Source: Armatimonadota bacterium (GTDB lineage: Bacteria > Armatimonadota > Fimbriimonadia > Fimbriimonadales > Fimbriimonadaceae). From it: 64,000 nucleotides of DNA. Position numbers and translations under genes: made by a program. Shown here in pieces: positions 1 to 64,000 of the stretch; within the stretch, counting starts at the first letter, position 1, and each line of letters starts with the position of its first letter. The stretch covers positions 1,922,001 to 1,986,000 of the forward strand of contig WGMG01000006.1 of NCBI GenBank assembly GCA_016125185.1, written 5' to 3'. The notes beneath the pieces are model-generated. The model was not told the origin of the DNA. It saw only the letters and a list, made by a program, of their open reading frames with translations, and searched no databases.

Positions 1-92
1 CCAGATGTAGGGCTGTAAGCCCGTTTCATCTTAGCCCAGTCCGCAAAGCCGGGAATCGGCTCGAAGGGCTGGGTAAGGGACCGAAATAGCCC

Positions 93-154
93 GAGTCCAA
101 GGAGTCCCGAGCATCGGGACGACCCGGCGATTATCGCCGACTAGCCAACAACGG

Positions 155-158
<4 letters not shown>
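93..158. repeat. Dispersed palindromic element, copy 1
   Basis: Three perfect inverted repeats follow one another: GTCCCGA/TCGGGAC (104-120), CGGCGA/TCGCCG (125-139) and CTAGCC/GGCTAG (141-158). The first two, with the flanking AGTCC..GGA and CCAACAAC, recur at 15433-15486. There the second stem reads CCGCCA/TGGCGG, so both arms changed together. It lies at the 3' end of the cytochrome b gene, and the last stem overlaps that gene's stop codon. It is probably a REP-like or RNA-level hairpin element. Upstream (1-92) I recognise no gene. Confidence 0.6.
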
Positions 159-2204
<2,046 letters not shown>

Positions 2205-2220
2205 GTAACGTTGAAAACTC

Positions 2221-2257
2221 GAAGGTCCTGGTCCAGCAAGACTGGGCCAGGACCTTC
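2221..2257 (+). terminator. Hairpin terminator after enolase
   Basis: A 16 bp stem (2221-2236 with 2242-2257, one G-T pair) encloses a five-base loop and is followed by TTA. It starts 17 bp after the enolase stop and separates enolase from the convergent DUF2752 gene. The T tract is weak, so it may act in both directions. Confidence 0.8.
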
Positions 2258-2279
2258 TTACGTTTGATGAACTGAAAGT

Positions 2280-2795
2280 TCAGTTCTTTTGGTCGGGGAC
2301 CGCTGGCGCTTGAGCCCTGGCGTGGGCCATCAGAGATCGGTAGGCCATCTCTTTCGATGTCCCCGAGAACCCCGGCTCCAAAGCCATTCGAATGCCGCCG
2401 AACACAAAGAACACGACGACAAAGGAGACGAAGGCCGTATTCGCCTTTGGCGAGTCGATCAGCAGCCGCTTGCCCTTAAAGTTCCCGTACAGCGAAGCCA
2501 ACGCCACAAACGTGAACGCCAGATACATTGGCACACCTAGTGGGTGGCACTTAAACGCTTCGATGACATGGCCATGCAAGAAGTTCGTCCACGAAGTCGT
2601 CAGTCCACAACCCGGACAAGGTCGGTCGAACAACAAAACGCTGGGGCAAGGCGGCAAACCGAGTTGTTGGTGAGTACCATGGCCATGGATGTCCGGCTTG
2701 AGATACAGCCCGATGCCTGTGCAGGCCGCCCACATCGCCGTCCAGAGCAGTTGCGCACGGACAAAGATTGGTTTCGCGGGTTCAAAGAGATGCAT
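2280..2795 (-). CDS. DUF2752 family membrane protein
   Basis: The 171-residue protein carries the family hallmark CPGCGLTTSW near residue 60 with nearby hydrophobic segments, the pattern of DUF2752. The function of that family is not established; the paired cysteines suggest metal or redox chemistry at the membrane. There are three or four likely membrane segments (about 10-28, 85-110 and 122-142, plus the CPGCG region). Its start overlaps the end of truB by 14 bp, so it is probably translated from the same leftward transcript (NrnA-like, TruB, DUF2752). The C-terminus is hydrophilic and Ala/Arg-rich. Confidence 0.75.
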   Translation of the reverse strand: MHLFEPAKPIFVRAQLLWTAMWAACTGIGLYLKPDIHGHGTHQQLGLPPCPSVLLFDRPCPGCGLTTSWTNFLHGHVIEAFKCHPLGVPMYLAFTFVALASLYGNFKGKRLLIDSPKANTAFVSFVVVFFVFGGIRMALEPGFSGTSKEMAYRSLMAHARAQAPAVPDQKN

Positions 2796-3654
2796 GGAGA
2801 GCCTCAGTAGGAATAACGCATTCAGGCTTCAATTCGTTGCCCATAACCGCGGCGACGGAGATCACTGCCCCATTCGGCTCGGCCAAGGCGACGAACCCCT
2901 CCTTCGCGTCGATCAGATTCGGCACACTTCCGCCGTTCCGAACACGCATCGTCTCGAAGTCAGAGAGCGACCGTACCGGCATCGGACGCAACGCTGTCCG
3001 CAAAGAAATCATATCATCCATTGTAACGCCATCGAGCGTACTTGCTGCCTCCAGTTTGAACTGACCGACCTGCGTCCGCACTAACGACTGCAGGAAGGCC
3101 CCACAGCCGATTCTCTCGCCCAAATCGTTGGCGATCGTCCGCACATAGGTCCCACCAGAACACTCAATTTCAAGCTCGACCGTCGTCTCGCCAATCGCCA
3201 GGACGTCCATACGCTCAATATGAATTGTCCGGGCCTTGCGCTCGATCTCGATCCCTTCGCGGGCATATTTATACAGTGGCTGGCCCTTCACTTTGACCGC
3301 GCTAAACATCGGTGGCATCTGCTCCTGCAATCCCAAAAATCCTGGAACCACATCTCGAATCTGCGCCGCCAAATCCATCGGCACCGGCCCTTCCCGAACG
3401 ATCTCGCCCTCCGAGTCGTAGCTATCAGTCGCGATACCAAACCGCACCGTAGCCCGATACACCTTCGGCTCCAATGGCAAGTACTGAAGAAAACGCGTCG
3501 CGGGTCCGACCGCCACGACGAGCAAGCCCGTCGCCATTGGGTCCAGCGTTCCCGCGTGGCCGATGCGCTTGGTGTTGAACTTACGACGGAGCTTGGCCAC
3601 CACGTCGTGCGACGAATATTCCAGCGGTTTGTCGATTAAGACGATGCCAAACAA
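2782..3654 (-). CDS. truB: tRNA pseudouridine(55) synthase TruB
   Basis: TruB makes pseudouridine 55 in the T-loop of tRNAs. The catalytic motif GHAGTLDPMATGLL is present, with the nucleophilic Asp at about residue 38, and further on GGTYVRTIANDLGE. The open frame extends to 3798, but the upstream part overlaps the NrnA-like gene and looks random. I place the start at TTG 3654, just before FGIVLIDKP and about 10 nt after a GAGGG Shine-Dalgarno. This gives 290 residues, the family norm, and overlaps the upstream gene by 19 bp, which suggests translational coupling. Confidence 0.92.
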   Translation of the reverse strand: MFGIVLIDKPLEYSSHDVVAKLRRKFNTKRIGHAGTLDPMATGLLVVAVGPATRFLQYLPLEPKVYRATVRFGIATDSYDSEGEIVREGPVPMDLAAQIRDVVPGFLGLQEQMPPMFSAVKVKGQPLYKYAREGIEIERKARTIHIERMDVLAIGETTVELEIECSGGTYVRTIANDLGERIGCGAFLQSLVRTQVGQFKLEAASTLDGVTMDDMISLRTALRPMPVRSLSDFETMRVRNGGSVPNLIDAKEGFVALAEPNGAVISVAAVMGNELKPECVIPTEALHASL

Positions 3655-4613
3655 CGGCGCATTCCCTCGATCAGTTGATGTTCGGCGTCCGATAGATCGC
3701 CTTCGAAATTGCACCCTGCCGCATTGCGGTGCCCACCGCCGCCGAATTCTCGGGCCACCTCGGCGACGTCGTAGCCTCGACGACTTCGGATCGAGCACCG
3801 AATCTTGCCCGGCTTGACTTCACGAATCAAGGCCGCAATCTGCACCGTTTCGATGCTCAAAAGCTCGTTGACGAACCCTTCTGTGTCCTCGTCGGTCGCC
3901 TTCGCCCACTCGAAGTCTCGATTGCTCAGGCAACTCCACGCCAATCGGTCGTCCATGTCCAGCTTCATGGTCTCCAGCGCATGGCCAAGAAGCCGCGCCG
4001 AGGACAGAGGTCGATTTTGAAAAATCTCTTCCGAGACCAACTCAAGGTTCGCCCCGTTCTCAAGAAGCAGAGCAGAGGCCATCAGGGCGTCCGGCGAAGT
4101 ATTGCGGAATCGGAACGATCCCGTATCGGTCGAGATTCCCGTATAAAGGCAGGTCGCCATGTCGGGTGTGATTTCCGCATCGACCGCTTGCAGGATATTC
4201 GTAATGATCAGTGCCGTCGCCGCCGAACCGATCTCGATGATCCGCAAATCGCCTGGAGCCTCGTGCGGCACGTGATGGTCGATCACAATCAGCCGCTTCA
4301 AAGATTCGAAAAATGGCGCCGTGCTTCCCAACCGCTCGAACGCGTCTAGATCGACAACAATCCCCAAATCGTAATCGCTCTCGGCGGGAGCTTGCCGAAC
4401 GCGTTTGACCGTCGGCAGGAAGCGCAAATTTCGAGGAGCGTCATGGTGGCACAGCACTTCCACCTTCTTACCCATGGCCTCTAGGTAGAGAGCAAGCCCC
4501 AGCGCCGAACCCAAGGCGTCCCCATCGGGATTGAGATGGGTCCCGATCAGGATTTTCGAGGCTCTTTCGATTTCGGTCTGAAATGCCTGTACAAGCGTGC
4601 TATCAATCTTCAT
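3636..4613 (-). CDS. DHH-family bifunctional oligoribonuclease/PAP phosphatase (NrnA-like)
   Basis: The DHH/DHHA1 architecture is complete. Metal-binding HLNPDGDALGS is at 26-36, DLD near 88-90, the DHH triad at 112-114 and the DHHA1 substrate motif GGGGHRNAAG at about 291-300. At 325 residues it fits NrnA-type enzymes, which degrade nanoRNAs and dephosphorylate 3'-phosphoadenosine 5'-phosphate in the cytoplasm. Pairing with truB (and commonly rbfA) is frequent in bacteria, consistent with an RNA-metabolism operon. The precise substrate (nanoRNA, pAp or cyclic dinucleotide breakdown products) cannot be told from sequence. Confidence 0.88.
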   Translation of the reverse strand: MKIDSTLVQAFQTEIERASKILIGTHLNPDGDALGSALGLALYLEAMGKKVEVLCHHDAPRNLRFLPTVKRVRQAPAESDYDLGIVVDLDAFERLGSTAPFFESLKRLIVIDHHVPHEAPGDLRIIEIGSAATALIITNILQAVDAEITPDMATCLYTGISTDTGSFRFRNTSPDALMASALLLENGANLELVSEEIFQNRPLSSARLLGHALETMKLDMDDRLAWSCLSNRDFEWAKATDEDTEGFVNELLSIETVQIAALIREVKPGKIRCSIRSRRGYDVAEVAREFGGGGHRNAAGCNFEGDLSDAEHQLIEGMRRCLASS

Positions 4614-4646
4614 CAGGCATGACTCCGCACAAGGGGTATACCTTAA

Positions 4647-5789
4647 CTACGGCAAATATCGCCGCTCTGGACCGCGTTCAATCGCAAGTTCGAGGTATTC
4701 GACAAACTCTCGTTGAAATCGCTCGACACTAAACGCCTGGGCATGTTCCTTCAGCTTTTCGGGATCGAACGACCGCTGCTCCAACCTTTGAACCGCTTCC
4801 CACAGTTGCTCGGGCGTCTGCTCCGAAATATGCTCGCCAAACTCGGCCGTCACGGTTTCCGCCGCCCCGCCTTGGTTGTAGACGACGACCGGCAATCCCG
4901 CCGCCATCGCCTCGACCGGGACGATCCCAAAATCCTCATAAGCCGGGAAAAGCACACCTCGCGAGCGACTGAGCAACTGCTTTAGGTCGGCGTCAGACAA
5001 CCGGCCATGGAAGACAATGTTCGACGCCCCCGCTGCCATCTCTTTGAGCTTTGCCTCATACGGCCCCGATCCCACGATGTTCAGCTTGAATCCGCCAAGC
5101 CTCGCCGCCTCGATAGCCAGGTCGAACTTCTTGTAGGGAATCAGACGACTCCACATTGTGTAGCCTTCTGAATCCGATTCGCGCGGCGTGTCACGCCACT
5201 TTTCGACGTTCACGCCGGGATAGATCACTTTCTCTACAGGTCGGCGATAAACCTTCTCCAACCGTCCCGCCGTGGTCGAGGAATTCGCCACCGTATACGT
5301 TGGGTTCTTGGCCCCTTCAAGGTCAAGTTTTTTGAGGCGCTTCACGATTGCCTGCCGAACCTTCCCGCTTCCCGCCCGCTTATCGATCTCGGGAAACCAC
5401 AGAGCACGAGCAGGGGAATGGTAGTAGCAATAGTCGATGGCATCGGGACGCGGACGTGCGTTGTGTGCAAAAGTGTGGGACGACGTAATAACGACGTCAT
5501 ACTCGCTCAAATCAAACGATCGGTAACAGTCTGCAAGTACCGGGGCATAAACAAAATGCTTCGTTTTCGAAAGCGGCAAGCCAGAAACCCAATGCGACCT
5601 TACGTCCTTCCCGTCGAGCCAAGAAAATTTTTCGGAGTTGTACTGCGCCGCATGGATCACGGCTTCAGGAAGAATCTCGTGAATCGAACGCAACACTTCC
5701 TCGGCCCCGCCCATGACCGTCAGCCAGTCATGCACAATCGCGATCTTATGGGCAGAGGCAATCGCCTTCGCACGGTCTTGAACGGTCAT
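4647..5789 (-). CDS. Glycosyltransferase family 4
   Basis: The 380-residue protein has a GT-B fold pattern. The N-terminal acceptor domain starts AIVHDWLTVMGGAEEVL. The C-terminal donor domain contains GSGPYEAKLKEMA, a FHGRLSDADLKQLLSRSR segment and the retaining-enzyme E-x7-E motif in EDFGIVPVEAMAAGLPVV. Homologues transfer sugars (often mannose) from nucleotide donors to lipid-linked or polysaccharide acceptors at the inner face of the membrane. The start lies 4 bp after the stop of the upstream CAP-domain gene, so the two are likely cotranscribed. The sugar and acceptor are unknown. Confidence 0.85.
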   Translation of the reverse strand: MTVQDRAKAIASAHKIAIVHDWLTVMGGAEEVLRSIHEILPEAVIHAAQYNSEKFSWLDGKDVRSHWVSGLPLSKTKHFVYAPVLADCYRSFDLSEYDVVITSSHTFAHNARPRPDAIDYCYYHSPARALWFPEIDKRAGSGKVRQAIVKRLKKLDLEGAKNPTYTVANSSTTAGRLEKVYRRPVEKVIYPGVNVEKWRDTPRESDSEGYTMWSRLIPYKKFDLAIEAARLGGFKLNIVGSGPYEAKLKEMAAGASNIVFHGRLSDADLKQLLSRSRGVLFPAYEDFGIVPVEAMAAGLPVVVYNQGGAAETVTAEFGEHISEQTPEQLWEAVQRLEQRSFDPEKLKEHAQAFSVERFQREFVEYLELAIERGPERRYLP

Positions 5790-5793
5790 AAGT

Positions 5794-6939
5794 CTAAAGC
5801 GTCGTGAATTTCCACGCCTTGCTATGAGTATTGCCCTTGTTGTCTCGAAGCTTCAAGCTCACCGAGTAAGTCGTATGGGCCTTCAGCGGCTCCTTCGGAA
5901 TCAAAATCACCGAGGTCTGCAAATGCTCGTCGTTATGCGGCGTCAACTCAAATCGCGGAACATCGTCCCCGTAAGCCTCCTTCAGACTCGACGAAATCAA
6001 CTCGACATCCTCAATTCCGTCGCCATAAACGTTCATCACGATCGGATACCCAAGGGTCGTCTCAGCTTCAGGATAATTCCGCATCGGGTCCGGCACTTCC
6101 TGGTTGTGCCAAGACGGTGGCACGTTCTGACCGTTACTCGGTGGCGAAACGTAGTCGCCATCTTCGATCGACGTGTCGCCGTCCATCGTGAAGTAGCGAT
6201 CAGAAAAGCTAGCGCCGACAATGCCTGGTCCTGGTCGCATCATGTGGATGCGGTGGTACGGAGCGTCCCAAAGCCCGCGGATGCCATCGGCAGGGCTCGT
6301 CCCACCCATTGAGACGACCTCCCAACTGGACCCAACATGACCAAATAGGTTCACCCGGTCCTTAGGCTCAGCACCGGTAAATCCAGGCTTGGAGGGCTCC
6401 TCGGCGTGCCCGCCTTCCTGATTCAACGCCAAATACTTGGTGTGAGCGGTAGCCGCCAGGTTCAGGGCCGCGTCAAAACGGCAAGGGGCAAACCCGTGGG
6501 CAACCCGAATCCGGTTAAATTCGTCGATTGCCTGCCGGGAATTCGACGTCAGGTTTGCAGTCGTCTCGACTGCGTCGGACCGAATCGTCACCGTCCAATT
6601 CTTATCAAAATTGGCCCAGTTATCGACCTTGACCTTGGCGTGGACCTCGTAAGTCCCTACCGCGAGATCCGACGGAGGCTCAAAAGCCAGTTCACGCTTG
6701 GTCGAATCGTACTTTGCGTCAACCTTTTTGCCGTTGATCACCATCGTGCCGTCGGTGATCTTCGCCGACCCATCCGCCCAAACCTGCCAAACGAATCGCG
6801 GATTGCGGATTCGCACGTCGCTCGTAGGTCCAAAGCCCGCCGTCCAAATCTGGACTGCCTTGCGATTCCCCTGGAAAGGAAGCGCAAAAGCACAAGTGCC
6901 GAGGGCCGCGAGAGTTAAAAGGTGTCGAAACTTGGTCAC
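5794..6939 (-). CDS. Secreted CAP (SCP/PR-1) domain protein
   Basis: A signal peptide (residues 1-19, ending FALP) is followed by an Ig-like region and then a CAP domain from about 135. The latter shows AIDEFNRIRVAHGFAPCRFD, the helix AATAHTKYLALN, GHAEEP and a later GLWDAPYHRIHMM with a candidate catalytic-site His. The C-terminal 100 residues look like a second beta-sandwich (PHNDEHLQTSVILIPKEPLKAHTTYSVSL). CAP proteins are extracellular; bacterial roles are mostly uncharacterised. It precedes the glycosyltransferase gene with a 4 bp gap. The upstream 188 bp, shared with the divergent kinase, contains an imperfect inverted repeat TTCGGGTT/AACCTGAA near 7033-7063 that could be an operator. 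Confidence 0.75.
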   Translation of the reverse strand: MTKFRHLLTLAALGTCAFALPFQGNRKAVQIWTAGFGPTSDVRIRNPRFVWQVWADGSAKITDGTMVINGKKVDAKYDSTKRELAFEPPSDLAVGTYEVHAKVKVDNWANFDKNWTVTIRSDAVETTANLTSNSRQAIDEFNRIRVAHGFAPCRFDAALNLAATAHTKYLALNQEGGHAEEPSKPGFTGAEPKDRVNLFGHVGSSWEVVSMGGTSPADGIRGLWDAPYHRIHMMRPGPGIVGASFSDRYFTMDGDTSIEDGDYVSPPSNGQNVPPSWHNQEVPDPMRNYPEAETTLGYPIVMNVYGDGIEDVELISSSLKEAYGDDVPRFELTPHNDEHLQTSVILIPKEPLKAHTTYSVSLKLRDNKGNTHSKAWKFTTL

Positions 6940-7127
6940 TTCTCTACTCTTGAGTCGTCAAAAATAAATGACGGTTGGGTTCGGTCGAAAACTTACTGGA
7001 AAAGTAGGGCCGTCCGATATTTTCTTTCCATGTTCGGGTTGAATTCTCACGTGGAACCTGAACATATGAAATTCGAGTCTTTGTAAACTGGGAAATAACC
7101 CTAAAATAGGTATTAGTCGGTTCGCGC

Positions 7128-8768
7128 ATGAGCAGTCCTCCACAAACGCTTGGTCAGTATCAGATCATCCGCGAAATTGCGCGTTCGAACGACATTGTTT
7201 ACGAAGCCTACGATCCCCTGATGAATCGCCGCGTAGCGGTGAAGGAGCTGTCCATGCCGTCCGGTTCAACACCGCAACAGTTGGAAGACCGGATCAACCG
7301 TTTCCGCCGCGAGGCCCAAGCTGTTGGGAGCCTGAATCATCCCAACATCATGACAGTCTACTCCTTCAGTGAAGATAGCGGAAGATACTTTATGGCGATG
7401 GAGTATCTGGACGGAGTCACGCTTCGAAAAGAGATCGACAACTCGGGATTTTTGGCCCAGGACCAGGCCATCGACATCATCTCCCAAGTGCTCGAAGGTC
7501 TCCACCACGCGCACCAAGAAGGCGTCGTCCACCGTGACATCAAACCCGACAATATCCAGATCACCACCGCCAACGGCGTCAAAATCACCGACTTCGGCAT
7601 TGCCCGCCTCACCTTTCAGCCCAACCTCACAATGGACGGCCAAGTGTTCGGCACCCCCAGCTACATGTCGCCGGAGCAAGTCGTCGGCAAAGAGATCGAC
7701 CAGCGAACCGACCTCTTCAGCGTCGGCGTCATGCTTTACGAAATGCTGACCGGCAACAAGCCGTTCCAAGGCGACAACGTCATCGCCATTACCCACGCCA
7801 TCGTCAACGGCTCCATTCCGCCCACCACCCAAATCCCCAGCCCCATCTATCAGGTCATCACCAAGGCGCTGGAAAAGGCGCCCCAGATGCGCTACACCAA
7901 CGCGGCCGAAATGAAAGTAGCGCTCGAAGACGCCGCCCAACCGGCCCAAAACCAGCACTACCAAAACCCCGTCGCGGGCTTCGATCCCTATTCCCAGCCG
8001 CCGCAGAGCCTCATCCAACCGAATCCCTATCAACAGGCGAACCCCTACCAACAGCCGGACCCCTACGCGTTACCAATCCAAACACCGTACGGCGGCGTTG
8101 TCCCCAGCTACAATCCCTACGGCCAGCAGCCAATGATGGCTCCGCCGCCCGTCATCGCCAATACGCCAAGCTACGGTTCCTACAATCCGTATCAACAACC
8201 AATGCTTGGCCCAACTCCGATGCAACAGCCGTACAATGCATACTATCCGCCGCCTCCCGGACCACCGCTGATCAGTTACGAGGCCAAGGAGCGAATGCGA
8301 CAATTCATCTTCGCCATCATCCTCTTTGCCGTCATCGCGGCCATCCTCATCGTCGCCTTCGTGACCCTCTCGTCTTCGATCAAGCAGCAGCAAGCATCCC
8401 AAGGTGGATCGCCGTCGAGTTCATCTAGTGGGCCATCCATCGCGAACGGTGGGTCAGACAATCCTTCGGCCACGAATGATGCCAAGCCGCCTCCCGGCCG
8501 TAGTGGAGCCGAGCTAAGCGCCAACGCCGACAAAGCGCTCACTTACATTGCTCAAAGTAGTGGCCACGTTGCCGCCGGCGACGCCTACCAGCAGGCGGGA
8601 GACAACGCCAACGCTTACGACGAGTACGGCAAAGCGTTCAACATCCTATTGGCAAACAATGCCAGCCGAACCGACCTCCGTCAAGTCCTCTACAAAATGG
8701 AGGAAGTCGCCGCGCCCGGTTCTCCCGAGCGCGACAAAGTCGACGAAGAAATGGCCAAGCTGAACTAG
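7128..8768 (+). CDS. Transmembrane Ser/Thr protein kinase with degenerate Gly loop
   Basis: The N-terminal 270 residues form a PknB-type kinase domain: VAVKE (Lys39), an alphaC Glu near 62, HRDIKPDN at 135-142, DFG at 155-157 and SPE at 181-183. The usual G-x-G-x-x-G loop is replaced by IARSNDIVYEA (18-27), with no glycine. A linker of about 110 residues rich in Pro, Tyr, Gln and Asn follows, then one membrane segment (about 390-411), a Ser/Gly-rich stretch and a short helical extracytoplasmic domain that may be TPR-like (GHVAAGDAYQQAGDNANAYDEYGKAF). Catalytic residues are otherwise intact, so activity is plausible. The stop overlaps the convergent esterase gene by 4 bp. Confidence 0.88.
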   Translation: MSSPPQTLGQYQIIREIARSNDIVYEAYDPLMNRRVAVKELSMPSGSTPQQLEDRINRFRREAQAVGSLNHPNIMTVYSFSEDSGRYFMAMEYLDGVTLRKEIDNSGFLAQDQAIDIISQVLEGLHHAHQEGVVHRDIKPDNIQITTANGVKITDFGIARLTFQPNLTMDGQVFGTPSYMSPEQVVGKEIDQRTDLFSVGVMLYEMLTGNKPFQGDNVIAITHAIVNGSIPPTTQIPSPIYQVITKALEKAPQMRYTNAAEMKVALEDAAQPAQNQHYQNPVAGFDPYSQPPQSLIQPNPYQQANPYQQPDPYALPIQTPYGGVVPSYNPYGQQPMMAPPPVIANTPSYGSYNPYQQPMLGPTPMQQPYNAYYPPPPGPPLISYEAKERMRQFIFAIILFAVIAAILIVAFVTLSSSIKQQQASQGGSPSSSSSGPSIANGGSDNPSATNDAKPPPGRSGAELSANADKALTYIAQSSGHVAAGDAYQQAGDNANAYDEYGKAFNILLANNASRTDLRQVLYKMEEVAAPGSPERDKVDEEMAKLN

Positions 8769-10702
8769 CGCCGATCCTGGGTGATCATCGGCCACTTGTC
8801 CGTTCGGAATGGCATCGCCGGGAGCCCGTCGCTGTTCACCAGGTTCACCAGCGGGTTGTCCTGCCACCCATAGCGAACCGCTACCGGGTTCGGCACGTCC
8901 GCGCTCGTCAGCACCACCGTGCTGCCATCGATCGTCGCCGTCGCCCAGTGCCACTTCTTGTCCTCGCCCGCAACCGCAAACGCCCTCGGCGCTTGCCCAT
9001 CGGTCGTCTTCAGACCGCCCGCGTGGCTCAAAGTCACCGTCACTTTCGATCCCGAAAACGACATCGAATCGAATCGCGGCCCCTGCCACTCGACGTCTCG
9101 GTGATAGTCCTTGCGCATCGCGATTCTCGCCAGCCGCTCGCCCACGTCCTTCTTATCGCGCGGATGAATGTCGTTCGGATTGCCGATGTCGATGATCGTG
9201 GCCGTCCCGCAGTTCGGCATCTGGCCAACATAGTCCTGAGCATCCCGCAACTCTGCCCAAGCCGAGTCGAACTGGTTCTCGTCCGCCTTCATGAAGTTGG
9301 CTAACTGGACGATATAGAACGGAAAATCGCCTTGCTTAAAGATGCCACGCCAGTCGCGAATCATGTCCGGCAACAGCGAACGGTATTGGTACGCCCGGTC
9401 CGCGTTCGACTCGCCCTGGTACCAAATCGCCCCGCGAATGCTATACGGCGCAAGCGGATACAGCATTGCGTTGTAAAGGTTCGACGGGAAGTTCGGATCG
9501 CTGGTCGTCTGCGGAGCCTGGGGCTCGGGACCCGCGTCGGGAAGCGGCGGCTTGCGTGCTCCCTCCACCTTCATCTTCCATCCGTCGCCAATCGGCAAGT
9601 CGCCCAGCTTCAAGGCATCCTTACCCGAGGTAAATCCGCCCGGCCCCTGTCCGTCGTACGCCCGAACGGCAATCACGTTCTTACCCGCCTTCATCAGACC
9701 TGGCTGAATCGAATACTTGCGAAACGCGCTGTACCAAAACGGGACGGTCATGTCCGTCCGCCCGACCTCTTGGCCGTTCACGAACGTCATGTCATAGTCG
9801 TCGATCGCGCCGAGGCTCAGCGTAGTAGCCGCCTTCGCCTGCTCGGCGGTCAAGTCCACTGTCTTTCGGAACCAAATCGTCCCGTCAAAGTCTGCCGGAA
9901 AACTGTACGGCATCTCCGCCGCCTGCCAACTGCTGTCGTCGTATTCCTTGCCCGCCTCCACCATCGCCCGCGGGCCAAAAAAGTCTGGCGAAGCCTTCGT
10001 TTGCCACACCTTCACCGCCGCGTGGTACTCGTCCAGGCCCGTCGGCGCGCTCTGCAGGGCCGTTTTCGCCCGGTTATAGATGTTTGTCGTCATCGGGTCG
10101 GTGGATAGCATGTCCATCCCCGTCCACGCCTCGGCCACCGTGCCACCCCACGACGTGTGGATCATCCCGATCGGAACCTTCAACTCGGAGTACAGCTTTC
10201 GCCCAAACGCATATCCCACCGCCGAGAACGAGCCAATGGTGTCCGGCGAAGCCGCCGCCCAACTCCCCGTCACATCGTCCAGCGGTTTGTTCGACGTATT
10301 CTTTGTCACCGTAAACATCCGCACATGCGGGTCGGTGTTCTGCTTCGCCTCGTTCAGGTCCAGTGCGTTCGACTCGGTGAATTCCATGTTCGACTGGCCC
10401 GAGCAGATCCAAACTTCACCCACATAGACGTCCGAAATCGTCTTCTTGCCCGTTCCCTCGACGGTGACCGTGTAAGGTCCGCCCGCTTCCATCGCCGGCA
10501 AAAACACTCGAAACTTGCCCGTCGGCATCGTGATGCCAACCGCAAACTCGCTCCCACAGGTCACCTTCACAACCTTCCCCGGCTGGTCCCACCCCCAAAC
10601 CGCGATCGGCTTTTCGCGCTGGAGGACCATGTGGTCGGAAAAGAGGGAGGCGACGCCGAAGCTAGATGTCTGGGCGAGAGCGACGGTGCATGCAAGGATC
10701 AT
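8765..10702 (-). CDS. Secreted sialate O-acetylesterase-like protein (SASA family)
   Basis: At 645 residues this is a full-length SASA-family esterase. The nucleophile block GQSNMEF places Ser at about 104, and IWYQGESNADRAYQYRSLLPDMIRDWR carries the second conserved block. A short signal peptide (1-11) precedes FGVASLFSDHMVLQRE, the family's typical N-terminus. A beta-sandwich insert around 270-370 resembles a galactose-binding or jelly-roll module. The family removes O-acetyl groups from sialic acids or plant polysaccharides such as xylan. With GH43 at 16725 and a sulfatase at 35566, it fits polysaccharide degradation. Confidence 0.85.
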   Translation of the reverse strand: MILACTVALAQTSSFGVASLFSDHMVLQREKPIAVWGWDQPGKVVKVTCGSEFAVGITMPTGKFRVFLPAMEAGGPYTVTVEGTGKKTISDVYVGEVWICSGQSNMEFTESNALDLNEAKQNTDPHVRMFTVTKNTSNKPLDDVTGSWAAASPDTIGSFSAVGYAFGRKLYSELKVPIGMIHTSWGGTVAEAWTGMDMLSTDPMTTNIYNRAKTALQSAPTGLDEYHAAVKVWQTKASPDFFGPRAMVEAGKEYDDSSWQAAEMPYSFPADFDGTIWFRKTVDLTAEQAKAATTLSLGAIDDYDMTFVNGQEVGRTDMTVPFWYSAFRKYSIQPGLMKAGKNVIAVRAYDGQGPGGFTSGKDALKLGDLPIGDGWKMKVEGARKPPLPDAGPEPQAPQTTSDPNFPSNLYNAMLYPLAPYSIRGAIWYQGESNADRAYQYRSLLPDMIRDWRGIFKQGDFPFYIVQLANFMKADENQFDSAWAELRDAQDYVGQMPNCGTATIIDIGNPNDIHPRDKKDVGERLARIAMRKDYHRDVEWQGPRFDSMSFSGSKVTVTLSHAGGLKTTDGQAPRAFAVAGEDKKWHWATATIDGSTVVLTSADVPNPVAVRYGWQDNPLVNLVNSDGLPAMPFRTDKWPMITQDRR

Positions 10703-10815
10703 CGTAAAGTCATTTTATGTCGGTGGCAAGGCTGGAAACAACCCAGGGCCTGGTGACGAATCCGAAACGACTTGCGTATCATCTTCGAAAAGTAGGGTTT
10801 TGGGGGAAGAAAAAA

Positions 10816-12771
10816 GTGGGAAGAGAAAGAATTTGGCCAACGATGGCGTTGGCGTTCACGGCCGCGATGGCCGTGCCGCAATCGCCGCTGACGGCGACAA
10901 AGCTCGATAAGCCGCCGACCATCGACGGCAAAATCAACGACTCGGAATGGCATTCAGTCACTCCTCTCACCGGTCTAAAAGACCCCAACACCGGCGCGCC
11001 CTATCCCGACTCCGCCAAGTTCTGGATCGCTTACGACAAAAACTACGTCTACTTCGCCGCCAAAATGACCGAGAGCGAGCCGGGCAAGATCCGTGCGAAC
11101 GAGTACCGCACCAACGTCGATCTCTCCGGCGATGACTACGTCGAACTTGATCTCGACCTTTCGGGTTCACTCAGCGCCTTCAACACATTCCAAATCAACC
11201 CGCTTGGCGCGACTCATATCTCCATCGCCGGTGGCCGCGCCGCCAAGCGCGAATGGCTTGGTGAGTTCCTCGCCAAGGGCCGTGTCACGCCCGACGGGTG
11301 GGAAGCCGAGGCCAGAATCCCCTGGCGGGCTATGAATATCCCACGAGGTGGCCGCCACGATATCCGCTTCAATATCCTCCGCTTCATCGCCAAAAATCAG
11401 CGCACACTGGCCCAAACTTTCGTCCCACCGCTCCAAACCGCCCTCACGCCAACCTGGCAGTCCGTCGACCTCCCCAAGCCCGAGGTCGATCACAGCATCA
11501 AGCTGTTGCCCTACCTTTACACTGGCTACGACCCCTCCACCGGCGGCGTCTACAACGGCGGGCTCGACATGAAGACCAATCTCACCGACCAGGTCACCAT
11601 GGTCGGCTCCATCAACCCCGACTTCCGCAACATCGAAAACTCGATCCTTTCTCTGGATTTCAGCCGTTTCGAGCGCATCGCCGATGAGACTCGCCCCTTT
11701 TTCCAGGAAGGTCACCAGTACAGCAACTCTCAGCTCTTCATCAGCCAGCGCATCCACCAATTCGATGCGGGCATCAACACCTACGGACGCCTCAACGACA
11801 AAACCAGCTTCTCCACCATCGCCACCGCCCAGTTCGGCAACGAGTCCGACACCGTCATCAACGTCTCCCACGACCCGACGCCGGACACTTCCCTCCGCGT
11901 CACCACCACCGACCTCGAACAACCCGGCCTGAGTAACCGGAGCAACCTTTTCAGGTATTCGCAAAACTTCGGGGCCTTCAACCTCTTTGCCCGTCACATG
12001 GACAGCCAGGACACCACCCTCGGCGAAGGCGTTCAGAACGACGCATACCTCACCTATTCGCGGTCGGGCTTCACCTCCACCACTGGCTGGGCCTTCGCTA
12101 GCAAGAATTTCAAGCCCCGCCTCGGCTTCGTCTCCGAGGTCGATCTCAAAGGCTTCGGCTCCTTCAACGACTTCACTCGCAACTTCGACCACGGACCGCT
12201 CAGCGATATGGACGTCCAGGCCAGCATCACCGCCTACGACCACGCCGATGGCAGCTTCTACCGCAACGAACAGTTCTATCAAGCCAGCGCCACCCTCCGT
12301 GGCGGACTCAATTTATCGCTCGGCATCGACCAAGCGAACTTCGAAGGAAGCAAAGACAGCCTCTACACCTACGCCGCCACCTACCCGCGCGGCAATCCCT
12401 ACAACAACGTCCGCATCCAATACGACCAAGGCATGCAGGCTGGCCTCCCCTATCACAGCATCACCGGCACCACCTCATACCGGCCCAACAAGAAGCTCCA
12501 ATTCACGCTCCGCGAGCAGCACGTGGACTACGATGTCGCCAGCGATCAAACCATCTTCACCACCGCTTGGGACCTCGGGAAGGACCGCTCCATCGCCAGC
12601 CGATTCGTCCGCCAAGACAACAACTTCAACGCCTACCTTGCCTACCAGCGAAGCGGAAACCAAGGTACCGAGTACTACTTCATCCTCGGCGATCCCAACG
12701 CCTTGACCTATCGAAATGCCCTCACGCTCAAATTGGTCGTCCCTGTTTCTCTCGGAAAGCCACGAAAATAA
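10816..12771 (+). CDS. Secreted CBM9-like/DUF5916-like outer-membrane protein
   Basis: After a signal peptide comes a carbohydrate-binding-like domain (LDKPPTIDGKINDSEWHSV... FWIAYDKNYVYFAAKMTESEPG). Then follows a long beta-rich region with DFSRFERIADETRPFFQEG, typical of DUF5916 proteins, which are predicted outer-membrane barrels. The open frame reaches back to 10717, but I choose GTG 10816. It is preceded by GGGGGAAG at good spacing and gives a plausible signal sequence (residues 1-23). That makes 651 residues. The gene diverges from the acetylesterase, and both may act on the cell surface. No substrate can be assigned. Confidence 0.75.
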   Translation: MGRERIWPTMALAFTAAMAVPQSPLTATKLDKPPTIDGKINDSEWHSVTPLTGLKDPNTGAPYPDSAKFWIAYDKNYVYFAAKMTESEPGKIRANEYRTNVDLSGDDYVELDLDLSGSLSAFNTFQINPLGATHISIAGGRAAKREWLGEFLAKGRVTPDGWEAEARIPWRAMNIPRGGRHDIRFNILRFIAKNQRTLAQTFVPPLQTALTPTWQSVDLPKPEVDHSIKLLPYLYTGYDPSTGGVYNGGLDMKTNLTDQVTMVGSINPDFRNIENSILSLDFSRFERIADETRPFFQEGHQYSNSQLFISQRIHQFDAGINTYGRLNDKTSFSTIATAQFGNESDTVINVSHDPTPDTSLRVTTTDLEQPGLSNRSNLFRYSQNFGAFNLFARHMDSQDTTLGEGVQNDAYLTYSRSGFTSTTGWAFASKNFKPRLGFVSEVDLKGFGSFNDFTRNFDHGPLSDMDVQASITAYDHADGSFYRNEQFYQASATLRGGLNLSLGIDQANFEGSKDSLYTYAATYPRGNPYNNVRIQYDQGMQAGLPYHSITGTTSYRPNKKLQFTLREQHVDYDVASDQTIFTTAWDLGKDRSIASRFVRQDNNFNAYLAYQRSGNQGTEYYFILGDPNALTYRNALTLKLVVPVSLGKPRK

Positions 12772-12888
12772 CAGGAATCTAAGAAAATTTCCCCAACAAA
12801 AGGAAGGTCGATTAGATTCAAATTTGAACGAATTCCTAACCTTTTCCTAGAGGAAAGTGTAATTTTGTCTCCTAAAAGTGGAGTCATA

Positions 12889-13407
12889 ATGAATGTGCGA
12901 TCAACGATGCTCGTACATTTTGGAGTTACAAATATGCGTGCATTCGAGCCTTGGCAATTAGATCAATTAGGGCGAATAGGAGAGGTTCACCCTGCACGGC
13001 TCGAGGAACTCCTACAAGCACTCTGGAACCGATACCCGTTCCTTTACGAAGAACTCGCAATCGGCGCAGTCGAACGTGGCACATTGTCCCTCGATGAAGC
13101 GGCAGTGCAACTGGGAATTTCTTCGGACCTGTTGCAAGAAAAAGTCACTCACTACAAAAGCACCGGCGACCACCGAATCACCGTCAATGGCGGTGTGGCT
13201 CGGTTGGCCTCTAGCCATGTAGCCGTCTGGGAAGTCTATCGCGACTTCGAAAAATCCGGCAATCTCGACCATCTCATGTCGACTTTCCCCGGAATTCCGA
13301 TCAGCGAACTCAAGGCTGCCCTACGCTATGCCGAAGCTCATCCCGAAGAAATTCGCGAGCTGATCGACCGATATGAATCAACCTATCGGAACCGCTTTGT
13401 CGTCTAG
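12889..13407 (+). CDS. DUF433-like protein
   Basis: The C-terminal half reads GDHRITVNGGVARLASSHVAVWEV... FPGIPISELKAALRYAEAHPEE, which follows the DUF433 pattern (a small winged-helix-like fold often found as an antitoxin). The N-terminal half is not recognised. It contains ALWNRYPFLYEELAIGAVERGTLSLDEAAVQLGIS, possibly a second helical DNA-binding segment. I chose ATG 12889 (GGAG five bases upstream); ATG 12934 is also preceded by GGAG and is a good alternative. No toxin partner is adjacent: the next gene is lgt. Confidence 0.6.
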   Translation: MNVRSTMLVHFGVTNMRAFEPWQLDQLGRIGEVHPARLEELLQALWNRYPFLYEELAIGAVERGTLSLDEAAVQLGISSDLLQEKVTHYKSTGDHRITVNGGVARLASSHVAVWEVYRDFEKSGNLDHLMSTFPGIPISELKAALRYAEAHPEEIRELIDRYESTYRNRFVV

Positions 13408-13432
13408 GCTGTAAACTCTACTACAAGAGTCT

Positions 13433-14206
13433 ATGTATCCAACGATTTTCCAAATCGGAAGCTTCAAGTTGGCTAGCTTCGGGCTCATGATGGTCATCGC
13501 CTTCTTGGCGTCCCTCATGCTCGCCCGAAAGCGCGCTCCGAAATTTGGAATCAGCGCCGACAGCCTATCCGACGTCGCCTTCTGGGCCATCCTGTCTGGA
13601 ATTCTCGGTGCCCGAGTTTTCTTCATCATTCAGGACATCCCCTACTATTCCAAGCATGTCGGCGAACTGCTCAGCATCCAATTCCAAGGTCTGACCAGCT
13701 TCGGCGGATTCATCGTCGGTGGTCTCGTCGCCGCCTACGTCTGCAAAAAGAAGGGCATCCCCATCCTCGCTTGCATGGATCTCGTCGCCCCAGCCTTCAT
13801 CCTTGGCCACGCAATTGGCCGGATCGGCTGTCTGCTAAACGGATGCTGCCACGGCGCACCCGCCAAGAGCGCTTTCCCGTTCCTGGCCTACAGCAGTGAG
13901 ATCAACGCCTACTGCGTGCCCGCCCAACTCTACGATTCGGCGATGAACATCGGCGTTCTCTTCCTGCTGCTCTCGCTCGAAAAACGATCTCACCGCCGAG
14001 CAGGATATACGTTGGGCATGGCCCTCATCCTCCACGGCCTCACGAGGTTTATTTACGAATTCTTCCGTGCGGGAACATCCAGCACGACCATCGGTCTCGG
14101 CAATCTCCCCATCACCGATGGGCACATAATGGCAGTTGTGATCATGATCGTCGGTGGTTTCTTCGTCCTCCGCTCCAAGCCAGTCGAGGTTCCAGCCGTA
14201 CAATGA
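13433..14206 (+). CDS. lgt: Prolipoprotein diacylglyceryl transferase
   Basis: Lgt transfers diacylglycerol from phosphatidylglycerol to the lipobox cysteine of prolipoproteins at the inner membrane. The 257-residue polytopic protein has seven likely membrane segments and the signature HAIGRIGCLLNGCCHG (from about 124), including the essential Arg-Ile-Gly core. Earlier it carries TSFGGFIVGG, matching the conserved His/Tyr-flanked loop region only partly. Its substrates in this window include the lipoproteins at 19661 and 20233. It overlaps the next gene by ATGA, so the two are translationally coupled. Confidence 0.9.
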   Translation: MYPTIFQIGSFKLASFGLMMVIAFLASLMLARKRAPKFGISADSLSDVAFWAILSGILGARVFFIIQDIPYYSKHVGELLSIQFQGLTSFGGFIVGGLVAAYVCKKKGIPILACMDLVAPAFILGHAIGRIGCLLNGCCHGAPAKSAFPFLAYSSEINAYCVPAQLYDSAMNIGVLFLLLSLEKRSHRRAGYTLGMALILHGLTRFIYEFFRAGTSSTTIGLGNLPITDGHIMAVVIMIVGGFFVLRSKPVEVPAVQ

Positions 14207-15180
14207 GGGTCCCCGAATATCTCGCCGGCTTTCCCAACAAGTCGTCGCTCGTCGTGGGTGACTTGATGTTGGACGAGTACATTTTTGGCTCTGCCAACCG
14301 CATCAGCCAGGAAGCTCCCGTCATCGTCGTCAAGCAGAACCGCATCTCATCCGTCCCCGGTGGCGCGGCCAACGTCGCCATGAACCTCATGGCCCTCGGC
14401 GCGAAGACCGGCGTGGTGGGCGTCGTCGGTGACGACAAAGCCGCCGACGACCTCGAAGCTTCGCTGAAGCTGAGCGGCGTCGGCCCCATCCAGATTCTGC
14501 GCGATCCCGATCGCCCTACGACTCGCAAGACCCGCGTCGTCGCCAACCACTCTCACCAGGTCCTGCGTATCGACGTTGAAGAAGAAGTTCCGATTGGCCC
14601 CGCGCTGGAGAAAGATCTGATTCAAAGCGTTCGGTCCTCCGCCAACGGATGCGATGTCCTCCTCCTCAGCGACTACCAGAAGGGCGCAATTCCTGGACCC
14701 GTGATCGAGAAGATCGTCGCCCTTGGCAAAGAACTCGGCATTCCCGTCGTCGCCAACGCCAAGCCCGGCACCGCTCACCACTACCACGGAGCCGACGTTG
14801 TCAGCCTCAACCGCTTCGAAGCCTCGTCCGCCCTCGGCTACCTCAAGCCGATCACCGACGACATGGCGATCGATGCGGCTAAACAACTGCGCCGCGAACT
14901 CGAGATTCAAACGCTTGTCATCACCCTCGGCGCTAGCGGAATGGTCTTCGCCAACGACTCCGAAGCCCAAAGCGTCCCTGCTATCCGCGTAGAGGTCTAC
15001 GACGAAGCTGGTGCCGGTGACACGGTCATCGCCACTCTCGCCCTCTGCGCCACCTGCGGTCCCCTTGATGCCGAAGCTCTTCGCCTGGCGACCCACACCG
15101 CCGCCAGCGTTGTGCGCAAGATCGGCGTCGCCGTCCCCACCGCCGAGGACCTCCAGCAAATCGCCCAAGTCTTCCGATAA
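14203..15180 (+). CDS. PfkB-family kinase, RfaE domain I type (heptose-7-phosphate kinase-like)
   Basis: The 325-residue protein matches the kinase half of HldE/RfaE. It opens with VVGDLMLDEYIFGSANRISQEAPV, followed by PGGAANVAMNLMALGA and the C-terminal anion-hole motif EAGAGDT near 268-274. In Gram-negative bacteria this enzyme phosphorylates D-glycero-D-manno-heptose 7-phosphate for LPS core synthesis. Here the adenylyltransferase half is absent, so it would have to be separate. Related PfkB kinases use other sugars, so the substrate is inferred. It overlaps lgt by four bases. Confidence 0.8.
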   Translation: MRVPEYLAGFPNKSSLVVGDLMLDEYIFGSANRISQEAPVIVVKQNRISSVPGGAANVAMNLMALGAKTGVVGVVGDDKAADDLEASLKLSGVGPIQILRDPDRPTTRKTRVVANHSHQVLRIDVEEEVPIGPALEKDLIQSVRSSANGCDVLLLSDYQKGAIPGPVIEKIVALGKELGIPVVANAKPGTAHHYHGADVVSLNRFEASSALGYLKPITDDMAIDAAKQLRRELEIQTLVITLGASGMVFANDSEAQSVPAIRVEVYDEAGAGDTVIATLALCATCGPLDAEALRLATHTAASVVRKIGVAVPTAEDLQQIAQVFR

Positions 15181-15490
15181 GGTTGGAGGGCGGGCGTCTC
15201 GTTCACAAAGAAGATAGGGTGGCATGCTCAGCCGAGCTTGCGAGTCTGAGCATGGTTACAAGTTCCCTTCCTTCCTTCGAGGAGGAAGGGCGCAGGGATG
15301 GCGGGGACCAAACCCAAATCCCCTTCCATTATGACGAACGAAGTGACCGACCACGAAGTGGTCGCAGACCTTAGCCGGGGTGCCGGAGCGACGAAGGAGC
15401 GCAGACCCCCGGATAGCACCCGCTACATCGAAAGTCCGAGGAGTCCCGAGCATCGGGACGACCCCGCCATTATGGCGGCCAACAACTAAG
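15181..15490. repeat. Intergenic cluster of palindromes, includes dispersed element copy 2
   Basis: This 400 bp gap (15181-15580) holds no convincing gene. It contains CATGCTCAG/CTGAGCATG (15223-15254), a CCCTTCCT/AGGAAGGG hairpin followed by GCAGGGATGG near 15266-15300 (also near 23425-23460), and GACC/GGTC around 15350. It also holds a second copy of the window-start element, GTCCCGA/TCGGGAC (15443-15459) plus CCGCCA/TGGCGG (15464-15478). It looks like several repeat families accumulated in one spot. The last 90 bases lead into the small basic-protein gene. Confidence 0.6.
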
Positions 15491-15580
15491 GATCAACCCG
15501 AACCAACCCTCTACCAGTTTTGAACCCACTCCAACACCAAATCGCCCGATCAAGGTATCTTTTATGGTTACGGAACAAAC

Positions 15581-15775
15581 ATGAGAGTCAGAAACAAAGA
15601 AATTCGCGCCAAGCGACATCGAAAAGAACAAATTATTAAAGACGCGATCCGCACCGCCAAGGCCGAAGCCGCCGGTGGATCCAAGAAGGAAAAGAAGGCC
15701 GCTAAGCCAGCTTCCAAGCCCGCCGCCAAGAAGGCCGCGCCGAAGAAGACCGAAGAAGCTCCGGCCGCCGAGTAA
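15581..15775 (+). CDS. Small Lys/Ala-rich basic protein
   Basis: A 64-residue protein. The N-terminal half is helical and very basic (MRVRNKEIRAKRHRKEQIIK). The C-terminal half is a low-complexity Lys/Ala/Pro tail similar in composition to histone H1-like or ribosome-associated tails, ending acidic (EEAPAAE). I do not recognise a named family. A role binding nucleic acid, either nucleoid or ribosome, is inferred from charge alone. An own terminator lies directly downstream, so it is a separate, probably well-expressed unit. Confidence 0.7.
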   Translation: MRVRNKEIRAKRHRKEQIIKDAIRTAKAEAAGGSKKEKKAAKPASKPAAKKAAPKKTEEAPAAE

Positions 15776-15796
15776 TCTCCGTAATCCACGTATTGA

Positions 15797-15824
15797 ATGC
15801 CCCCTCAAAGAAGGGGGCATTTTC
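15797..15824 (+). terminator. Intrinsic terminator after basic-protein gene
   Basis: The stem ATGCCCCCT (15797-15805) pairs with AGGGGGCAT (15812-15820). It is followed by TTTTCATTT, beginning 21 bp after the stop codon. Confidence 0.85.
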
Positions 15825-15932
15825 ATTTCAGAAGCCCAACCTGTCAGATTTGCTGGATTGATTTATCGAGGTGGGGTGACTAGACTAAATGCTGGGTTCC
15901 CCACCTTTGGCGGTGCCTACGTTGGTTTAATC

Positions 15933-16532
15933 ATGAAAATTAGAGCCTGCACTCTAGCTATTTCTTCGCTATTCATCGGTTTTTCGGTCACCGCACAGGC
16001 CGATGTTATCCTCGACACCTTTGGTTCCACTGGTGGAGGGTTTGACCAAGTTCTCAGCTATACCATTAGTACGAACGACGTGGTGGATCGGCCATTCTCC
16101 GTGAACGGCACCTACTCGTTGGACTCCATCGATGTCGCCCTCATCGGCTTTGGCAGCGATCTTGTGCAACTCGATTTGTGTTCCGACGACGCGGGAAACC
16201 CAGGTTCCATTATTGAATCGTTTTCCATTCTCACGAACCCGGGCACGACGATGATCTACTCCGTCACATCCGTGCTGCAGCCAGTTTTGTCGACCGGCAA
16301 CTACCACCTCAAGATGAGTATGGATTCAAACTCGGCGGGCTGGTGTTGGACCACCAATCCGGGAGTCAAACCCATCGACTTTAGTTTTGATCAGGGAGCT
16401 ACTTGGCATCTGCAAAACACGGTCGACATTACCACTAGAATAACCGCGACGGCAGTTGTCCCAGAGCCTGCCTCTTTCGCAGTTCTCGGCCTTGGTGCCT
16501 TCGCGCTCATTCGCCGCCGTAGAACAGCCTAA
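15933..16532 (+). CDS. PEP-CTERM secreted protein
   Basis: A 199-residue protein starting at ATG 15933; the open frame upstream overlaps the small basic gene and its terminator. It has a signal peptide of about 23 residues (ending AQA). A beta-rich domain follows, beginning DVILDTFGSTGGGFDQVLSY, that resembles choice-of-anchor domains. The PEP-CTERM tail is VPEPASFAVLGLGAFALIRRRRTA: a PEP motif, a membrane segment and an Arg cluster. Such proteins are exported and processed by an exosortase, which I do not see in the window. The ligand or role is unknown. Confidence 0.85.
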   Translation: MKIRACTLAISSLFIGFSVTAQADVILDTFGSTGGGFDQVLSYTISTNDVVDRPFSVNGTYSLDSIDVALIGFGSDLVQLDLCSDDAGNPGSIIESFSILTNPGTTMIYSVTSVLQPVLSTGNYHLKMSMDSNSAGWCWTTNPGVKPIDFSFDQGATWHLQNTVDITTRITATAVVPEPASFAVLGLGAFALIRRRRTA

Positions 16533-16552
16533 CTTCGAACCCCCAAAAAGAT

Positions 16553-16575
16553 GTCCCCCTTCTTGAAAGGGGGAC
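16553..16575. repeat. Perfect hairpin, possible dispersed element
   Basis: GTCCCCCTT (16553-16561) pairs perfectly with AAGGGGGAC (16567-16575) around a five-base loop, 20 bp after the PEP-CTERM stop. No T tract follows, so termination is uncertain. The next 50 bp (GAGGGTTGGGGTGGGAT and surroundings) resemble the G-rich flank of the hairpins near 15266 and 23425. Confidence 0.45.
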
Positions 16576-16724
16576 TCGGTAAAGACGCCGTTGAGGGTTG
16601 GGGTGGGATGATTTGGCTACCGGCGTCGAAACTGTTGCCATCATAATGCCGCCGATTTGTTTGGAAATCATTTGCATTCCGACTCCGAAAAACACCTTCA
16701 TTTCACCTTCATCAAACCGCCAAG

Positions 16725-17630
16725 ATGAGCCACAATGACCCCGTGCAAATGTCCGGCAATCCGGTTTTCCCTGGCTGGTACGCCGACCCCGAACTCCACC
16801 TCTTCGCGGGCCGCTACTACATCTATCCGACCTACTCCGCCCTTTACGAAGACCAAACCTTCTTCGAGGTCTTCTCGTCCGACGACCTAACCAACTGGAC
16901 CAACGAAGGCCGAGGCCTCGATTTCGCCGACGTTCCTTGGAGCACCAACCGCGCCGCTTGGGCACCGTCCGTCGCCGAAAAAGACGGCCGTTACTACATG
17001 TACTTTTCTGCCGGTGATGGCGCAGGAATCGGTGTCGCCGTCGCCGACAACCCCCAAGGCCCGTTCGTCGACGCCCTCGGACACCCACTCATCAAGGAAT
17101 ATCACCACGGTGCGCAGCCAATCGACGCCCATGCTTACGTCGATGACGACGGTCAGGCCTACCTCTACTATGGCGGTTGGAAGCATGCGGTAGTCGTCCA
17201 GCTCGGCGAGGACATGATCTCCACCGTAGGCGACTTCCAAGAGATCACGCCCGAGCTCTACGTCGAAGGCCCCTTCATGATCAAACGCAAGGGCCTCTAC
17301 TATTTCATGTGGTCCGAAGGCTCCTGGGGCGACGCCTCCTACTCGGTGGCCTACGCCAAGTCCAAATCGCCCTACGGCCCGTTCGTCCGCCACGGAAAAG
17401 TCCTCCAAAGCGACCCGAACATCGGAAACAGCGCCGGACATCACTCCGTCCTCCAAATCCCGAACACTGACGAATGGTACATCTGCTACCACCGGCGTCC
17501 CATCGAGGAAACCGCCCGCGACCACCGCGTTACGTGCATCGAGCGAATGTTCTTCGACGAGAACGACGACATCGTCCCCGTCGTGCTGACGCATGAAGGC
17601 GTTCCCGCCCGGCCGATCGATCAAACCTAA
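16725..17630 (+). CDS. Glycoside hydrolase family 43
   Basis: A 301-residue GH43 enzyme with a five-bladed propeller pattern. The general base is in FPGWYADPELH (Asp near residue 22), the pKa-modulating Asp in PIDAHAYVDDDG, and the acid Glu in LYVEGPFMIKRKG. WAPSVAEKDGRYYMYFSAGDG is the typical second blade. GH43 enzymes release arabinose or xylose from hemicelluloses. There is no signal peptide, so it probably acts in the cytoplasm on imported oligosaccharides. The stop overlaps the convergent anti-sigma gene by four bases. Confidence 0.88.
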   Translation: MSHNDPVQMSGNPVFPGWYADPELHLFAGRYYIYPTYSALYEDQTFFEVFSSDDLTNWTNEGRGLDFADVPWSTNRAAWAPSVAEKDGRYYMYFSAGDGAGIGVAVADNPQGPFVDALGHPLIKEYHHGAQPIDAHAYVDDDGQAYLYYGGWKHAVVVQLGEDMISTVGDFQEITPELYVEGPFMIKRKGLYYFMWSEGSWGDASYSVAYAKSKSPYGPFVRHGKVLQSDPNIGNSAGHHSVLQIPNTDEWYICYHRRPIEETARDHRVTCIERMFFDENDDIVPVVLTHEGVPARPIDQT

Positions 17631-17899
17631 GCCGTCGTAGGCTCAAGCTTATTCAAAAGGTCGCTCAGGTCGCCTTGCGACATCAGGTCCTCGCCCTCGG
17701 CGCACGCTTCTTCGTACGCTAGCCGAATCGCGTCCTGGTAGCACTTCAGCGCGTCCATGGTCGCCTTACAGTTGCCGCACTTTTCCGCGTGCTTCTTCAC
17801 GTACCACTTAAAAAGTCCTCCCTTCGAGTTCTCGAAGACGAGCCTTTCCAAAGTCGAGGCGAACATGCCGCACGGTTTCAACGCATCGTGAGATTTCAT
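17627..17899 (-). CDS. Putative zinc-finger anti-sigma factor
   Basis: A 90-residue soluble protein with HAEKCGNC near residue 39, like the H-x3-C-x2-C core of zinc-binding anti-sigma domains (ZAS/zf-HC2). An extra Cys lies at each side and the C-terminus is acidic and helical. The ATG at 17899 overlaps the sigma-factor stop as ATGA, which supports this start and translational coupling. It has no membrane segment, so release would be by redox or ligand sensing rather than proteolysis at the membrane. The role is inferred from its position. Confidence 0.65.
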   Translation of the reverse strand: MKSHDALKPCGMFASTLERLVFENSKGGLFKWYVKKHAEKCGNCKATMDALKCYQDAIRLAYEEACAEGEDLMSQGDLSDLLNKLEPTTA

Positions 17900-18447
17900 A
17901 AGGTGCACTCCAACGAGTTCAGACGGGAAGCAAGTTTCATCCTTGCCCGAGAGAGACGAGATCGAACGGTACCCACCGCGATTTGGAGGATCGCCGCAGT
18001 TTCCTCATAATCGAATTGGTGGATGTCGACCAGCACGACACATTCTCGCTGGTCGTCGGGTAATTCGTCAATAGCCCGCGTCAAGACGTCCCGCAGACCG
18101 ACGTTCTCAAATTCGCGCCGACCGTCGATCCCAGGGGTCTGTTCGTCCGGCGGTCCCGCGATCCGCTTGTTCTTCCGCTTGTGCATCAAGAACTCGTTGC
18201 GGATCACCGTCGCGAACCACGCCTTGGCTTGGTTATCCAGGCAAAGGGTGCGGTTCATATAGGCTTGATAACCCTTGATCACGGCCTCTTGGACAATGTC
18301 CTTGGCGAGTTCGTGGTCGGGCCGCGTATAGCTGAAGGCCAGAGAATTCAGGCGAGGAAGATGACTGGCGAGAAAACGCTCGTAGTCCGACCTCGTCTGC
18401 TGTCCTGGCGCGGCGCAGCCGGGTTGTGCGACGGCAATTTGAAGCAT
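17896..18447 (-). CDS. ECF-type RNA polymerase sigma factor
   Basis: 183 residues with sigma-70 region 2 at about 20-95 (LNSLAFSYTRPDHELAKDIVQEAVIKGYQAY, then AWFATVIRNEFLMHKRKNKR) and region 4 at about 125-178 (IDELPDDQRECVVLVDIHQFDYEETAAILQIAVGTVRSRLSRARMKL). It is coupled to a downstream zinc-type anti-sigma gene. The regulon is unknown. The methyltransferase gene diverges from the other side, so any autoregulated promoter must lie in the short gap or inside the neighbouring frame (about 18448-18510). Confidence 0.9.
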   Translation of the reverse strand: MLQIAVAQPGCAAPGQQTRSDYERFLASHLPRLNSLAFSYTRPDHELAKDIVQEAVIKGYQAYMNRTLCLDNQAKAWFATVIRNEFLMHKRKNKRIAGPPDEQTPGIDGRREFENVGLRDVLTRAIDELPDDQRECVVLVDIHQFDYEETAAILQIAVGTVRSRLSRARMKLASRLNSLECTL

Positions 18448-18509
18448 GTTGATTGCAGAATGCGGCAGCCCTGAGAACAGTTCCCAAAAATAAGCTAGAA
18501 TCTCTTCCG

Positions 18510-19232
18510 TTGCAAAGCGCAGAGTATGCCCGCATGTACGAGTTGGAAGACCGCTATTGGTGGTTCGTGGCTCGACGGGAACTTGCCCTCCAGTTCCTCG
18601 CCCAAGTCGCTCCTGCCAACGCCACCATCCTTGATGTAGGTTGCGGCACCGGCAAGGGTCAGGACGCCTTTGGCTCGCTTGGAACCGTGTACGGCGTTGA
18701 CTTTAGCCAAGATGCTCTCGAATTCTGTCATCAGCGTGGCCTTACACGCATTGCCCGCGCCGATGCCCAAGCCCTCCCTCTCCAATCGAATTCGTTCGAC
18801 GTCGTTGTCACTCTCGACACGATCGAGCACGTTCCCGACGATCAAAAGGCCATCGCCGAGATCGCCCGCGTCCTCAAACCTGGTGGCCACATCCTCATCA
18901 ACGTTCCCGCCTACCAATGGCTTTGGGGGCCTCACGATGTCGCCCTCATGCACCACCGGCGCTACAGCCGAACCCAAGTGCGCAAGCTCCTCGAAGCCAA
19001 CGGCTTCGAAATCGAGCGGCTGACCTATCACATCTTTTTCCTTTTCCCCCTCGTCGCCATCTCCCGCTTCCTCAGCAAGTTCAAAAAAGGCGACCCCGAC
19101 GCCAAGCTCCCCAACCTTCCGCGCTTTGTCGAAAGCATTTTCTCCCTGTTCCAACGCGCCGAAGCCGCGATCATCGTCCGGTCCAATCTTCCGTGGGGCA
19201 GCAGTATCGTCGCCGTGGCCAAGAAAAAATGA
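18510..19232 (+). CDS. Class I SAM-dependent methyltransferase
   Basis: The protein carries motif I as ILDVGCGTGKGQDAFG, then VYGVDFSQDALEFC, ADAQALPLQSNSFDVVVTLDTIEHV and a Methyltransf_11-like fold. The N-terminus YELEDRYWWFVARREL is typical of a group associated with glycan or lipid biosynthesis clusters. The frame opens at TTG 18453. I favour TTG 18510 because the conserved segment begins just after it; ATG 18534 is possible. A hydrophobic stretch near the C-terminus (TYHIFFLFPLVAISRFL) may touch the membrane. It overlaps the next gene by ATGA. Confidence 0.82.
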   Translation: MQSAEYARMYELEDRYWWFVARRELALQFLAQVAPANATILDVGCGTGKGQDAFGSLGTVYGVDFSQDALEFCHQRGLTRIARADAQALPLQSNSFDVVVTLDTIEHVPDDQKAIAEIARVLKPGGHILINVPAYQWLWGPHDVALMHHRRYSRTQVRKLLEANGFEIERLTYHIFFLFPLVAISRFLSKFKKGDPDAKLPNLPRFVESIFSLFQRAEAAIIVRSNLPWGSSIVAVAKKK

Positions 19233-19636
19233 CCGCCCCCGGCTACTCCGGCAAACCACTAGCCGAAAAGCTCGGCCTCAAGCCTGGCATGGTCGCCATT
19301 TCCATCGACGCTCCTGACGACTATGAGCAATTCCTCAGCAGTCCCGTGGAGATCGCCCAGCAAATAGGCGACAAAGCGCCAAATTTTGTCCATATTTTCG
19401 TCATCGAGCGCGCTCGCATGGACGCCCTCCTGTCCGACCTCTTCAGCCGCATCGACCGCGACGGCATGGTCTGGGTATCGTGGCCCAAGAAAAGCTCGAA
19501 GGTCCCTACCGATATCGACGAAAATATCATCCGCGATGTCTGCCTCCCAATGGGCTGGGTCGACGTCAAGGTGTGCGCCGTCACCGACGTTTGGAGTGGT
19601 CTCAAGCTCGTCATCCGCAAAGAGCTTCGCCGCTGA
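19229..19636 (+). CDS. DUF3052-like protein
   Basis: A 135-residue protein starting at the ATG that overlaps the methyltransferase stop. GYSGKPLAEKLGLKPGMVAISIDAPDDYEQFL is the typical DUF3052 opening, and WVSWPKKSSKVPTDIDENIIRD is the second conserved block. The family is small, cytoplasmic and of unknown function. The longer open frame back to 18917 lies inside the methyltransferase gene and is rejected. Coupled translation with the methyltransferase suggests a shared transcript, not necessarily a shared role. Confidence 0.75.
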   Translation: MTAPGYSGKPLAEKLGLKPGMVAISIDAPDDYEQFLSSPVEIAQQIGDKAPNFVHIFVIERARMDALLSDLFSRIDRDGMVWVSWPKKSSKVPTDIDENIIRDVCLPMGWVDVKVCAVTDVWSGLKLVIRKELRR

Positions 19637-19660
19637 ATTCGTGTTACACTCAAATTCACC

Positions 19661-20185
19661 ATGCGCGGAATCGTTGTGACGCTCGCTCTCTCGCTCGTTC
19701 TCGGATGCGGGCCATCGGCCCCCGAGACCAACAATAGTCCCGCCGCCAACACCGCTTCTGCCCCGCCCGCCGACACCGATTACGGACGAAAGATTCTCGC
19801 CGAACTCGACAAGTTCGATAAGGTGGCCAACAACGCCCAACGCCTCGACTTCGACTCCATCAAATCGTTCGAAAAGACGGGCAAGTTCCCCAAAGAAGTC
19901 CTCGACCGCCTCAGCAAGGCCGTCACAAGCGAAATGGACGTCATGAAGGAAATGCGCGACCTCAAACCGCCGAAGCAGTTCGAAGAATTCCACAAGCAGG
20001 TCCTCCAAAACACCAACGGCAAAATCGATGTCCTCGCCGGCCTCACCTTGGCTCTGGAAAAGAACGATAAGAAGGAAATCGCGAAGGTACTGGACACCTT
20101 GGACTTCAAGGCCAAACTCGCCAAACAGGAGATGGACAAAATCCTGCAGGGCAAAACCGCCGAACAATTCCTCGGTCTGAAATAG
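19661..20185 (+). CDS. Lipoprotein of unknown function
   Basis: A 174-residue protein with a lipoprotein signal and lipobox LVLGC (Cys16), then a Pro/Ala/Thr linker to about residue 40. A mostly helical, Lys-rich domain follows (KFDKVANNAQRLDFDSIKSFEK ... LKPPKQFEEFHKQVLQNTNGK). The domain looks like a four-helix bundle. I do not recognise a family. It stands 24 bp after the DUF3052-like gene and is closed by a hairpin. Confidence 0.75.
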   Translation: MRGIVVTLALSLVLGCGPSAPETNNSPAANTASAPPADTDYGRKILAELDKFDKVANNAQRLDFDSIKSFEKTGKFPKEVLDRLSKAVTSEMDVMKEMRDLKPPKQFEEFHKQVLQNTNGKIDVLAGLTLALEKNDKKEIAKVLDTLDFKAKLAKQEMDKILQGKTAEQFLGLK

Positions 20186-20189
20186 AAAA

Positions 20190-20215
20190 AGCCACGCTCG
20201 AAATCGAACGTGGCT
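20190..20215. terminator. Hairpin between convergent lipoprotein genes
   Basis: AGCCACG (20190-20196) pairs with CGTGGCT (20209-20215), with an inner TCG/CGA, only 4 bp after the lipoprotein stop. It is preceded by AAAAA on the left, which becomes a T tract for leftward transcription, so it may serve the minus-strand gene at 20233 as well. Confidence 0.7.
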
Positions 20216-20232
20216 CAGAGAGAATGGGCTTC

Positions 20233-20439
20233 TTACTGGGGCGTATTAGGCGCCGCGCCCTTATCCGGCATTTCTGCCTTCTTTGTTCCGGCATGCTTGC
20301 TGTCCGTCGGCTGATCGGAAACGCCAGCCTTCTTCAGGTCAGATCCAATGCTGTCCTCGGGTTTCATGTCCGAAGAACCGCATCCAACCGCCAGCAGTCC
20401 GGAGACCAGCAGCGCACAAAAGAGTCCCAGAAGCTTCAT
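20233..20439 (-). CDS. Small lipoprotein
   Basis: A 68-residue protein with a lipoprotein signal: [20 protein letters not shown], lipidated Cys at 20. The rest is a short, charged, disordered tail with Asp, Lys and Pro. The start at 20439 overlaps the pseudopilin stop by one base (TAATG), so the two are cotranscribed. A longer open frame on the same strand runs back inside the pseudopilin gene and is not real. The function is unknown. Confidence 0.72.
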   Translation of the reverse strand: MKLLGLFCALLVSGLLAVGCGSSDMKPEDSIGSDLKKAGVSDQPTDSKHAGTKKAEMPDKGAAPNTPQ

Positions 20440-21404
20440 TAATCGAGGTCCCAGATGAACTTGTCGGGGTCGGTAACCGTTCCTTTGAACTGGCCGGTTC
20501 CCCATGCCGTGCATCCGGCAGTGATCGACTTCAGCGGGCGAGACTTGGTGCTCGTGTCCGCCATACCGATGATGACGTGTCCGTCCTTCAGACCTGGCGA
20601 GATGTTGTCCAGCGAGATCTGGTTGTAAAACGGCCACAGACCGCCGTACACGATCCACGAAGCGCCGTTGTTCGACCAACCGTTCGGGTAGCTAGCCAGC
20701 GTACAGTCGCCTGTGCCGCAGGCATAGGAGCTCATCGGTCGCATCATGTTGCCATTTGCGTCCTGCCAGCACGGAGTCTCAACGACCCAGTTGCCACCGC
20801 CGTAGGGCGAACCGCCGGCTCGGTCCCAAATCGACGTTCCGTACATCAGCGTGTTCGACGGGTTGCCGACACCGCTTTCGTTCGTCGAAGCCGATCCGAC
20901 ATAGTAGCCGGACGTCATCGGAACGACGCGCCACGGGCTGAAGAAGGCGTAGTTGTAGCCGATGTTGCTTCGCACCATCAGCGCATACATCTTCTGCTCG
21001 GCCGTCGGGGTGGTCGGGTTGCCCATGTACTGGAGCTGGTCTTTGATTCTTTGGTCTTCCGATTGCCAAGGATCCATCGGATCGATGTGAATCCGAGTGT
21101 TCTTGACGTACGGTTGCATTTGCTGTCCAGGCACGGTATCGGGGGGTCCGAATCCCCAACCTGGGCCATTGATGCTTCCACTGTTCGACAACATGAAGTT
21201 GCCATCATAGTCAGTCGTGTACATAGCAGTGGCGATGCCGATCTGCTTGAAGTTGCTGATCATGGTGGTCTTCTTGGCTGCGGCCTTGGCCTGGGCGAAG
21301 ACGGGGAAGAGAATGGCTGCAAGAATAGCAATAATTGCAATCACGACGAGGAGTTCGATGAGCGTAAAGCCCAACTTATGGCTCTTAGCACGATATTCGC
21401 ACAT
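20439..21404 (-). CDS. Pseudopilin-like protein with prepilin cleavage/methylation motif
   Basis: A 321-residue protein with the type IV prepilin motif [21 protein letters not shown] (cleavage after Gly12) and [23 protein letters not shown], then a large mostly beta globular domain. This layout is common in Planctomycetes, Verrucomicrobia and Armatimonadota, where such proteins are numerous. The C-terminal segment has [13 protein letters not shown] in place of a clear H-X9-DG motif. The protein is probably inner-membrane anchored and periplasmic. It heads a two-gene unit with the small lipoprotein. Confidence 0.8.
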
Positions 21405-21597
21405 TAGTATTTCCTCTAGGATGGATCAATGCCTCCGCGATGAAGCAGAGATACTGCATTGTAAGACACTTATCGCTAACGGTCAAGGAAATAATTAAAA
21501 AACCGTAGGAATTTCTCTTTGATCCGAGCCAATCAGAACATTTGGTAATGATTTAGGCGTCGAAATTGGTCACTTCAGATCATGACCGGGACCCAAC

Positions 21598-21623
21598 AAA
21601 AAAGCGGCCCGGAGCCTGGACCG
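21598..21623 (-). terminator. Intrinsic terminator of the csp transcript
   Basis: On the minus strand CGGTCC pairs with GGGCCG across a seven-base loop (21605-21623) and is followed by C and six T. It lies 130 bp after the Cys-rich gene. The rest of the 348 bp gap (21405-21752) holds the 75-base hairpin at 21669-21743 and, nearer the pseudopilin, an AT-rich leader without a recognised motif. Confidence 0.7.
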
Positions 21624-21668
21624 TTTCGCCATTGTATACCTGGTAGATTTACGAGGTCAAGAGCCGGG

Positions 21669-21743
21669 CCCACAATCTGTCGGCAAGGATGGAAGGCGAC
21701 CACGATGACCGCGACGCCCTCCATCCCTCGGGCAGGTTGTGGG
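21669..21743. other. Long imperfect hairpin in the csp 3' region
   Basis: CCCACAATCTG (from 21669) pairs with CAGGTTGTGGG (ending 21743), and the pairing continues inward through GGATGGAAGGCG and CGCCCTCCATCC. The stem spans about 30 bases per side. Several pairs are G-T on the plus strand and A-C mismatches on the minus strand, so a plus-strand (antisense) RNA would be more stable than the csp transcript. No coding signal is visible. Confidence 0.5.
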
Positions 21744-21752
21744 ACAGAAAAA

Positions 21753-22073
21753 TCAGACCATCGCCACCGATTCGCGACAGGCTCGCACGCACTCCCGGCA
21801 AATCTCGGCACAATGGATACAATTCGTAATCTCGAGATACTTCTCGCACTCAATCGCGCATCGTTCGCAAACATCGGCACACGAACCGCACTCGCGTAGC
21901 GAGCCCGAACTCATGGCCAAAATACAATTCGCGCATTCAGCGGCACAGTCTTGGCAGATGTGGACGCATGCTTCTAGGCCGGAAAGCGGCACGCAAGCGA
22001 CGGCACAGGCGTTGCACTCGTCCTGGCAACGGGTGCAGATTTCGATACAATGTTCGAGCATCATTTCTTCCAT
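21753..22073 (-). CDS. Cys-rich four-helix-bundle copper-storage-like protein
   Basis: A 106-residue protein with 21 cysteines in repeated C-x2-C and C-x3-C spacing (HCIEICTRCQDECNACAVAC...). This is the pattern of Csp/DUF326 four-helix bundles that store many Cu(I) ions. There is no signal peptide, so it would be a cytoplasmic Csp3-type store. I chose ATG 22073 (GAGGA eight bases upstream); ATG 22079 and 22088 are alternatives and would add two or five residues. Copper storage is inferred from family knowledge. No copper exporter or regulator is adjacent. Confidence 0.82.
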   Translation of the reverse strand: MEEMMLEHCIEICTRCQDECNACAVACVPLSGLEACVHICQDCAAECANCILAMSSGSLRECGSCADVCERCAIECEKYLEITNCIHCAEICRECVRACRESVAMV

Positions 22074-22185
22074 CTTCATGTTCCTCATGAGAACCCGCCC
22101 ATGTCTCCTAACCTCAAAGACGCCCCCCATACCGATGAGCGTACGCCCCGGGACTATCGGTCCAACTCCCAACCGAAAGAGGCTA

Positions 22186-22276
22186 GCACTCTGCACTCTG
22201 CACTCTGCACTCTGCACTCTGCACTCTGCACTCTGCACTCTGCACCCTGTGCTCTGTGCTCTGTGCTCTGTGCCCT
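22186..22276. repeat. Heptanucleotide tandem repeat between csp and tgt
   Basis: Thirteen 7-base units run without a break: eight GCACTCT, one GCACCCT, three GTGCTCT and one GTGCCCT. They sit in the divergent promoter region 33 bp before tgt and 112 bp before the Cys-rich gene. Such arrays can change length by slipped-strand mispairing and so alter promoter spacing. Confidence 0.95.
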
Positions 22277-22309
22277 GAAACCTAAATTCGGGTACACCTA
22301 ACCGTCCCC

Positions 22310-23410
22310 ATGCCCGGCGTCCATTTCGAACTGCTCTCTATCTGCCCGCACACCAAGGCCCGCCGAGGACGCCTCCATACCCCCCACGGCACCGTCGAAA
22401 CCCCCTTCTTCATGCCCGTCGGCACTCAAGGCTCAGTTAAAACCGTTGGATCAGAAGACCTCGAGGCTCTAGGATTTGAGCAGGTCCTGAGCAATACCTA
22501 TCACTTATCGCTCCGACCCGGAGCCGACCTCGTTCAAAGCTTTGGCGGCCTCCACGAGTTCATGTCCTGGCGAGGTTCCATTCTCACTGACTCGGGCGGC
22601 TACCAGGTCATGTCCCTCAGCGACATGCGCTCCATCAATGACGACGGCGTCAAATTCAAATCCCATCTCGACGGCTCGACCCATTTCCTTTCCCCGGAGC
22701 GAAGCATCGAAATCCAGGCCAAGCTCGGCGTCGATATCAGCATGATGCTCGACGAGTGTCCGCCCTACCCTTGCACCCGCGACGAGGCTGCCGCAGCCAT
22801 GAACCGCACCCACCGCTGGGCCCACCGCAACCTCGCCGCTCGCCAAGGCGATCAGGCGATCTTCGGCATCGTCCAAGGCGGCGTTCACGAAGATTTCCGC
22901 ACCGAGTCCGCCCAAGCCATCTCCGAACTCCCCTTCGACGGCGTCGCCATCGGTGGTGTCAGCGTCGGCGAGCCCACCGAGATGCAATATCCCGTGGTCC
23001 AGCACACCGCCCCGCTACTGCCCGCCGACAAGGCCCGCTACCTGATGGGTGTCGGCCACCCGAAAGACATTCTCCACGCCGTTGCGTGTGGCGTCGACAT
23101 GTTCGACTGCGTCCTCCCCACCCGCATGGCCCGCCACCACTGCCTCTACACGCTCGAAGGCCGCGTCAACTGCATTGGCAAAAAGTGGCAGGAGCACAAG
23201 GGCCCGTTCGACGAACAAAGCGTCTTCCCTGCCACCGAACGCTACTCGGCCGCCTATGTCCGCCACCTCTTCAAGTCCGGCGAGCCTCTCGGCCCACGCC
23301 TCGCGTCGCTCCACAACCTCGCCTTCTACGCCCGGCTGATGCGCGAAATCCGTGACGCCATCGCTAACGGCACCTGGCCCGCCCTTGTCGACCGATACTC
23401 CAGAGCCTAG
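22310..23410 (+). CDS. tgt: tRNA-guanine transglycosylase (Tgt) lacking zinc-site cysteines
   Basis: A 366-residue enzyme that exchanges guanine 34 for the queuine precursor in tRNAs for His, Asp, Asn and Tyr. DSGGYQVMSL (substrate Asp near 95), QALGIVQGG-type GIVQGGVHEDFR and MFDCVLPTRMARHH (nucleophile Asp near 266) are intact. The C-terminal zinc site, normally C-x-C-x2-C before an RxYLRHL-like segment, here reads PFDEQSVFPATERYSAAYVRHL with no cysteine. The later His in SLHNLAFY is kept. Two unusual cysteines appear in HHCLYT and RVNCIG. Activity is likely but the metal site must differ. Confidence 0.9.
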   Translation: MPGVHFELLSICPHTKARRGRLHTPHGTVETPFFMPVGTQGSVKTVGSEDLEALGFEQVLSNTYHLSLRPGADLVQSFGGLHEFMSWRGSILTDSGGYQVMSLSDMRSINDDGVKFKSHLDGSTHFLSPERSIEIQAKLGVDISMMLDECPPYPCTRDEAAAAMNRTHRWAHRNLAARQGDQAIFGIVQGGVHEDFRTESAQAISELPFDGVAIGGVSVGEPTEMQYPVVQHTAPLLPADKARYLMGVGHPKDILHAVACGVDMFDCVLPTRMARHHCLYTLEGRVNCIGKKWQEHKGPFDEQSVFPATERYSAAYVRHLFKSGEPLGPRLASLHNLAFYARLMREIRDAIANGTWPALVDRYSRA

Positions 23411-23424
23411 GTCCTTTCAAAATC

Positions 23425-23465
23425 CCTTCCTCACGTTGGGAGGAAGGGTGCAGGGATGGAGGGGC
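23425..23465. repeat. Dispersed hairpin, second copy
   Basis: CCCTTCCTC pairs with GAGGAAGGG and is followed by TGCAGGGATGG and GGGG. The same arrangement occurs near 15266-15302 (CGCAGGGATGGCGGGG). The remainder of the tgt-to-23615 gap, about 150 bp, shows nothing recognisable. Confidence 0.55.
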
Positions 23466-23614
23466 TTGATCTCCAGCCAATCCTCGCCAACACAACGCAG
23501 TTACCCTAGACCCGGCAATATGGCCAGATTCACGCCAGCAATCCTACCAACATCCGTCTCAAACCCCTGAGAACGTTTTCCGCCAGTGCCAATAGCCCTA
23601 GGCAGGGTTAGACA

Positions 23615-24247
23615 ATGAACCGTTTATGGATGAAGGGCTTTGCGCTCGCCGCAGGGTATGGAGTTTTCTGCTGTCACGCAGAAGCTTCGACCAATTTGAT
23701 TAATTTTCCGATCGCCGACATTTTGGCCCACCGAGAGGTGGCCTACAGCATCGGAGTCTCCGGCTTTGCTCAAAACGTGGACAAAGGCTTTGCGTGGTCG
23801 CACGGCGTCACATTGGGCTGTTGCGACAAGGGAGAGATCGGCATCACGCAGGACCTCCTGGGTCATACCGTCTACGACGGCAAAATTCGCTTCGTCGATG
23901 ATCCCAAGCAAGGATTCGCCGCCAGTTTTGGTATCGCCAACTACGACGCCGACGCGCACACCAACGACGCCTACCTGTCGTTACGAAAGGATTTCACGAA
24001 GTTCCGCTTCCACGCTACTGCCTACCGGTCAGATAAGGTCGTCGGCGTCTTCGGAGTGGATTTCCCGTGCTGCTGCTGGGCTGGCGCCATCGAACATGTC
24101 ACCGGGTCTGACAGCCAAACGTGGATCGGCTTCACATCGCCGAACTTCTATCCCGGCCTCAGTGCAACCGTCGCCAGTCGCCTGCCGTGGAACGGAAACT
24201 CCGAACAGCAGTATCAGCTCATCCTGAACTACGGACTTCGCTTCTAG
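23615..24247 (+). CDS. Predicted outer-membrane beta-barrel protein with CC and CCC motifs
   Basis: A 210-residue protein with a signal peptide (about 1-25) and alternating beta-strand patterns that end in NYGLRF, an aromatic C-terminus typical of outer-membrane barrels. Unusual cysteine clusters occur: FCCHAE inside the signal region, GCCDKGE near 70 and FPCCCWAG near 150. I do not recognise the family. The cysteines could bind metal or form disulfides in extracellular loops. It lies downstream of tgt and 1.5 kb from the copper-storage-like gene, but no shared transcript is evident. Confidence 0.6.
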   Translation: MNRLWMKGFALAAGYGVFCCHAEASTNLINFPIADILAHREVAYSIGVSGFAQNVDKGFAWSHGVTLGCCDKGEIGITQDLLGHTVYDGKIRFVDDPKQGFAASFGIANYDADAHTNDAYLSLRKDFTKFRFHATAYRSDKVVGVFGVDFPCCCWAGAIEHVTGSDSQTWIGFTSPNFYPGLSATVASRLPWNGNSEQQYQLILNYGLRF

Positions 24248-24248
24248 G

Positions 24249-24524
24249 CTACTTACTGAGGTGGATCGATTCTCGGCTGACCGAGTCTCCGTCGTGAAGA
24301 TTCTTCTTCGCGATGGTGACCTTGTCGCCTGCGGCGTATAGCTTCACGGCGCCAAAGTGAGTGTGTTGCGGCGAAAGGTGGATTTCGTACTTCTTTCCGT
24401 CACGGGAAACAACGAGCGTATCGTCGACTCGGTTGCCAAGGCGGAAGGCAGAAGTTTCCTTTCGGCTGACCGAGAGCACCTCGTAAACCGAATCTTGGTG
24501 GATGGGTTGAAGCAAAAACAACAT
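24249..24524 (-). CDS. Hypothetical small protein
   Basis: A 91-residue protein with a short hydrophobic N-terminus (MLFLLQ) and beta-rich sequence (YEVLSVSRKETSAFRLGNRVDDTLVVSRDGKKYEIHL). It resembles no family that I know. It starts 86 bp from the ASCH gene on the same strand and may share its transcript. The stop is one base after the convergent barrel gene. ATG 24524 is the only good start. Confidence 0.5.
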   Translation of the reverse strand: MLFLLQPIHQDSVYEVLSVSRKETSAFRLGNRVDDTLVVSRDGKKYEIHLSPQHTHFGAVKLYAAGDKVTIAKKNLHDGDSVSRESIHLSK

Positions 24525-24610
24525 GTTTTCCTAAGGGGCATATCCTATGCCAATTGGGAAATCGCTCGCAAATTGGCTCAATATATACCCCTCATGGGTA
24601 TATTACCACA

Positions 24611-24958
24611 CTACTCGTCAATTCGGCTGAAGTAAATCACCGTAACCGTATGCGTCGGCGTAATCAAGTCGCCATACACCCGACTCAAAAGCCCGATCAC
24701 GTCGTCCTGTGTGCGAAATTCCGGGTTCTCTCGCTCGATGTCTCGCGGAGATAGCTCCGAGATCGGTTTGACTTCCACTCGATCGAGAATCGCGGAGTAA
24801 AGTTTCTGACGGCGTCCGAACCGCGGACCGATCGTAACCCAAACGACCATCCCTTCCGTATACTTATCCGACTTGTCCCCCATGCGAATCGTGACGGTCT
24901 TTCGGTTGTTTTTGAGGACATCTCCGTAGAGATCAGAGTAGAAGTTCAGAGCAAACAT
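24611..24958 (-). CDS. ASCH-domain protein
   Basis: A 115-residue protein with a PUA-like ASCH pattern. It begins MFALNFYSDLYGDVLKNNRKTVTIRMG, has EGMVVWVTIGPRFGRRQKLYSAILDRVEVK in the middle, and the acidic ELSPRDIERENPEFRTQDDV near 65. ASCH proteins bind RNA or modified nucleosides; some hydrolyse acetylcytidine. The motif K-x-V-T-I-R in place of the usual K-T-x-E-x-R makes the activity uncertain. It diverges from the alpha/beta hydrolase gene over 49 bp. Confidence 0.7.
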   Translation of the reverse strand: MFALNFYSDLYGDVLKNNRKTVTIRMGDKSDKYTEGMVVWVTIGPRFGRRQKLYSAILDRVEVKPISELSPRDIERENPEFRTQDDVIGLLSRVYGDLITPTHTVTVIYFSRIDE

Positions 24959-25007
24959 CGGAATTAACTACAATTGTTGCGGATGGGGGGCTCAAAACGC
25001 AAATTTC

Positions 25008-25889
25008 ATGATAGTTTGGCTGGTCATCGTCCTAGGAATCTTGTATTTACTCCTGCTCCTGGGCGTTGCCTACTGCTTCGTCTTCCCTTTCCGCACCCCC
25101 ATTTTCATTTCCCCCGGCTTCCTCGGGGTTCCACAAGAGTGGATTGAATTCGAAGATTCCGGCACCGGACGCCTGCTCCGAGGATGGTGGGTGCCAAAAG
25201 AGGATCCCGAAGTCGTCATGGTCTGCGCCCACGGCTACATGATGAACCGAGCCGAACTCGCTCCCTTCGCGCCCCGATTCCAAAACTGGCCGATCGCCTT
25301 CCTCTTCTTCGACCTCCCTGCCCACGGCGCGTCCCGAGGGCGAAAATCGGGGTTCGGCTACAAAGAGCGAACCGCCGTCGCATCTGCCGTCGCCGAAGCC
25401 AAGCGCCGCTACCCAAACGCCAAGATCGTCCTCGCTGGGTCGAGCATGGGGGCCGCCGCTAGCGCCTTCGCCCTTGCCGAGTCGCCCAATCTCGCCGACG
25501 CCCTCATTCTAGATTCCTGCTACGACCGCCTCGTTGAAGCGATCACCGGCTGGTGGCTCTTCATCGGCGGCAAAACCCTCCAGTACGTCCTCTACCCCGC
25601 GTCCTTTTTCGGTATGCCCCTCTCCGGCGTCAATCCCTTTCGCATTGTCGTGTCCTCCGCGCTGGCCAAAATCGCCAAGCCAACGCTGATTCTCCACGGT
25701 GGAGCCGATACCCTCGCCCCGCCGTCGGCCGCCAAAACCAACTTTGACGCCCTCGCGGGGCCAAAATCTATGGTCATTTTCGATGGCCGCAACCATTCCG
25801 AAGCCCGGTGGGAAGAGCCCGATCGCTACTTCGAAGCCATCGAAGCTTTCCTGCAGGAAAACGGATTAGCCGACCATCGGTCAAAATAG
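25008..25889 (+). CDS. Membrane-anchored alpha/beta hydrolase
   Basis: 293 residues. An N-terminal membrane segment (about 2-24) precedes a serine-hydrolase fold: oxyanion-side VCAHGYMMNRAEL, nucleophile elbow LAGSSMGAAAS (Ser near 146), Asp in ILHGGADTLAPPSAA and His in FDGRNHSEARWEEP. It resembles bacterial serine aminopeptidase/BAAT-like esterases. The substrate is not inferable. The gene is followed directly by the 540 bp repeat array, with no terminator recognised. Confidence 0.8.
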   Translation: MIVWLVIVLGILYLLLLLGVAYCFVFPFRTPIFISPGFLGVPQEWIEFEDSGTGRLLRGWWVPKEDPEVVMVCAHGYMMNRAELAPFAPRFQNWPIAFLFFDLPAHGASRGRKSGFGYKERTAVASAVAEAKRRYPNAKIVLAGSSMGAAASAFALAESPNLADALILDSCYDRLVEAITGWWLFIGGKTLQYVLYPASFFGMPLSGVNPFRIVVSSALAKIAKPTLILHGGADTLAPPSAAKTNFDALAGPKSMVIFDGRNHSEARWEEPDRYFEAIEAFLQENGLADHRSK

Positions 25890-26429
25890 GTTCAAGTCGC
25901 GATGCCAGTCGCCGCCATCTGGCAAACCAGAATGGAGGCTTCTCCCGATAGGATCCACCCAGAGTAGCGCTAATAAAGATGCTTCTCTGGATAGAGAAGC
26001 CGGTAAGTGAGCTTGCGAGCGAACCGGATGAGACGAACCTCTCGCCAACCCAAGACTCAAGATAACTTCTTAAGTCGCAATGCCATTGGCCGCGATCCGG
26101 CAGGACGGTGTCTACTTGGATTGATGCCCAAAGAGATACTTCTCTGGATAGGGTCAACCTACAGTGGCGCCAAAAACAAGATGCTTCTCTGGATAGAGAA
26201 GCCGGTAAGTGAGCTTGCGAGCGAACCGGATGAGACGAACCTCTCGCATACTTCGAGCTGACCTAGGTCAAATTAACTCCTAAGTCGCGATACCGCGAAA
26301 TGCCATCCGGCAAACCAAAGAAGATGCTTCTCCGGATGGAGAAGCCGGTAAGCGAGCCCGCGAGCGAACCGGATGAGGCGAACCTTTCGAAAGCGTTCGG
26401 GCTGATGTAGGTCAAAATAAGGTCAAACA
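25890..26429. repeat. Array of three structured repeat units
   Basis: Nothing codes here. A 69 bp core occurs at 25977-26045, 26179-26247 (identical) and 26322-26390 (diverged). Each core has hairpin CTTCTCT-GGAT-AGAGAAG, then CCGGT...ACCGG closed around GAGC..GAGC, then GAGA/TCTC. In copy three the first stem is CTTCTCC/GGAGAAG, a compensated T-A to C-G change. Cores one and two are preceded by a related 35 bp module (25938-25971 and 26137-26170) and every unit by AAGTCGC near 25893, 26071 and 26282. Unit length is 140-210 bp. It could be a structured RNA or a mobile palindromic repeat. Confidence 0.75.
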
Positions 26430-27341
26430 ATGCCGCGAGTCTCCATTCTGCTAACCTGCTACAACCACAAGAAGTACATTCCGGTGGCCCTAGACAGCAT
26501 TCGCGCGCAGACCTTTACCGATTACGAAATCATCGCCCTCGACGATGGCTCCACCGACGGCACCCGCGAATGGCTCGCCGACCAAACCGGAATCAGGGTG
26601 GTTTTCAACGAGCAGAATCTCGGCACTTACGGCACCCTCAATAAGGGCCTCGACTACGCCACCGGCGAGTACATCGCCGTCTTTAATGACGACGACGTCT
26701 GGATGCCCACCAAGCTCGAAAAGCAAGTCGCCCTCCTCGATTCCAACCCAAAAGTCGGCCTTGTCCACACCGAAGGCGAGTTCATCGACGGTGAAGGAAA
26801 CATCATGGAAGGCGAACCTCTCGGATTCAAATTCCCCCGTTTCGAAACCGGCGATATCCTCCTCGACCTCGTCTACGAAAACAAGGTCATCGCCTCCGCC
26901 GCCCTGTTCCGTCGAAGTATCGTCGACGAGATCGGCGGCTTCAACGAGTTCTACTTCGGCTCCGGAGACTGGGAGATGTGGTTCCGAATCGCCGAACGCT
27001 ACGACGTCGGATGCGTCAACGAAAAGCTGAGCCAGTACCGCGTCCACGGCGCGAACGCCTCCCACAAGCTCGAAAAGATTTGGCGCGACGACGAACGCCT
27101 ACGCGACTGGATGATCCCGCGCCTCGAAGACCTCGGCGATCGCTTTCCAAAGGAGAAGGTCCAAGCCGCCATCGCCCACTGCTGGGCCGCTCTCGGCACC
27201 GTCCGAATGCTCAACGGCGACGCTCGCTCAGCCCGCGCCGCCTACCGAGCCAGCATGCACGTCATGCCCGGTCGAATCAAGAATTACCTCCGCTTTGCCG
27301 CCACTTTCGCGGGCAAAAAGGTCTTCCGCAAACTGCTTTAG
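26430..27341 (+). CDS. Glycosyltransferase family 2
   Basis: 303 residues with a GT-A domain: PRVSILLTCYNHKKYIPVALDSIRAQTF, ALDDGSTDGT, the DxD-type FNDDDVWMPTKL near 94 and GSGDWEMWFRIAERYDVG with the acceptor-site ED-like DWEMW. The C-terminal 70 residues are helical. There is no membrane span, so it probably acts at the cytoplasmic face on a lipid-linked or protein acceptor. The gene directly follows the repeat array. Its stop overlaps the convergent PEP-CTERM gene by four bases. Confidence 0.87.
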   Translation: MPRVSILLTCYNHKKYIPVALDSIRAQTFTDYEIIALDDGSTDGTREWLADQTGIRVVFNEQNLGTYGTLNKGLDYATGEYIAVFNDDDVWMPTKLEKQVALLDSNPKVGLVHTEGEFIDGEGNIMEGEPLGFKFPRFETGDILLDLVYENKVIASAALFRRSIVDEIGGFNEFYFGSGDWEMWFRIAERYDVGCVNEKLSQYRVHGANASHKLEKIWRDDERLRDWMIPRLEDLGDRFPKEKVQAAIAHCWAALGTVRMLNGDARSARAAYRASMHVMPGRIKNYLRFAATFAGKKVFRKLL

Positions 27342-28009
27342 GCGCGCTTTCGTCGGCGAAGGAGCAGCACTCCACCAAGCCCAATCGCGAGCATTGACGA
27401 TGGCTCTGGCACGACTCCAACGGTGAACCCGCTCCAGTACTCGAACGGCGACGCCGTGAACGAGATCGAGGTGTACGTCCCGGAGAACATGATCACGCCG
27501 CTCCCCTCCATGCCGTACAGCCGCAGGTTATCGTTGGTCCACATCGAACCCGAACCCCAATAGCCAGGGCCCTGGCTCAAAATCGTGAACGGCGTCGAAA
27601 AGTCGTAGTGCGACAACTGAGCCGGCGACCCCAAGCTCACAATGTCCATGATCGGATTTTTCACCGGCGCAGAAAACGTGATCGTATTCGTAATCACGTT
27701 CGTGGTCTGGCCAGAGAGGGCAATGATATCGGTCCGACTCGGCGCATTCTGGACCACCGCGTTCGTGTAGTAGCTCGGCCCGCCGTTGTACCCGGTGTAG
27801 TAGTAGGTGCCCGTGTTGTTGATCTGACTCTCCGCAACGACATTCCCGCTGTACGAAATGCCAACCGTCTGCGTCGGACTCACCACGATTTGGCCCGTCA
27901 TCGAACCCGGAATCCCGGTCTGGCTCGCAAAGAATTCGGCGTATCGGTAGACGTCCGCGTGCGAGAACGCCGGTAGGCAAAGAAGACCGAGGACGATTGC
28001 TTTTCTCAT
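27338..28009 (-). CDS. PEP-CTERM secreted protein
   Basis: 223 residues from ATG 28009 (the open frame 11 codons upstream is not needed). A signal peptide ends at FSHA (about 18). The mature part is Tyr/Gly/Asn-rich and beta-like (GTYYYTGYNGGPSYY). The tail is VPEPSSMLAIGLGGVLLLRRRKRA. It is similar in layout to the PEP-CTERM proteins at 15933, 29646 and 30464 but not closely related in its mature domain. The role is unknown. Confidence 0.82.
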   Translation of the reverse strand: MRKAIVLGLLCLPAFSHADVYRYAEFFASQTGIPGSMTGQIVVSPTQTVGISYSGNVVAESQINNTGTYYYTGYNGGPSYYTNAVVQNAPSRTDIIALSGQTTNVITNTITFSAPVKNPIMDIVSLGSPAQLSHYDFSTPFTILSQGPGYWGSGSMWTNDNLRLYGMEGSGVIMFSGTYTSISFTASPFEYWSGFTVGVVPEPSSMLAIGLGGVLLLRRRKRA

Positions 28010-28073
28010 AAACCCTTTTCGACGGTAATAATAGGGAGTCACCCTGTAAACAACTTCAGGGTTATTTTAGCGA

Positions 28074-29213
28074 ATGACAACCAAAAATCCGCGAATTTAC
28101 CTGGATAACGCCGCAACTACCGCACTCTTACCGGGTGTTCAGTCACGGATTTCCGAGGTCATGGCTTCGTTTGGCAACCCCTCCAGCCTCCATGCCCACG
28201 GTCGCGAAGCCAAGCACGAGATCGACTGGGCTCGCGAAAAAGTCTCCCAAGCCCTCGGTTGCCTCTTCGCCGAGGTCGTCTTCACCGGAAGCGGAACCGA
28301 GGCCGCCAACCTCGCCATCGTCGGTGCCGCCCTCGCCAATTCCGACTACCGCAGAAACCGAATTCTCCTCAGCGCCGTCGAGCACCACTGCGTCCTCCAC
28401 ACGCGTCCCCTGCTGGAACGTCTCGGCTACCAAGTCGAACTCATTCCCGTGGACCGAGAATCGAAGGTCCGCCTCGACGCCATAGAGGAGCTTGTAACGG
28501 ACGATGTGCTCTTTGTCTCACTGATGAGCGCCAACAACGAAACCGGCATGATTCAGCCCGTCGAAGCCGCCGCAAAAATCGCTCACACAAGAGGAGCCCT
28601 CCTCCACTGCGACCACGTCCAAGGATTCCTCAAGGACGTTTCCAACCCTTGCCAGTTTGCTGATCTCGTCTCCGTCGCCGCTCACAAAGTCAACGGCCCG
28701 AAAGGCGTCGGGGCGCTCGCCGTCCTCAACGGAACAAAAATCAAGCCGCTCGTCACCGGTGGCGAACAAGAGCGCGAGATGCGCGGCGGGACCGAAAATC
28801 TGCTCGGCATCGTCGGCTTCGGCGCCGCCATCGCCGGACACCAAACCCAAAGCTACAGACCAATGCGCGACGCGCTTCGCGCTCGGCTCCTCGCCGCCGG
28901 GGCCGTCCCCACCGTCGCCAACCCCGACGAAACCCTCGATACTCACCTCCACGTCCGCTTCCCCGGCATCGACGCCGAAACCCTCCTCATCCGCCTCGAC
29001 CGCGAAGGCATCAGCGCCAGTAGCGGCGCCGCGTGCAGCAGCGGCAGCATCGAGCCATCCCACGTCATGCTCGCCTGCGATTACACCGAAACCGAGGCCA
29101 AAGAAGGCGTTCGGTTCTCACTCGGGTACGGAAACACCGCCGAAGAAATCGAGCGGGCGAGTACCCTTATAGCCGAAGCCGTGCAGAGTATTCGGGGGAA
29201 AAGAAATGGATAG
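28074..29213 (+). CDS. Cysteine desulfurase (NifS/IscS family)
   Basis: A PLP enzyme that mobilises sulfur from cysteine for Fe-S clusters or thio-modified tRNA. YLDNAATT, FGNPSSLHAHGREAK, VEHHCVLH and the PLP lysine in AAHKVNGPKG (Lys205) are present. So is the mobile-loop cysteine in SGAACSSGS (Cys321), the GAACSSG form of group I desulfurases. 379 residues is normal. The usual DAVQ motif reads DHVQ. No IscU, SufU or MnmA gene is adjacent. The end overlaps the next gene by eight bases. Confidence 0.9.
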   Translation: MTTKNPRIYLDNAATTALLPGVQSRISEVMASFGNPSSLHAHGREAKHEIDWAREKVSQALGCLFAEVVFTGSGTEAANLAIVGAALANSDYRRNRILLSAVEHHCVLHTRPLLERLGYQVELIPVDRESKVRLDAIEELVTDDVLFVSLMSANNETGMIQPVEAAAKIAHTRGALLHCDHVQGFLKDVSNPCQFADLVSVAAHKVNGPKGVGALAVLNGTKIKPLVTGGEQEREMRGGTENLLGIVGFGAAIAGHQTQSYRPMRDALRARLLAAGAVPTVANPDETLDTHLHVRFPGIDAETLLIRLDREGISASSGAACSSGSIEPSHVMLACDYTETEAKEGVRFSLGYGNTAEEIERASTLIAEAVQSIRGKRNG

Positions 29214-29604
29214 GCCGAGCAAGGACGTCTCCGGCAAACTGATCCTCAAGGTGATCGGCATCATCGTGGCCCTCTTCATGGCCATGAACATCTTCTTCGT
29301 CGTCTATCGAAGCCGAGTCGTACCGAAGTCGATCGAAAAGCGACGCCAGGTCGCCGTGTTGCTCGCCGCGAGAGAGTGGAAGGAAGGCACGTTCAGCGGC
29401 AAAATCCTCGATGGCAAACCGGATGAGTCGCATCTTCCGCCCCAAAGCCCCGAAAGCCAGAGGCCAAAGGAGGTCGAGAACTACAGCGACACATTCAACA
29501 CCAGTACGGTGTTCGAATTTGAATACGCGAAACCGGAAAACCGCTGGTCAATCCAGGTCGGCAACGACACCTACACCGTTCATCGCGAAAACGGCGCAAA
29601 ATAG
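29206..29604 (+). CDS. Single-span membrane protein of unknown function
   Basis: 132 residues with one membrane segment at about 13-34 (LILKVIGIIVALFMAMNIFFVVY), then a charged extracytoplasmic part with a Pro/Ser/Glu linker (HLPPQSPESQRPKEVENYS) and a short beta-rich C-terminus. It overlaps the cysteine desulfurase gene by eight bases and so is probably cotranslated. No family recognised. Confidence 0.65.
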   Translation: MDRPSKDVSGKLILKVIGIIVALFMAMNIFFVVYRSRVVPKSIEKRRQVAVLLAAREWKEGTFSGKILDGKPDESHLPPQSPESQRPKEVENYSDTFNTSTVFEFEYAKPENRWSIQVGNDTYTVHRENGAK

Positions 29605-29645
29605 CCTGGACACCGCGGAAGCGGTAACCCAGGCTAGAGGGTCGA

Positions 29646-30257
29646 TTACTTGCTGGTTCGACGTCGTCTAACGAGCGCCAAAGCGCCAATGCCGAGGACG
29701 GCGAGGCTCGCCGGCTCTGGAACGGAGTCGATCGTCAAGTTGTCGAGTTGAAAGCCGGAGACCGTGCCGAGACCGCCCGAGCCATTGTCCATCACCGTAA
29801 TGCTATCCAGATTCGTAAACGATCCGTCTAGCATAAACGTCTGCCACTGGTTGGTAACGTTAAAGACCTGCGAAGTGGTACCGCCGCCCTCGTAGTTTCC
29901 GACGACCGTGATTGATCCGGTTGCGAAGGTGCCATCAAAAACCGCCGAATCAAAAGACTCCATCGAGAACGGTGCATCGGATATGGGCTTAAAGTTCACA
30001 CTGCCCGTTGCTCCATTGTTATCGTCTCCAATAGCTGCCAACGTGACGCTTCCATCTTGCACGCGCCCCGAGCCGGTGTAGCTGTCTGTCAGGATTCCCC
30101 AACCTCCAGCCGAAAAGTTAAAGTTGTATCCCTCGGACACGAGCGGGTTATCGAATTGATCGGATGTGATGTCCTCGAAGTCGATGACGGTTGCCGACGC
30201 GATCGCCGGAAAGACAAGCAAAGCTGAGCCCACTGCCACTAGTAGAATTTTTTTCAT
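29646..30257 (-). CDS. PEP-CTERM secreted protein, tandem paralogue A
   Basis: 203 residues from ATG 30257. It has a signal peptide (about 1-22, ending ASA) and a beta-sandwich domain opening TVIDFEDITSDQFDNPLVSEGYNFNF and containing FDSAVFDGTFATGSITVVGNYEGGGTT. The tail is VPEPASLAVLGIGALALVRRRRTSK. It is clearly paralogous along its whole length to the protein at 30464-31072. The domain resembles lectin-like or galactose-binding jelly rolls seen in PEP-CTERM proteins. The two genes are separated by 206 bp and each probably has its own promoter. Confidence 0.85.
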   Translation of the reverse strand: MKKILLVAVGSALLVFPAIASATVIDFEDITSDQFDNPLVSEGYNFNFSAGGWGILTDSYTGSGRVQDGSVTLAAIGDDNNGATGSVNFKPISDAPFSMESFDSAVFDGTFATGSITVVGNYEGGGTTSQVFNVTNQWQTFMLDGSFTNLDSITVMDNGSGGLGTVSGFQLDNLTIDSVPEPASLAVLGIGALALVRRRRTSK

Positions 30258-30463
30258 GTTGATTCCCAAAGTCTTCTCACTCAATCGAGCGAACAAATCA
30301 CAGTATAGGGAAACGAAATGAATCCGTCGACCCGGCAAATATGCTGGGTGGAACACGGAAGGAGGCTAAACCAAGGCAGTTCCGCCTACCATCCCGAAGC
30401 ATATTCAAACTAACCCTATACCGAGGTGGATGAGTTTTTAGCCCCATCCACCTGGTCGCATAC

Positions 30464-31072
30464 TTACTTGCTGGTTCGTCGTCGAACGAGCGCTAAAGCG
30501 CCAAGTCCGAGAACGGCAAGGCTCGCCGGCTCCGGAACGGTGCCGTTGATGGCGATATTGTCGAGCTGGAAGCCAGGACCTGAATCAAAGTCGCTCGTAT
30601 TGAGGTCGACAACTGTAACGCTCTGCAGGTTGGTAAACGTACCATTCAAAGCGAACGACTGCCATTGATTGGTGATTGAAAAGTCCTGAACCGTGGTGCC
30701 ACCACCGACGAAGTTGCCGATGAACTCGATCGAACCCGTAGCAAACAGACCAGTGAAGACGGCCGAATCAAATCCTTGGACCGAAAATGGCGCGCCTGAG
30801 TCCGTGCTGAAGGTGACCTGAGCGTTCGTGAAGTTTCGCGGGCCAGCCAAGAACAGCGTCGAAGTTCCATTCTGAACTCGATCAAACGAGGTGTAACCAT
30901 CGGTGGCGATAGCCCAACCTTGTGCGTCGAAGTTGAAAGTGAATCCCTCAGAGGGAATCGGATTTCCGAACTGGTCTGCCGTAATGTCTTCAAAGTCCAG
31001 CATGTCTGCCGAAGCGAACGACGAAAGAGAAAGCGCGGCAAGGCCGACTGCCCCAACTAAGAGTTTCTTCAT
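30464..31072 (-). CDS. PEP-CTERM secreted protein, tandem paralogue B
   Basis: 202 residues from ATG 31072 (MKKLLVGAVGLAALSLSSFASA signal). It shares with paralogue A the blocks DFEDIT-DQF-NP, SEGF-FNF, FDSAVF-G-FATGSI and GGGTT, the NQWQ-F--G-FTNL block and GFQLDN, plus a nearly identical sorting tail VPEPASLAVLGLGALALVRRRTSK. This indicates a recent tandem duplication. A non-essential upstream extension of the frame to 31138 is rejected. Function unknown. Confidence 0.85.
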   Translation of the reverse strand: MKKLLVGAVGLAALSLSSFASADMLDFEDITADQFGNPIPSEGFTFNFDAQGWAIATDGYTSFDRVQNGTSTLFLAGPRNFTNAQVTFSTDSGAPFSVQGFDSAVFTGLFATGSIEFIGNFVGGGTTVQDFSITNQWQSFALNGTFTNLQSVTVVDLNTSDFDSGPGFQLDNIAINGTVPEPASLAVLGLGALALVRRRTSK

Positions 31073-31349
31073 AGATATCTCCCAAAAGTTCCGCACACAA
31101 TTGTGCGAACAAGCCAAGTATATCGCGCGGGTAACCATTTTGTAAGTTGCCTATCGGAAACGATGCGGGGCGAATGACCCATTCCAACGGGTGGCACGGT
31201 CAGCGACCACTTCCCGCTTGCGGGATGGGAGTTGGCCGTGTGACAAGGACCTCACCATCCCTCGAAACGCGCCAACCAGCAAGCAACCAACCTCAACATT
31301 CCTAAGAAAATTAGGTTCTTCCCCCAACCCCTCCCGCCCACCCAGCAAC

Positions 31350-31520
31350 AGTGCCATACTGGTTACCGTGTGAAGGATCGATCGCCTTGATCGATCTGAA
31401 AATTGGGGAAAGCTGGTGGAACTCCAGCGCTGTGCCGCAACGGTAAAAGTCCGAATGCCCACTTCGCACAAAAAGCGCATCGCCCACGAGCATGGGTCGG
31501 ATGATGGTTGGGCGATTCCC
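31350..31520 (+). promoter_or_regulatory. Cobalamin (B12) riboswitch
   Basis: The conserved core GGGGAAAGCTGGTGGAAC (31405-31422), TCCAGCGCTGTGCCGCAACGG (31423-31443) and GTAAAAGTCCGAATGCCC follow the cobalamin riboswitch pattern (GGxGAA, CGCTG, CCGCAACxGTAA, then a B12-box-like AGTCCGxAxGCC). An ATCGCCCA/TGGGCGAT pair (31479-31516) lies beyond the core and could be the expression platform, either a terminator or a sequestering stem. The first start codon (31573) is about 55 bases downstream. Ligand class cannot be told by eye. Confidence 0.85.
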
Positions 31521-31572
31521 ATCGTCCTATCGCATCTCCTTCCTCTCCGCTCCGAAGCAATGCAGGAGCGAA

Positions 31573-32280
31573 ATGAAGAATCGGAAGGCCGGGTTTACCC
31601 TCATCGAACTGCTCGTCGTCATCGCGATCATCGCGATCCTCGCGGCGATCCTGTTCCCCGTGTTTGCCCAGGCCAAATCGGCGGCCAAGTCGGCCCAATG
31701 CCTCTCGAACCAGCGTCAAATCGTCACTGCTTGGCTGATGTATGCCAGCGACGTCGATGACCGCGCGTGCCTCTCCTACTACTACCGAAACGGCTTCGAC
31801 GTCGAGGTGGCATGGGATTTCACGCTCGATTGGTCGGCCGGCACGACCCCGAAAGCCTCCGGCGGACTCCTCTACCCCTACATCAAGAACGGGCAGATCA
31901 ACGCCTGCCCCTCGTTCTTTGGCGAAGCCTACGGGCGGCCGTACACCGGCTACGCCTACAACGCGACCTACATCGGCGGCGACATCTTTGGCGCCTACCG
32001 CGAAGCTTCGCTAGGGGGGATTCAGGATCCGGCCGGAACGGCGGTCTTCGCCGACGGCGGCTACGGCTGGCCCGTGAAGGGACAAAACTACCTTCGCGCC
32101 CCTAGCGACCCGTTCTATGGCATCGGCACCGTCCATTTTCGCCACCTCGGTGGTGCAAACGTGGCCTACGCCGACGGACACGCTCGCAAGGTGAAAACCC
32201 GCTACCGGGCCATCGCCTCCGAGCCCGAAACCGGAGCCCTCTCGAACGACGATTCTGCATACGACCTGCAAGGCGACTAG
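31573..32280 (+). CDS. Pseudopilin-like H-X9-DG protein under B12 control
   Basis: 235 residues from ATG 31573 (AGGAG seven bases upstream). The frame extends to 31492 into the riboswitch and that part is rejected. The prepilin motif [20 protein letters not shown] leads into a hydrophobic helix; the C-terminal region contains [15 protein letters not shown], an exact H-X9-DG motif. The family is of unknown function and abundant in Planctomycetes and Armatimonadota. Its placement first behind the riboswitch is unusual and suggests a role in surface uptake or sensing of corrinoids. Confidence 0.85.
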
Positions 32281-32291
32281 ATGGAGAACTA

Positions 32292-33050
32292 ATGAAAACG
32301 CATATCACACTCGCGGCGCTGGCCCTGTCCGGCGCGTCCTTCGCCAACCTTGCGACCTTTGACGACCTCAGCCTCGCGCCCGGTTCGTACGAAAACACAG
32401 CCAGCTTCGCCAGCGACGGATTTGGCTTCAATAACAGCTACGATCCGACCTTTGGCTCTTGGGCCGGTTTCGCCTACTCAAGCGTCCAAGACGGCACCAC
32501 TGCGGGCTTCGGAAACCAGTATGCGGCCAAACCCGGTGCCGCCCACAGCGGGGCCAATTACGGCGTCGCCTTCCAGGACTCGTTCACGCCTGTCACGCCG
32601 ACCATCACGGTTCCCACCGGCCAGTCGCTGACCGGACTCTGGATCACGAACACGACTTACGCCTACTACTCGATGCACGATGGCGACGCCTTCGCAAAGA
32701 AGTTCGGTGGAGCCACCGGCAACGACCCCGACTGGTTCAAAGTCACCGCGACCGGCCTGATCGGCTCGACCATCACCGGCACCGCCGACTTCTTCCTCGC
32801 CGACTTTCGCGACTCCGACAACTCCAACGACTACATCGTCTCCGATTGGCGTTACTTCGACCTCACCGGCCTCGGCGCCGCGACCTCCGTCCAGTTCACG
32901 CTGTCGTCGAGCGATAACGGCGCGTTCGGCATGAACACACCCGCCTACTTCGCCATCGACGACGTCTCATCCGTCCCCGAACCGGCGTCCCTCGCCATCA
33001 TCGCGTTCGGATTGGTCGGCCTCGCTCGCCGTCGGAGCCGCCGAGCATGA
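32292..33050 (+). CDS. DUF4465-type PEP-CTERM secreted protein
   Basis: 252 residues with a signal peptide (about 1-18). A DUF4465 domain follows: LATFDDLSLAPGSYEN, WAGFAYSSVQDGTTAGFGNQYAAK, LWITNTTYAYYSMHDGDAFAKKFGG, SDWRYFDLTGLG and FGMNTPAYFAIDDV. It ends in the PEP-CTERM tail VPEPASLAIIAFGLVGLARRRSRRA. The domain is a secreted jelly-roll type; I recall its genes near cobalamin riboswitches in other phyla but cannot check that here. It starts 11 bp after the pseudopilin gene and overlaps the next gene by four bases. Confidence 0.82.
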   Translation: MKTHITLAALALSGASFANLATFDDLSLAPGSYENTASFASDGFGFNNSYDPTFGSWAGFAYSSVQDGTTAGFGNQYAAKPGAAHSGANYGVAFQDSFTPVTPTITVPTGQSLTGLWITNTTYAYYSMHDGDAFAKKFGGATGNDPDWFKVTATGLIGSTITGTADFFLADFRDSDNSNDYIVSDWRYFDLTGLGAATSVQFTLSSSDNGAFGMNTPAYFAIDDVSSVPEPASLAIIAFGLVGLARRRSRRA

Positions 33051-33826
33051 GGGCTCTTGTCGGGCTCGCCGTCCTCTTCGCCACCGTATCGGCCAATGCC
33101 CAGTTCGCCGCCCACGGAATCTCAGCCTCGGACCCATCCTTCACCGGATGGGCCACCGGCGTTAACAATCTGACCCGCGGACCGATGAACATCGCCAACC
33201 CCAGCTTGGGCTTTGCCAGCTATGGCTCCGCCTCCGACGCCCTCGGCGCACCTGGCGGCTGGAGCGGCGTGGTCAGCCTCGGCGATGGAGGCTCGATCAC
33301 CGTCACCTTCGATCAGCCGATCACCGACGGTCCGGGTGACGATTTCGCCGTCTTCGAAAACGGTTTCGCCACCGGCGGAAACGTCTTCGCTGAACTCGGC
33401 TTCGTCGAGGTCAGCTCGAACGGAACTGACTTCTTCCGATTCCAAAGCACGAGCCTAACCCAAACCACGACTCAACTGGGAGCCTTCGCCTCCCTCGATC
33501 CGACCAAGGTCCACAACCTCGCCGGACAGTTCCCCGAACTCGAAGGTACGCCGTTCGACCTATCCGAACTCAGCGGAGTCTCGAACCTGCTGGACGTCAA
33601 CGCCGTTCGCTACGTCCGCGTGGTCGATGTCGTCGGCAGTATCGACGATGCCTACGCGACCTACGATAACTTCGGCCACAAAATCAACGACCCCTGGAGC
33701 ACACCGTTTGCGTCGGGAGGCTTCGACCTTGATGCCGTCGGAGTCATTCACGCCGTTCCCGAGCCGGGATCGCTAACCGCCTTGGCACTGGGGCTCGCCC
33801 TCATCCTGAGGCGGCGAAAGCGCTAG
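33047..33826 (+). CDS. PEP-CTERM secreted protein, third gene of the B12 operon
   Basis: 259 residues with a signal peptide ending ANA (about 17). A beta-rich domain contains GAPGGWSGVVSLGDGGSITVTFDQPITDGPGDDFAVFENGF and FVEVSSNGTDFFRF, a pattern I associate with cell-surface proteins of unknown role. The tail is VPEPGSLTALALGLALILRRRKR. ATGA overlap with the DUF4465 gene indicates coupled translation. The DNA is free of other genes up to the hairpin at 33832. Confidence 0.8.
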   Translation: MRALVGLAVLFATVSANAQFAAHGISASDPSFTGWATGVNNLTRGPMNIANPSLGFASYGSASDALGAPGGWSGVVSLGDGGSITVTFDQPITDGPGDDFAVFENGFATGGNVFAELGFVEVSSNGTDFFRFQSTSLTQTTTQLGAFASLDPTKVHNLAGQFPELEGTPFDLSELSGVSNLLDVNAVRYVRVVDVVGSIDDAYATYDNFGHKINDPWSTPFASGGFDLDAVGVIHAVPEPGSLTALALGLALILRRRKR

Positions 33827-33831
33827 AGAGG

Positions 33832-33891
33832 GAGGCCGGCGGAACGGAACCGAGGCTCGATCCCTCGACCTTCCGCCCGCCGGCGATCCTC
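33832..33891 (+). terminator. Long hairpin at the end of the B12 operon
   Basis: GCCGGCGG pairs with CGCCGGC and inner blocks GGAA/TTCC and CGAGG/CCTCG follow, all within 60 bases starting 6 bp after the stop. There is no T tract, so termination is inferred from position and stem strength. Confidence 0.55.
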
Positions 33892-33978
33892 AAGAAGAAT
33901 GCCCCTCGAAAAGATCGCAATAAGCATCTATACGGTGGTCTGACGCGCAACACCACCCATCGCATGTAGACTTTTGGT

Positions 33979-35376
33979 ATGAACGTCCGCATCGAAAAAG
34001 ATAGTCTGGGCGAGGTCCAAGTTCCCGCCAAAGCCTACTGGGGTTCCCAAGCCGAGAGAAGCCGCCTCCTCTTCCCCATCAGCGGCCTCACCGAGCACCC
34101 CCAGTTCATTGATGCCTACACGCGTCTCAAGAAGGCGTGCGCCCAGGCCAACACCGAACTGGGCCTCCTCGATCCCAAGATCGGTGCCGCGATTGTTGAA
34201 GCCGCCGACGAGATTCTATGTGGGCGATTCCGCGACCAATTTCCCGTCGATGTCTTCCACATGGGGGCCGGAACCTGCTTCCACATGAACGTCAATGAGG
34301 TGCTCGCCAATCGGGCCGAAGAAATCCTCGGCGGTCAGCTAGGCGAATACAAAATCGTCAATCCCAATGACCATCCAAACTTCGGACAAAGCACGAACGA
34401 CACCTTCCCCACCGCCATGCGAATCATGAGCCGGGTCATGCTCGATGACCTGCTCGCCGCGGGTCACAAGCTGGCCGACGCGCTTGCGGCCAAAGGACGA
34501 GAGTTCGACCCGATCCTTAAATCCGGCCGGACTCACCTACAGGACGCCGTCCCCGTCCGCCTTGGTCAGGAGTTTGCCGCCTATGCCGCTGCCGTCCGAA
34601 AAGCTCTACGCTGGCTGGAGATGGCTGGTCACGAACTCGAAGAATTGGGCATCGGCGGCAGTGCCGCTGGAACCGGTCTCAACACTCATCCCCAATACCG
34701 CTTCCGAGTTATCGAACTCCTCGCCCAAGAAACTGGCATCCCTTTCCGCCCCGCCGAGGACCTTCGCGAAGCCATGCAGAGCAACTTCGCGATGGCGAGC
34801 CTCGCCGCTGGTCTGCGCATCCTGTGCCTGGAGCTCACGCGCATCGCCAACGACCTGCGCCTCCTCTGCTCTGGACCACTGACCGGCTTTGCCGAGATCG
34901 TCTTGCCTGCCGTCCAACCCGGGTCTTCCATCATGCCTGGCAAGATCAACCCGAGCATGGCCGAAAACCTCAATATCGTCCTCTACCAAGTGCTGGGCCA
35001 GTGCGCTAGCATCGAAGGCTGTGTCCAGGCCGGACAGCTAGAACTCAACGTCATGATGCCCGGCATGGTGTTTTCGTCTCAGTTTTCGCTCCAAATCCTA
35101 ACCAATACGCTTCGCACGTTCACGACGAACTGCGTCGAAGGCATCACCGCCGACGAGGAGCGATGCCGCCATTACGCCGAGACCTCGCCGTCGCTGGCAA
35201 CCGCCCTCAACACCTACCTCGGCTACAAAAAGACCGCCGAAGTCGTCAAGCAAGCGCTCAAGGAGAAGAAGCCGATCCCCCAAGTCGTTCGCGAACTCGG
35301 TCTCCTCGACGAAGAAACTCTCGCCAAAGCCCTCGATCCTGCCCTCCTCACCGAACCCGGCATCCCCGGCGGCTAG
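33979..35376 (+). CDS. Aspartase/fumarase family lyase, probably aspartate ammonia-lyase
   Basis: 465 residues. The family signature GSSIMPGKINPSMAENLN, the catalytic SS loop, GTCFHMNVNEVLANRAEEILG, HPNFGQSTNDTFPTAMRI and SGRTHLQDAVPVRLGQEF are intact. LELNVMMPG and the C-terminal VVRELGLLDEETLAKALDP favour aspartate ammonia-lyase (aspartate to fumarate plus ammonia) over fumarase. The HLQDA form and PISG near residue 35 are also seen in fumarases. Either way it links to the TCA cycle. It stands alone between the B12 operon and the sulfatase. Confidence 0.85.
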   Translation: MNVRIEKDSLGEVQVPAKAYWGSQAERSRLLFPISGLTEHPQFIDAYTRLKKACAQANTELGLLDPKIGAAIVEAADEILCGRFRDQFPVDVFHMGAGTCFHMNVNEVLANRAEEILGGQLGEYKIVNPNDHPNFGQSTNDTFPTAMRIMSRVMLDDLLAAGHKLADALAAKGREFDPILKSGRTHLQDAVPVRLGQEFAAYAAAVRKALRWLEMAGHELEELGIGGSAAGTGLNTHPQYRFRVIELLAQETGIPFRPAEDLREAMQSNFAMASLAAGLRILCLELTRIANDLRLLCSGPLTGFAEIVLPAVQPGSSIMPGKINPSMAENLNIVLYQVLGQCASIEGCVQAGQLELNVMMPGMVFSSQFSLQILTNTLRTFTTNCVEGITADEERCRHYAETSPSLATALNTYLGYKKTAEVVKQALKEKKPIPQVVRELGLLDEETLAKALDPALLTEPGIPGG

Positions 35377-35414
35377 TCATGGACTGCGTCGAATAGGGAA
35401 AGCCCACTGGGAGT

Positions 35415-35483
35415 TGCGAGCGTCTCGCTCGCATAGCAAAGTCAGTAGAGGCGAAGCATCTGGGAGGGTGGGCATCTTGCCCA
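35415..35483. repeat. Two perfect TCT-loop hairpins
   Basis: TGCGAGCG-TCT-CGCTCGCA (35415-35433) and TGGGCA-TCT-TGCCCA (35469-35483) lie in the 189 bp gap between the lyase and the sulfatase. Both have the same three-base loop, which suggests related dispersed palindromes. They may act as terminators for the convergent genes. Confidence 0.5.
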
Positions 35484-35565
35484 TCTGGGAGCCATGCCTT
35501 GGGTTCCTATCTCTCGGGGCACAGGCGTCTCGGAGAAACACGGTGGAGTACCACCAACCAAGCCC

Positions 35566-37260
35566 CTACTTCGGCTTCGGAAAAACGTTATGCGTATCCG
35601 CCCACATCTGCCACCGATGCGACAGCCGATCCACAACGTCCGGATACTCGTCCGCCAAATCCTTCAGCTCCGTCTGATCCTGATTGATCCGGTACAAATG
35701 CCACTTCGGATTCCCCGATAGCGACACCAGTTTCCACACATCGTCGCGGATATACCGCGCCCCAAAGTGCTCATTGAACAGCAGGCCGTGCTGGGTCTTT
35801 GACTCTGTTCCCTTCAAAGTCGACAAGAAGCTGATCCCCGTCGTCGGCGTGATCTCATGCCCACGGTAAGTCGTCGGATACTTCGCACCCGCCATCTCGC
35901 AGAACGTCGCCATGAAGTCCATCACGTGCCCCCAATGGTCCGTGTACCCGCCCTTATGCCGAATACCCTTCGGCCAGAACGCAATCATTGGCGTGTGCAG
36001 GCCGCCCTCATACGACTGCGCCTTGGCGTACTGGTAAGGCGTGTTCGCCACGTTCGCCCATCGCGGCCCGATCGAACCGAACTGCGTTTCCGGCCCTGGC
36101 ATCACCTTCTTCTTCACCGGATAGGCAATCTTCCGACCGTCGCGCGTTTCGCTCGGGCGGTCAAACCCCGGCCCATACGCCGCCGAAACCTCCGGGCTCG
36201 CCCCGTTGTCGCTCAGGAACAGAATCAGCGTGTTGTCGAGCTTTCCGTTCTTCCGCAAAGCATCGATGATCCGGCCGATTCCCTGGTCCATCCGGTCCAC
36301 CATCGCCGCATGAACCGCCATCGCCCTGGCGTCCCAATCCTTGTCTGGATTATCCTCCCATTTCAAGTCGCTTCCCATTCGCGGCGACATCGGCGCCTTC
36401 GCCGGGTCGATCAACCCCATCTTCACCATCCGCTGGTACCGCGCCTCCCGAATCGCATCCCAACCCACCTTGTAGGTGTCCTCATACTTGGCGATCTCCT
36501 CCTTCGGAGCCATCAGCGGCCAATGCGGCGCGGTTTGTGCGACATAAAGGAAAAACGGCTTATCGTCTTTGCTGAACTCGTTGATATCCTCGACCGCCGT
36601 GTTGTTGATCGCGTCGGTGTGGTAGTACCCCTTCGGCACGCTCTCCACCGGCTTCGTCCCTTCCACTAAAGCAAAGGGGTCAAAGTAGTCGACCACTCCC
36701 CAAAGATTCCCGTAATACTTCTCGAAGCCGCGGTTGACCGGATACTGCTCGACCGGCGAGAAGAAAGGATGCGACTCCTGATGGTTCAGCCACTTCAGTT
36801 GCGCTTCCCCCGTCGGCTGTTCCTCGGTGTTCGAAACGTGCCACTTGCCCGCCATCGCCGTGTGGTACCCGGCGCTCTTCAAAACCTCGGCCAGCGTCAC
36901 CGTGTTATCCGTCAGATAACCGCGATAACCCGGCTTGCTTCGGTCCGTCGTCATCTCGCCAATCCCGGCCTGCTGGTTATAGAGGCCGGTCAGAAGCGAC
37001 GCCCGAGTCGGACAGCATCGCGACGTGTTGTAAAACTTGCGGAACCGCAGGCCGTTCTTGGCCAAAAAGTCGATATTTGGGGTGTGAATCTCGCCGCCGT
37101 AGCAGCCGACATCCGAAAAGCCGAGATCGTCCGCCAGGATCAGCACGATATTGGGCCGCGTGTCCTTCTTAACCGGCGTCCCCGGCGAAGAAACCGGAAA
37201 CACCAAGGCGAGCAGCAACAAGAAAAACAGCCTTCGGAACTTCATCGACACACCCTTCAT
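35566..37260 (-). CDS. Secreted sulfatase (formylglycine type)
   Basis: 564 residues. Signal peptide about 1-27, then RPNIVLILADDLGFSDVGCYGGEIHTPNID with the metal-binding Asp pair. The FGly motif is in SRCCPTRASLLTG (C-x-P-x-R, Cys near 82). HTAMAGKWHV, a TAPHWPL segment and ILFLSDNGASPE complete the active site. Sulfatases of this class remove sulfate from polysaccharides or small esters and need a formylglycine-generating enzyme, which is not seen here. I chose ATG 37260 (GAGG eight bases upstream); ATG 37245 is possible. Confidence 0.9.
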   Translation of the reverse strand: MKGVSMKFRRLFFLLLLALVFPVSSPGTPVKKDTRPNIVLILADDLGFSDVGCYGGEIHTPNIDFLAKNGLRFRKFYNTSRCCPTRASLLTGLYNQQAGIGEMTTDRSKPGYRGYLTDNTVTLAEVLKSAGYHTAMAGKWHVSNTEEQPTGEAQLKWLNHQESHPFFSPVEQYPVNRGFEKYYGNLWGVVDYFDPFALVEGTKPVESVPKGYYHTDAINNTAVEDINEFSKDDKPFFLYVAQTAPHWPLMAPKEEIAKYEDTYKVGWDAIREARYQRMVKMGLIDPAKAPMSPRMGSDLKWEDNPDKDWDARAMAVHAAMVDRMDQGIGRIIDALRKNGKLDNTLILFLSDNGASPEVSAAYGPGFDRPSETRDGRKIAYPVKKKVMPGPETQFGSIGPRWANVANTPYQYAKAQSYEGGLHTPMIAFWPKGIRHKGGYTDHWGHVMDFMATFCEMAGAKYPTTYRGHEITPTTGISFLSTLKGTESKTQHGLLFNEHFGARYIRDDVWKLVSLSGNPKWHLYRINQDQTELKDLADEYPDVVDRLSHRWQMWADTHNVFPKPK

Positions 37261-37314
37261 CTTACTTACCTCGCGCTCCAAGAACCAGGCGGACTCAAAA
37301 AGTGGACATATGAC

Positions 37315-37872
37315 CTACCCCTTCACCCGGAAGCAATCCGGGTGATGGTCGTCCACCATCCCCACCGCCTGCATCCACGCGTATACGATCACCGGACCGC
37401 AGAACTTAAACCCCTTGATCTTCAACGCCGTCGAAATCGTCGCCGACAGCGGCGTCTCCGCTGGCACCACCCCGGACCGATTGACGATCGGCTTGCCATC
37501 CACAAAGCTCCAAACGAACTTCGAGAAATCGTCGATTTCCAAGAACTTGCGAGCCACTTCGATCGTCGCCAAAATCTTGGCCCGCGACCGAACGATTCCC
37601 GGATCATTCATCAGCCGCTCCACATCTTCGTCCCCATAGTCAGACACCACTACCGGGTCGAACCCATCGAACGCCGCTCGAAAGGAATCCCGCCGCTTCA
37701 AAATCACCGACCAAGACAACCCCGCCTGAAAGCCCTCCAGCATCAGCGTTTCCCAAAGCATCCGGCTGTCGTAAACCGGAATGCCCCACTCTTCGTCGTG
37801 ATATCGCTCCATCACCGGGTCGCCGTTCGCCCAGGAACATCGTTGAACCGCCACATCAATCATAGTAGACAT
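37315..37872 (-). CDS. tag: DNA-3-methyladenine glycosylase I
   Basis: 185 residues from ATG 37872. The Tag family pattern is clear: RCSWANGDPVMERYHDEEWGIPVYD (zinc Cys and His), LMLEGFQAGLSWSVILKRR with the catalytic Glu, and DDHHPDCFR with the C-terminal zinc His/Cys pair. It removes 3-methyladenine from alkylated DNA in the cytoplasm. Starts at 37893 and 37863 are also possible; I prefer 37872 because GGAGGCGG lies about 10 bases upstream. Confidence 0.92.
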   Translation of the reverse strand: MSTMIDVAVQRCSWANGDPVMERYHDEEWGIPVYDSRMLWETLMLEGFQAGLSWSVILKRRDSFRAAFDGFDPVVVSDYGDEDVERLMNDPGIVRSRAKILATIEVARKFLEIDDFSKFVWSFVDGKPIVNRSGVVPAETPLSATISTALKIKGFKFCGPVIVYAWMQAVGMVDDHHPDCFRVKG

Positions 37873-37960
37873 CAGTTTACATACCGCCTCCATTTTTGAC
37901 AAGCCCCTTTTCTAGAAATTTTTCCAAACCCGACCGCCCCAGAGGTACCTTTACAGGTGG

Positions 37961-38881
37961 ATGGCTCAATTTCGAGTTGGCTGTGTCCCCTATGTAAATG
38001 CGCGCCCACTGGTGGCCGTTTTCGACCAGCCCAATGAGTTCGTCGACGTCCTCTACGACGTCCCCTCGAAGCTTCCGGCGATGCTTGAATCCGGCAAGGT
38101 GGACGCCATTCTCGTCTCCAGTGTCGAGCTTCTGCGTCGCGACGACCTCTGGCCCGCCAGCACCGTCGGAATCATGAGCAATGGTCCGGTCCAAAGTGTC
38201 CGTCTTCTCTCAAAGGTGCCCGTCGGCCAGATCAAAAGCCTGGCCCTCGATCAAAGCAGCATGACCAGCAACATGCTCGCCCAAGTGCTTCTCGCCGAGC
38301 AAGGCGTCTTTCCCACCCTCGATAACCTGCCGCCCGATGGCCCCAATATGCTGAAGGACCACGACGCCTGCGTTCTCATCGGCGATCGAGGCTACGAAGC
38401 CGACGGGACAGGGTTGGTCGACATCGACCTCGGCCAGGCCTGGACCGAGATGACCGGTCTGCCGTTCGTGTGGGCCCTGTGGCTTGGACCGATTGCTAGC
38501 CAAGTGCTCACAAACATCCTGGGATATGCCTTTGCCGCCAGCGGCTTTGCATCCCTTCACCGCCTTATCGATACATCACCGGATTCGGCCCGCCCCCACG
38601 AACTAGATGCCCTTCGCGCGGTGTCAGAATCTGAGCAGTATCGTCGAGACTTTGTCATCCGCTCCGCTATGTCCCGATCGAGCTGGACCTACGACCAAGT
38701 CGAAAGCTATTTGGCCCACGGCGTCCGCTTCTCCAGCCACCGCGACAACGAGGCCCTCGCGAAATTTGCCGAGCTCATGACGAAGCACGGCCTATGCGAG
38801 GCGAAACTGCCGCACCAGGAATTCTTTGTGGGCCTTCATCAAGAGATTCTCGACCTCGTGCCGCAACCGGTTCAGAGATAG
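37961..38881 (+). CDS. mqnA: Chorismate dehydratase MqnA (futalosine menaquinone pathway)
   Basis: 306 residues in a periplasmic-binding-like fold used as an enzyme. FRVGCVPYVNARPLV opens the protein; SGKVDAILVSSVELLRRDD and IKSLALDQSSMTSNMLAQVLL are typical, with LIGDRGYEADG and DLGQAWTEMTGLPFVWALWLG later. MqnA makes 3-enolpyruvylbenzoate from chorismate, the first step of the futalosine route to menaquinone. Its partner genes are not in the window. The stop overlaps the convergent unknown gene by 10 bp. Confidence 0.9.
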   Translation: MAQFRVGCVPYVNARPLVAVFDQPNEFVDVLYDVPSKLPAMLESGKVDAILVSSVELLRRDDLWPASTVGIMSNGPVQSVRLLSKVPVGQIKSLALDQSSMTSNMLAQVLLAEQGVFPTLDNLPPDGPNMLKDHDACVLIGDRGYEADGTGLVDIDLGQAWTEMTGLPFVWALWLGPIASQVLTNILGYAFAASGFASLHRLIDTSPDSARPHELDALRAVSESEQYRRDFVIRSAMSRSSWTYDQVESYLAHGVRFSSHRDNEALAKFAELMTKHGLCEAKLPHQEFFVGLHQEILDLVPQPVQR

Positions 38882-39861
38882 ATCCGCAATCGCGGCTGAA
38901 AGCCCCGAAGCAGTGTCGCCGCGCGCTCCCGCACCACGTCATCCTTTGCCAGCAGGCTCACGGCCAAGCGGAAGAGATACAGCCTCGCCGTCGGACTCTT
39001 TGCCGCCCAGTCTCCAAGTTCCTCCTTGGTCACGCCGACGTCGCGGCGGAAAAGTAGTGGAGGCGACAGCGGAGAACCTGACTCAGAGGCGCAGGCGATT
39101 TGAAAACTGACGTGCCCCGGCTGTTCCCCTTCGACTCCGACAGACTTCGAAAACAGCGGACATATCGCGGCCGGAACCCAGTCGCCAAACTCCTCTGCCG
39201 CAAACGAGAGGTCCAGCATCCCCTCGCATAAAGCCTCATCACCCGTCAGTTTTGAAAGCCGTTCGATCGCCTTTTCAGGTTCAAGCGTGCGATAGTTCGG
39301 CAAGGGATCATCATCCCGTTCGATGGCCCGGGCGATCTTGCGCATCCAATCGTCTGCTCCATCGACCGTCGAATCGTGAGCCTTCGCCACCGTACGGGTC
39401 AAAATATCCCGGTCGGGCTCCGTCGCCTCGCGGTCCAGCGCAATCCGACCGTTCAACACGACTGCGCCGGGGATTCGCGCCCGACCGTCGAGTTGAAGCG
39501 CACACGTCTCGGCCATGCTGAGCAAAACCTTCGAACAATCGTCCGGCGTCAACAAAATCGACTTACCCGAAAGCCGAAAAGCATGAATGTCGAGAGCGTC
39601 GGACGTCTTGGCCGCTACCCACGGCCCGCCAACGTAACCAGCATCCGTCACCGGGACGGTTACAAAGAGCGAATTCGACGGCACCGCATTGCCGTGCAGA
39701 CTGTACGTTCCATCCCCCGCGATTGTCTCTGCAACTGCCTCGGGCTTCGCCGTCCTCTGAAAAAGAACGAGACGGAGAATTCCCGTGTCCTTACCCGCTA
39801 CCGTCACATGACCCCGCAGGGTCGTACCGAACGCGCACACTAGTCCGACAATTCCCAACAT
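38872..39861 (-). CDS. Secreted protein of unknown function
   Basis: 329 residues with a likely signal peptide (MLGIVGLVCAFGTTLRG). A beta-rich N-terminal half (LRGHVTVAGKDTGILRLVLFQR, like a carboxypeptidase regulatory or invasin-type sandwich) is followed by an acidic, helical C-terminal half (DADDWMRKIARAIERDDDPLP-like and EKAIERLSKLTGDEAL). The C-terminal part has weak HEAT-like character. I know no family match. Start at 39861 by SD-less ATG; the upstream region has only A-rich sequence. Confidence 0.55.
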   Translation of the reverse strand: MLGIVGLVCAFGTTLRGHVTVAGKDTGILRLVLFQRTAKPEAVAETIAGDGTYSLHGNAVPSNSLFVTVPVTDAGYVGGPWVAAKTSDALDIHAFRLSGKSILLTPDDCSKVLLSMAETCALQLDGRARIPGAVVLNGRIALDREATEPDRDILTRTVAKAHDSTVDGADDWMRKIARAIERDDDPLPNYRTLEPEKAIERLSKLTGDEALCEGMLDLSFAAEEFGDWVPAAICPLFSKSVGVEGEQPGHVSFQIACASESGSPLSPPLLFRRDVGVTKEELGDWAAKSPTARLYLFRLAVSLLAKDDVVRERAATLLRGFQPRLRIYL

Positions 39862-39962
39862 CTTTTTTTACAAGGAGTCGATTTATCAAAGATAGATAAA
39901 CAGACCCCAAATCCCCCGAGAGGGATTGTAGTCGGGTTTTGTTCAGACGTCAAGTTAAGTTT

Positions 39963-41192
39963 TCATAAGGACCTAGGTCGCCTCATGCGATAAGCTAGAC
40001 CCGCCCCGCCGAAGAGGAGAAAGCCCCCTGTCCCGATGTACAAAAGCTGCGTCGGAGAATTGTTGGGCGGAACGTCATGCTGAAACGACTGCCCGGCCAA
40101 TTGCCGCACCTCGGCGTCGGATTTTGGCCGTTCCCCGATGACATACGGCACCGCTTTCGGGCCCTTCAGTCGATTATCCTGCGCCTGCGTTCCCACCGGC
40201 CCCATCGAGGTCATGTCTTTGACGTCTACCTTGTCTCCAAACTCCGCGCTTTTCAGCGTATAAGTCACCTGTTGGCTAAGGTGAGCCAGTGAGCCGCTTC
40301 GAAATTTCACGTCGACCTTGGTTGGCACCCTCGATCCGTTCGGATAGGTGTTGTAATGCTCGATATCGACCGTGAAGTACGGCGTCTTTGCGACCGACTC
40401 GGTAAAGTTGACCAAATCTCCCGAAGACGCATCGACCTCGAAGGTTTGCGTCTTTTTGTGGCCTTCCCGCACGACCTCTTGGTTCGCCCACGAAACGCCT
40501 CCCTCGATCCGCCCAAACCGATCGATCTGAACGAATTTACTGAGTGGGAGTCCGGCCAGAGGAATCGCCAAAACTCCACTGCCGATGGTCGATGGAAAGC
40601 TGTAAGTGGCCTCCTTATCGATATCCGCATCGATCCGTCCCGACGGCCCAAACCGGCCAACCGTGGAAAGCAACGAGCCGTTGCTAAAGTCGCGGATCAC
40701 GTCCTGCTTATAGCTCATCGGCATCTTTAGCCCTTTCAACGCGAGGTTCCTGGCCGTATTCTCGGCGATCGCTTCGACCGCCTGCCAGTCCTCACCGGCG
40801 ACCTTTCGAGCCAAAACCTTCTTCTCCACCGCCACCATGCTGCCAAACCGCCGTACGACGATCGTCCCCTTTTCCCACTTCTCGCCCGCATTGCGTCGGC
40901 TCATCTTCTGCCGGTAGAGCCAAACCCGGTCCAAATCGGCCTGAGTGTTGCCCATCTTCAACAGCGATTCTCGAATCTTGTCCGTCATTGGCGTCGGCGG
41001 CACAATCTGGCGAGCGTCTTCCCAACGCACATAGTCAAATTCGTATTGAGATCGATTCGATTCGGCTCCCCGAAAAAGGTCGTTTTCCAAAATGCGATTG
41101 GCTGGCTCGCCAGGGTTGGCCGCACAATGCGCCGCCACCAAAGTGACGGCGCAAAGGATCGGTCCTACCCTACATGGGTTGGAATGCTTCAT
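39963..41192 (-). CDS. Secreted membrane-anchored protein of unknown function
   Basis: 409 residues from ATG 41192 (GGAG seven bases upstream; the GTG at 41207 is rejected). A signal peptide (about 1-26) leads to a large beta-rich domain (FRGAESNRSQYEFDYVRWEDARQ ... GVSWANQEVVREGHKKTQTFEVD). Near the C-terminus a membrane span (LLYIGTGGFLLFGGAGLAY) ends in RMRRPRSL, a sorting-like tail without a PEP motif. It is the last gene of a leftward unit with the Cys-rich peptide and the DUF1573-like gene. Confidence 0.6.
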   Translation of the reverse strand: MKHSNPCRVGPILCAVTLVAAHCAANPGEPANRILENDLFRGAESNRSQYEFDYVRWEDARQIVPPTPMTDKIRESLLKMGNTQADLDRVWLYRQKMSRRNAGEKWEKGTIVVRRFGSMVAVEKKVLARKVAGEDWQAVEAIAENTARNLALKGLKMPMSYKQDVIRDFSNGSLLSTVGRFGPSGRIDADIDKEATYSFPSTIGSGVLAIPLAGLPLSKFVQIDRFGRIEGGVSWANQEVVREGHKKTQTFEVDASSGDLVNFTESVAKTPYFTVDIEHYNTYPNGSRVPTKVDVKFRSGSLAHLSQQVTYTLKSAEFGDKVDVKDMTSMGPVGTQAQDNRLKGPKAVPYVIGERPKSDAEVRQLAGQSFQHDVPPNNSPTQLLYIGTGGFLLFGGAGLAYRMRRPRSL

Positions 41193-41233
41193 AAACAAAC
41201 TCCACAAAAACAGGTCTCGGCGACATCGCGACC

Positions 41234-41626
41234 CTAGTTCGTGATGTCCCCACCCGTACCGTTATCAAAGTCTTGGCAGGTAGGAGCATAGTCTGGGTTG
41301 TCCGTTACCGTTGTCCAAGAGACGTTCGTGAAATCACAATAGTTGCCGCCTGGATCGGATATACAGTACCCCTCGCGCTCATAGTAGAACGCGTAAACAA
41401 AGCTGTCGTGGCACCAACCGTAGGGGCCGTACTGACAAGAACTGCCCGTCGTGTGCTTTTCTTGCATGCACTGGGCGTCTGCCGTACATCCGCCGGGCGG
41501 ATTCACGTAGGCCCAAGCGGGGTCGTTTCGAAGGCATAGCCCCTGCATGTCGGCGACCACCGTCGCGGCAATGACGAATATCCCACAGGCCGATGCAACC
41601 ATCGGCAATTTTCGACTGATTTTCAT
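41234..41626 (-). CDS. Small exported Cys-rich protein
   Basis: 130 residues. A signal peptide (about 1-26) precedes a mature domain with eight cysteines at 31, 47, 53, 64, 72, 88, 97 and 117, an even number that could form four disulfides. It is aromatic- and Gly-rich (FVYAFYYEREGYC). The start overlaps the upstream DUF1573-like gene by four bases. Its size and cysteine density resemble short exported proteins found beside DUF1573 genes in other groups. No family could be named. Confidence 0.65.
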   Translation of the reverse strand: MKISRKLPMVASACGIFVIAATVVADMQGLCLRNDPAWAYVNPPGGCTADAQCMQEKHTTGSSCQYGPYGWCHDSFVYAFYYEREGYCISDPGGNYCDFTNVSWTTVTDNPDYAPTCQDFDNGTGGDITN

Positions 41627-42060
41627 GATCTATCTCCGAGATAGGCTAAAAACCGAAGGTCCAGACGACTGTCGTCGTGACCATTCACTTTGATTGTCGC
41701 GAGATTCCACACCCCCAACTTCACCGAATCGGTGGCGACACTCAGATCGCCCTCCGTGCTTTCCAGAGGCAGCAGATAATCCGAGTCGAACCGAAGGTCC
41801 AAACACGAGCAACCCGACGCCTTCGAAAGACGAATGGGGGTCATGGTGTTGTTGATGATGCGAAACTTCCCAGTCGCGATCTTCGATGTTCCGACTCTCA
41901 GCCTCAAATTGCTTTGGGCGAGAGTTAGCCCAGGCCGGAACCGCCATGGTGCGATGCCGTAAGCGGTGATCAATGCTCCGAGCACGATCAAAACCGCCGC
42001 GAACGAACGGCCAATCCACGTGCGTGAATGCCATTTTCGTTCCGATTTATCGCTGTCCAC
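41623..42060 (-). CDS. DUF1573-like membrane-anchored protein
   Basis: 145 residues from GTG 42060 (AGGA five bases upstream). The open frame continues to TTG 42156 with less support. It has an N-terminal cytoplasmic segment, a membrane span (SFAAVLIVLGALITAYG) and a beta-sandwich with GKFRIINNTMTPIRLSKASGCSCLDLRF, like the FxIxNxxxxPIxI...CxC core of DUF1573. The two cysteines (C-S-C) are conserved in that family. It is the first gene of the leftward operon 42060-39963. Confidence 0.62.
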   Translation of the reverse strand: MDSDKSERKWHSRTWIGRSFAAVLIVLGALITAYGIAPWRFRPGLTLAQSNLRLRVGTSKIATGKFRIINNTMTPIRLSKASGCSCLDLRFDSDYLLPLESTEGDLSVATDSVKLGVWNLATIKVNGHDDSRLDLRFLAYLGDRS

Positions 42061-42272
42061 AGTGTCCTGAAACGATATCACGCCTCGACCAGAAAAGCAA
42101 GTATTTTTACCAGGTTTTGGCAAATCATTGAATCTGTCGAAGAATTCTCTCGCCAATCTTACGGCGGGCGCTCCAAAGAACCGTTACGGTGCCGATACAA
42201 CCACAATTCCACGGGAAACACCCAATCTTGATAAAATATTTCCTGAATTAGTTAGATCGTTCTCATCATCCA

Positions 42273-42306
42273 AAGAAAAAGCACGGCCGCCATCGACGGC
42301 CGTGCC
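42273..42306 (-). terminator. Intrinsic terminator of the Ig-like repeat protein gene
   Basis: On the minus strand GCACGGCCG pairs with CGGCCGTGC (42281-42305) and is followed by TTTTTCTTT. It lies 22 bp after the stop of the gene at 42328. Confidence 0.9.
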
Positions 42307-42327
42307 ATTTTGTGCCAAAACCAGGTG

Positions 42328-43917
42328 CTAGCTCTTCTTCAGCAAACCGTCTGCGCGGCGGTTGTAGTTGCCACCGATCTCGCGGATGCTGAGGCTCAAG
42401 TCGAGGCGTCCGGCGCTATCGACCTTGCCCGTAAGCCGGATGTCCCATCGGCGATTCGATTTGTCCACGAGTTCGCCAACCGCCGAAAGCGACTGTCGAG
42501 CCCGATCGTACGTTCCCTTGAACGTGATGTGGAAGCCTTCGTTTCGCCCTGGAGCCAAGTAGCCGCTGACGTCCATCAGGTTGCTTCGCGAGTTCGACAG
42601 CTTGATCGAAGCGGTATGCGCCACCTTATCTCCTGCCAGGTTCACGACGTCGATGGTTCCTGCGTACGTTCCATCGATCTTAGCGTTCAGGTCGGCTCGC
42701 TCGCGGTCGACCGTAAACTTCTTCGTCGCCGACCAATCCTTCATGCCATTGCCGGTCGCCGTAACCTCGATGGTATAAACGCCCGCCTCATTGGTTCGAA
42801 TGTCCAACGACTTGCGGGTTGTCCCGTTGATCTCAAGATTCAGACGATACGAATCGCTGGCGACCACCCGTCCGCTCGGACCAAGCACTCGCACCGAAAC
42901 CGAAGCAGGCATCGTCTCGTTTCGACCACCCGTGTAATAGACTCCGATGTCAGCCGAGACCGTCTCATCCATCTTGATCTTCCCGCCTTTCATTCGAATG
43001 TCGCCGCTCAGCTTCATGTCGAAGTTGGTGCCAGAGGGATTCCCGGTGGTGCCACGCAGGCGATAAGTCTTATCGATCACGCTGGATGATGAATTTCGCA
43101 GGTCCAGCTTCTCGGTCACGCGACTCTGACCGCCGCCGTCGACCGTCACCGTATAGACCGCCTTCTTGGTCAACCGAACCGAGGCGTTCCCACTCGAATC
43201 CGTCGTAACCGTCTTGCTTTCGCTTCGGTCATCGGCTTCAAAAGTCACCCGCGCTCGCGAAATCGGATTGCGGCCCGACGAGTCCATCGTTCGCACCATC
43301 ACCATGCGCTCCAAAGTCGTTCGCTTCAGGTTGAAGACCGCAACGGTATCGCGTCGAAAGTTGGTTATCACACCAGCCGTGTACGTTTCGAAGCCGTTGG
43401 CCGAAACGCTCACCGAAGTGCGTGCATTCGGCGCATTGTCAATCGGGATGATGGCAAGCCCATTCGATCCCGACAAATATCGTTTCGCAACCGTCGCATT
43501 GCCAAGGGTGATCTCGGCCTGAGCGCCTCGGATCGGTTCGTTCGTATCGTCCGTTCGAGCGAAAACCAGAATCTTCTCAGACTTGTTCGGGCCTAAGCGA
43601 AAATCAATCTGGGTTGGCCTGTTGGATGACAACGTGACTTCTTTCATTTGGTATGCGAAGTCGTCCTTTGTCGCAACGACAATATACTTTCCACCCCGCA
43701 CTTTCGCCACAACCGCATTGCCGTCACGGTTAGTGACCGCGGCATTGACAAAGAACGGCGACTTCTCCGGACCGATAAGGACAATGGCGGCACCGGTAAT
43801 AGCTCGGCCAGCCGAATCTTTCACCGTCATAACGATGTCGGACTGGGCATTGGCTGCAACCGCTCCCAAGAGGAACGCGGTGACGCCGAAGAGTTTTGCA
43901 GTGCTATGACGTTTCAT
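42328..43917 (-). CDS. Secreted multi-domain Ig-like (carboxypeptidase-regulatory) protein
   Basis: 529 residues with a signal peptide ending ANA (about 24). Several consecutive beta-sandwich repeats are visible: MTVKDSAGRAITGAAIVL, FARTDDTNEPIRGAQAEITL, RTMDSSGRNPISRARVTFEAD and a later YSATKKFTVD-like domain (SVSVRVLGPSGRVVASDSYRL). These are carboxypeptidase-regulatory or SpaA/Cna-B style modules used for adhesion or surface structure. There is no PEP-CTERM tail. It is monocistronic with its own terminator. Confidence 0.78.
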   Translation of the reverse strand: MKRHSTAKLFGVTAFLLGAVAANAQSDIVMTVKDSAGRAITGAAIVLIGPEKSPFFVNAAVTNRDGNAVVAKVRGGKYIVVATKDDFAYQMKEVTLSSNRPTQIDFRLGPNKSEKILVFARTDDTNEPIRGAQAEITLGNATVAKRYLSGSNGLAIIPIDNAPNARTSVSVSANGFETYTAGVITNFRRDTVAVFNLKRTTLERMVMVRTMDSSGRNPISRARVTFEADDRSESKTVTTDSSGNASVRLTKKAVYTVTVDGGGQSRVTEKLDLRNSSSSVIDKTYRLRGTTGNPSGTNFDMKLSGDIRMKGGKIKMDETVSADIGVYYTGGRNETMPASVSVRVLGPSGRVVASDSYRLNLEINGTTRKSLDIRTNEAGVYTIEVTATGNGMKDWSATKKFTVDRERADLNAKIDGTYAGTIDVVNLAGDKVAHTASIKLSNSRSNLMDVSGYLAPGRNEGFHITFKGTYDRARQSLSAVGELVDKSNRRWDIRLTGKVDSAGRLDLSLSIREIGGNYNRRADGLLKKS

Positions 43918-43998
43918 ATCTTCTGATTATGAAACGCGTACGCCTATTCGGCAATTACAAAGTGTAGGTCCTTCGCCAGAAGAACCTACCGAAATACC

Positions 43999-45024
43999 TT
44001 ACTTCGCTACGAGTTCGCCCGCGGTCTTGATGACCTCGCGCTTGTATTCTTCAGTCGTCGCCTTGCCGCCAAGGTCGATGGTCAGGCATTGCCCTTCATC
44101 GCAGACCTGGAGAACCGCGTTGAGGATTCGATCTGCCTTCTCGTTCTCGCCCAGGTGGCGAAGCATCATCAGAGCCGACAGAAGGAGCGCTGTTGGGTTG
44201 GCGACGCCCTTGCCTGCGATGTCCGGCGCCGAACCGTGCACCGCCTCAAACACCGCGCATTTCGCGCCGATATTGGCCGAAGCCGCAAGCCCGAGACCGC
44301 CGACGAGACCGGCGCAAAGGTCGGAAACGATGTCGCCATAAAGGTTCTCGGTGACGATCACATCAAACTGCTCGGGGTTGATGACCAACTGCATACAGCA
44401 GTTGTCGACGATGATGTCGTCGGCCTTCAGATCGGGATATTCCTGCGCCGTCTTATAGAACTCTTCGAGGAACATGCCATCCGTGAGCTTCATGATGTTG
44501 GCCTTGTGGACAGCCGTGATGCGCTTTCGACCCTGTTTGCGAGTCATGTCGAACGCGTATTTGAACAAGCGCTGACATCCTGGCCGAGTGATGACCTTAA
44601 TCGATTGAGCGACGTCCGGATGGGCCTTATATTCGATGCCCGCATAGAGGTCTTCCGTGTTCTCTCGAACGATAATGAGGTCGATATGCTTACCTTCGAA
44701 CGGACCGTGGACGCCTGGCATCGTCTTCGTCGGTCGAACGTTCGCAAAGAGATCGAGGGCCTGACGAAGGATCACGTTCGCAGATTTATGGCCGGTGCCC
44801 ACCGGCGTGGTGGTCGGCCCTTTGAGCGCAATTCCCAGTTCGCGGATGGTTTCGATGGTCTCCTGCGGCATGGCATCTTTGCCTTTTTCGACCGCACCAA
44901 GACCGCCTTCCAGGTAAACCCATTCGGCTTCGAACCCTACAGATTCGAGGATGGAAATCGTCGTCCGAGTGATCTCCGGCCCGATTCCATCGCCAGGGAT
45001 AACCGCAATCTTTCGTTTGCTCAT
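43999..45024 (-). CDS. NAD-type isocitrate/homoisocitrate dehydrogenase
   Basis: 341 residues of the beta-decarboxylating dehydrogenase family. IAVIPGDGIGPEIT, RENTEDLYAGIEY (substrate loop typical of NAD-dependent isocitrate dehydrogenases), the catalytic VHKANIMK and DNCCMQLVINPEQFDVIVTENLYGDIVSD are present, as is FEAVHGSAPDIAGKGVANP. It most likely oxidises isocitrate to 2-oxoglutarate in the TCA cycle. 3-Isopropylmalate and homoisocitrate are less likely. It stands alone. Confidence 0.88.
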   Translation of the reverse strand: MSKRKIAVIPGDGIGPEITRTTISILESVGFEAEWVYLEGGLGAVEKGKDAMPQETIETIRELGIALKGPTTTPVGTGHKSANVILRQALDLFANVRPTKTMPGVHGPFEGKHIDLIIVRENTEDLYAGIEYKAHPDVAQSIKVITRPGCQRLFKYAFDMTRKQGRKRITAVHKANIMKLTDGMFLEEFYKTAQEYPDLKADDIIVDNCCMQLVINPEQFDVIVTENLYGDIVSDLCAGLVGGLGLAASANIGAKCAVFEAVHGSAPDIAGKGVANPTALLLSALMMLRHLGENEKADRILNAVLQVCDEGQCLTIDLGGKATTEEYKREVIKTAGELVAK

Positions 45025-45173
45025 TACTGATTAATATTGGCAAAATTACCGGGGATAAGTATTGGTTCGTTAAAAGTTTCGTTTGAACCTGACGTCGAAA
45101 GTCACGAAGTTCAAGTCGGTGGCATGAAATCTGCACCTTTCATCCGCATAATATTTATGAGGTTCTTTAAGAA

Positions 45174-46337
45174 ATGAGACTTGTCGAAGTTAAGTTGGAA
45201 GAACCGAGAATCGAGAATCACTCAACGACGCGGTTCGATCTCACGATTGTCGTCCCAACGCTCAACGAAGCCAAAAACATACCGATCCTTTACGCATCGC
45301 TGGAGCGAGTGCTAACCGGCCTCAAGTGGGAACTCGTCATCGTCGATGATAATTCGAAGGATGATTCACCGGCGCTGATGGTCGATATGGCCAACCGCCA
45401 CGACAACTTTCGCTTTATTCGCCGGTTCGGACGAAGCGGACTCTCGACCGCGTGCGCCGAAGGCATGATGACGGCGGCTTCGCCGATCATCGCCGTCATG
45501 GACGCCGACGGTCAGCACGACGAAACGAAGCTGATGGAAATGTTCCGAATCCTCGATTCGGATCAAGCTGACGTCGTCGTCGGAAGCCGATTTGCCGAAG
45601 GCGCCGACCTCACCTCGTTTACCAATTTCCGAACGAAGCTGAGTCTGTGGAGCAACGTCATGGCCCAAAAGTGGTTTCAAGTGCCGCTGAAGGACTCGAT
45701 GGGCAACTTCTTCATGCTCAAACGACCGGTCATCGAAGCCGCCGCCCCGAACCTTTGCGGCCGCGGTCAGAAGCTGTTGTTCGACATCCTACTCGTAAGC
45801 CCGGATAGCTTGCGGGTGGCCGAAGTGCCGATCGTCTTCGGCGAGCGCGAGCACGGCGAGAGCAAGCTGAGCCACATTGCCGCAATCGACTTTGGACTTC
45901 AGATCCTCGACCGAAAAATCGGAAAGTTCCTGCCCACGAAGATTCTGGTCGACATGACAATGATCGTGGCTGCAACCGTTCTCACCACCATCCTCATTTG
46001 GACCGTCATGAAGCTGGCCTTTATGGCGACGGGGACCTTCCCCTACGCGCCGACGCTGGTGCCGTTCGCATCGATTCCGGCTGTAGTTATCGCCTTTTAC
46101 GCTCAGCAAATGGTGATCCCAAAGCGGAAGCGAAGCAAAGGAGCTAACCAGGTCAAAGACTTTCTCTACTTCCTTGCCATCAACCTGCCGTTCATCGTCC
46201 TCGCGATGTGGGTCACGGCTGGTGTGGTTCAGGTCGGTGATCCGAGATTGAGGAACCTCTTCGGCGCATCGCTGGTTGCTAACATCGGTATCATCGTAGC
46301 AACGAGCTGGCGACGCGAAGTTATTTCTAAGCGCTAA
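45174..46337 (+). CDS. DPM1-like family 2 glycosyltransferase with membrane tail
   Basis: 387 residues. The GT-A domain (about 20-240) has LTIVVPTLNEAKNIPILYASLERVL, IVDDNSKDDSP, AVMDADGQHDETKL (metal-binding DxD-like) and FGEREHGESKLS, the pattern of polyprenol-phosphate mannosyl- or glucosyltransferases. Three or four membrane segments follow (about 263-290, 300-318, 335-360 and 365-382). Such enzymes charge a lipid carrier that feeds membrane glycosyltransferases like the polytopic proteins at 46380 and 57947. The gap to the next gene is 42 bp, so they are likely an operon. Confidence 0.87.
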   Translation: MRLVEVKLEEPRIENHSTTRFDLTIVVPTLNEAKNIPILYASLERVLTGLKWELVIVDDNSKDDSPALMVDMANRHDNFRFIRRFGRSGLSTACAEGMMTAASPIIAVMDADGQHDETKLMEMFRILDSDQADVVVGSRFAEGADLTSFTNFRTKLSLWSNVMAQKWFQVPLKDSMGNFFMLKRPVIEAAAPNLCGRGQKLLFDILLVSPDSLRVAEVPIVFGEREHGESKLSHIAAIDFGLQILDRKIGKFLPTKILVDMTMIVAATVLTTILIWTVMKLAFMATGTFPYAPTLVPFASIPAVVIAFYAQQMVIPKRKRSKGANQVKDFLYFLAINLPFIVLAMWVTAGVVQVGDPRLRNLFGASLVANIGIIVATSWRREVISKR

Positions 46338-46379
46338 GATCAAGTTCGGCGCCGTTGCCGAACACCCTTTGTAGGGAAC

Positions 46380-47927
46380 ATGGAATCGGCTGACGGCAAA
46401 CCAAACGAATTTAGTAAGCAGAGCGGCGCTCTGTTTTGGATCATGCATCTCATTGCGATGGTCCCGATCCTAATCGTCAAGAACCTCCCCTTTTCGGATT
46501 ATTCCGACCACTTGTCGCGGATCGCCATTTTGCTTCGGGACAGGCAGTCACCGCTCTTCCCGTCGATGTACCATACGAACTTCTATTTTCGTCCGTACCT
46601 CGGGTTTGATGTGCCCGCCTGGCTACTGGCCCACGTGCTCAGCTTCGATCTCACCGGCAAGGTCTTCTACCTATTGGCGCTGACCCTATGGAACTTTGGC
46701 CTGTTTCGTCTGGCCAAGTCGAGAGGCGGATCGGGAATCGCCGGATGTCTTCCGGTGCTGTTGACGTACAACATGGTCACGATCCAGGGCTTCTTGCCGT
46801 ATCTGGCCGGCATGGCGCTGGTTCCGTGGTACCTGATCGCCTTTTCAAAGAAGGGGCCACTGGTCAAGTCCCTGCCCTTCCTGATCCTGTTCCCCCTCCT
46901 GATTTTCGCCTCGCACCAGTTGGCGCTTCTCCTCTTCATCATGGGAGCCTTTTGCTTCCTCTTCGATTCAGAAGGCACGAAGCAAAGCCGACGGGCTCAA
47001 GGCATCCAGATCGGATTGCTGCTCGTTTTGAACCTCGTCTATTTCAAGCTGGCAAAGTTTGGCGGCACGTCCCAATCGATCGAGTTCGGCGGCATCGAGG
47101 CAAAAGCCCACAACCTTTCCGAAGCCTTTCTGACCGGGTCACTTCGACTTGATTACCTCTTTGTCGGCCTGGTCTCTATCGTCGTGGTCGTTCTTCTGGT
47201 CCGAAAAACGTTCGCACTCAACCGGCTGGCCATCGCGCTCCTCGTCATTCCCTTCCTCGCTTTCGCCGTAGCGCCGATCAAGCTCGGTCTCGCAGAGAAT
47301 TTTGACTACCGTTTCGTGCTCTTTGGGCTCTGCCTCGCCTTCGCCGTCCTCACACCGCAGATCAAGTCCAAGAAGGATTTCTCGCTCGTGGCCGCAGCCC
47401 TGGTGACCCTTGCCCTGTTCCGATCCGGCTACGTTGGCAAAGGCTTCTTGGTCGCCAATGAGCGTCTGGAAGAGGCGCGAATCGCCATGAAGAATCTGCC
47501 CGGTACCCCGGCGCTGATCGTCTCCACCATCGGCGAACATAGCCAGTGGCAACCCAGCCAATGGAAGCCCATGCCCTATTCGGTCGCTAACTACGCCCCC
47601 ATAGATCGAACGGCCTACGTCAACACTATTTTCCAAGAACCGTCGATGATGACCATCACGTTTGGCGACATCGGGCGCGCTTTCGATTACGTTGGTCGAC
47701 ACGATGGACGAGCCACGCCGGAAGGTATTTGGTCATTGCTGAATGACGCTGGCACCCGAGTTCAGCAAGTCTTCCGTCAAGAACATCCTCCCGTCCAATT
47801 CTATGCGATCATCGTTTCTTCCGACCTCGAGCCCCTCCCAAAAATCGATGACCCAACCTACCGAGAAGTCGTCCATGGATCGTATTTTTCAATCTATGAA
47901 CTACCCACTCAGGTGATGAGATTCTAA
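46380..47927 (+). CDS. Polytopic membrane protein, glycosyltransferase-like
   Basis: 515 residues with about ten membrane spans. The first luminal loop reads LPFSDYSDHLSRIAIL, where the acidic residues resemble the catalytic loop of GT-C enzymes, followed by YFRPYLGFDVPAWLLAH. It could receive the lipid-linked sugar made by the upstream DPM1-like enzyme. This is inferred from neighbourhood and topology only; sequence identity to a named family is not evident to me. The C-terminal 90 residues are soluble. Confidence 0.6.
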   Translation: MESADGKPNEFSKQSGALFWIMHLIAMVPILIVKNLPFSDYSDHLSRIAILLRDRQSPLFPSMYHTNFYFRPYLGFDVPAWLLAHVLSFDLTGKVFYLLALTLWNFGLFRLAKSRGGSGIAGCLPVLLTYNMVTIQGFLPYLAGMALVPWYLIAFSKKGPLVKSLPFLILFPLLIFASHQLALLLFIMGAFCFLFDSEGTKQSRRAQGIQIGLLLVLNLVYFKLAKFGGTSQSIEFGGIEAKAHNLSEAFLTGSLRLDYLFVGLVSIVVVVLLVRKTFALNRLAIALLVIPFLAFAVAPIKLGLAENFDYRFVLFGLCLAFAVLTPQIKSKKDFSLVAAALVTLALFRSGYVGKGFLVANERLEEARIAMKNLPGTPALIVSTIGEHSQWQPSQWKPMPYSVANYAPIDRTAYVNTIFQEPSMMTITFGDIGRAFDYVGRHDGRATPEGIWSLLNDAGTRVQQVFRQEHPPVQFYAIIVSSDLEPLPKIDDPTYREVVHGSYFSIYELPTQVMRF

Positions 47928-47984
47928 AGTCCCATTGGTTTTGAAATTTTGGGATCAGTCGTCCGTCGTAGTTAGTGAAAGCAA

Positions 47985-49622
47985 ATGAAAAGCCTTCGCT
48001 ACCTTACAATTGGAGCCCTTGCCTTGTGCGCAGTATTTGCAATGGCTCAAGATTCTGGCCTTGGTAGAGGCCAGGGTGGCGGCGGCGGACGCGATAGGGG
48101 CCCCGGTCACTCTCGAGATTCCTCCCCACCTTCCCGAAGCCAAGATCGTTCGTCACCTCCAAGCGATAACGGTGGTTCGCGTGATCGTGGGCGCAGTTCC
48201 GACCCTGGACGAAGCTCCGATCCTGGCCGCTCGCGTGACCAAGGACCAAGTCGCGATCGCGGCAATCCCCCCACCCGAGACAATGGTCCGTCCAAAGACC
48301 AGGGCCCATCTCGCGACCGGAGCAATCCTCCGACGAGAGACAACGGCCCATCGCGGGATCAGGGACCAAGCCGAGATCGAAGCAATCCTCCGACGAGAGA
48401 CAATGGCCCATCGCGAGATCAGGGACCAAGCCGAGATCGAAGCAATCCGCCGACGCGGGACAACGGACCGTCGCGGGATCAGGGACCAAGCCGAGATCGA
48501 AGCAATCCGCCGACGCGAGACAACGGACCGTCGCGTGATCGCGGCGACAGCCGAGACAATGGCCCGTCGCGAGACAATGGCAACCAAGACGGCGGACTCG
48601 GGCGCGGTCGCGACCGAAACCAGGGAGGCGGCAACTCCAATGGTCCGTCGCGAGACCGCGGCAACTCAGGCGATAGCCGAAGTAGTGGCGACAGCCGAAG
48701 CAGCGGCGGCAGCCGAGACCGAGGCAATAGCCGAGATGGCAATCCTTGGGGCAACGACCGTCGATCTTCCGACCCAGGAACCGGACGTTCACGTGGCGGC
48801 AACGGCTCGGACGCCGGACGACGCGAACCCAATCAGTCTTCCCGAAGCGGCTCGGTGAACTACCACTCGAATACGAATATCACGGTCAACGTCGATAGTC
48901 GCAGTTCGCATCGATCACCGAACTATCGCGGCGTGATCAACCCGAATTCGATGGAATTCAAGGCTCTTCGCCAAGATTTCCCGCGCCAGTATAACGGCCT
49001 GTACTACAACGGCTGGCGAACCGGTTATTACCACTACAACCAGCACTGGAACGACAACTACTTCTGGTACCCGCACTACTGCTCGACCCCATTCTTTGGC
49101 GTTGACTTCGTGATCTCACCGTGGTACTCCTACTCGTTCCTGCCGGGCTATCTGACATGCGACCACATCATCGTTTCGAACTATCGTGGGTATTGGGGTT
49201 GGAACGTCGGATTCGTCTACATCAACGACAGCCACAGCAGTTACTATCAGCGAAATCAGGATCTGGATTACGCACTCGACGACCTTCAAGATGGCTTCGA
49301 GAAGCGCGACTTCAGGGCTCTAGAGAGAGTGATCCCTGACGATGGCCGCGTAGCGATCTTCCGAGATGGCCGATACGACTACTCGATCAGCGCCGATGAC
49401 TTCGACGACCTGATCCACGACCTTTCGAGCAATGCCGATACCGACCGGTATCGCATCCTCGAGACGCGCACCTCACGCGACTCGGCTCGAATCTCGGCCG
49501 TGCATGAGTACACCGACCAGTGGGGCAACCGCCAGCGCGTTTACCACTCGATCTACCTCCAGGAAGAGCACGGTCGAATGGTGATCCGAGAGTTCGGAAC
49601 TTCGGACTACCGAGTCTGGTAA
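47985..49622 (+). CDS. Secreted repeat protein, NPPTRDNGPSRDQGPSRDRS type
   Basis: 545 residues. A signal peptide (about 1-22) is followed by a 260-residue low-complexity region of Arg, Ser, Asp, Gly and Pro, with near-perfect 20-residue repeats at about 94-195. The C-terminal half is globular: NPNSMEFKALRQDFPRQYNG, then an aromatic stretch (YYHYNQHWNDNYFWYPHYC) and a helical-beta end (DQWGNRQRVYHSIYLQEEHGRMVIREFG). The region may be an extended charged stalk. No family recognised. It ends at a strong terminator shared with amt. Confidence 0.72.
   Translation: MKSLRYLTIGALALCAVFAMAQDSGLGRGQGGGGGRDRGPGHSRDSSPPSRSQDRSSPPSDNGGSRDRGRSSDPGRSSDPGRSRDQGPSRDRGNPPTRDNGPSKDQGPSRDRSNPPTRDNGPSRDQGPSRDRSNPPTRDNGPSRDQGPSRDRSNPPTRDNGPSRDQGPSRDRSNPPTRDNGPSRDRGDSRDNGPSRDNGNQDGGLGRGRDRNQGGGNSNGPSRDRGNSGDSRSSGDSRSSGGSRDRGNSRDGNPWGNDRRSSDPGTGRSRGGNGSDAGRREPNQSSRSGSVNYHSNTNITVNVDSRSSHRSPNYRGVINPNSMEFKALRQDFPRQYNGLYYNGWRTGYYHYNQHWNDNYFWYPHYCSTPFFGVDFVISPWYSYSFLPGYLTCDHIIVSNYRGYWGWNVGFVYINDSHSSYYQRNQDLDYALDDLQDGFEKRDFRALERVIPDDGRVAIFRDGRYDYSISADDFDDLIHDLSSNADTDRYRILETRTSRDSARISAVHEYTDQWGNRQRVYHSIYLQEEHGRMVIREFGTSDYRVW
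48264..48540 (+). repeat. 60 bp in-frame tandem repeats
   Basis: Units start at 48264, 48324, 48384, 48444 and 48504, each coding one 20-residue unit; the last is partial and diverges. Length is a multiple of three, so copy-number change would keep the frame. Confidence 0.9.
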
Positions 49623-49644
49623 ATCCTTCTCACCGCTCAGACAA

Positions 49645-49681
49645 AAAAAGAACCCGGCCCATTCGGACCGGGTCTTTTTTA
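49645..49681. terminator. Bidirectional terminator between the repeat protein and amt
   Basis: ACCCGG (49653-49658) pairs with CCGGGT (49669-49674), flanked by AAAAAAAG on the left and CTTTTTTAT on the right. It therefore has a T tract in both directions, as needed by the convergent genes. Confidence 0.88.
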
Positions 49682-49694
49682 TGTGGCTATGGAG

Positions 49695-51074
49695 TTAGTG
49701 CAGAACTGCCGGTTCGAGGCTGTCGATACCGGTCTGAACTTCGGAAGCGGCCGGAGCAACCAGCGGATCCTTCGGCGTGGGGATGACGTAGCCAAGCTCT
49801 CCGTGGTAGGCAAGGTCGAGGCCCTTGATCTCGGACTTCTCGCTGCTTCGCAGTCGCGTGAACTTGTTGACGATGACCGCCAGCAGGTACGAACCGCCGC
49901 CCGCAAAGACGATGGTCGCCACGATGGCGATGCACTGGACGAGGATCAGGTGGCCGCGTCCGCCCTGGAGCGAACCCTCGACGGCCGAGTTGACCGTCGC
50001 AGTGGCAAAGACGCCGGTGAGGATCGCGCCGAGGGTTCCGCCGATGCCGTGTACGCCGACCACGTCGAGTGCGTCGTCGATCTTCATCTTGTGCTTGAGC
50101 TCGATGGCGAAATTACAGACGACGCCAGCGGCAAGGCCGATGAGGATGGAAGACGAGAGGCTAACGAAACCAGCCGCCGGAGTGATGGCGACCAGGCCAG
50201 CCACGAGGCCGCTCGCGCCGCCAATCGCGGTGGCTTTGCCCTTCGGACTTCGGATCATTTCCATGATCATCCAAGCGAGCATTCCCGCCGCGGCGGCGAG
50301 GTGAGTCGTGAGGAACGCGTTGACGGCGACCTTATCGATAGCCAATGCCGATCCGGCGTTGAAGCCAAACCAACCAAACCAGAGCATGCCCGCGCCGAGC
50401 AGAACCAACGTGATGTTGTTCGGCTTCGTCTCAACCGAAGTTCGAGGCCCGATGAAGGCGGCCAGAGCCAGAGCCGAAACACCGCTGGCGAGGTGGACGA
50501 CGGTGCCGCCGGCAAAGTCGAGGGCGCCCATCTTGCACAGCCAGCCATCTGGGTTCCAGACCCAACAAGCGATCGGCGTGTAGATCACGATGGACCAAAT
50601 GATCATGAACGTGAGATAAGCCTTGAAGCGCACGCGCTCGGCGATCGCACCGGAGATGAGAGCCGGAGTGATGATCGCAAACTTCATCTGGAAGAGCATG
50701 AAGAGCGCGGCGGGGATGGTCTGCGTTCCGTATGGCGTGTCAATGGAAATGTTACGGCCAAGGATGTAGTCGAAGCCACCAATGAAGCCGTTGGTTGTTT
50801 TGCCAAAGGCGAACGTGTAGCCAACCAGCACCCAAATGAGGCTGATGACGCCCATCATCGCTAGGCTAAGGAGCATGGTGTTCAAAACGTTCTTCTTTTG
50901 CACCATGCCGCCGTAGAAGAGGGCGAGAGCAGGGGTCATGAACAAGACCATCGCGGTGGCGACGATCATCCACGCACTGTTAGCTGAATCGACTTTTGGC
51001 GCGGCATCTTGTGCGTGCGCCGCTGTCGCAAGGACGAAAGGTAATAAACTAGGAAGAACCTTTTTGAGACTCAT
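49695..51074 (-). CDS. amt: Ammonium transporter (Amt family)
   Basis: 459 residues from ATG 51074 (GAGG upstream; the TTG three codons earlier is rejected). It has a cleavable signal peptide ending AHA and eleven predicted spans. Landmarks are FMTPALALFYGGMVQKKNVLNTM, DFAGGTVVHLASGVSALALA and DALDVVGVHGIGGTLGAILTG, with the pore His and Phe residues in the expected blocks. It takes up ammonium. No glnK/PII gene is adjacent. The upstream 130 bp carries a CTTAATC/GATTAAG palindrome that could be an operator. Confidence 0.93.
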   Translation of the reverse strand: MSLKKVLPSLLPFVLATAAHAQDAAPKVDSANSAWMIVATAMVLFMTPALALFYGGMVQKKNVLNTMLLSLAMMGVISLIWVLVGYTFAFGKTTNGFIGGFDYILGRNISIDTPYGTQTIPAALFMLFQMKFAIITPALISGAIAERVRFKAYLTFMIIWSIVIYTPIACWVWNPDGWLCKMGALDFAGGTVVHLASGVSALALAAFIGPRTSVETKPNNITLVLLGAGMLWFGWFGFNAGSALAIDKVAVNAFLTTHLAAAAGMLAWMIMEMIRSPKGKATAIGGASGLVAGLVAITPAAGFVSLSSSILIGLAAGVVCNFAIELKHKMKIDDALDVVGVHGIGGTLGAILTGVFATATVNSAVEGSLQGGRGHLILVQCIAIVATIVFAGGGSYLLAVIVNKFTRLRSSEKSEIKGLDLAYHGELGYVIPTPKDPLVAPAASEVQTGIDSLEPAVLH

Positions 51075-51133
51075 TGACGACAATCCTCATTTCCCAAGCC
51101 TCGTCGCCGGAACGCTATCGCATCGTCGCGATG

Positions 51134-51154
51134 CTTAATCTTACTATGATTAAG
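51134..51154. promoter_or_regulatory. Candidate operator palindrome between amt and a small membrane gene
   Basis: CTTAATC (51134-51140) and GATTAAG (51148-51154) form a perfect 7 bp inverted repeat with a seven-base spacer. It lies 60 bp upstream of amt and 50 bp upstream of the divergent gene at 51205, embedded in AT-rich promoter-like sequence. A nitrogen-regulatory binding site is a guess. Confidence 0.4.
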
Positions 51155-51204
51155 GTTAAAACTGCTCCCGTTGTAAACAAATTTCTAGTATTTAGACTTA
51201 AAAA

Positions 51205-51549
51205 GTGAAGTGGTTGGGTATTTTTGTCATTTTCTTCGGAGCGATGCTCTTTGTGAGCCTGACCGCGTTCGAAGGAACGCTTCCGCTGGTTCAATTTGTG
51301 GACAAAGAGGATGTGGTTTCGACTCCCATGCGAACCGTTTTGCCCCCCGGAACGACGTTTGTGAAGGGCACTGGGACAGACGGCGCGAAGTTCGTCGATA
51401 TTCACTCGGAGGCGTCAAAGTACATCTCCGTTCCCCGGTATCTCGGGTTGGCCAAGCTGGGTGCGTTGGCCTTGTGCCTTCTCGGCGCGATCGGCTTTGG
51501 CTTCGAGCGGTGGCGCGAGAAGACCAAAAAGATTTACGGTTCCGAATAG
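51205..51549 (+). CDS. Small membrane protein of unknown function
   Basis: 114 residues from GTG 51205. It has two membrane segments at about 3-22 and 82-102, with a soluble middle part of about 55 residues (FVDKEDVVSTPMRTVLPPGTTFVKGTG) and a basic C-terminus. The topology places the middle outside. It diverges from amt and may share the palindrome above. No family recognised. Confidence 0.6.
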   Translation: MKWLGIFVIFFGAMLFVSLTAFEGTLPLVQFVDKEDVVSTPMRTVLPPGTTFVKGTGTDGAKFVDIHSEASKYISVPRYLGLAKLGALALCLLGAIGFGFERWREKTKKIYGSE

Positions 51550-51595
51550 CAAGATCGAAGAAGACTTCCGGCCTCCGATTTGCTATCATCATCGC

Positions 51596-51931
51596 ATGAC
51601 GATTTTCGTGTTGCTGATGCTCGACGACGACATTTGGCAGACCTTCTCCGAGGAAGAGCAAGGGCAGTGGATTCAGAAGTATCGCGAGTTCGCAAAGTCC
51701 TTCGACGACCGAATCGTGAAGGCTGATCCCATCAACTCGGTCGGACGCTATCTCTCGGTCGAGAACGGGGAGATTCAAGAAGAAGTCGTCGATTTTGCCG
51801 GTGACCCCGACCACATCACCGGCTATTTCATCTACCAGGCCGAAGGTTGGGACGAGGCGGTCGAGATCGCCAAACGCTGTCCAACTCTTGAATACGGCGG
51901 CAGAATCGAACTGCGAAAGGTAGGGCACTGA
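51596..51931 (+). CDS. YCII-related domain protein
   Basis: 111 residues from the ATG at 51596, 45 codons inside a longer open frame that overlaps the previous gene. The YCII/DGPF pattern is clear: MTIFVLLMLDDDIWQTFSEEEQGQWIQKYREFAKSF, GRYLSVENGEIQEEVVDFAGDPDHITGYFIYQAEGWDEAVEIAKRCP, then EYGGRIELRKVGH. Such proteins are small alpha-beta dimers, often near ECF sigma genes. The function is unknown. The stop overlaps the next start by one base (TGATG). Confidence 0.85.
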   Translation: MTIFVLLMLDDDIWQTFSEEEQGQWIQKYREFAKSFDDRIVKADPINSVGRYLSVENGEIQEEVVDFAGDPDHITGYFIYQAEGWDEAVEIAKRCPTLEYGGRIELRKVGH

Positions 51932-53124
51932 TGGCCGATCTCGCCAAACTGCGCGCGTACCTCTCCCATCGACAGGGCCTGCTCGGGTTCACGAAAGAGA
52001 CGAATCGCGAAGTTCTCGCACGCACCGGCTGGGCGCGAAGCGTGGGCGGACACAACATTTACCTCACGCTGTTTGCCCGCAACGGGTCGAACAAAGCCCA
52101 AGCCGAGGCGGACGCCAAGGCGATGGAGATTTACGAGTTTGCCAGTGCTCGGGGGTGTACCTATTTCCTTCCTCGCGATCATTTTCAGGTGGGCATCAAG
52201 GCTGGGCAAGGGTTTAACGACGCTTCGGCGATTCGGACGGCGAAGAACAAGCTCGGATTTACAGACGAAAACCTGGCCGACCTCAAGGCCGGGATTCTGG
52301 GCGCTCTGAAGGGTGGCGCGCTCGACACGAACGGCCTCAAGAAGGCACTCGGCGATCTCGTCATGAACTTTGGCGAAGTGGGAAAGAAGGTTGGGCAAAC
52401 CACGAGCCTTTCGCTCGGATTGCTGAGCCTACAGGCCGAGGGTCGCATCCGACGCGTACCGATCGATTGGCGTTTGGAGGCCCAAACCTATGCTTATCAG
52501 CTTTTCGAGGACGGTCCTCATGTCGGTGATTCGTACCCGAAGGACGAGGCGTACCGCGACTTGGCCGAGTTGTATTGGAGTTGGGTCGGCATGGCGTCGC
52601 TGGCTCATTTTCAATGGTTCAGCGGGCTTGGAGTGGGAGTCTCCAAGGAAGCTACGAAGAACCTTGGGCTGGTTCCCTTCGAAGATACCGACCTGCTGAT
52701 CCGCGAGCACGATCTCGACGACTATCGGAATTTCGAAGCGCCTAGCCAGCCAATCTACCGACTCATTTCGACGTTGGACGGGCTCTTTCTCCATCGCCGA
52801 GAGATTCACGGATTCCTCGATGCCACCGACCTCGAACGTCAGGTGCCGTTGGAGAAGGGGGCGGGAAGCCTGCTGAAAGCCCAAGACCTTTACAATCAGG
52901 CGATCATCGACCGTGGGCGCATCGTCGGGCTGTGGGAATACGAAGTTTCGTCGACCTCGCTGGTCTATGCGCTTTTCGTGCCCATGAACGGCGAATTGGA
53001 AGCAGAAATTAAGCGAACCGAGGCTTTCATTCGCGAAGAATTAGGCGATTTCCGCAGCTTTAGTTTGGACTCGCCGAAGTCGCGACAATCGTCAATCGAT
53101 GGCCTCCGCGCGATGTCAAAATAA
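51931..53124 (+). CDS. Winged-helix DNA-binding protein, AlkZ-like
   Basis: 397 residues. The layout, with an N-terminal helical half and a C-terminal part ending RGRIVGLWEYEVSSTSLVYALFVPMN, resembles the HTH_42/AlkZ-like glycosylase superfamily. A tandem winged-helix pattern is suggested by KLRAYLSHRQGLLGFTKETNREVLARTGW and KKALGDLVMNFGEVGKKVGQTTSLSLGLLSLQAEGRIRRVPID. The catalytic residues of AlkZ (a Q-x-Q/D pair) are not obvious, so base-excision activity is uncertain. It is translationally linked to the YCII gene. Confidence 0.62.
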   Translation: MADLAKLRAYLSHRQGLLGFTKETNREVLARTGWARSVGGHNIYLTLFARNGSNKAQAEADAKAMEIYEFASARGCTYFLPRDHFQVGIKAGQGFNDASAIRTAKNKLGFTDENLADLKAGILGALKGGALDTNGLKKALGDLVMNFGEVGKKVGQTTSLSLGLLSLQAEGRIRRVPIDWRLEAQTYAYQLFEDGPHVGDSYPKDEAYRDLAELYWSWVGMASLAHFQWFSGLGVGVSKEATKNLGLVPFEDTDLLIREHDLDDYRNFEAPSQPIYRLISTLDGLFLHRREIHGFLDATDLERQVPLEKGAGSLLKAQDLYNQAIIDRGRIVGLWEYEVSSTSLVYALFVPMNGELEAEIKRTEAFIREELGDFRSFSLDSPKSRQSSIDGLRAMSK

Positions 53125-53593
53125 CCAAGTGTTACTAGAAACGGTTAAGGACGTTTCGATCATCATCGGCGGGGCCATCGCCTTCCTCACTCTCTGGCAG
53201 GGCTTGGTTCAATACGCCCGCCAAAACCACGCGATTCGAGCCGCTCAGTTCATCGATCTTCGGCGTCGATTCCTTGAGGAAAAGTCTTTCCAAACCATCC
53301 TCACCCACATCCACCGCGACTGCTCCAAGCTGAAGGACGTCACCCGGCAGGAGCGGCGCAACCTCGTCGGATTCCTGGAAGAGATCGCCCTCATGGTCAA
53401 CTCCGGCCTTGTTCGACCCGAGGTCGCCCACTACATGTTCGGCTACTACGTACTCCTCATCGCCGATTGCGAGCCGTTTTGGGACGGCCTGGAGCGAGAC
53501 AGCGACTATTGGGCCGTCTTTCGCGCCTTTGCGGCGAGAATGCGAACCATGTCAGTCAGTCAGGATATGAAGTCGGGTCGGATCAAGATTTAG
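53099..53593 (+). CDS. Membrane-anchored DUF4760-like protein
   Basis: 164 residues. It has one N-terminal membrane segment (VSIIIGGAIAFLTLWQGLVQYA) and a helical cytoplasmic part (AAQFIDLRRRFLEEKSFQTILTHIHRDCSKLKDV, then FLEEIALMVNSGLVRPEVAHYMFGYYVLLIADCEPFW), a layout seen in DUF4760-type proteins. The start at 53099 overlaps the previous gene by 26 bp; GTG 53129 is an alternative. Function unknown. The stop overlaps the convergent MmcQ gene by 11 bp. Confidence 0.6.
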   Translation: MASARCQNNQVLLETVKDVSIIIGGAIAFLTLWQGLVQYARQNHAIRAAQFIDLRRRFLEEKSFQTILTHIHRDCSKLKDVTRQERRNLVGFLEEIALMVNSGLVRPEVAHYMFGYYVLLIADCEPFWDGLERDSDYWAVFRAFAARMRTMSVSQDMKSGRIKI

Positions 53594-53915
53594 GCTGACG
53601 ACGATACTTGATCTTGTTCGGCGCGACGTTCCAGGAAATCTGGATCAGCTCCCTGGCCAGGTCCGGCGAGAGGATTTCTAGGTGGGCGTGAACCGCCGGG
53701 TAGCCGTTGAAATGCGGTGTCGTATAGACCACATCGGGGTGCGTGGCCATCAGCCGGTCATAGCTATCCCAGTCGACGTGGATGCACAGCAGTTCCCATT
53801 TCTTCAGCCAGAACATGCCCCTTTCGCCCCGGTTGACGCCGGGACCGCCCTTTCCGACCACCTCGGTAGTGTCGGGAAGTTCGAGAGCCAATTTCACAAA
53901 GTCGTCGTAGGTCAT
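53583..53915 (-). CDS. MmcQ/YjbR family protein, paralogue 1
   Basis: 110 residues from the ATG at 53915 that overlaps the upstream stop (ATGA). MTYDDFVKLALELPDTTEV opens the family, then FWLKKWELLCIHVDWDSYDRLMATHPDVVYTTPHFNGYPAVHAHLEILSPDLARELIQISWNVAPNK, with the conserved tail. The family is a cystatin-like fold of unknown function, often linked to DNA binding. It is paralogous to the gene just upstream. Confidence 0.82.
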   Translation of the reverse strand: MTYDDFVKLALELPDTTEVVGKGGPGVNRGERGMFWLKKWELLCIHVDWDSYDRLMATHPDVVYTTPHFNGYPAVHAHLEILSPDLARELIQISWNVAPNKIKYRRQPKS

Positions 53916-54247
53916 GCGCTGGTCGGGGGAAGGCTTTTTGCCGCCTTCGGGGCGTCGGTCCACGAGAGTTCGACGACCTCCCGCGCGAGGCTCGGCGAGA
54001 GTCCATCCAGGCGGACCAAGAACGCCGGATAACCTTCATAATGCGACGTCTTGAAAATCTGATCGGGATGAGCGGCCAAGAGCCGGTCGTGGTTCTCCCA
54101 ATCCAGCTTGACGGCGACGGTGTCGCCTTCCTCTTTCAGGCGGAGCATGAATTTGCCTTTGCGTTTCAGGCTCGGCGTGCGCCACGAAGTGCTTTCTTCG
54201 ACCCCGTCGAATTCTAGACCGATCGCCACCAATTCATCGAATGTCAT
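53912..54247 (-). CDS. MmcQ/YjbR family protein, paralogue 2
   Basis: 111 residues. FDELVAIGLEFDGVEESTSWRTPSLKRKGKFMLRL then VKLDWENHDRLLAAHPDQIFKTSHYEGYPAFLVRLDGLSPSLAREVVELSW matches the first paralogue across the full length. It overlaps paralogue 1 by four bases and the small membrane gene at 54244 by four, so three genes form one coupled leftward unit. Confidence 0.82.
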   Translation of the reverse strand: MTFDELVAIGLEFDGVEESTSWRTPSLKRKGKFMLRLKEEGDTVAVKLDWENHDRLLAAHPDQIFKTSHYEGYPAFLVRLDGLSPSLAREVVELSWTDAPKAAKSLPPTSA

Positions 54248-54555
54248 AAGCGCCAGCCGTCGTCGTCCGGCATCTCCATGTTAACCCATCGCCGTTGCTC
54301 CCACAGCTTGTAGAGCAAGCCGTAGGCAAAGAAGCCAAGGATGCCGATGACGTACACATCGATATGAGCGCGGATCATCGCGTCCTTCATCATCGCGTCG
54401 CGCTGGACGGTTGGAATGCGTCGATGAAGGTCGTCGAAGACGGGTATCGCGAAATAGAGCCCAAGCAGAGTGGCGAAGACCTGGAGGCTGATCAGGTACG
54501 ACACGAAAATGTAGGCATTGCTTAGCTTATTGACAAACTTCAGTTGCGAAAACAT
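54244..54555 (-). CDS. Small two-span membrane protein A
   Basis: 103 residues with spans at about 14-36 and 68-86. The segment RDAMMKDAMIRAHIDVYVIGILGFFAYGLLYKLWEQRRW resembles HAMIKAHLYVYGTLLVLCLAGWIGYRIWKARQW of the gene at 54582, so the two are paralogues sharing AMI-AH--VY and W--R-W. They might function together. The function is unknown. It overlaps MmcQ paralogue 2 by ATGA. Confidence 0.62.
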   Translation of the reverse strand: MFSQLKFVNKLSNAYIFVSYLISLQVFATLLGLYFAIPVFDDLHRRIPTVQRDAMMKDAMIRAHIDVYVIGILGFFAYGLLYKLWEQRRWVNMEMPDDDGWRL

Positions 54556-54581
54556 CTCGGGCCCTTCCTAGCGATACGAAG

Positions 54582-54965
54582 TTACATCGGTCCGCCGTTG
54601 CCGTAATTGCTCCAGTCGTAGCCGTTATTGAAGGGAATCCACTGCCGAGCCTTCCAAATGCGATAGCCGATCCAACCCGCTAGGCAGAGGACCAGCAGCG
54701 TGCCGTAGACGTACAGGTGAGCCTTGATCATCGCGTGTTGCCATAGCAGGGCCTGATTGTTGTCGGGTGGGAGACTTCGGTCGCGTAGGTGCTTTTGGAA
54801 GTCGGCCAGCGAGTTATCCCACACCATGAACAAGGCTAAGCCGGGGATAAGTTCGAACTCGCATCGAGTCAGAATCCACGCTCCGGCAAGACCCCAAACC
54901 AACCAGCGACACCAAGACCAATTCTGCTGGAGCCAAAACCATATTTGGGCACGGTAGGGGTTCAT
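54582..54965 (-). CDS. Small two-span membrane protein B
   Basis: 127 residues, Trp-rich N-terminus (WFWLQQNWSWCRWLVWGLAGAW). Two or three spans at about 19-36, 40-52 and 87-106. Shares the AMIKAH/W--RQW block with the protein at 54244. It begins the leftward unit 54965-53583, 26 bp ahead of protein A. No family recognised. Confidence 0.6.
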   Translation of the reverse strand: MNPYRAQIWFWLQQNWSWCRWLVWGLAGAWILTRCEFELIPGLALFMVWDNSLADFQKHLRDRSLPPDNNQALLWQHAMIKAHLYVYGTLLVLCLAGWIGYRIWKARQWIPFNNGYDWSNYGNGGPM

Positions 54966-55049
54966 TGATCGGATTCTCCCGGTTCGCCGTTCGACATTTG
55001 CCTCTCTACAGCATACGTCGAACGGGAGAACCTAGGTTCAAGAATCTTC

Positions 55050-55952
55050 TTAGTCGCGAAGCGAAACGTAGAGATCGGTCAGCAATTCCTCGACCGGAAC
55101 CGACATGCAGTCGTTCAGATACAACTCGAACGGGGGAGCGTCGCCGGTTTGGCGACCCAGCTTCGGAAGTGCCTGACCGCAGAACCGAGCCCAGGCGTCG
55201 CCCAGCCCTTCGTACGAACCCTTGTGGGTTCCAACGGCGTAGCTCCCGCCCTGGATTTTGTCGACTCGCAAGTCGAGGCCGTCCGTCTCGGGTAGCGAGA
55301 ATCCGTCGGGGACGACCAAGCAGGCGTCGGACCGAAGCTCGTGCACCGGCTTCTCGTCGGGGTTGTCGTGCCAAACGCCGATCGCCTTGGTGATCGGAAC
55401 GCCGTGCCGCATCGCCCATTGGGCGAGCTTCTGAAACTTCTCGCCGATCAGATAATAGGGGCCGATGTGGCGCAGAGCCACGATGGTCATGTCGTCAATT
55501 TTCTCAATTCTTGCTTCCATACTGCATTCACCGCTGATGACGAGATTCGGAATGGACCTCCGCCCCTGCGGGCACCAATGCACTTCGCACGAGGATTGAA
55601 TCTCGTGACGGGCCGGCTGTTGGCGAAAGTCGGACGGAGCGACGTGGAAGAGGTCCCGAAAGGCCCGGCCGAAGCCTTCGACCGACTCGTAGCCCGCCTC
55701 GAATGCGATCTCTGTGATCGAGACGTCCGAGTTCTCCAACTGCCAAGCCGCCCTTTCGAGGCGCAAGCGACGCACGAATTCGGCCAAGGGCTCGCCAACG
55801 GCCATCGAGAAAACTCGCCCGAAATGGAACCGGGAAAATCCGGCGTAGTCGGCAATCTCGACCGGTGAAGGCGGATTATCCAGGCGGCTCAACACGAACT
55901 TGATCGCCGCTTCGATGCGTTCCTGGTATTCCTGTCGCGTCTCCGTTCTCAT
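55050..55952 (-). CDS. AraC-family regulator with GyrI-like effector domain
   Basis: 300 residues. The N-terminal AraC DNA-binding domain has two helix-turn-helix segments (SPVEIADYAGFSRFHFGRVFSMAVGEPLAEFVRRLRLERAAW and SITEIAFEAGYESVEGFGRAFRDLFHVAPSDFR). The GyrI-like domain follows (EKIDDMTIVALRHIGPYYLIGEKFQKLAQWA ... FELYLNDCMSVPVEELLTDLYVSL). Such regulators respond to small amphipathic or drug-like ligands. Target genes are unknown. It stands alone, with 53 bp to the aspartokinase gene on the same strand. Confidence 0.88.
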   Translation of the reverse strand: MRTETRQEYQERIEAAIKFVLSRLDNPPSPVEIADYAGFSRFHFGRVFSMAVGEPLAEFVRRLRLERAAWQLENSDVSITEIAFEAGYESVEGFGRAFRDLFHVAPSDFRQQPARHEIQSSCEVHWCPQGRRSIPNLVISGECSMEARIEKIDDMTIVALRHIGPYYLIGEKFQKLAQWAMRHGVPITKAIGVWHDNPDEKPVHELRSDACLVVPDGFSLPETDGLDLRVDKIQGGSYAVGTHKGSYEGLGDAWARFCGQALPKLGRQTGDAPPFELYLNDCMSVPVEELLTDLYVSLRD

Positions 55953-56005
55953 CGCTTTTCATGATCCTACACCGCGGGCAGGAGACGCTTGACCGATTTG
56001 GCTAC

Positions 56006-57364
56006 TTATACGACTTCGGCCAGGCCGAAGCGCTCGTGCAAGAGCTTGACCGTTCGCATCGCTTCGGATTCCGGCACCAAAACGCTGAGCGAGAAGTCCG
56101 AGTCGGAGGTCTGCAACACGCTGATTCGATCTTCTTCCAGCACTTCGAGTGCCCGCAAGAACACGCCAGGTTGTTGCATGTATTCGTGGCCGACGAGCGA
56201 CACCATCGTGCAACCTTCGGTCAGAACCGCGACGATCTTGCGCACTTCGCCCAGGCTTTGAAGCAGTTGGACCTGCGTCTCGACCTCGGGCGTGGGACTG
56301 CCGAGTTGGAACACGTAAACGATGCGCGAGTCACCTTCGCCGACCGGAATCACGAGCCCGTCCAGCACGTCTTCGACGATCGAATATTGATCGCGAGGGA
56401 CGGCAAAGCCGGTCGATTCAGGGCTGACGTTCAACATGAAAAGCTGGACGCCGTACCGCTCCATCGTGGCGTAAATGCTGGATTCCAGAGCCGCGCGATG
56501 GCTCTTCTCGGTGGTCACCAGGTCGAACTGCATGTACACCAGCTTGCCGGTGTGGGTCACACCGGTGACGCGGCGACCGGGAAACTTGTCGCGGCTCACG
56601 ATCTCGGTTCCGATGTCGTCGCTGAAGGTGTTCTTCACCCACAGCGGAATGTCGTAGTTCATCGCGATCTCCGCCGCGCGGGGGTGGACCACCTTCGCGC
56701 CAAGGTGCGCAATCTCTGCAACCTCGTCGTAGGTGACTTGGCGGAGCGTCGGAGCCTCTTTCACCGCGTCCGGGTCGGCGGTTTTTACGCCATCGACATC
56801 GGTGTAGATTTCCACCGCGTCGGCTTTCATCGCCGCGCCAAGCGCGGAGGCGGTCGTGTCCGAGCCGCCACGGCCAAGCGTGGTGAGTTCGCCGCCAGGT
56901 AGGGAGCGATCCGGCGAGTAGACGCCTTGGAAGCCGCACACGACCGGGATCGAGCCTTCATCGAGACAGCGGAACAGCGCCGTCGGGTTGATGGAGACGA
57001 TACGGGCGTTGCCGTAGACGCCGTCGGTGCGGATACCCGCCTGGCCGCCACGATACGCGCTGGCTGCGTGTCCGAGGGTCTTCAGCGTGTGGGCAAAGAT
57101 GACCGAACTGAGGATTTCGCCGCAAGCGATCAGAAGATCGAGTTCACGCGGATCGGGTTCAACACTCGGATCAACCTCCTTGAGCAGGTTGATGAAGGTA
57201 TCGGTGGCGTAAGGCATTCCCTTTCGACCGATGGCGCTGACGACCACGACCGGATTGATACCCTTCTCCTTGGCGCTGATGACCCGCATCGCCGCAGTCA
57301 TGCGCGCCTCGGGCGTGGCGACGCTGGTGCCACCAAACTTCATGACGTGGATTCGCTCAGCCAT
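56006..57364 (-). CDS. lysC: Aspartate kinase
   Basis: 452 residues from ATG 57364; six codons upstream are rejected because the ACT-protein gene ends there. KFGGTSVATPEAR opens the kinase domain. VVSAIGRKGMPYATDTFINLL, LTTLGRGGSDTTASALGAAMKADAVEIYTDVDGV and LGAKVVHPRAAEIAMNYDIPLWVKNTF are typical, with two ACT domains at the end (regulatory, probably lysine/threonine feedback). It starts the Asp family pathway. The start overlaps the upstream ACT-domain gene by eight bases. Confidence 0.93.
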   Translation of the reverse strand: MAERIHVMKFGGTSVATPEARMTAAMRVISAKEKGINPVVVVSAIGRKGMPYATDTFINLLKEVDPSVEPDPRELDLLIACGEILSSVIFAHTLKTLGHAASAYRGGQAGIRTDGVYGNARIVSINPTALFRCLDEGSIPVVCGFQGVYSPDRSLPGGELTTLGRGGSDTTASALGAAMKADAVEIYTDVDGVKTADPDAVKEAPTLRQVTYDEVAEIAHLGAKVVHPRAAEIAMNYDIPLWVKNTFSDDIGTEIVSRDKFPGRRVTGVTHTGKLVYMQFDLVTTEKSHRAALESSIYATMERYGVQLFMLNVSPESTGFAVPRDQYSIVEDVLDGLVIPVGEGDSRIVYVFQLGSPTPEVETQVQLLQSLGEVRKIVAVLTEGCTMVSLVGHEYMQQPGVFLRALEVLEEDRISVLQTSDSDFSLSVLVPESEAMRTVKLLHERFGLAEVV

Positions 57365-57866
57365 TCTGCTCACCTTCCGCAAAGATCGTCTTAAACTTTT
57401 CCGTCTGCGATTCGTCGGCCACGATGAGGATGCGATCGTGCATGTCCGAGGCGTGGTCGATGATGATTCCCAAGTCGATCACGCGGCGCAGAATGCTGGC
57501 GATCAGGCCCTCTTCGTCCCGCATATTGACGGCGTGGACGAGGACGATAGCCCGACCAGTATCGAGCTGATTCTTAATGTTCTCATGACCCAGGGTTTCA
57601 CTAATCGTCTGGGTTTTGTCGGCGGGGACGATGAACGACATGCCCGTCGGCGTCAGTTTGAGGAAATCGAGGCTGATACCGGCTTTTGCGACGGCGCGAA
57701 GGGTTTCGACTCGGCTTTTGGAAACTGGGGTGGGCAGATCGAGGACATGGACCTGCGTGAGTCCTGTTCGAAATTCGACATGGCTAATGCCACGGCGCTT
57801 TTCGAAATCAGTTTCGGCGATTTGACTTTGAGAAAACGAGCTCGTGGAGACGGATTGCGGATTCAT
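57357..57866 (-). CDS. Stand-alone ACT-domain protein coupled to aspartokinase
   Basis: 169 residues from ATG 57866. The longer open frame to 58040 overlaps the next gene and lacks a good start. The sequence has two ACT-like blocks: TQVHVLDLPTPVSKSRVETLRAVAKAGISLDFLKLTPTGMSFIVP and AIVLVHAVNMRDEEGLIASILRRVIDLGIIIDHASDMHDRILIVAD, the latter with the beta-alpha-beta pattern. Homology to aspartokinase regulatory domains suggests it is a regulatory subunit or a duplicated domain. It overlaps lysC by eight bases, implying equal translation. Confidence 0.72.
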   Translation of the reverse strand: MNPQSVSTSSFSQSQIAETDFEKRRGISHVEFRTGLTQVHVLDLPTPVSKSRVETLRAVAKAGISLDFLKLTPTGMSFIVPADKTQTISETLGHENIKNQLDTGRAIVLVHAVNMRDEEGLIASILRRVIDLGIIIDHASDMHDRILIVADESQTEKFKTIFAEGEQNG

Positions 57867-57946
57867 CCCTGTGTGTTTTTGCTCGGCATTGAGACCTCTA
57901 CGAGGATACCTTTTCTGCGATTTCCCGCGAACCTGGTAACGAACGC

Positions 57947-59878
57947 CTATTCGACATTGAAGAGGAATCGGTTTTGGGAAAAGCGATTGACGAGGGTTAG
58001 CTTTTTGGAAACGATCGCCTCGGCAAACAGCACCCGCCACTTCGTTCGTTCATCCTTCATTCTCTCCTGCCGCTGTTCGCTGGTGTACGGAACCGGCTCG
58101 CCATCGATGCCCGCGGCGCGATTCCACAGTTCATATTCGTCCGGGTTCGCTCGCAGAAAAACGTTGTTGAGGTAGGCGTGAGTGATGCCCTGCTTCTTTA
58201 GCGCGTCCACCAGTTGATCGGCGGTTTGCATGTCGGCGTAGCCCAATTCGGTGGTGTGGCCCGGCGTCGCCCAGAAGTACGGTTTGTTCAGGTAATAGCC
58301 AAAAACCTCATCAAAGAGGCCAACCTTCTGGACAGTAGGATCGTTATCGATGAACTTTGAAAGCTGATAGGTATCGACCTTGCCGGGCACATGGGTTCCA
58401 TCTTCGAGGCTGTATCCGCCGAGGAATTCGTCCTTGGTTAGTCCACCCACCAGCACCGGAAGTCGCTCGGTCACGATGTTCTCCTTGTACACCCAAAGCG
58501 CGGCGATCGCCTGAATCACCACGGCCCCAACCACGAGCTTGCCCACCGGCTTCCAGCAGAGGGCGCGCGCCAGGAAGTACAGCATCGGGACGATCAGCGT
58601 CAGAATGTAGCGGCTCTGCTGGCTCAGGAAGAACCAAGCCAAAAGTTGAAGCAGGATCATGGCCGCCAGACCCCGGTCGAACTTGGACACCAGCCCTTTG
58701 ACCGCGCCAAGAACGGCCCCGGCGAAGACGGCAAACCCCAGGGAAACGAACGCAAAACCTCCGCCCAACAGCGGCTGAGGGTTGGTGAATCGCCCGGGCG
58801 ACGTCACCAGCCCAAGGATGCCTTGGCCCAGGTTCGTCACCCCGTGGTAGCCGAACGTATGTTGCTCTTCCGAATAGATTTGGCCTTGGAACACATCCCA
58901 ATTCTTGCCACCCAGAACCGAGTAGAAGAAGGGGTAGACCGGGTTGCCGACCAGCAACCAGTTCTTGAGGTACCACGGCAGGGCCATGAGGCCGGCAAAA
59001 CTGCCCATCTTGATTGCGTCGACTTTGTTCGAGGCGAAGACCAACGCAACGAAGCTCGCGACGAGGATGCTCTGAAGTCCGGTGTACTTTGAACCCGCCG
59101 CCAGCGACAGCAGGATGGCCGCGAGCCAAAGGTCGCCCTTCTCCTTCTTATCGATGTACTGAGCGGCGTAGACGAACCCAAAACCGGCAAAGAGCCCGTT
59201 GGCGACGTCGATGTAGGCCGTGCCGGACTCCCACATCACCATCGGAATTCCGACGAACGCCAGGGCGCACAGCCAGCCAACCTTGGGCGAAAACTTCTCG
59301 CCGAGAAAGCCCGCGATGGCCCCCACGCCGGACAATGTGAAGTACCAAACAAAGGACTTCGCCACCGTTTGACCGCCGATGAGCTCACCCACCACGAACC
59401 AGGAATCGACCGCAGCCGGGAAGTTGCTGTGGTGGATGAAGCTGATCGGCCCGGCTTGGTGGTTGCCAATCCAAATCTTCGGCACCGCGAGGTGGTACGC
59501 CAGCGAGTCCCAGTCGAGGGACGTGGACGGCGTCAGCACGCCCACCAGCGCAACCACGAGAAGCAAAATCGCGGCGAGCGGCAGAAACTTACTGCTCTCA
59601 CCCGTCATCGGCTCCCGCTTTTTGAGGCCCCAAATGCCCTTCAGCGTGAGGACGAAAAGCAGGGCAGATACCACAACGATGGTCCAGTGCGAAACCCCAC
59701 CAGGAATGAGGAAAAGGAAGCCGTAGAGCGTGCCGGTCAAGCCCATGCCGATGAGGCCGCCCAGGCTGTAGTACAGCAGGGAGCCTCCCTGGAAGTTCAA
59801 ACGACGCAGGATCGTACCGCCAAGCTCGACCGACAGCAACGCGATCAGCCCGGCGAACAAGAACTTCAAAAGCTCCAC
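57947..59878 (-). CDS. Polytopic membrane protein, GT-C (glycosyltransferase 39-like)
   Basis: 643 residues from GTG 59878 with about ten spans. The first large loop STSLDWDSLAYHLAVPKIWIGNHQAGPISFIHHSNFPAAVDSWF has the acidic signature of GT-C enzymes such as PMT/GT39, followed by the polytopic core. The C-terminal 150 residues are soluble (VGLFDEVFGYYLNKPYFWATPGHTTELGY). These enzymes transfer a sugar from a polyprenyl-phosphate carrier to protein or lipid at the periplasmic face. The carrier could come from the enzyme at 45174. It diverges from the ABC permease across 20 bp. Confidence 0.72.
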   Translation of the reverse strand: MELLKFLFAGLIALLSVELGGTILRRLNFQGGSLLYYSLGGLIGMGLTGTLYGFLFLIPGGVSHWTIVVVSALLFVLTLKGIWGLKKREPMTGESSKFLPLAAILLLVVALVGVLTPSTSLDWDSLAYHLAVPKIWIGNHQAGPISFIHHSNFPAAVDSWFVVGELIGGQTVAKSFVWYFTLSGVGAIAGFLGEKFSPKVGWLCALAFVGIPMVMWESGTAYIDVANGLFAGFGFVYAAQYIDKKEKGDLWLAAILLSLAAGSKYTGLQSILVASFVALVFASNKVDAIKMGSFAGLMALPWYLKNWLLVGNPVYPFFYSVLGGKNWDVFQGQIYSEEQHTFGYHGVTNLGQGILGLVTSPGRFTNPQPLLGGGFAFVSLGFAVFAGAVLGAVKGLVSKFDRGLAAMILLQLLAWFFLSQQSRYILTLIVPMLYFLARALCWKPVGKLVVGAVVIQAIAALWVYKENIVTERLPVLVGGLTKDEFLGGYSLEDGTHVPGKVDTYQLSKFIDNDPTVQKVGLFDEVFGYYLNKPYFWATPGHTTELGYADMQTADQLVDALKKQGITHAYLNNVFLRANPDEYELWNRAAGIDGEPVPYTSEQRQERMKDERTKWRVLFAEAIVSKKLTLVNRFSQNRFLFNVE

Positions 59879-59898
59879 GAATCCAAGTATGATTCAAA

Positions 59899-60687
59899 AT
59901 GGTGCGCCGCTACTGGAAGATTTACAGCACGTTCTTCAAAACCTCGTTCGCCCGCGAGCTCCAGTTCCGCGCCAACTTCATCGCCAAGATTCTGCAGAAC
60001 ATGACTTGGTTCGGCTTCTTTCTGGTCATCCTCTTCGTGGTTTACGGCCAAGTGAAGACGGTGGCGGGATGGGACCAACGCGGAGCGCAGATTCTCGGAG
60101 CCACGCTCTATATCGTGGGGTCGTTTAGCAATCTGCTGACGTATTCGGTGCTGGAAATCCCCGACCATGTTCGCAATGGCACCCTCGATTTCATCATCAC
60201 CAAGCCGGTCGATTCCCAGTTCTGGATCAGCATGCGCAAGTTCAATTTCGCCGAAATCGGGTCGCTTCTGGGCGGCGTCACACTGGTCGTGATCTCGCTG
60301 ATCGGCTTCCACCCGTTTCCCTCCGCCTACCAGTTCCTGCTGTACGTCATCGGCGTCATCTGCGCGGCGGTGAACCTATATGGCTTTCAATTGCTGCTGA
60401 TGACGACGGGCATCTACTTCATCCGCATCGACAACCTTTGGGTGCTGGGAGAAACCATCACCGGCCTCGGCCGGTACCCGATGGACATCTATCCGAACGG
60501 CCTGCGGTTCCTCCTGTCGTTTGTGCTCCCGGTCGCGTTCTTCTCCTACTTCCCTTCGCTCCAACTCGTCAACGGCGCAAACCCGATGGTGACGATCGAG
60601 GGTGTTCTCATTTCGGCGGCGTTCTTCTTGCTCAGCCGCCTGTGGTGGCGCTACTCGATGCGCCACTATTCCAGCGCGAGTTCTTAG
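59899..60687 (+). CDS. ABC-2 type transporter permease
   Basis: 262 residues with six spans: MVRRYWKIYSTFFKTSFARELQFRANFIAKILQNMTWFGFFLVILFVVY at the start and the EIPDHVRNGTLDFIITKPVDSQF segment, the typical feature of DUF990/ABC-2 family permeases. The ATPase (nucleotide-binding) subunit is not adjacent. In Gram-negative relatives such pairs export lipids or antibiotics. Its place beside the LPS-transport genes is suggestive but the gene is on the opposite strand. It ends four bases before the LptD-like gene's end (convergent overlap). Confidence 0.82.
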   Translation: MVRRYWKIYSTFFKTSFARELQFRANFIAKILQNMTWFGFFLVILFVVYGQVKTVAGWDQRGAQILGATLYIVGSFSNLLTYSVLEIPDHVRNGTLDFIITKPVDSQFWISMRKFNFAEIGSLLGGVTLVVISLIGFHPFPSAYQFLLYVIGVICAAVNLYGFQLLLMTTGIYFIRIDNLWVLGETITGLGRYPMDIYPNGLRFLLSFVLPVAFFSYFPSLQLVNGANPMVTIEGVLISAAFFLLSRLWWRYSMRHYSSASS

Positions 60688-62951
60688 AAGCCGAAGCCGG
60701 TTCCCGATCCGACCGCCGATCCACGTCGGTTAGTGCCAAAGCTGGAGTCGAACGGGATCGCCTTTAGGCGGATGAAGAAACCAATCTCTCGTCCGGCCCG
60801 GAAGCCGGTGCCGTAGTCGGAGACGGTCAAGATCGCCTCGGCGCAGTGCAGGTCGTACACGAGGTTGTACTGCTGAGTGTCCAACCGTCCGGTGTAGCCG
60901 TTGAAGTTCAGCACGGTTCCGAGCTTCGTCTTGCCATATTCCACGCCGTCGAGGTAGGCGCTGATCGTCGACCAGGAGTGGTTAATCCCGTCATATCGAG
61001 CGCCGATCGAAGCCGACATCGTCGGCGTTTGCCAAGTGCTGTCGATGCGGAAGTTGCTCCACTTCATGTTGTAAGTGTCGTAATTCGTCAGCGTTCGCAG
61101 GCTGTAGTTGTTGCCCAGCTTGTATTCAGAGCGAATGCCCACCTGTTGCCACGGAACCAGGCCGGTCGATGTTCGGATGAAGTCGTATCCGGTCTGCACG
61201 CCAAAGCTCGACTTGGAGTTCTTCATGAACGAAACATCGAGGGTCGCGACGTTGGTTAGGCCCGACCGGTCGATGGCCAAAGGGCTATAGCCGAACGAGC
61301 GGAGGTAGCTGTAGCGCAGGTTGACGGACAGTTTCTTGCCGATGGCGTACGAGACGCCCTGGCCCATGTTCAGGCGGTAGAGAGCGGTGTCGTCGGAGTA
61401 AAGCGTCTGCCGATATTCGCCATTGAAGTCCCACTTCCAGTTGCCTTTGTCGCGCGTCGCCCGATTAAAAAGCATGTCGAACAAACCACGACTCACCCGC
61501 TGCTTCAGGATTGGGTCGAGGTACTCGCCGACGCTCAGTTCGGTTCGAAACGGAAGCGTTTTCATGAAGTCTTGGCCAAATAGCTTGGACGAATCGGACT
61601 TGAAGGAGAGAACGGGAGTCTTGTCGGAACTTGGAAAAAAGTTGGTGACCTCACCGATCGGAATCGTCCGCTGATATTCCAGCGAGAACGACCCCTTGCC
61701 GACGTCTTTGCTTCCGTTAAACCGCACATCGGCGGTCTGGCGCGAGCTCGAGGTTCCGCCAGTGTTATTGAACGTGAGGTTGAAGGCGGTGTTCGTCTTG
61801 CCCCATTGCCGAGTGTCGGCCATGCTGATGGTTTGGTTGTAGCTGCTGTACGACGACGCGCTCTGTTGCTGTTGGCTGAACGAGAAGCTGGTGAACTTGG
61901 GGAGCTTCAGTTGAGCTCGGGTGTTGATGAGGGTCGAGCCCGGTGCAGTCAGGTAGTTATTGCGTTGGATGTCGTTGTCGATGAGGAGGGTGGCAGAGCC
62001 GATTCGCTGTTCGTGCTGGTTGCTGATCGTCACCGTCTTGGAGTCACCGAACACGCCGTAGATGCGGGCGATGCCGTTCATGTTGGCGTTGCGGTAGAAG
62101 TAATTGGCCCCCAGACCGTAGCCCAACTTCGACATGTAGTCGGTGCGGATCGCGCCTCGGTCGTCGCCGTGCATCGGGAATCCGTACGTGTTCTTGACGT
62201 AGTAGCCTTCGTCGGTCGAGTGCCCAAACTGCGGCAGGTATTTGAAGCTTCGGTCGCCGAGCGGAATCCACAGCAGCGGCAATGTGATCACGTTTCGGCC
62301 CAGAATGTTGATCCTTACGTGGTGAAGGATCGCCTCTTTGTTAGGGTCGATCGTGCTGCTATCGGCATCAAAATGAAAGTGGGGCTTGTCGAGATCACAG
62401 GTCGTAAAGACCGAATCGACGCCGTAAATTTTCTTCTCGCTGCCGTACGCCTGCTTGCCGGACAGAAAGATGTCGTCGAGGACCTGGTTCTTCAGCGCAT
62501 TCGGCTTGATCTGAGCTTTACCGTACGTGGCGGAGAACGTTTTGTTCTTAAAGTTGACTGTGATCGATTCGCCGACGATGGTCTCGTCCTGGCCGATGAT
62601 ACGGACGTCGCCCGAGCACGTGAATATTTCGGTGACCTTGTTGCCAACGATCCGATTGGCCAGGCACCGAAAGCCACGGTCCACAATCTCGGCTCCGTTG
62701 GTCAGTTCGATCTCGTCACCGTTCGAGTTAATGTCTCCGTAGTCAACGATCTTGAGCACGCCATTTTCGTCGTCGGATGCCGGAAGCTTGGAGACCTGGG
62801 GTCCAGGCTTCACCTCGCCGAAAGGTAGGGATTGCTTAAACTTGATGACGCCTTTTTCTTGCAGAGCTTTGGTCAGGCTCCCGAAAGCAGAGACTTGGGC
62901 TTGGCCGGCTTGGCCAAGGACGAGAACGAGCCCAAGCGCAACATATTTCAC
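60684..62951 (-). CDS. LptD-like outer-membrane LPS assembly protein
   Basis: 755 residues. A signal peptide (about 1-18) is followed by an N-terminal OstA/LptA-like beta domain (DYGDINSNGDEIELTNGAEIVDRGFRCLANRIVGN ... GDVRIIGQDETIVGESITVNF). A large C-terminal beta barrel (YSSYNQTISMADTRQWGKTNTAFNLTFNN and many strands) ends in FGF. LptD inserts LPS in the outer leaflet. The usual cysteines that pair the domains are largely absent apart from CLANR and the CDLDKP region. It overlaps the LptF/G gene by ATGA, so both are cotranslated. Confidence 0.85.
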   Translation of the reverse strand: MKYVALGLVLVLGQAGQAQVSAFGSLTKALQEKGVIKFKQSLPFGEVKPGPQVSKLPASDDENGVLKIVDYGDINSNGDEIELTNGAEIVDRGFRCLANRIVGNKVTEIFTCSGDVRIIGQDETIVGESITVNFKNKTFSATYGKAQIKPNALKNQVLDDIFLSGKQAYGSEKKIYGVDSVFTTCDLDKPHFHFDADSSTIDPNKEAILHHVRINILGRNVITLPLLWIPLGDRSFKYLPQFGHSTDEGYYVKNTYGFPMHGDDRGAIRTDYMSKLGYGLGANYFYRNANMNGIARIYGVFGDSKTVTISNQHEQRIGSATLLIDNDIQRNNYLTAPGSTLINTRAQLKLPKFTSFSFSQQQQSASSYSSYNQTISMADTRQWGKTNTAFNLTFNNTGGTSSSRQTADVRFNGSKDVGKGSFSLEYQRTIPIGEVTNFFPSSDKTPVLSFKSDSSKLFGQDFMKTLPFRTELSVGEYLDPILKQRVSRGLFDMLFNRATRDKGNWKWDFNGEYRQTLYSDDTALYRLNMGQGVSYAIGKKLSVNLRYSYLRSFGYSPLAIDRSGLTNVATLDVSFMKNSKSSFGVQTGYDFIRTSTGLVPWQQVGIRSEYKLGNNYSLRTLTNYDTYNMKWSNFRIDSTWQTPTMSASIGARYDGINHSWSTISAYLDGVEYGKTKLGTVLNFNGYTGRLDTQQYNLVYDLHCAEAILTVSDYGTGFRAGREIGFFIRLKAIPFDSSFGTNRRGSAVGSGTGFGF

Positions 62952-64000
62952 TCCAAACTCCTGAGGCCGATGAGGCCCGCGATGAGAAACAGCACGTTGG
63001 GGAGCCAGGCCGCCACCGCCGGATTGACCGACGGATTCTTGCCGATGATCTGCGTCGAAATGACCCAGGCGTTAAAGTACAAGAGCACGATCACCATGCT
63101 CACCAGCACGCCGATGAATCCGCCTTGCTTGGCAAATCGGATCGAAAAAATCGGTGAGACCAGCGCGAAGATGAAGCACATCGCCGGAGTGCTGAACTTG
63201 ATGTGGTACTCGATCTCCAGGTTCCGCGTGTACTGCTGGAGCTTCTTGAGGTCCTGGATCTTCTGGCGCAGTTCGGAGATCCCCATCTCCTTGGGTCCGG
63301 GTGCCATGATCAGGTCGCGCACCGCCACCTTTTGGTTGATGCGGAAGACCTTGGAGACCAGCATGTCGAGGGCGTTGGTCTTGGAGTGGAACCGGTAGGT
63401 GCGGGCGTCGTTGAAGGTCCATAGGCCCTGCCGATAAGAACCCTCGGGCGCGATGATCGCGGTCATCTCGCCCGGCTCGGGCCGCTCGATCAGCATGATG
63501 TCCTTCAGCTTCAGGCCGTCGTTGTCGCCCTTTTCTTTGGTCACCGAGCCGATGTTGGCCGTGTACGTTTGGAGCTTCAGCTGAACGTTCGTAATGAAGT
63601 CGCCGACGCTGGCGAGAATATTGACGTTGGTTTGAAGCTCGTAGCTCGCCCGCGAAGCGCGCGGCGTGACCTTGTCCACCACCAAGTAGTCCCCGACCCC
63701 GACCAGCAGGCCAAACAGCGCCACGGGCACGAGGACGCGCATAACTCGCACACCCGCACTTCGAATCGCGGTCAGTTCGGACTCGCGAGCGATGCGCGAA
63801 AGGGCCAACGAGGCCGCCAAAGAGACCGCGATCGGCAGCGTCTGGCTGAGGAAGCCCGGAGTTTCGAGAAAGATGATCTTGATGATCGCCATCGGCGGCA
63901 CATGGCGAGTGAGGTCGTTTTTGCCCAGCGCCATGTAGTAGTTGGCCTGGAACATGACCACGACGATGAGGACGCCCATCAAAAATGGGGGAAGCATTTC
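62948..64000 (-). CDS. LptF/LptG family permease, 5' end off the window
   Basis: The partial gene has 350 codons in the window, running past its edge. The first visible residues EMLPPFLMGVLIVVVMFQ correspond to the usual E-LLPPFLFG... start region, so about 10 residues are missing. Three or more spans are seen at the start and end, with a periplasmic beta-jellyroll in between (LKDIMLIERPEPGEMTAIIAPEGSYRQGLWTFNDARTYRF). YHIKFSTPAMCFIFALVSPIFSIRFAKQGGFIGVLVSM is typical. It moves LPS from the inner membrane to the LptA/D bridge, driven by LptB. Confidence 0.88.
   Translation of the reverse strand, partial: EMLPPFLMGVLIVVVMFQANYYMALGKNDLTRHVPPMAIIKIIFLETPGFLSQTLPIAVSLAASLALSRIARESELTAIRSAGVRVMRVLVPVALFGLLVGVGDYLVVDKVTPRASRASYELQTNVNILASVGDFITNVQLKLQTYTANIGSVTKEKGDNDGLKLKDIMLIERPEPGEMTAIIAPEGSYRQGLWTFNDARTYRFHSKTNALDMLVSKVFRINQKVAVRDLIMAPGPKEMGISELRQKIQDLKKLQQYTRNLEIEYHIKFSTPAMCFIFALVSPIFSIRFAKQGGFIGVLVSMVIVLLYFNAWVISTQIIGKNPSVNPAVAAWLPNVLFLIAGLIGLRSLE

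Follow-up and report, generated by a model that had tools for sequence, protein, structure and literature searches.

The window, that is, the whole stretch of 64,000 nucleotides analysed here, carries an array of three structured repeats between an alpha/beta-hydrolase-like gene and a GT2 glycosyltransferase-like gene, and this raises the question of what kind of element these repeats are. The preliminary description had proposed a non-coding RNA family, a leader for the GT2 gene or a palindromic mobile element. Its starting observation is real: two cores of 70 nt are identical, the third is 89% identical to them, and a compensatory change separates CTTCTCT/AGAGAAG from CTTCTCC/GGAGAAG. As set out below, the three repeats are probably copies of a small, non-autonomous mobile element of DNA, the purine-rich single strand of which would fold as an intramolecular purine-motif (class II) triplex.

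Layout of the array in the window

The features of the array are as follows, the flanking genes being named from sequence motifs and from the preliminary description.

25008–25889: flanking gene, alpha/beta-hydrolase-like
25894–25906, 26072–26084 and 26282–26294, + strand: common 5′ block AAGTCGCGATGCC
25934–25971, + strand: degenerate 5′ half module ahead of unit 1
25976–26045, + strand: unit 1, core, identical to unit 2 over 70 nt
25982–25988, + strand: unit 1, pyrimidine arm CTTCTCT
25993–25999, + strand: unit 1, purine arm AGAGAAG
26001–26026, + strand: unit 1, structured linker CGGT..ACCG, containing tandem G.A mismatches and an inner hairpin
26027–26033, + strand: unit 1, putative third strand GATGAGA, a triplet-compatible mirror of the purine arm (7/7)
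26132–26172, + strand: putative 5′ half of a unit variant with a long hairpin, immediately ahead of unit 2
26178–26247, + strand: unit 2, core, identical to unit 1
26184–26190, + strand: unit 2, pyrimidine arm
26195–26201, + strand: unit 2, purine arm
26203–26228, + strand: unit 2, structured linker
26229–26235, + strand: unit 2, putative third strand GATGAGA
26321–26390, + strand: unit 3, core, 89% identical
26327–26333, + strand: unit 3, pyrimidine arm CTTCTCC
26338–26344, + strand: unit 3, purine arm GGAGAAG
26346–26371, + strand: unit 3, structured linker
26372–26378, + strand: unit 3, putative third strand GATGAGG, altered along with the stem pair (T-A to C-G)
26430–27341: flanking gene, GT2 glycosyltransferase-like

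The 5′ AAGTCGC block described earlier indeed occurs three times (starting at 25894, 26072 and 26282), a sign of local tandem duplication, by which the array probably grew. The extra module seen in two of the units was likewise found, at about 25934–25971 and 26132–26172, and by comparison with C6:447034-447140 it looks like the 5′ half of a unit variant with a long hairpin. Such a composite, with a long-hairpin 5′ half fused directly to a complete unit, recurs at C6:446864 and C6:1915968 of genome G000 and at 26132–26178 of the window. Simple repeats (AACTCCCAACTCCC, CTCTGCACT and CAAGCCG) adjoin several units, and short repeats of CTCTGCACT type also stand in tandem at about 22100–22260 of the window, within an ORF reading ...ALCTLHSALCTLHSALCTLH.

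A large dispersed repeat family

The preliminary description had suggested a covariance-model search of this genome and its relatives, and this search showed the core to be dispersed. In the source genome, 19 copies were found by blastn, at least 84 by a covariance model built from 17 blastn copies, and at least 91 by a second model ending before the tail. Within the genus, 8 of 20 genomes carry units, with at least 85, 51, 23, 7, 7, 2, 1 and 1 copies, and across the phylum Armatimonadota units were present in 22 of 291 genomes. A pattern search of named genomes placed the family in Armatimonadota (Fimbriimonas and relatives) and, outside this phylum, on one contig each of a Bradyrhizobiaceae MAG and an Inquilinus MAG; the plasmid and phage collections searched gave no match to the units. 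The repeats of the window are thus copies of a large dispersed repeat family.

Anatomy of the unit

Each unit reads, in order, NNGAT, a base R, the pyrimidine arm, a short loop, the purine arm, and a base Y that pairs with R, followed by the linker CGGT-GA-hairpin-GA-ACCG and then a purine tail. The linker, which is itself structured, is 26 nt long in the window units and ranges from 17 to about 60 nt across the family. Both stems covary strongly, with a covariation score reached in none of 500 shuffles, and in stem 2 the covariation supports the outer pairs only (model R1). This second stem, drawn previously as CCGGT/ACCGG, does exist, but it is better drawn as CGGT/ACCG because its first C pairs with the G preceding CTTCTC, where G-C to A-T covariation is seen in the family. 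The third stem of the preliminary description (GAGA/TCTC or GAGG/TTTC) can be drawn in the window units but does not hold family-wide, being possible in 16 of 126 units versus 17 when the downstream bases are shuffled, and the bases then assigned to it make up the third strand of the proposed triplex. Energy-based DNA folding recovered stem 1 and not always stem 2, and a triplex lies beyond such models. A G-quadruplex was considered and rejected, since arms such as GAGAAG would offer no G runs. One triplex-compatible unit (L125, at about 2951) has a different linker, GTCC..GGAC, and the arms CCTCCC/GGGAGG, which suggests that further linker classes exist.

The tail follows a triplet rule

When the tail is read outwards from the linker, it is a mirror of the purine arm in a fixed register, with arm/tail pairs such as GAAGAG/GATGAG, GGAGAG/GGTGAG, AGAGAG/AGAGAG, GGGGAA/GGGGAT, AGGGAA/AGGGAT and GAGGGG/GTGGGG, among others. 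We tested the rule of antiparallel purine triplexes (G·GC, A·AT and T·AT, that is, G faces G, and A faces A or T) on units gathered blind to the tail, by model R2 without the tail together with a tail-blind scan. The rule was obeyed at 721 of 756 positions (95.4%), compared with a mean of 531 (70%) and a maximum of 567 after shuffling, and registers slid by one to three bases gave a fit of 27–56%. Other relations of the tail accounted for fewer positions: a direct repeat for 42%, Watson-Crick pairing with the 3′ arm for 12%, and Watson-Crick pairing with the 5′ arm for 42%, or 69% when G-U was allowed. All six of six triplets were found in 110 of the 126 units, and the runs extend over 6–10 triplets. 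The excess also appeared in within-genome shuffles, none of 1000 of which reached the observed value in any of three genomes (G000, 402/420 vs 290; G009, 217/222 vs 171; G155, 191/198 vs 174). To guard against relatives being counted repeatedly, the arm types were permuted; with a single tail counted for each arm type, the tally of 64 of 72 was reached once in 100,000 permutations (mean 45).

The composition of the cells and the extent of the runs agree with this rule. As counted from the tables, T stands opposite an arm G in 4 of 478 cells and opposite an arm A in 87 of 278; the latter fits the purine motif and does not fit a pyrimidine triplex on the other strand. The triplet run tracks the stem length, 7 going with 7 in 71 of 88 units and 10 with 10 in 8 of 9. 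In the window, the seventh pair is T-A with tail A in units 1 and 2 and C-G with tail G in unit 3, and across the family T-A goes with tail T or A in 32 of 34 cases and C-G with tail G in 21 of 25. The tail base thus follows the seventh pair, and what had been read as a compensatory change is a triple change. The three strands co-evolve in 13 arm types and in several genomes, and in the literature searched we found no report of third-strand covariation of this kind. As a polymerase cannot template mirror repeats, gene conversion or slippage would fail as an explanation, and the match between arm and tail would have been reached through separate changes and then kept. From these sequence relations, we infer that the units fold as intrastrand DNA triplexes of class II.

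Insertion sites and mobility

According to home-made gene calls, 106 of 119 tested units (about 90%) are intergenic, compared with 15% of random positions. The remaining 13 overlap predicted genes, not all of them on the strand of the gene or away from gene ends. The earlier statement that no coding frame explains the repeats is correct within the window array, although some copies elsewhere are in frame inside genes. The in-frame copies on the strand of the gene mostly share one reading frame, D-T/A-S-P-D-G-E-V-G-E. Genes named from sequence that contain in-frame units are TrmD (unit L093), alanyl-tRNA synthetase (AlaRS; L041), a class II ribonucleotide reductase-like gene (L009), a polyprenyl synthase-like gene (L079) and an MFS transporter-like gene (L144); unit L203 lies in a Maf-like gene on the opposite strand.

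At the TrmD site, most other genomes of the genus have a few residues only, and in two (G018 and G001) the extra sequence is a different one. At the AlaRS site, a unit is also present in G009, other extra sequence in G002, and little or none in most others. The extra sequences at TrmD in two genomes and the G009 unit at AlaRS indicate that both sites tolerate insertions, and both insertions contain other sequence besides the unit. AlaRS also has a further insertion of roughly 80–90 residues, at residues ~464–556 (L041 / L357; G000 C1 ~334140-334416), which takes a different form in G002 and is missing from most other genomes; no triplex unit was found within it.

Neighbouring units less than 1 kb apart are overrepresented (24 vs 2 expected), as are inverted pairs in the head-to-head arrangement (8 vs 1). 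Together with the high copy number, the patchy distribution and the in-frame insertions into conserved genes, this clustering and pairing bears out the earlier suggestion of a palindromic mobile element, and the units have evidently moved.

Hypervariable loops in long-linker units

In long-linker units, unique, mutually unrelated and G-poor loops of ~19–31 nt are set in near-identical stems. Eight units of G009 (L179, L187, L189, L191, L192, L193, L205 and L206) share the same arms and linker stems and carry unrelated loops of 19–26 nt, and four further long-loop units lie in G000 (L045, L046, L049 and L053). Across 13 loops, G makes up 12%. Searches of three genomes and of the local neighbourhood turned up no convincing match to the loop sequences, and on this ground their reading as guides or copies of host DNA was rejected. 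One explanation is that the loop is renewed at every move. It is conceivable, as a tentative extension of the mobile-triplex reading, that the single-stranded triplex fold is itself the mobilisation signal, that many arm types are competent for the triplex, and that long-linker copies gain a unique G-poor loop of ~24 nt per move.

Comparison with known repeats

The names BoxC, PIT and TM_ECO all refer to a single class II triplex repeat, known from enterobacteria and others (Hoyne et al. 2000; Holder et al. 2015, PMC4666352). Its oligonucleotide forms a triplex in vitro and the repeat is located in unstable loci, and in vivo DMS footprinting of the E. coli TM elements gave no stable triplex (PMC4666352). 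Like that repeat, the present family has pyrimidine, purine and reverse-Hoogsteen blocks in this order on a single strand, with an antiparallel third strand, purine-motif triplets (G·GC, A·AT, T·AT) and stems of at least 6. Both are also intergenic, occur in inverted pairs, differ greatly in copy number among near relatives, and have no known enzyme. In contrast, the present linker is structured and at least 17 nt (up to about 60 nt) in the parsed units, beyond the loops of 0–10 or 1–6 nt allowed in published triplex searches, which the family would therefore escape. Since this limit is a search setting, it makes the family a poorer fit to the set already published but does not bear on the mechanism. 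The family also differs in having 13 co-evolving arm types with 6–10 triplets instead of one G/C-rich consensus of 9 triplets, in having some copies in frame inside genes, and in its host, Armatimonadota. The TM_ECO / BoxC consensus CCCTCNCCC N3-6 GGGNGAGGG N3 GGGNGAGGG does not match the window units, which have CTTCTC/GAGAAG/GATGAG and a 26-nt linker. One copy of the source genome (C13:595-666), with the arms CCCTCTCC/GGAGAGGG, a hairpin linker and the tail GGGTGAGGGG, looks intermediate. Judged by its predicted architecture, the family belongs within the class II triplexes, of which it would be a new variant by consensus and linker.

Rickettsia palindromic elements (PMC10969869, PMC3733652) resemble the present units as small palindromes that also occur in frame within unrelated genes and in head-to-head pairs, with no dedicated transposase known. 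The present units differ in lacking the terminal CGTC tag, in having another structure and in being mostly intergenic, and a triplex is not mentioned for the Rickettsia elements (PMC10969869, PMC3733652). REP/REPIN sequences with RAYT (PMC3116915, PMC3733652) are similarly dispersed intergenic hairpins in dimers and clusters, mostly downstream of genes, whereas the present units lack the GTAG tag, do not adjoin RAYT genes, and have a third strand in addition.

Proposed mechanism and alternative explanations

In the mobile-triplex reading, the pyrimidine and purine arms would pair as a hairpin of 6–10 bp, the structured linker CGGT-GA-hairpin-GA-ACCG would reverse the strand direction, and the purine tail would run antiparallel along the hairpin's major groove, giving the triplets G·GC, A·AT, T·AT. 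The triplex might arise in transient single-stranded DNA, such as a replication, repair or transposition intermediate, and a trans-acting enzyme might recognise the fold and then copy or move the element. Against this, duplex DNA competes with the triplex, and stems of 6–7 triplets, some of them A-rich, are shorter than the 9-triplet TM_ECO for which melting was measured.

Were the units a structured non-coding RNA or a cis-regulatory leader, with hairpins acting in transcripts and the tail joining an RNA structure, the compensatory changes in two stems and the modest stability of the RNA fold of the unit would be explained. We consider this very unlikely: the orientation to co-directional genes is random (24 same, 25 opposite), the flanking genes are 43 convergent, 49 co-directional and 10 divergent (n=102; home-made gene calls), and Rfam gave no match at the gathering threshold nor at E 10. 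Moreover, the tail fits a purine-motif triplex, a structure reported as unable to form in RNA (PMC4666352), better than it fits Watson-Crick pairing with the 5′ arm. The narrower proposal of a leader for the GT2 gene fails on 14 GT2 orthologues of the genus, all of which lack both the array and the upstream gene seen here. It is scarcely credible that the tail resembles the arm merely through purine richness or the binding of both by one protein; all these strands are purine-rich, but shuffling the tails among units cuts the fit from 95% to 70%, and a protein reading two sites would be expected to leave direct or inverted repeats, not a mirror in fixed register, and would not permit A facing T yet exclude G facing T.

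Two alternatives concern how the units spread or why they are kept, and each is improbable to a similar degree. The units could be GTAG-type REP or REPIN sequences moved by a RAYT (TnpA_REP) of the same genome, a view favoured by the 13 Y1_Tnp (Y1 transposase) genes of the source genome, by a weak correlation between unit and Y1_Tnp counts in 20 genomes (rho 0.53, p 0.017, without correction for kinship), by the head-to-head pairs, and by one G000 unit lying 234 nt from an IS200-like gene (C2:500385). Arguing against it, one unit in 126 has a GTAG or CGTC tag next to its hairpin, and G004, G019 and G003 have Y1 genes and no units. No transposase was found flanking units, and the absence of units from 40 Y1-transposase neighbourhoods in the unit-rich G009 and G002 rules out a RAYT/IS200 linkage in cis in these two genomes; a Y1 enzyme might act in trans. 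Alternatively, a replication-arrest or instability element might be retained for its effect on the chromosome instead of its own spread, in line with related TM_ECO triplexes that mark unstable loci and PIT elements that block polymerase in vitro (PMC4666352). The patchy distribution, with units missing in 12 of 20 congeners, and the TrmD and AlaRS insertions look like selfish spread, not host function. The mobile triplex-forming element is the reading we retain.

The in-cell role of bacterial intrastrand triplexes (BoxC/PIT) has been a question since 2000, as oligonucleotides fold whereas in vivo footprints do not show the triplex. A third strand that covaries with both hairpin strands offers comparative evidence for a selected three-stranded form, of the kind on which RNA structures have been established, and evolutionary signs of this kind that triple-helix DNA matters in living cells are rare. 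The family supplies testable units, and a simple scan permitting long structured linkers should reveal more.

Other features of the window

On the minus strand at 29646–31138 lie two adjacent ORFs, the products of which end in PEP-CTERM-like motifs (VPEPASLAVLG..RRR), and an AdoCbl-II (cobalamin) riboswitch was found at 31393–31465 on the + strand, with a score of 51.5 bits.
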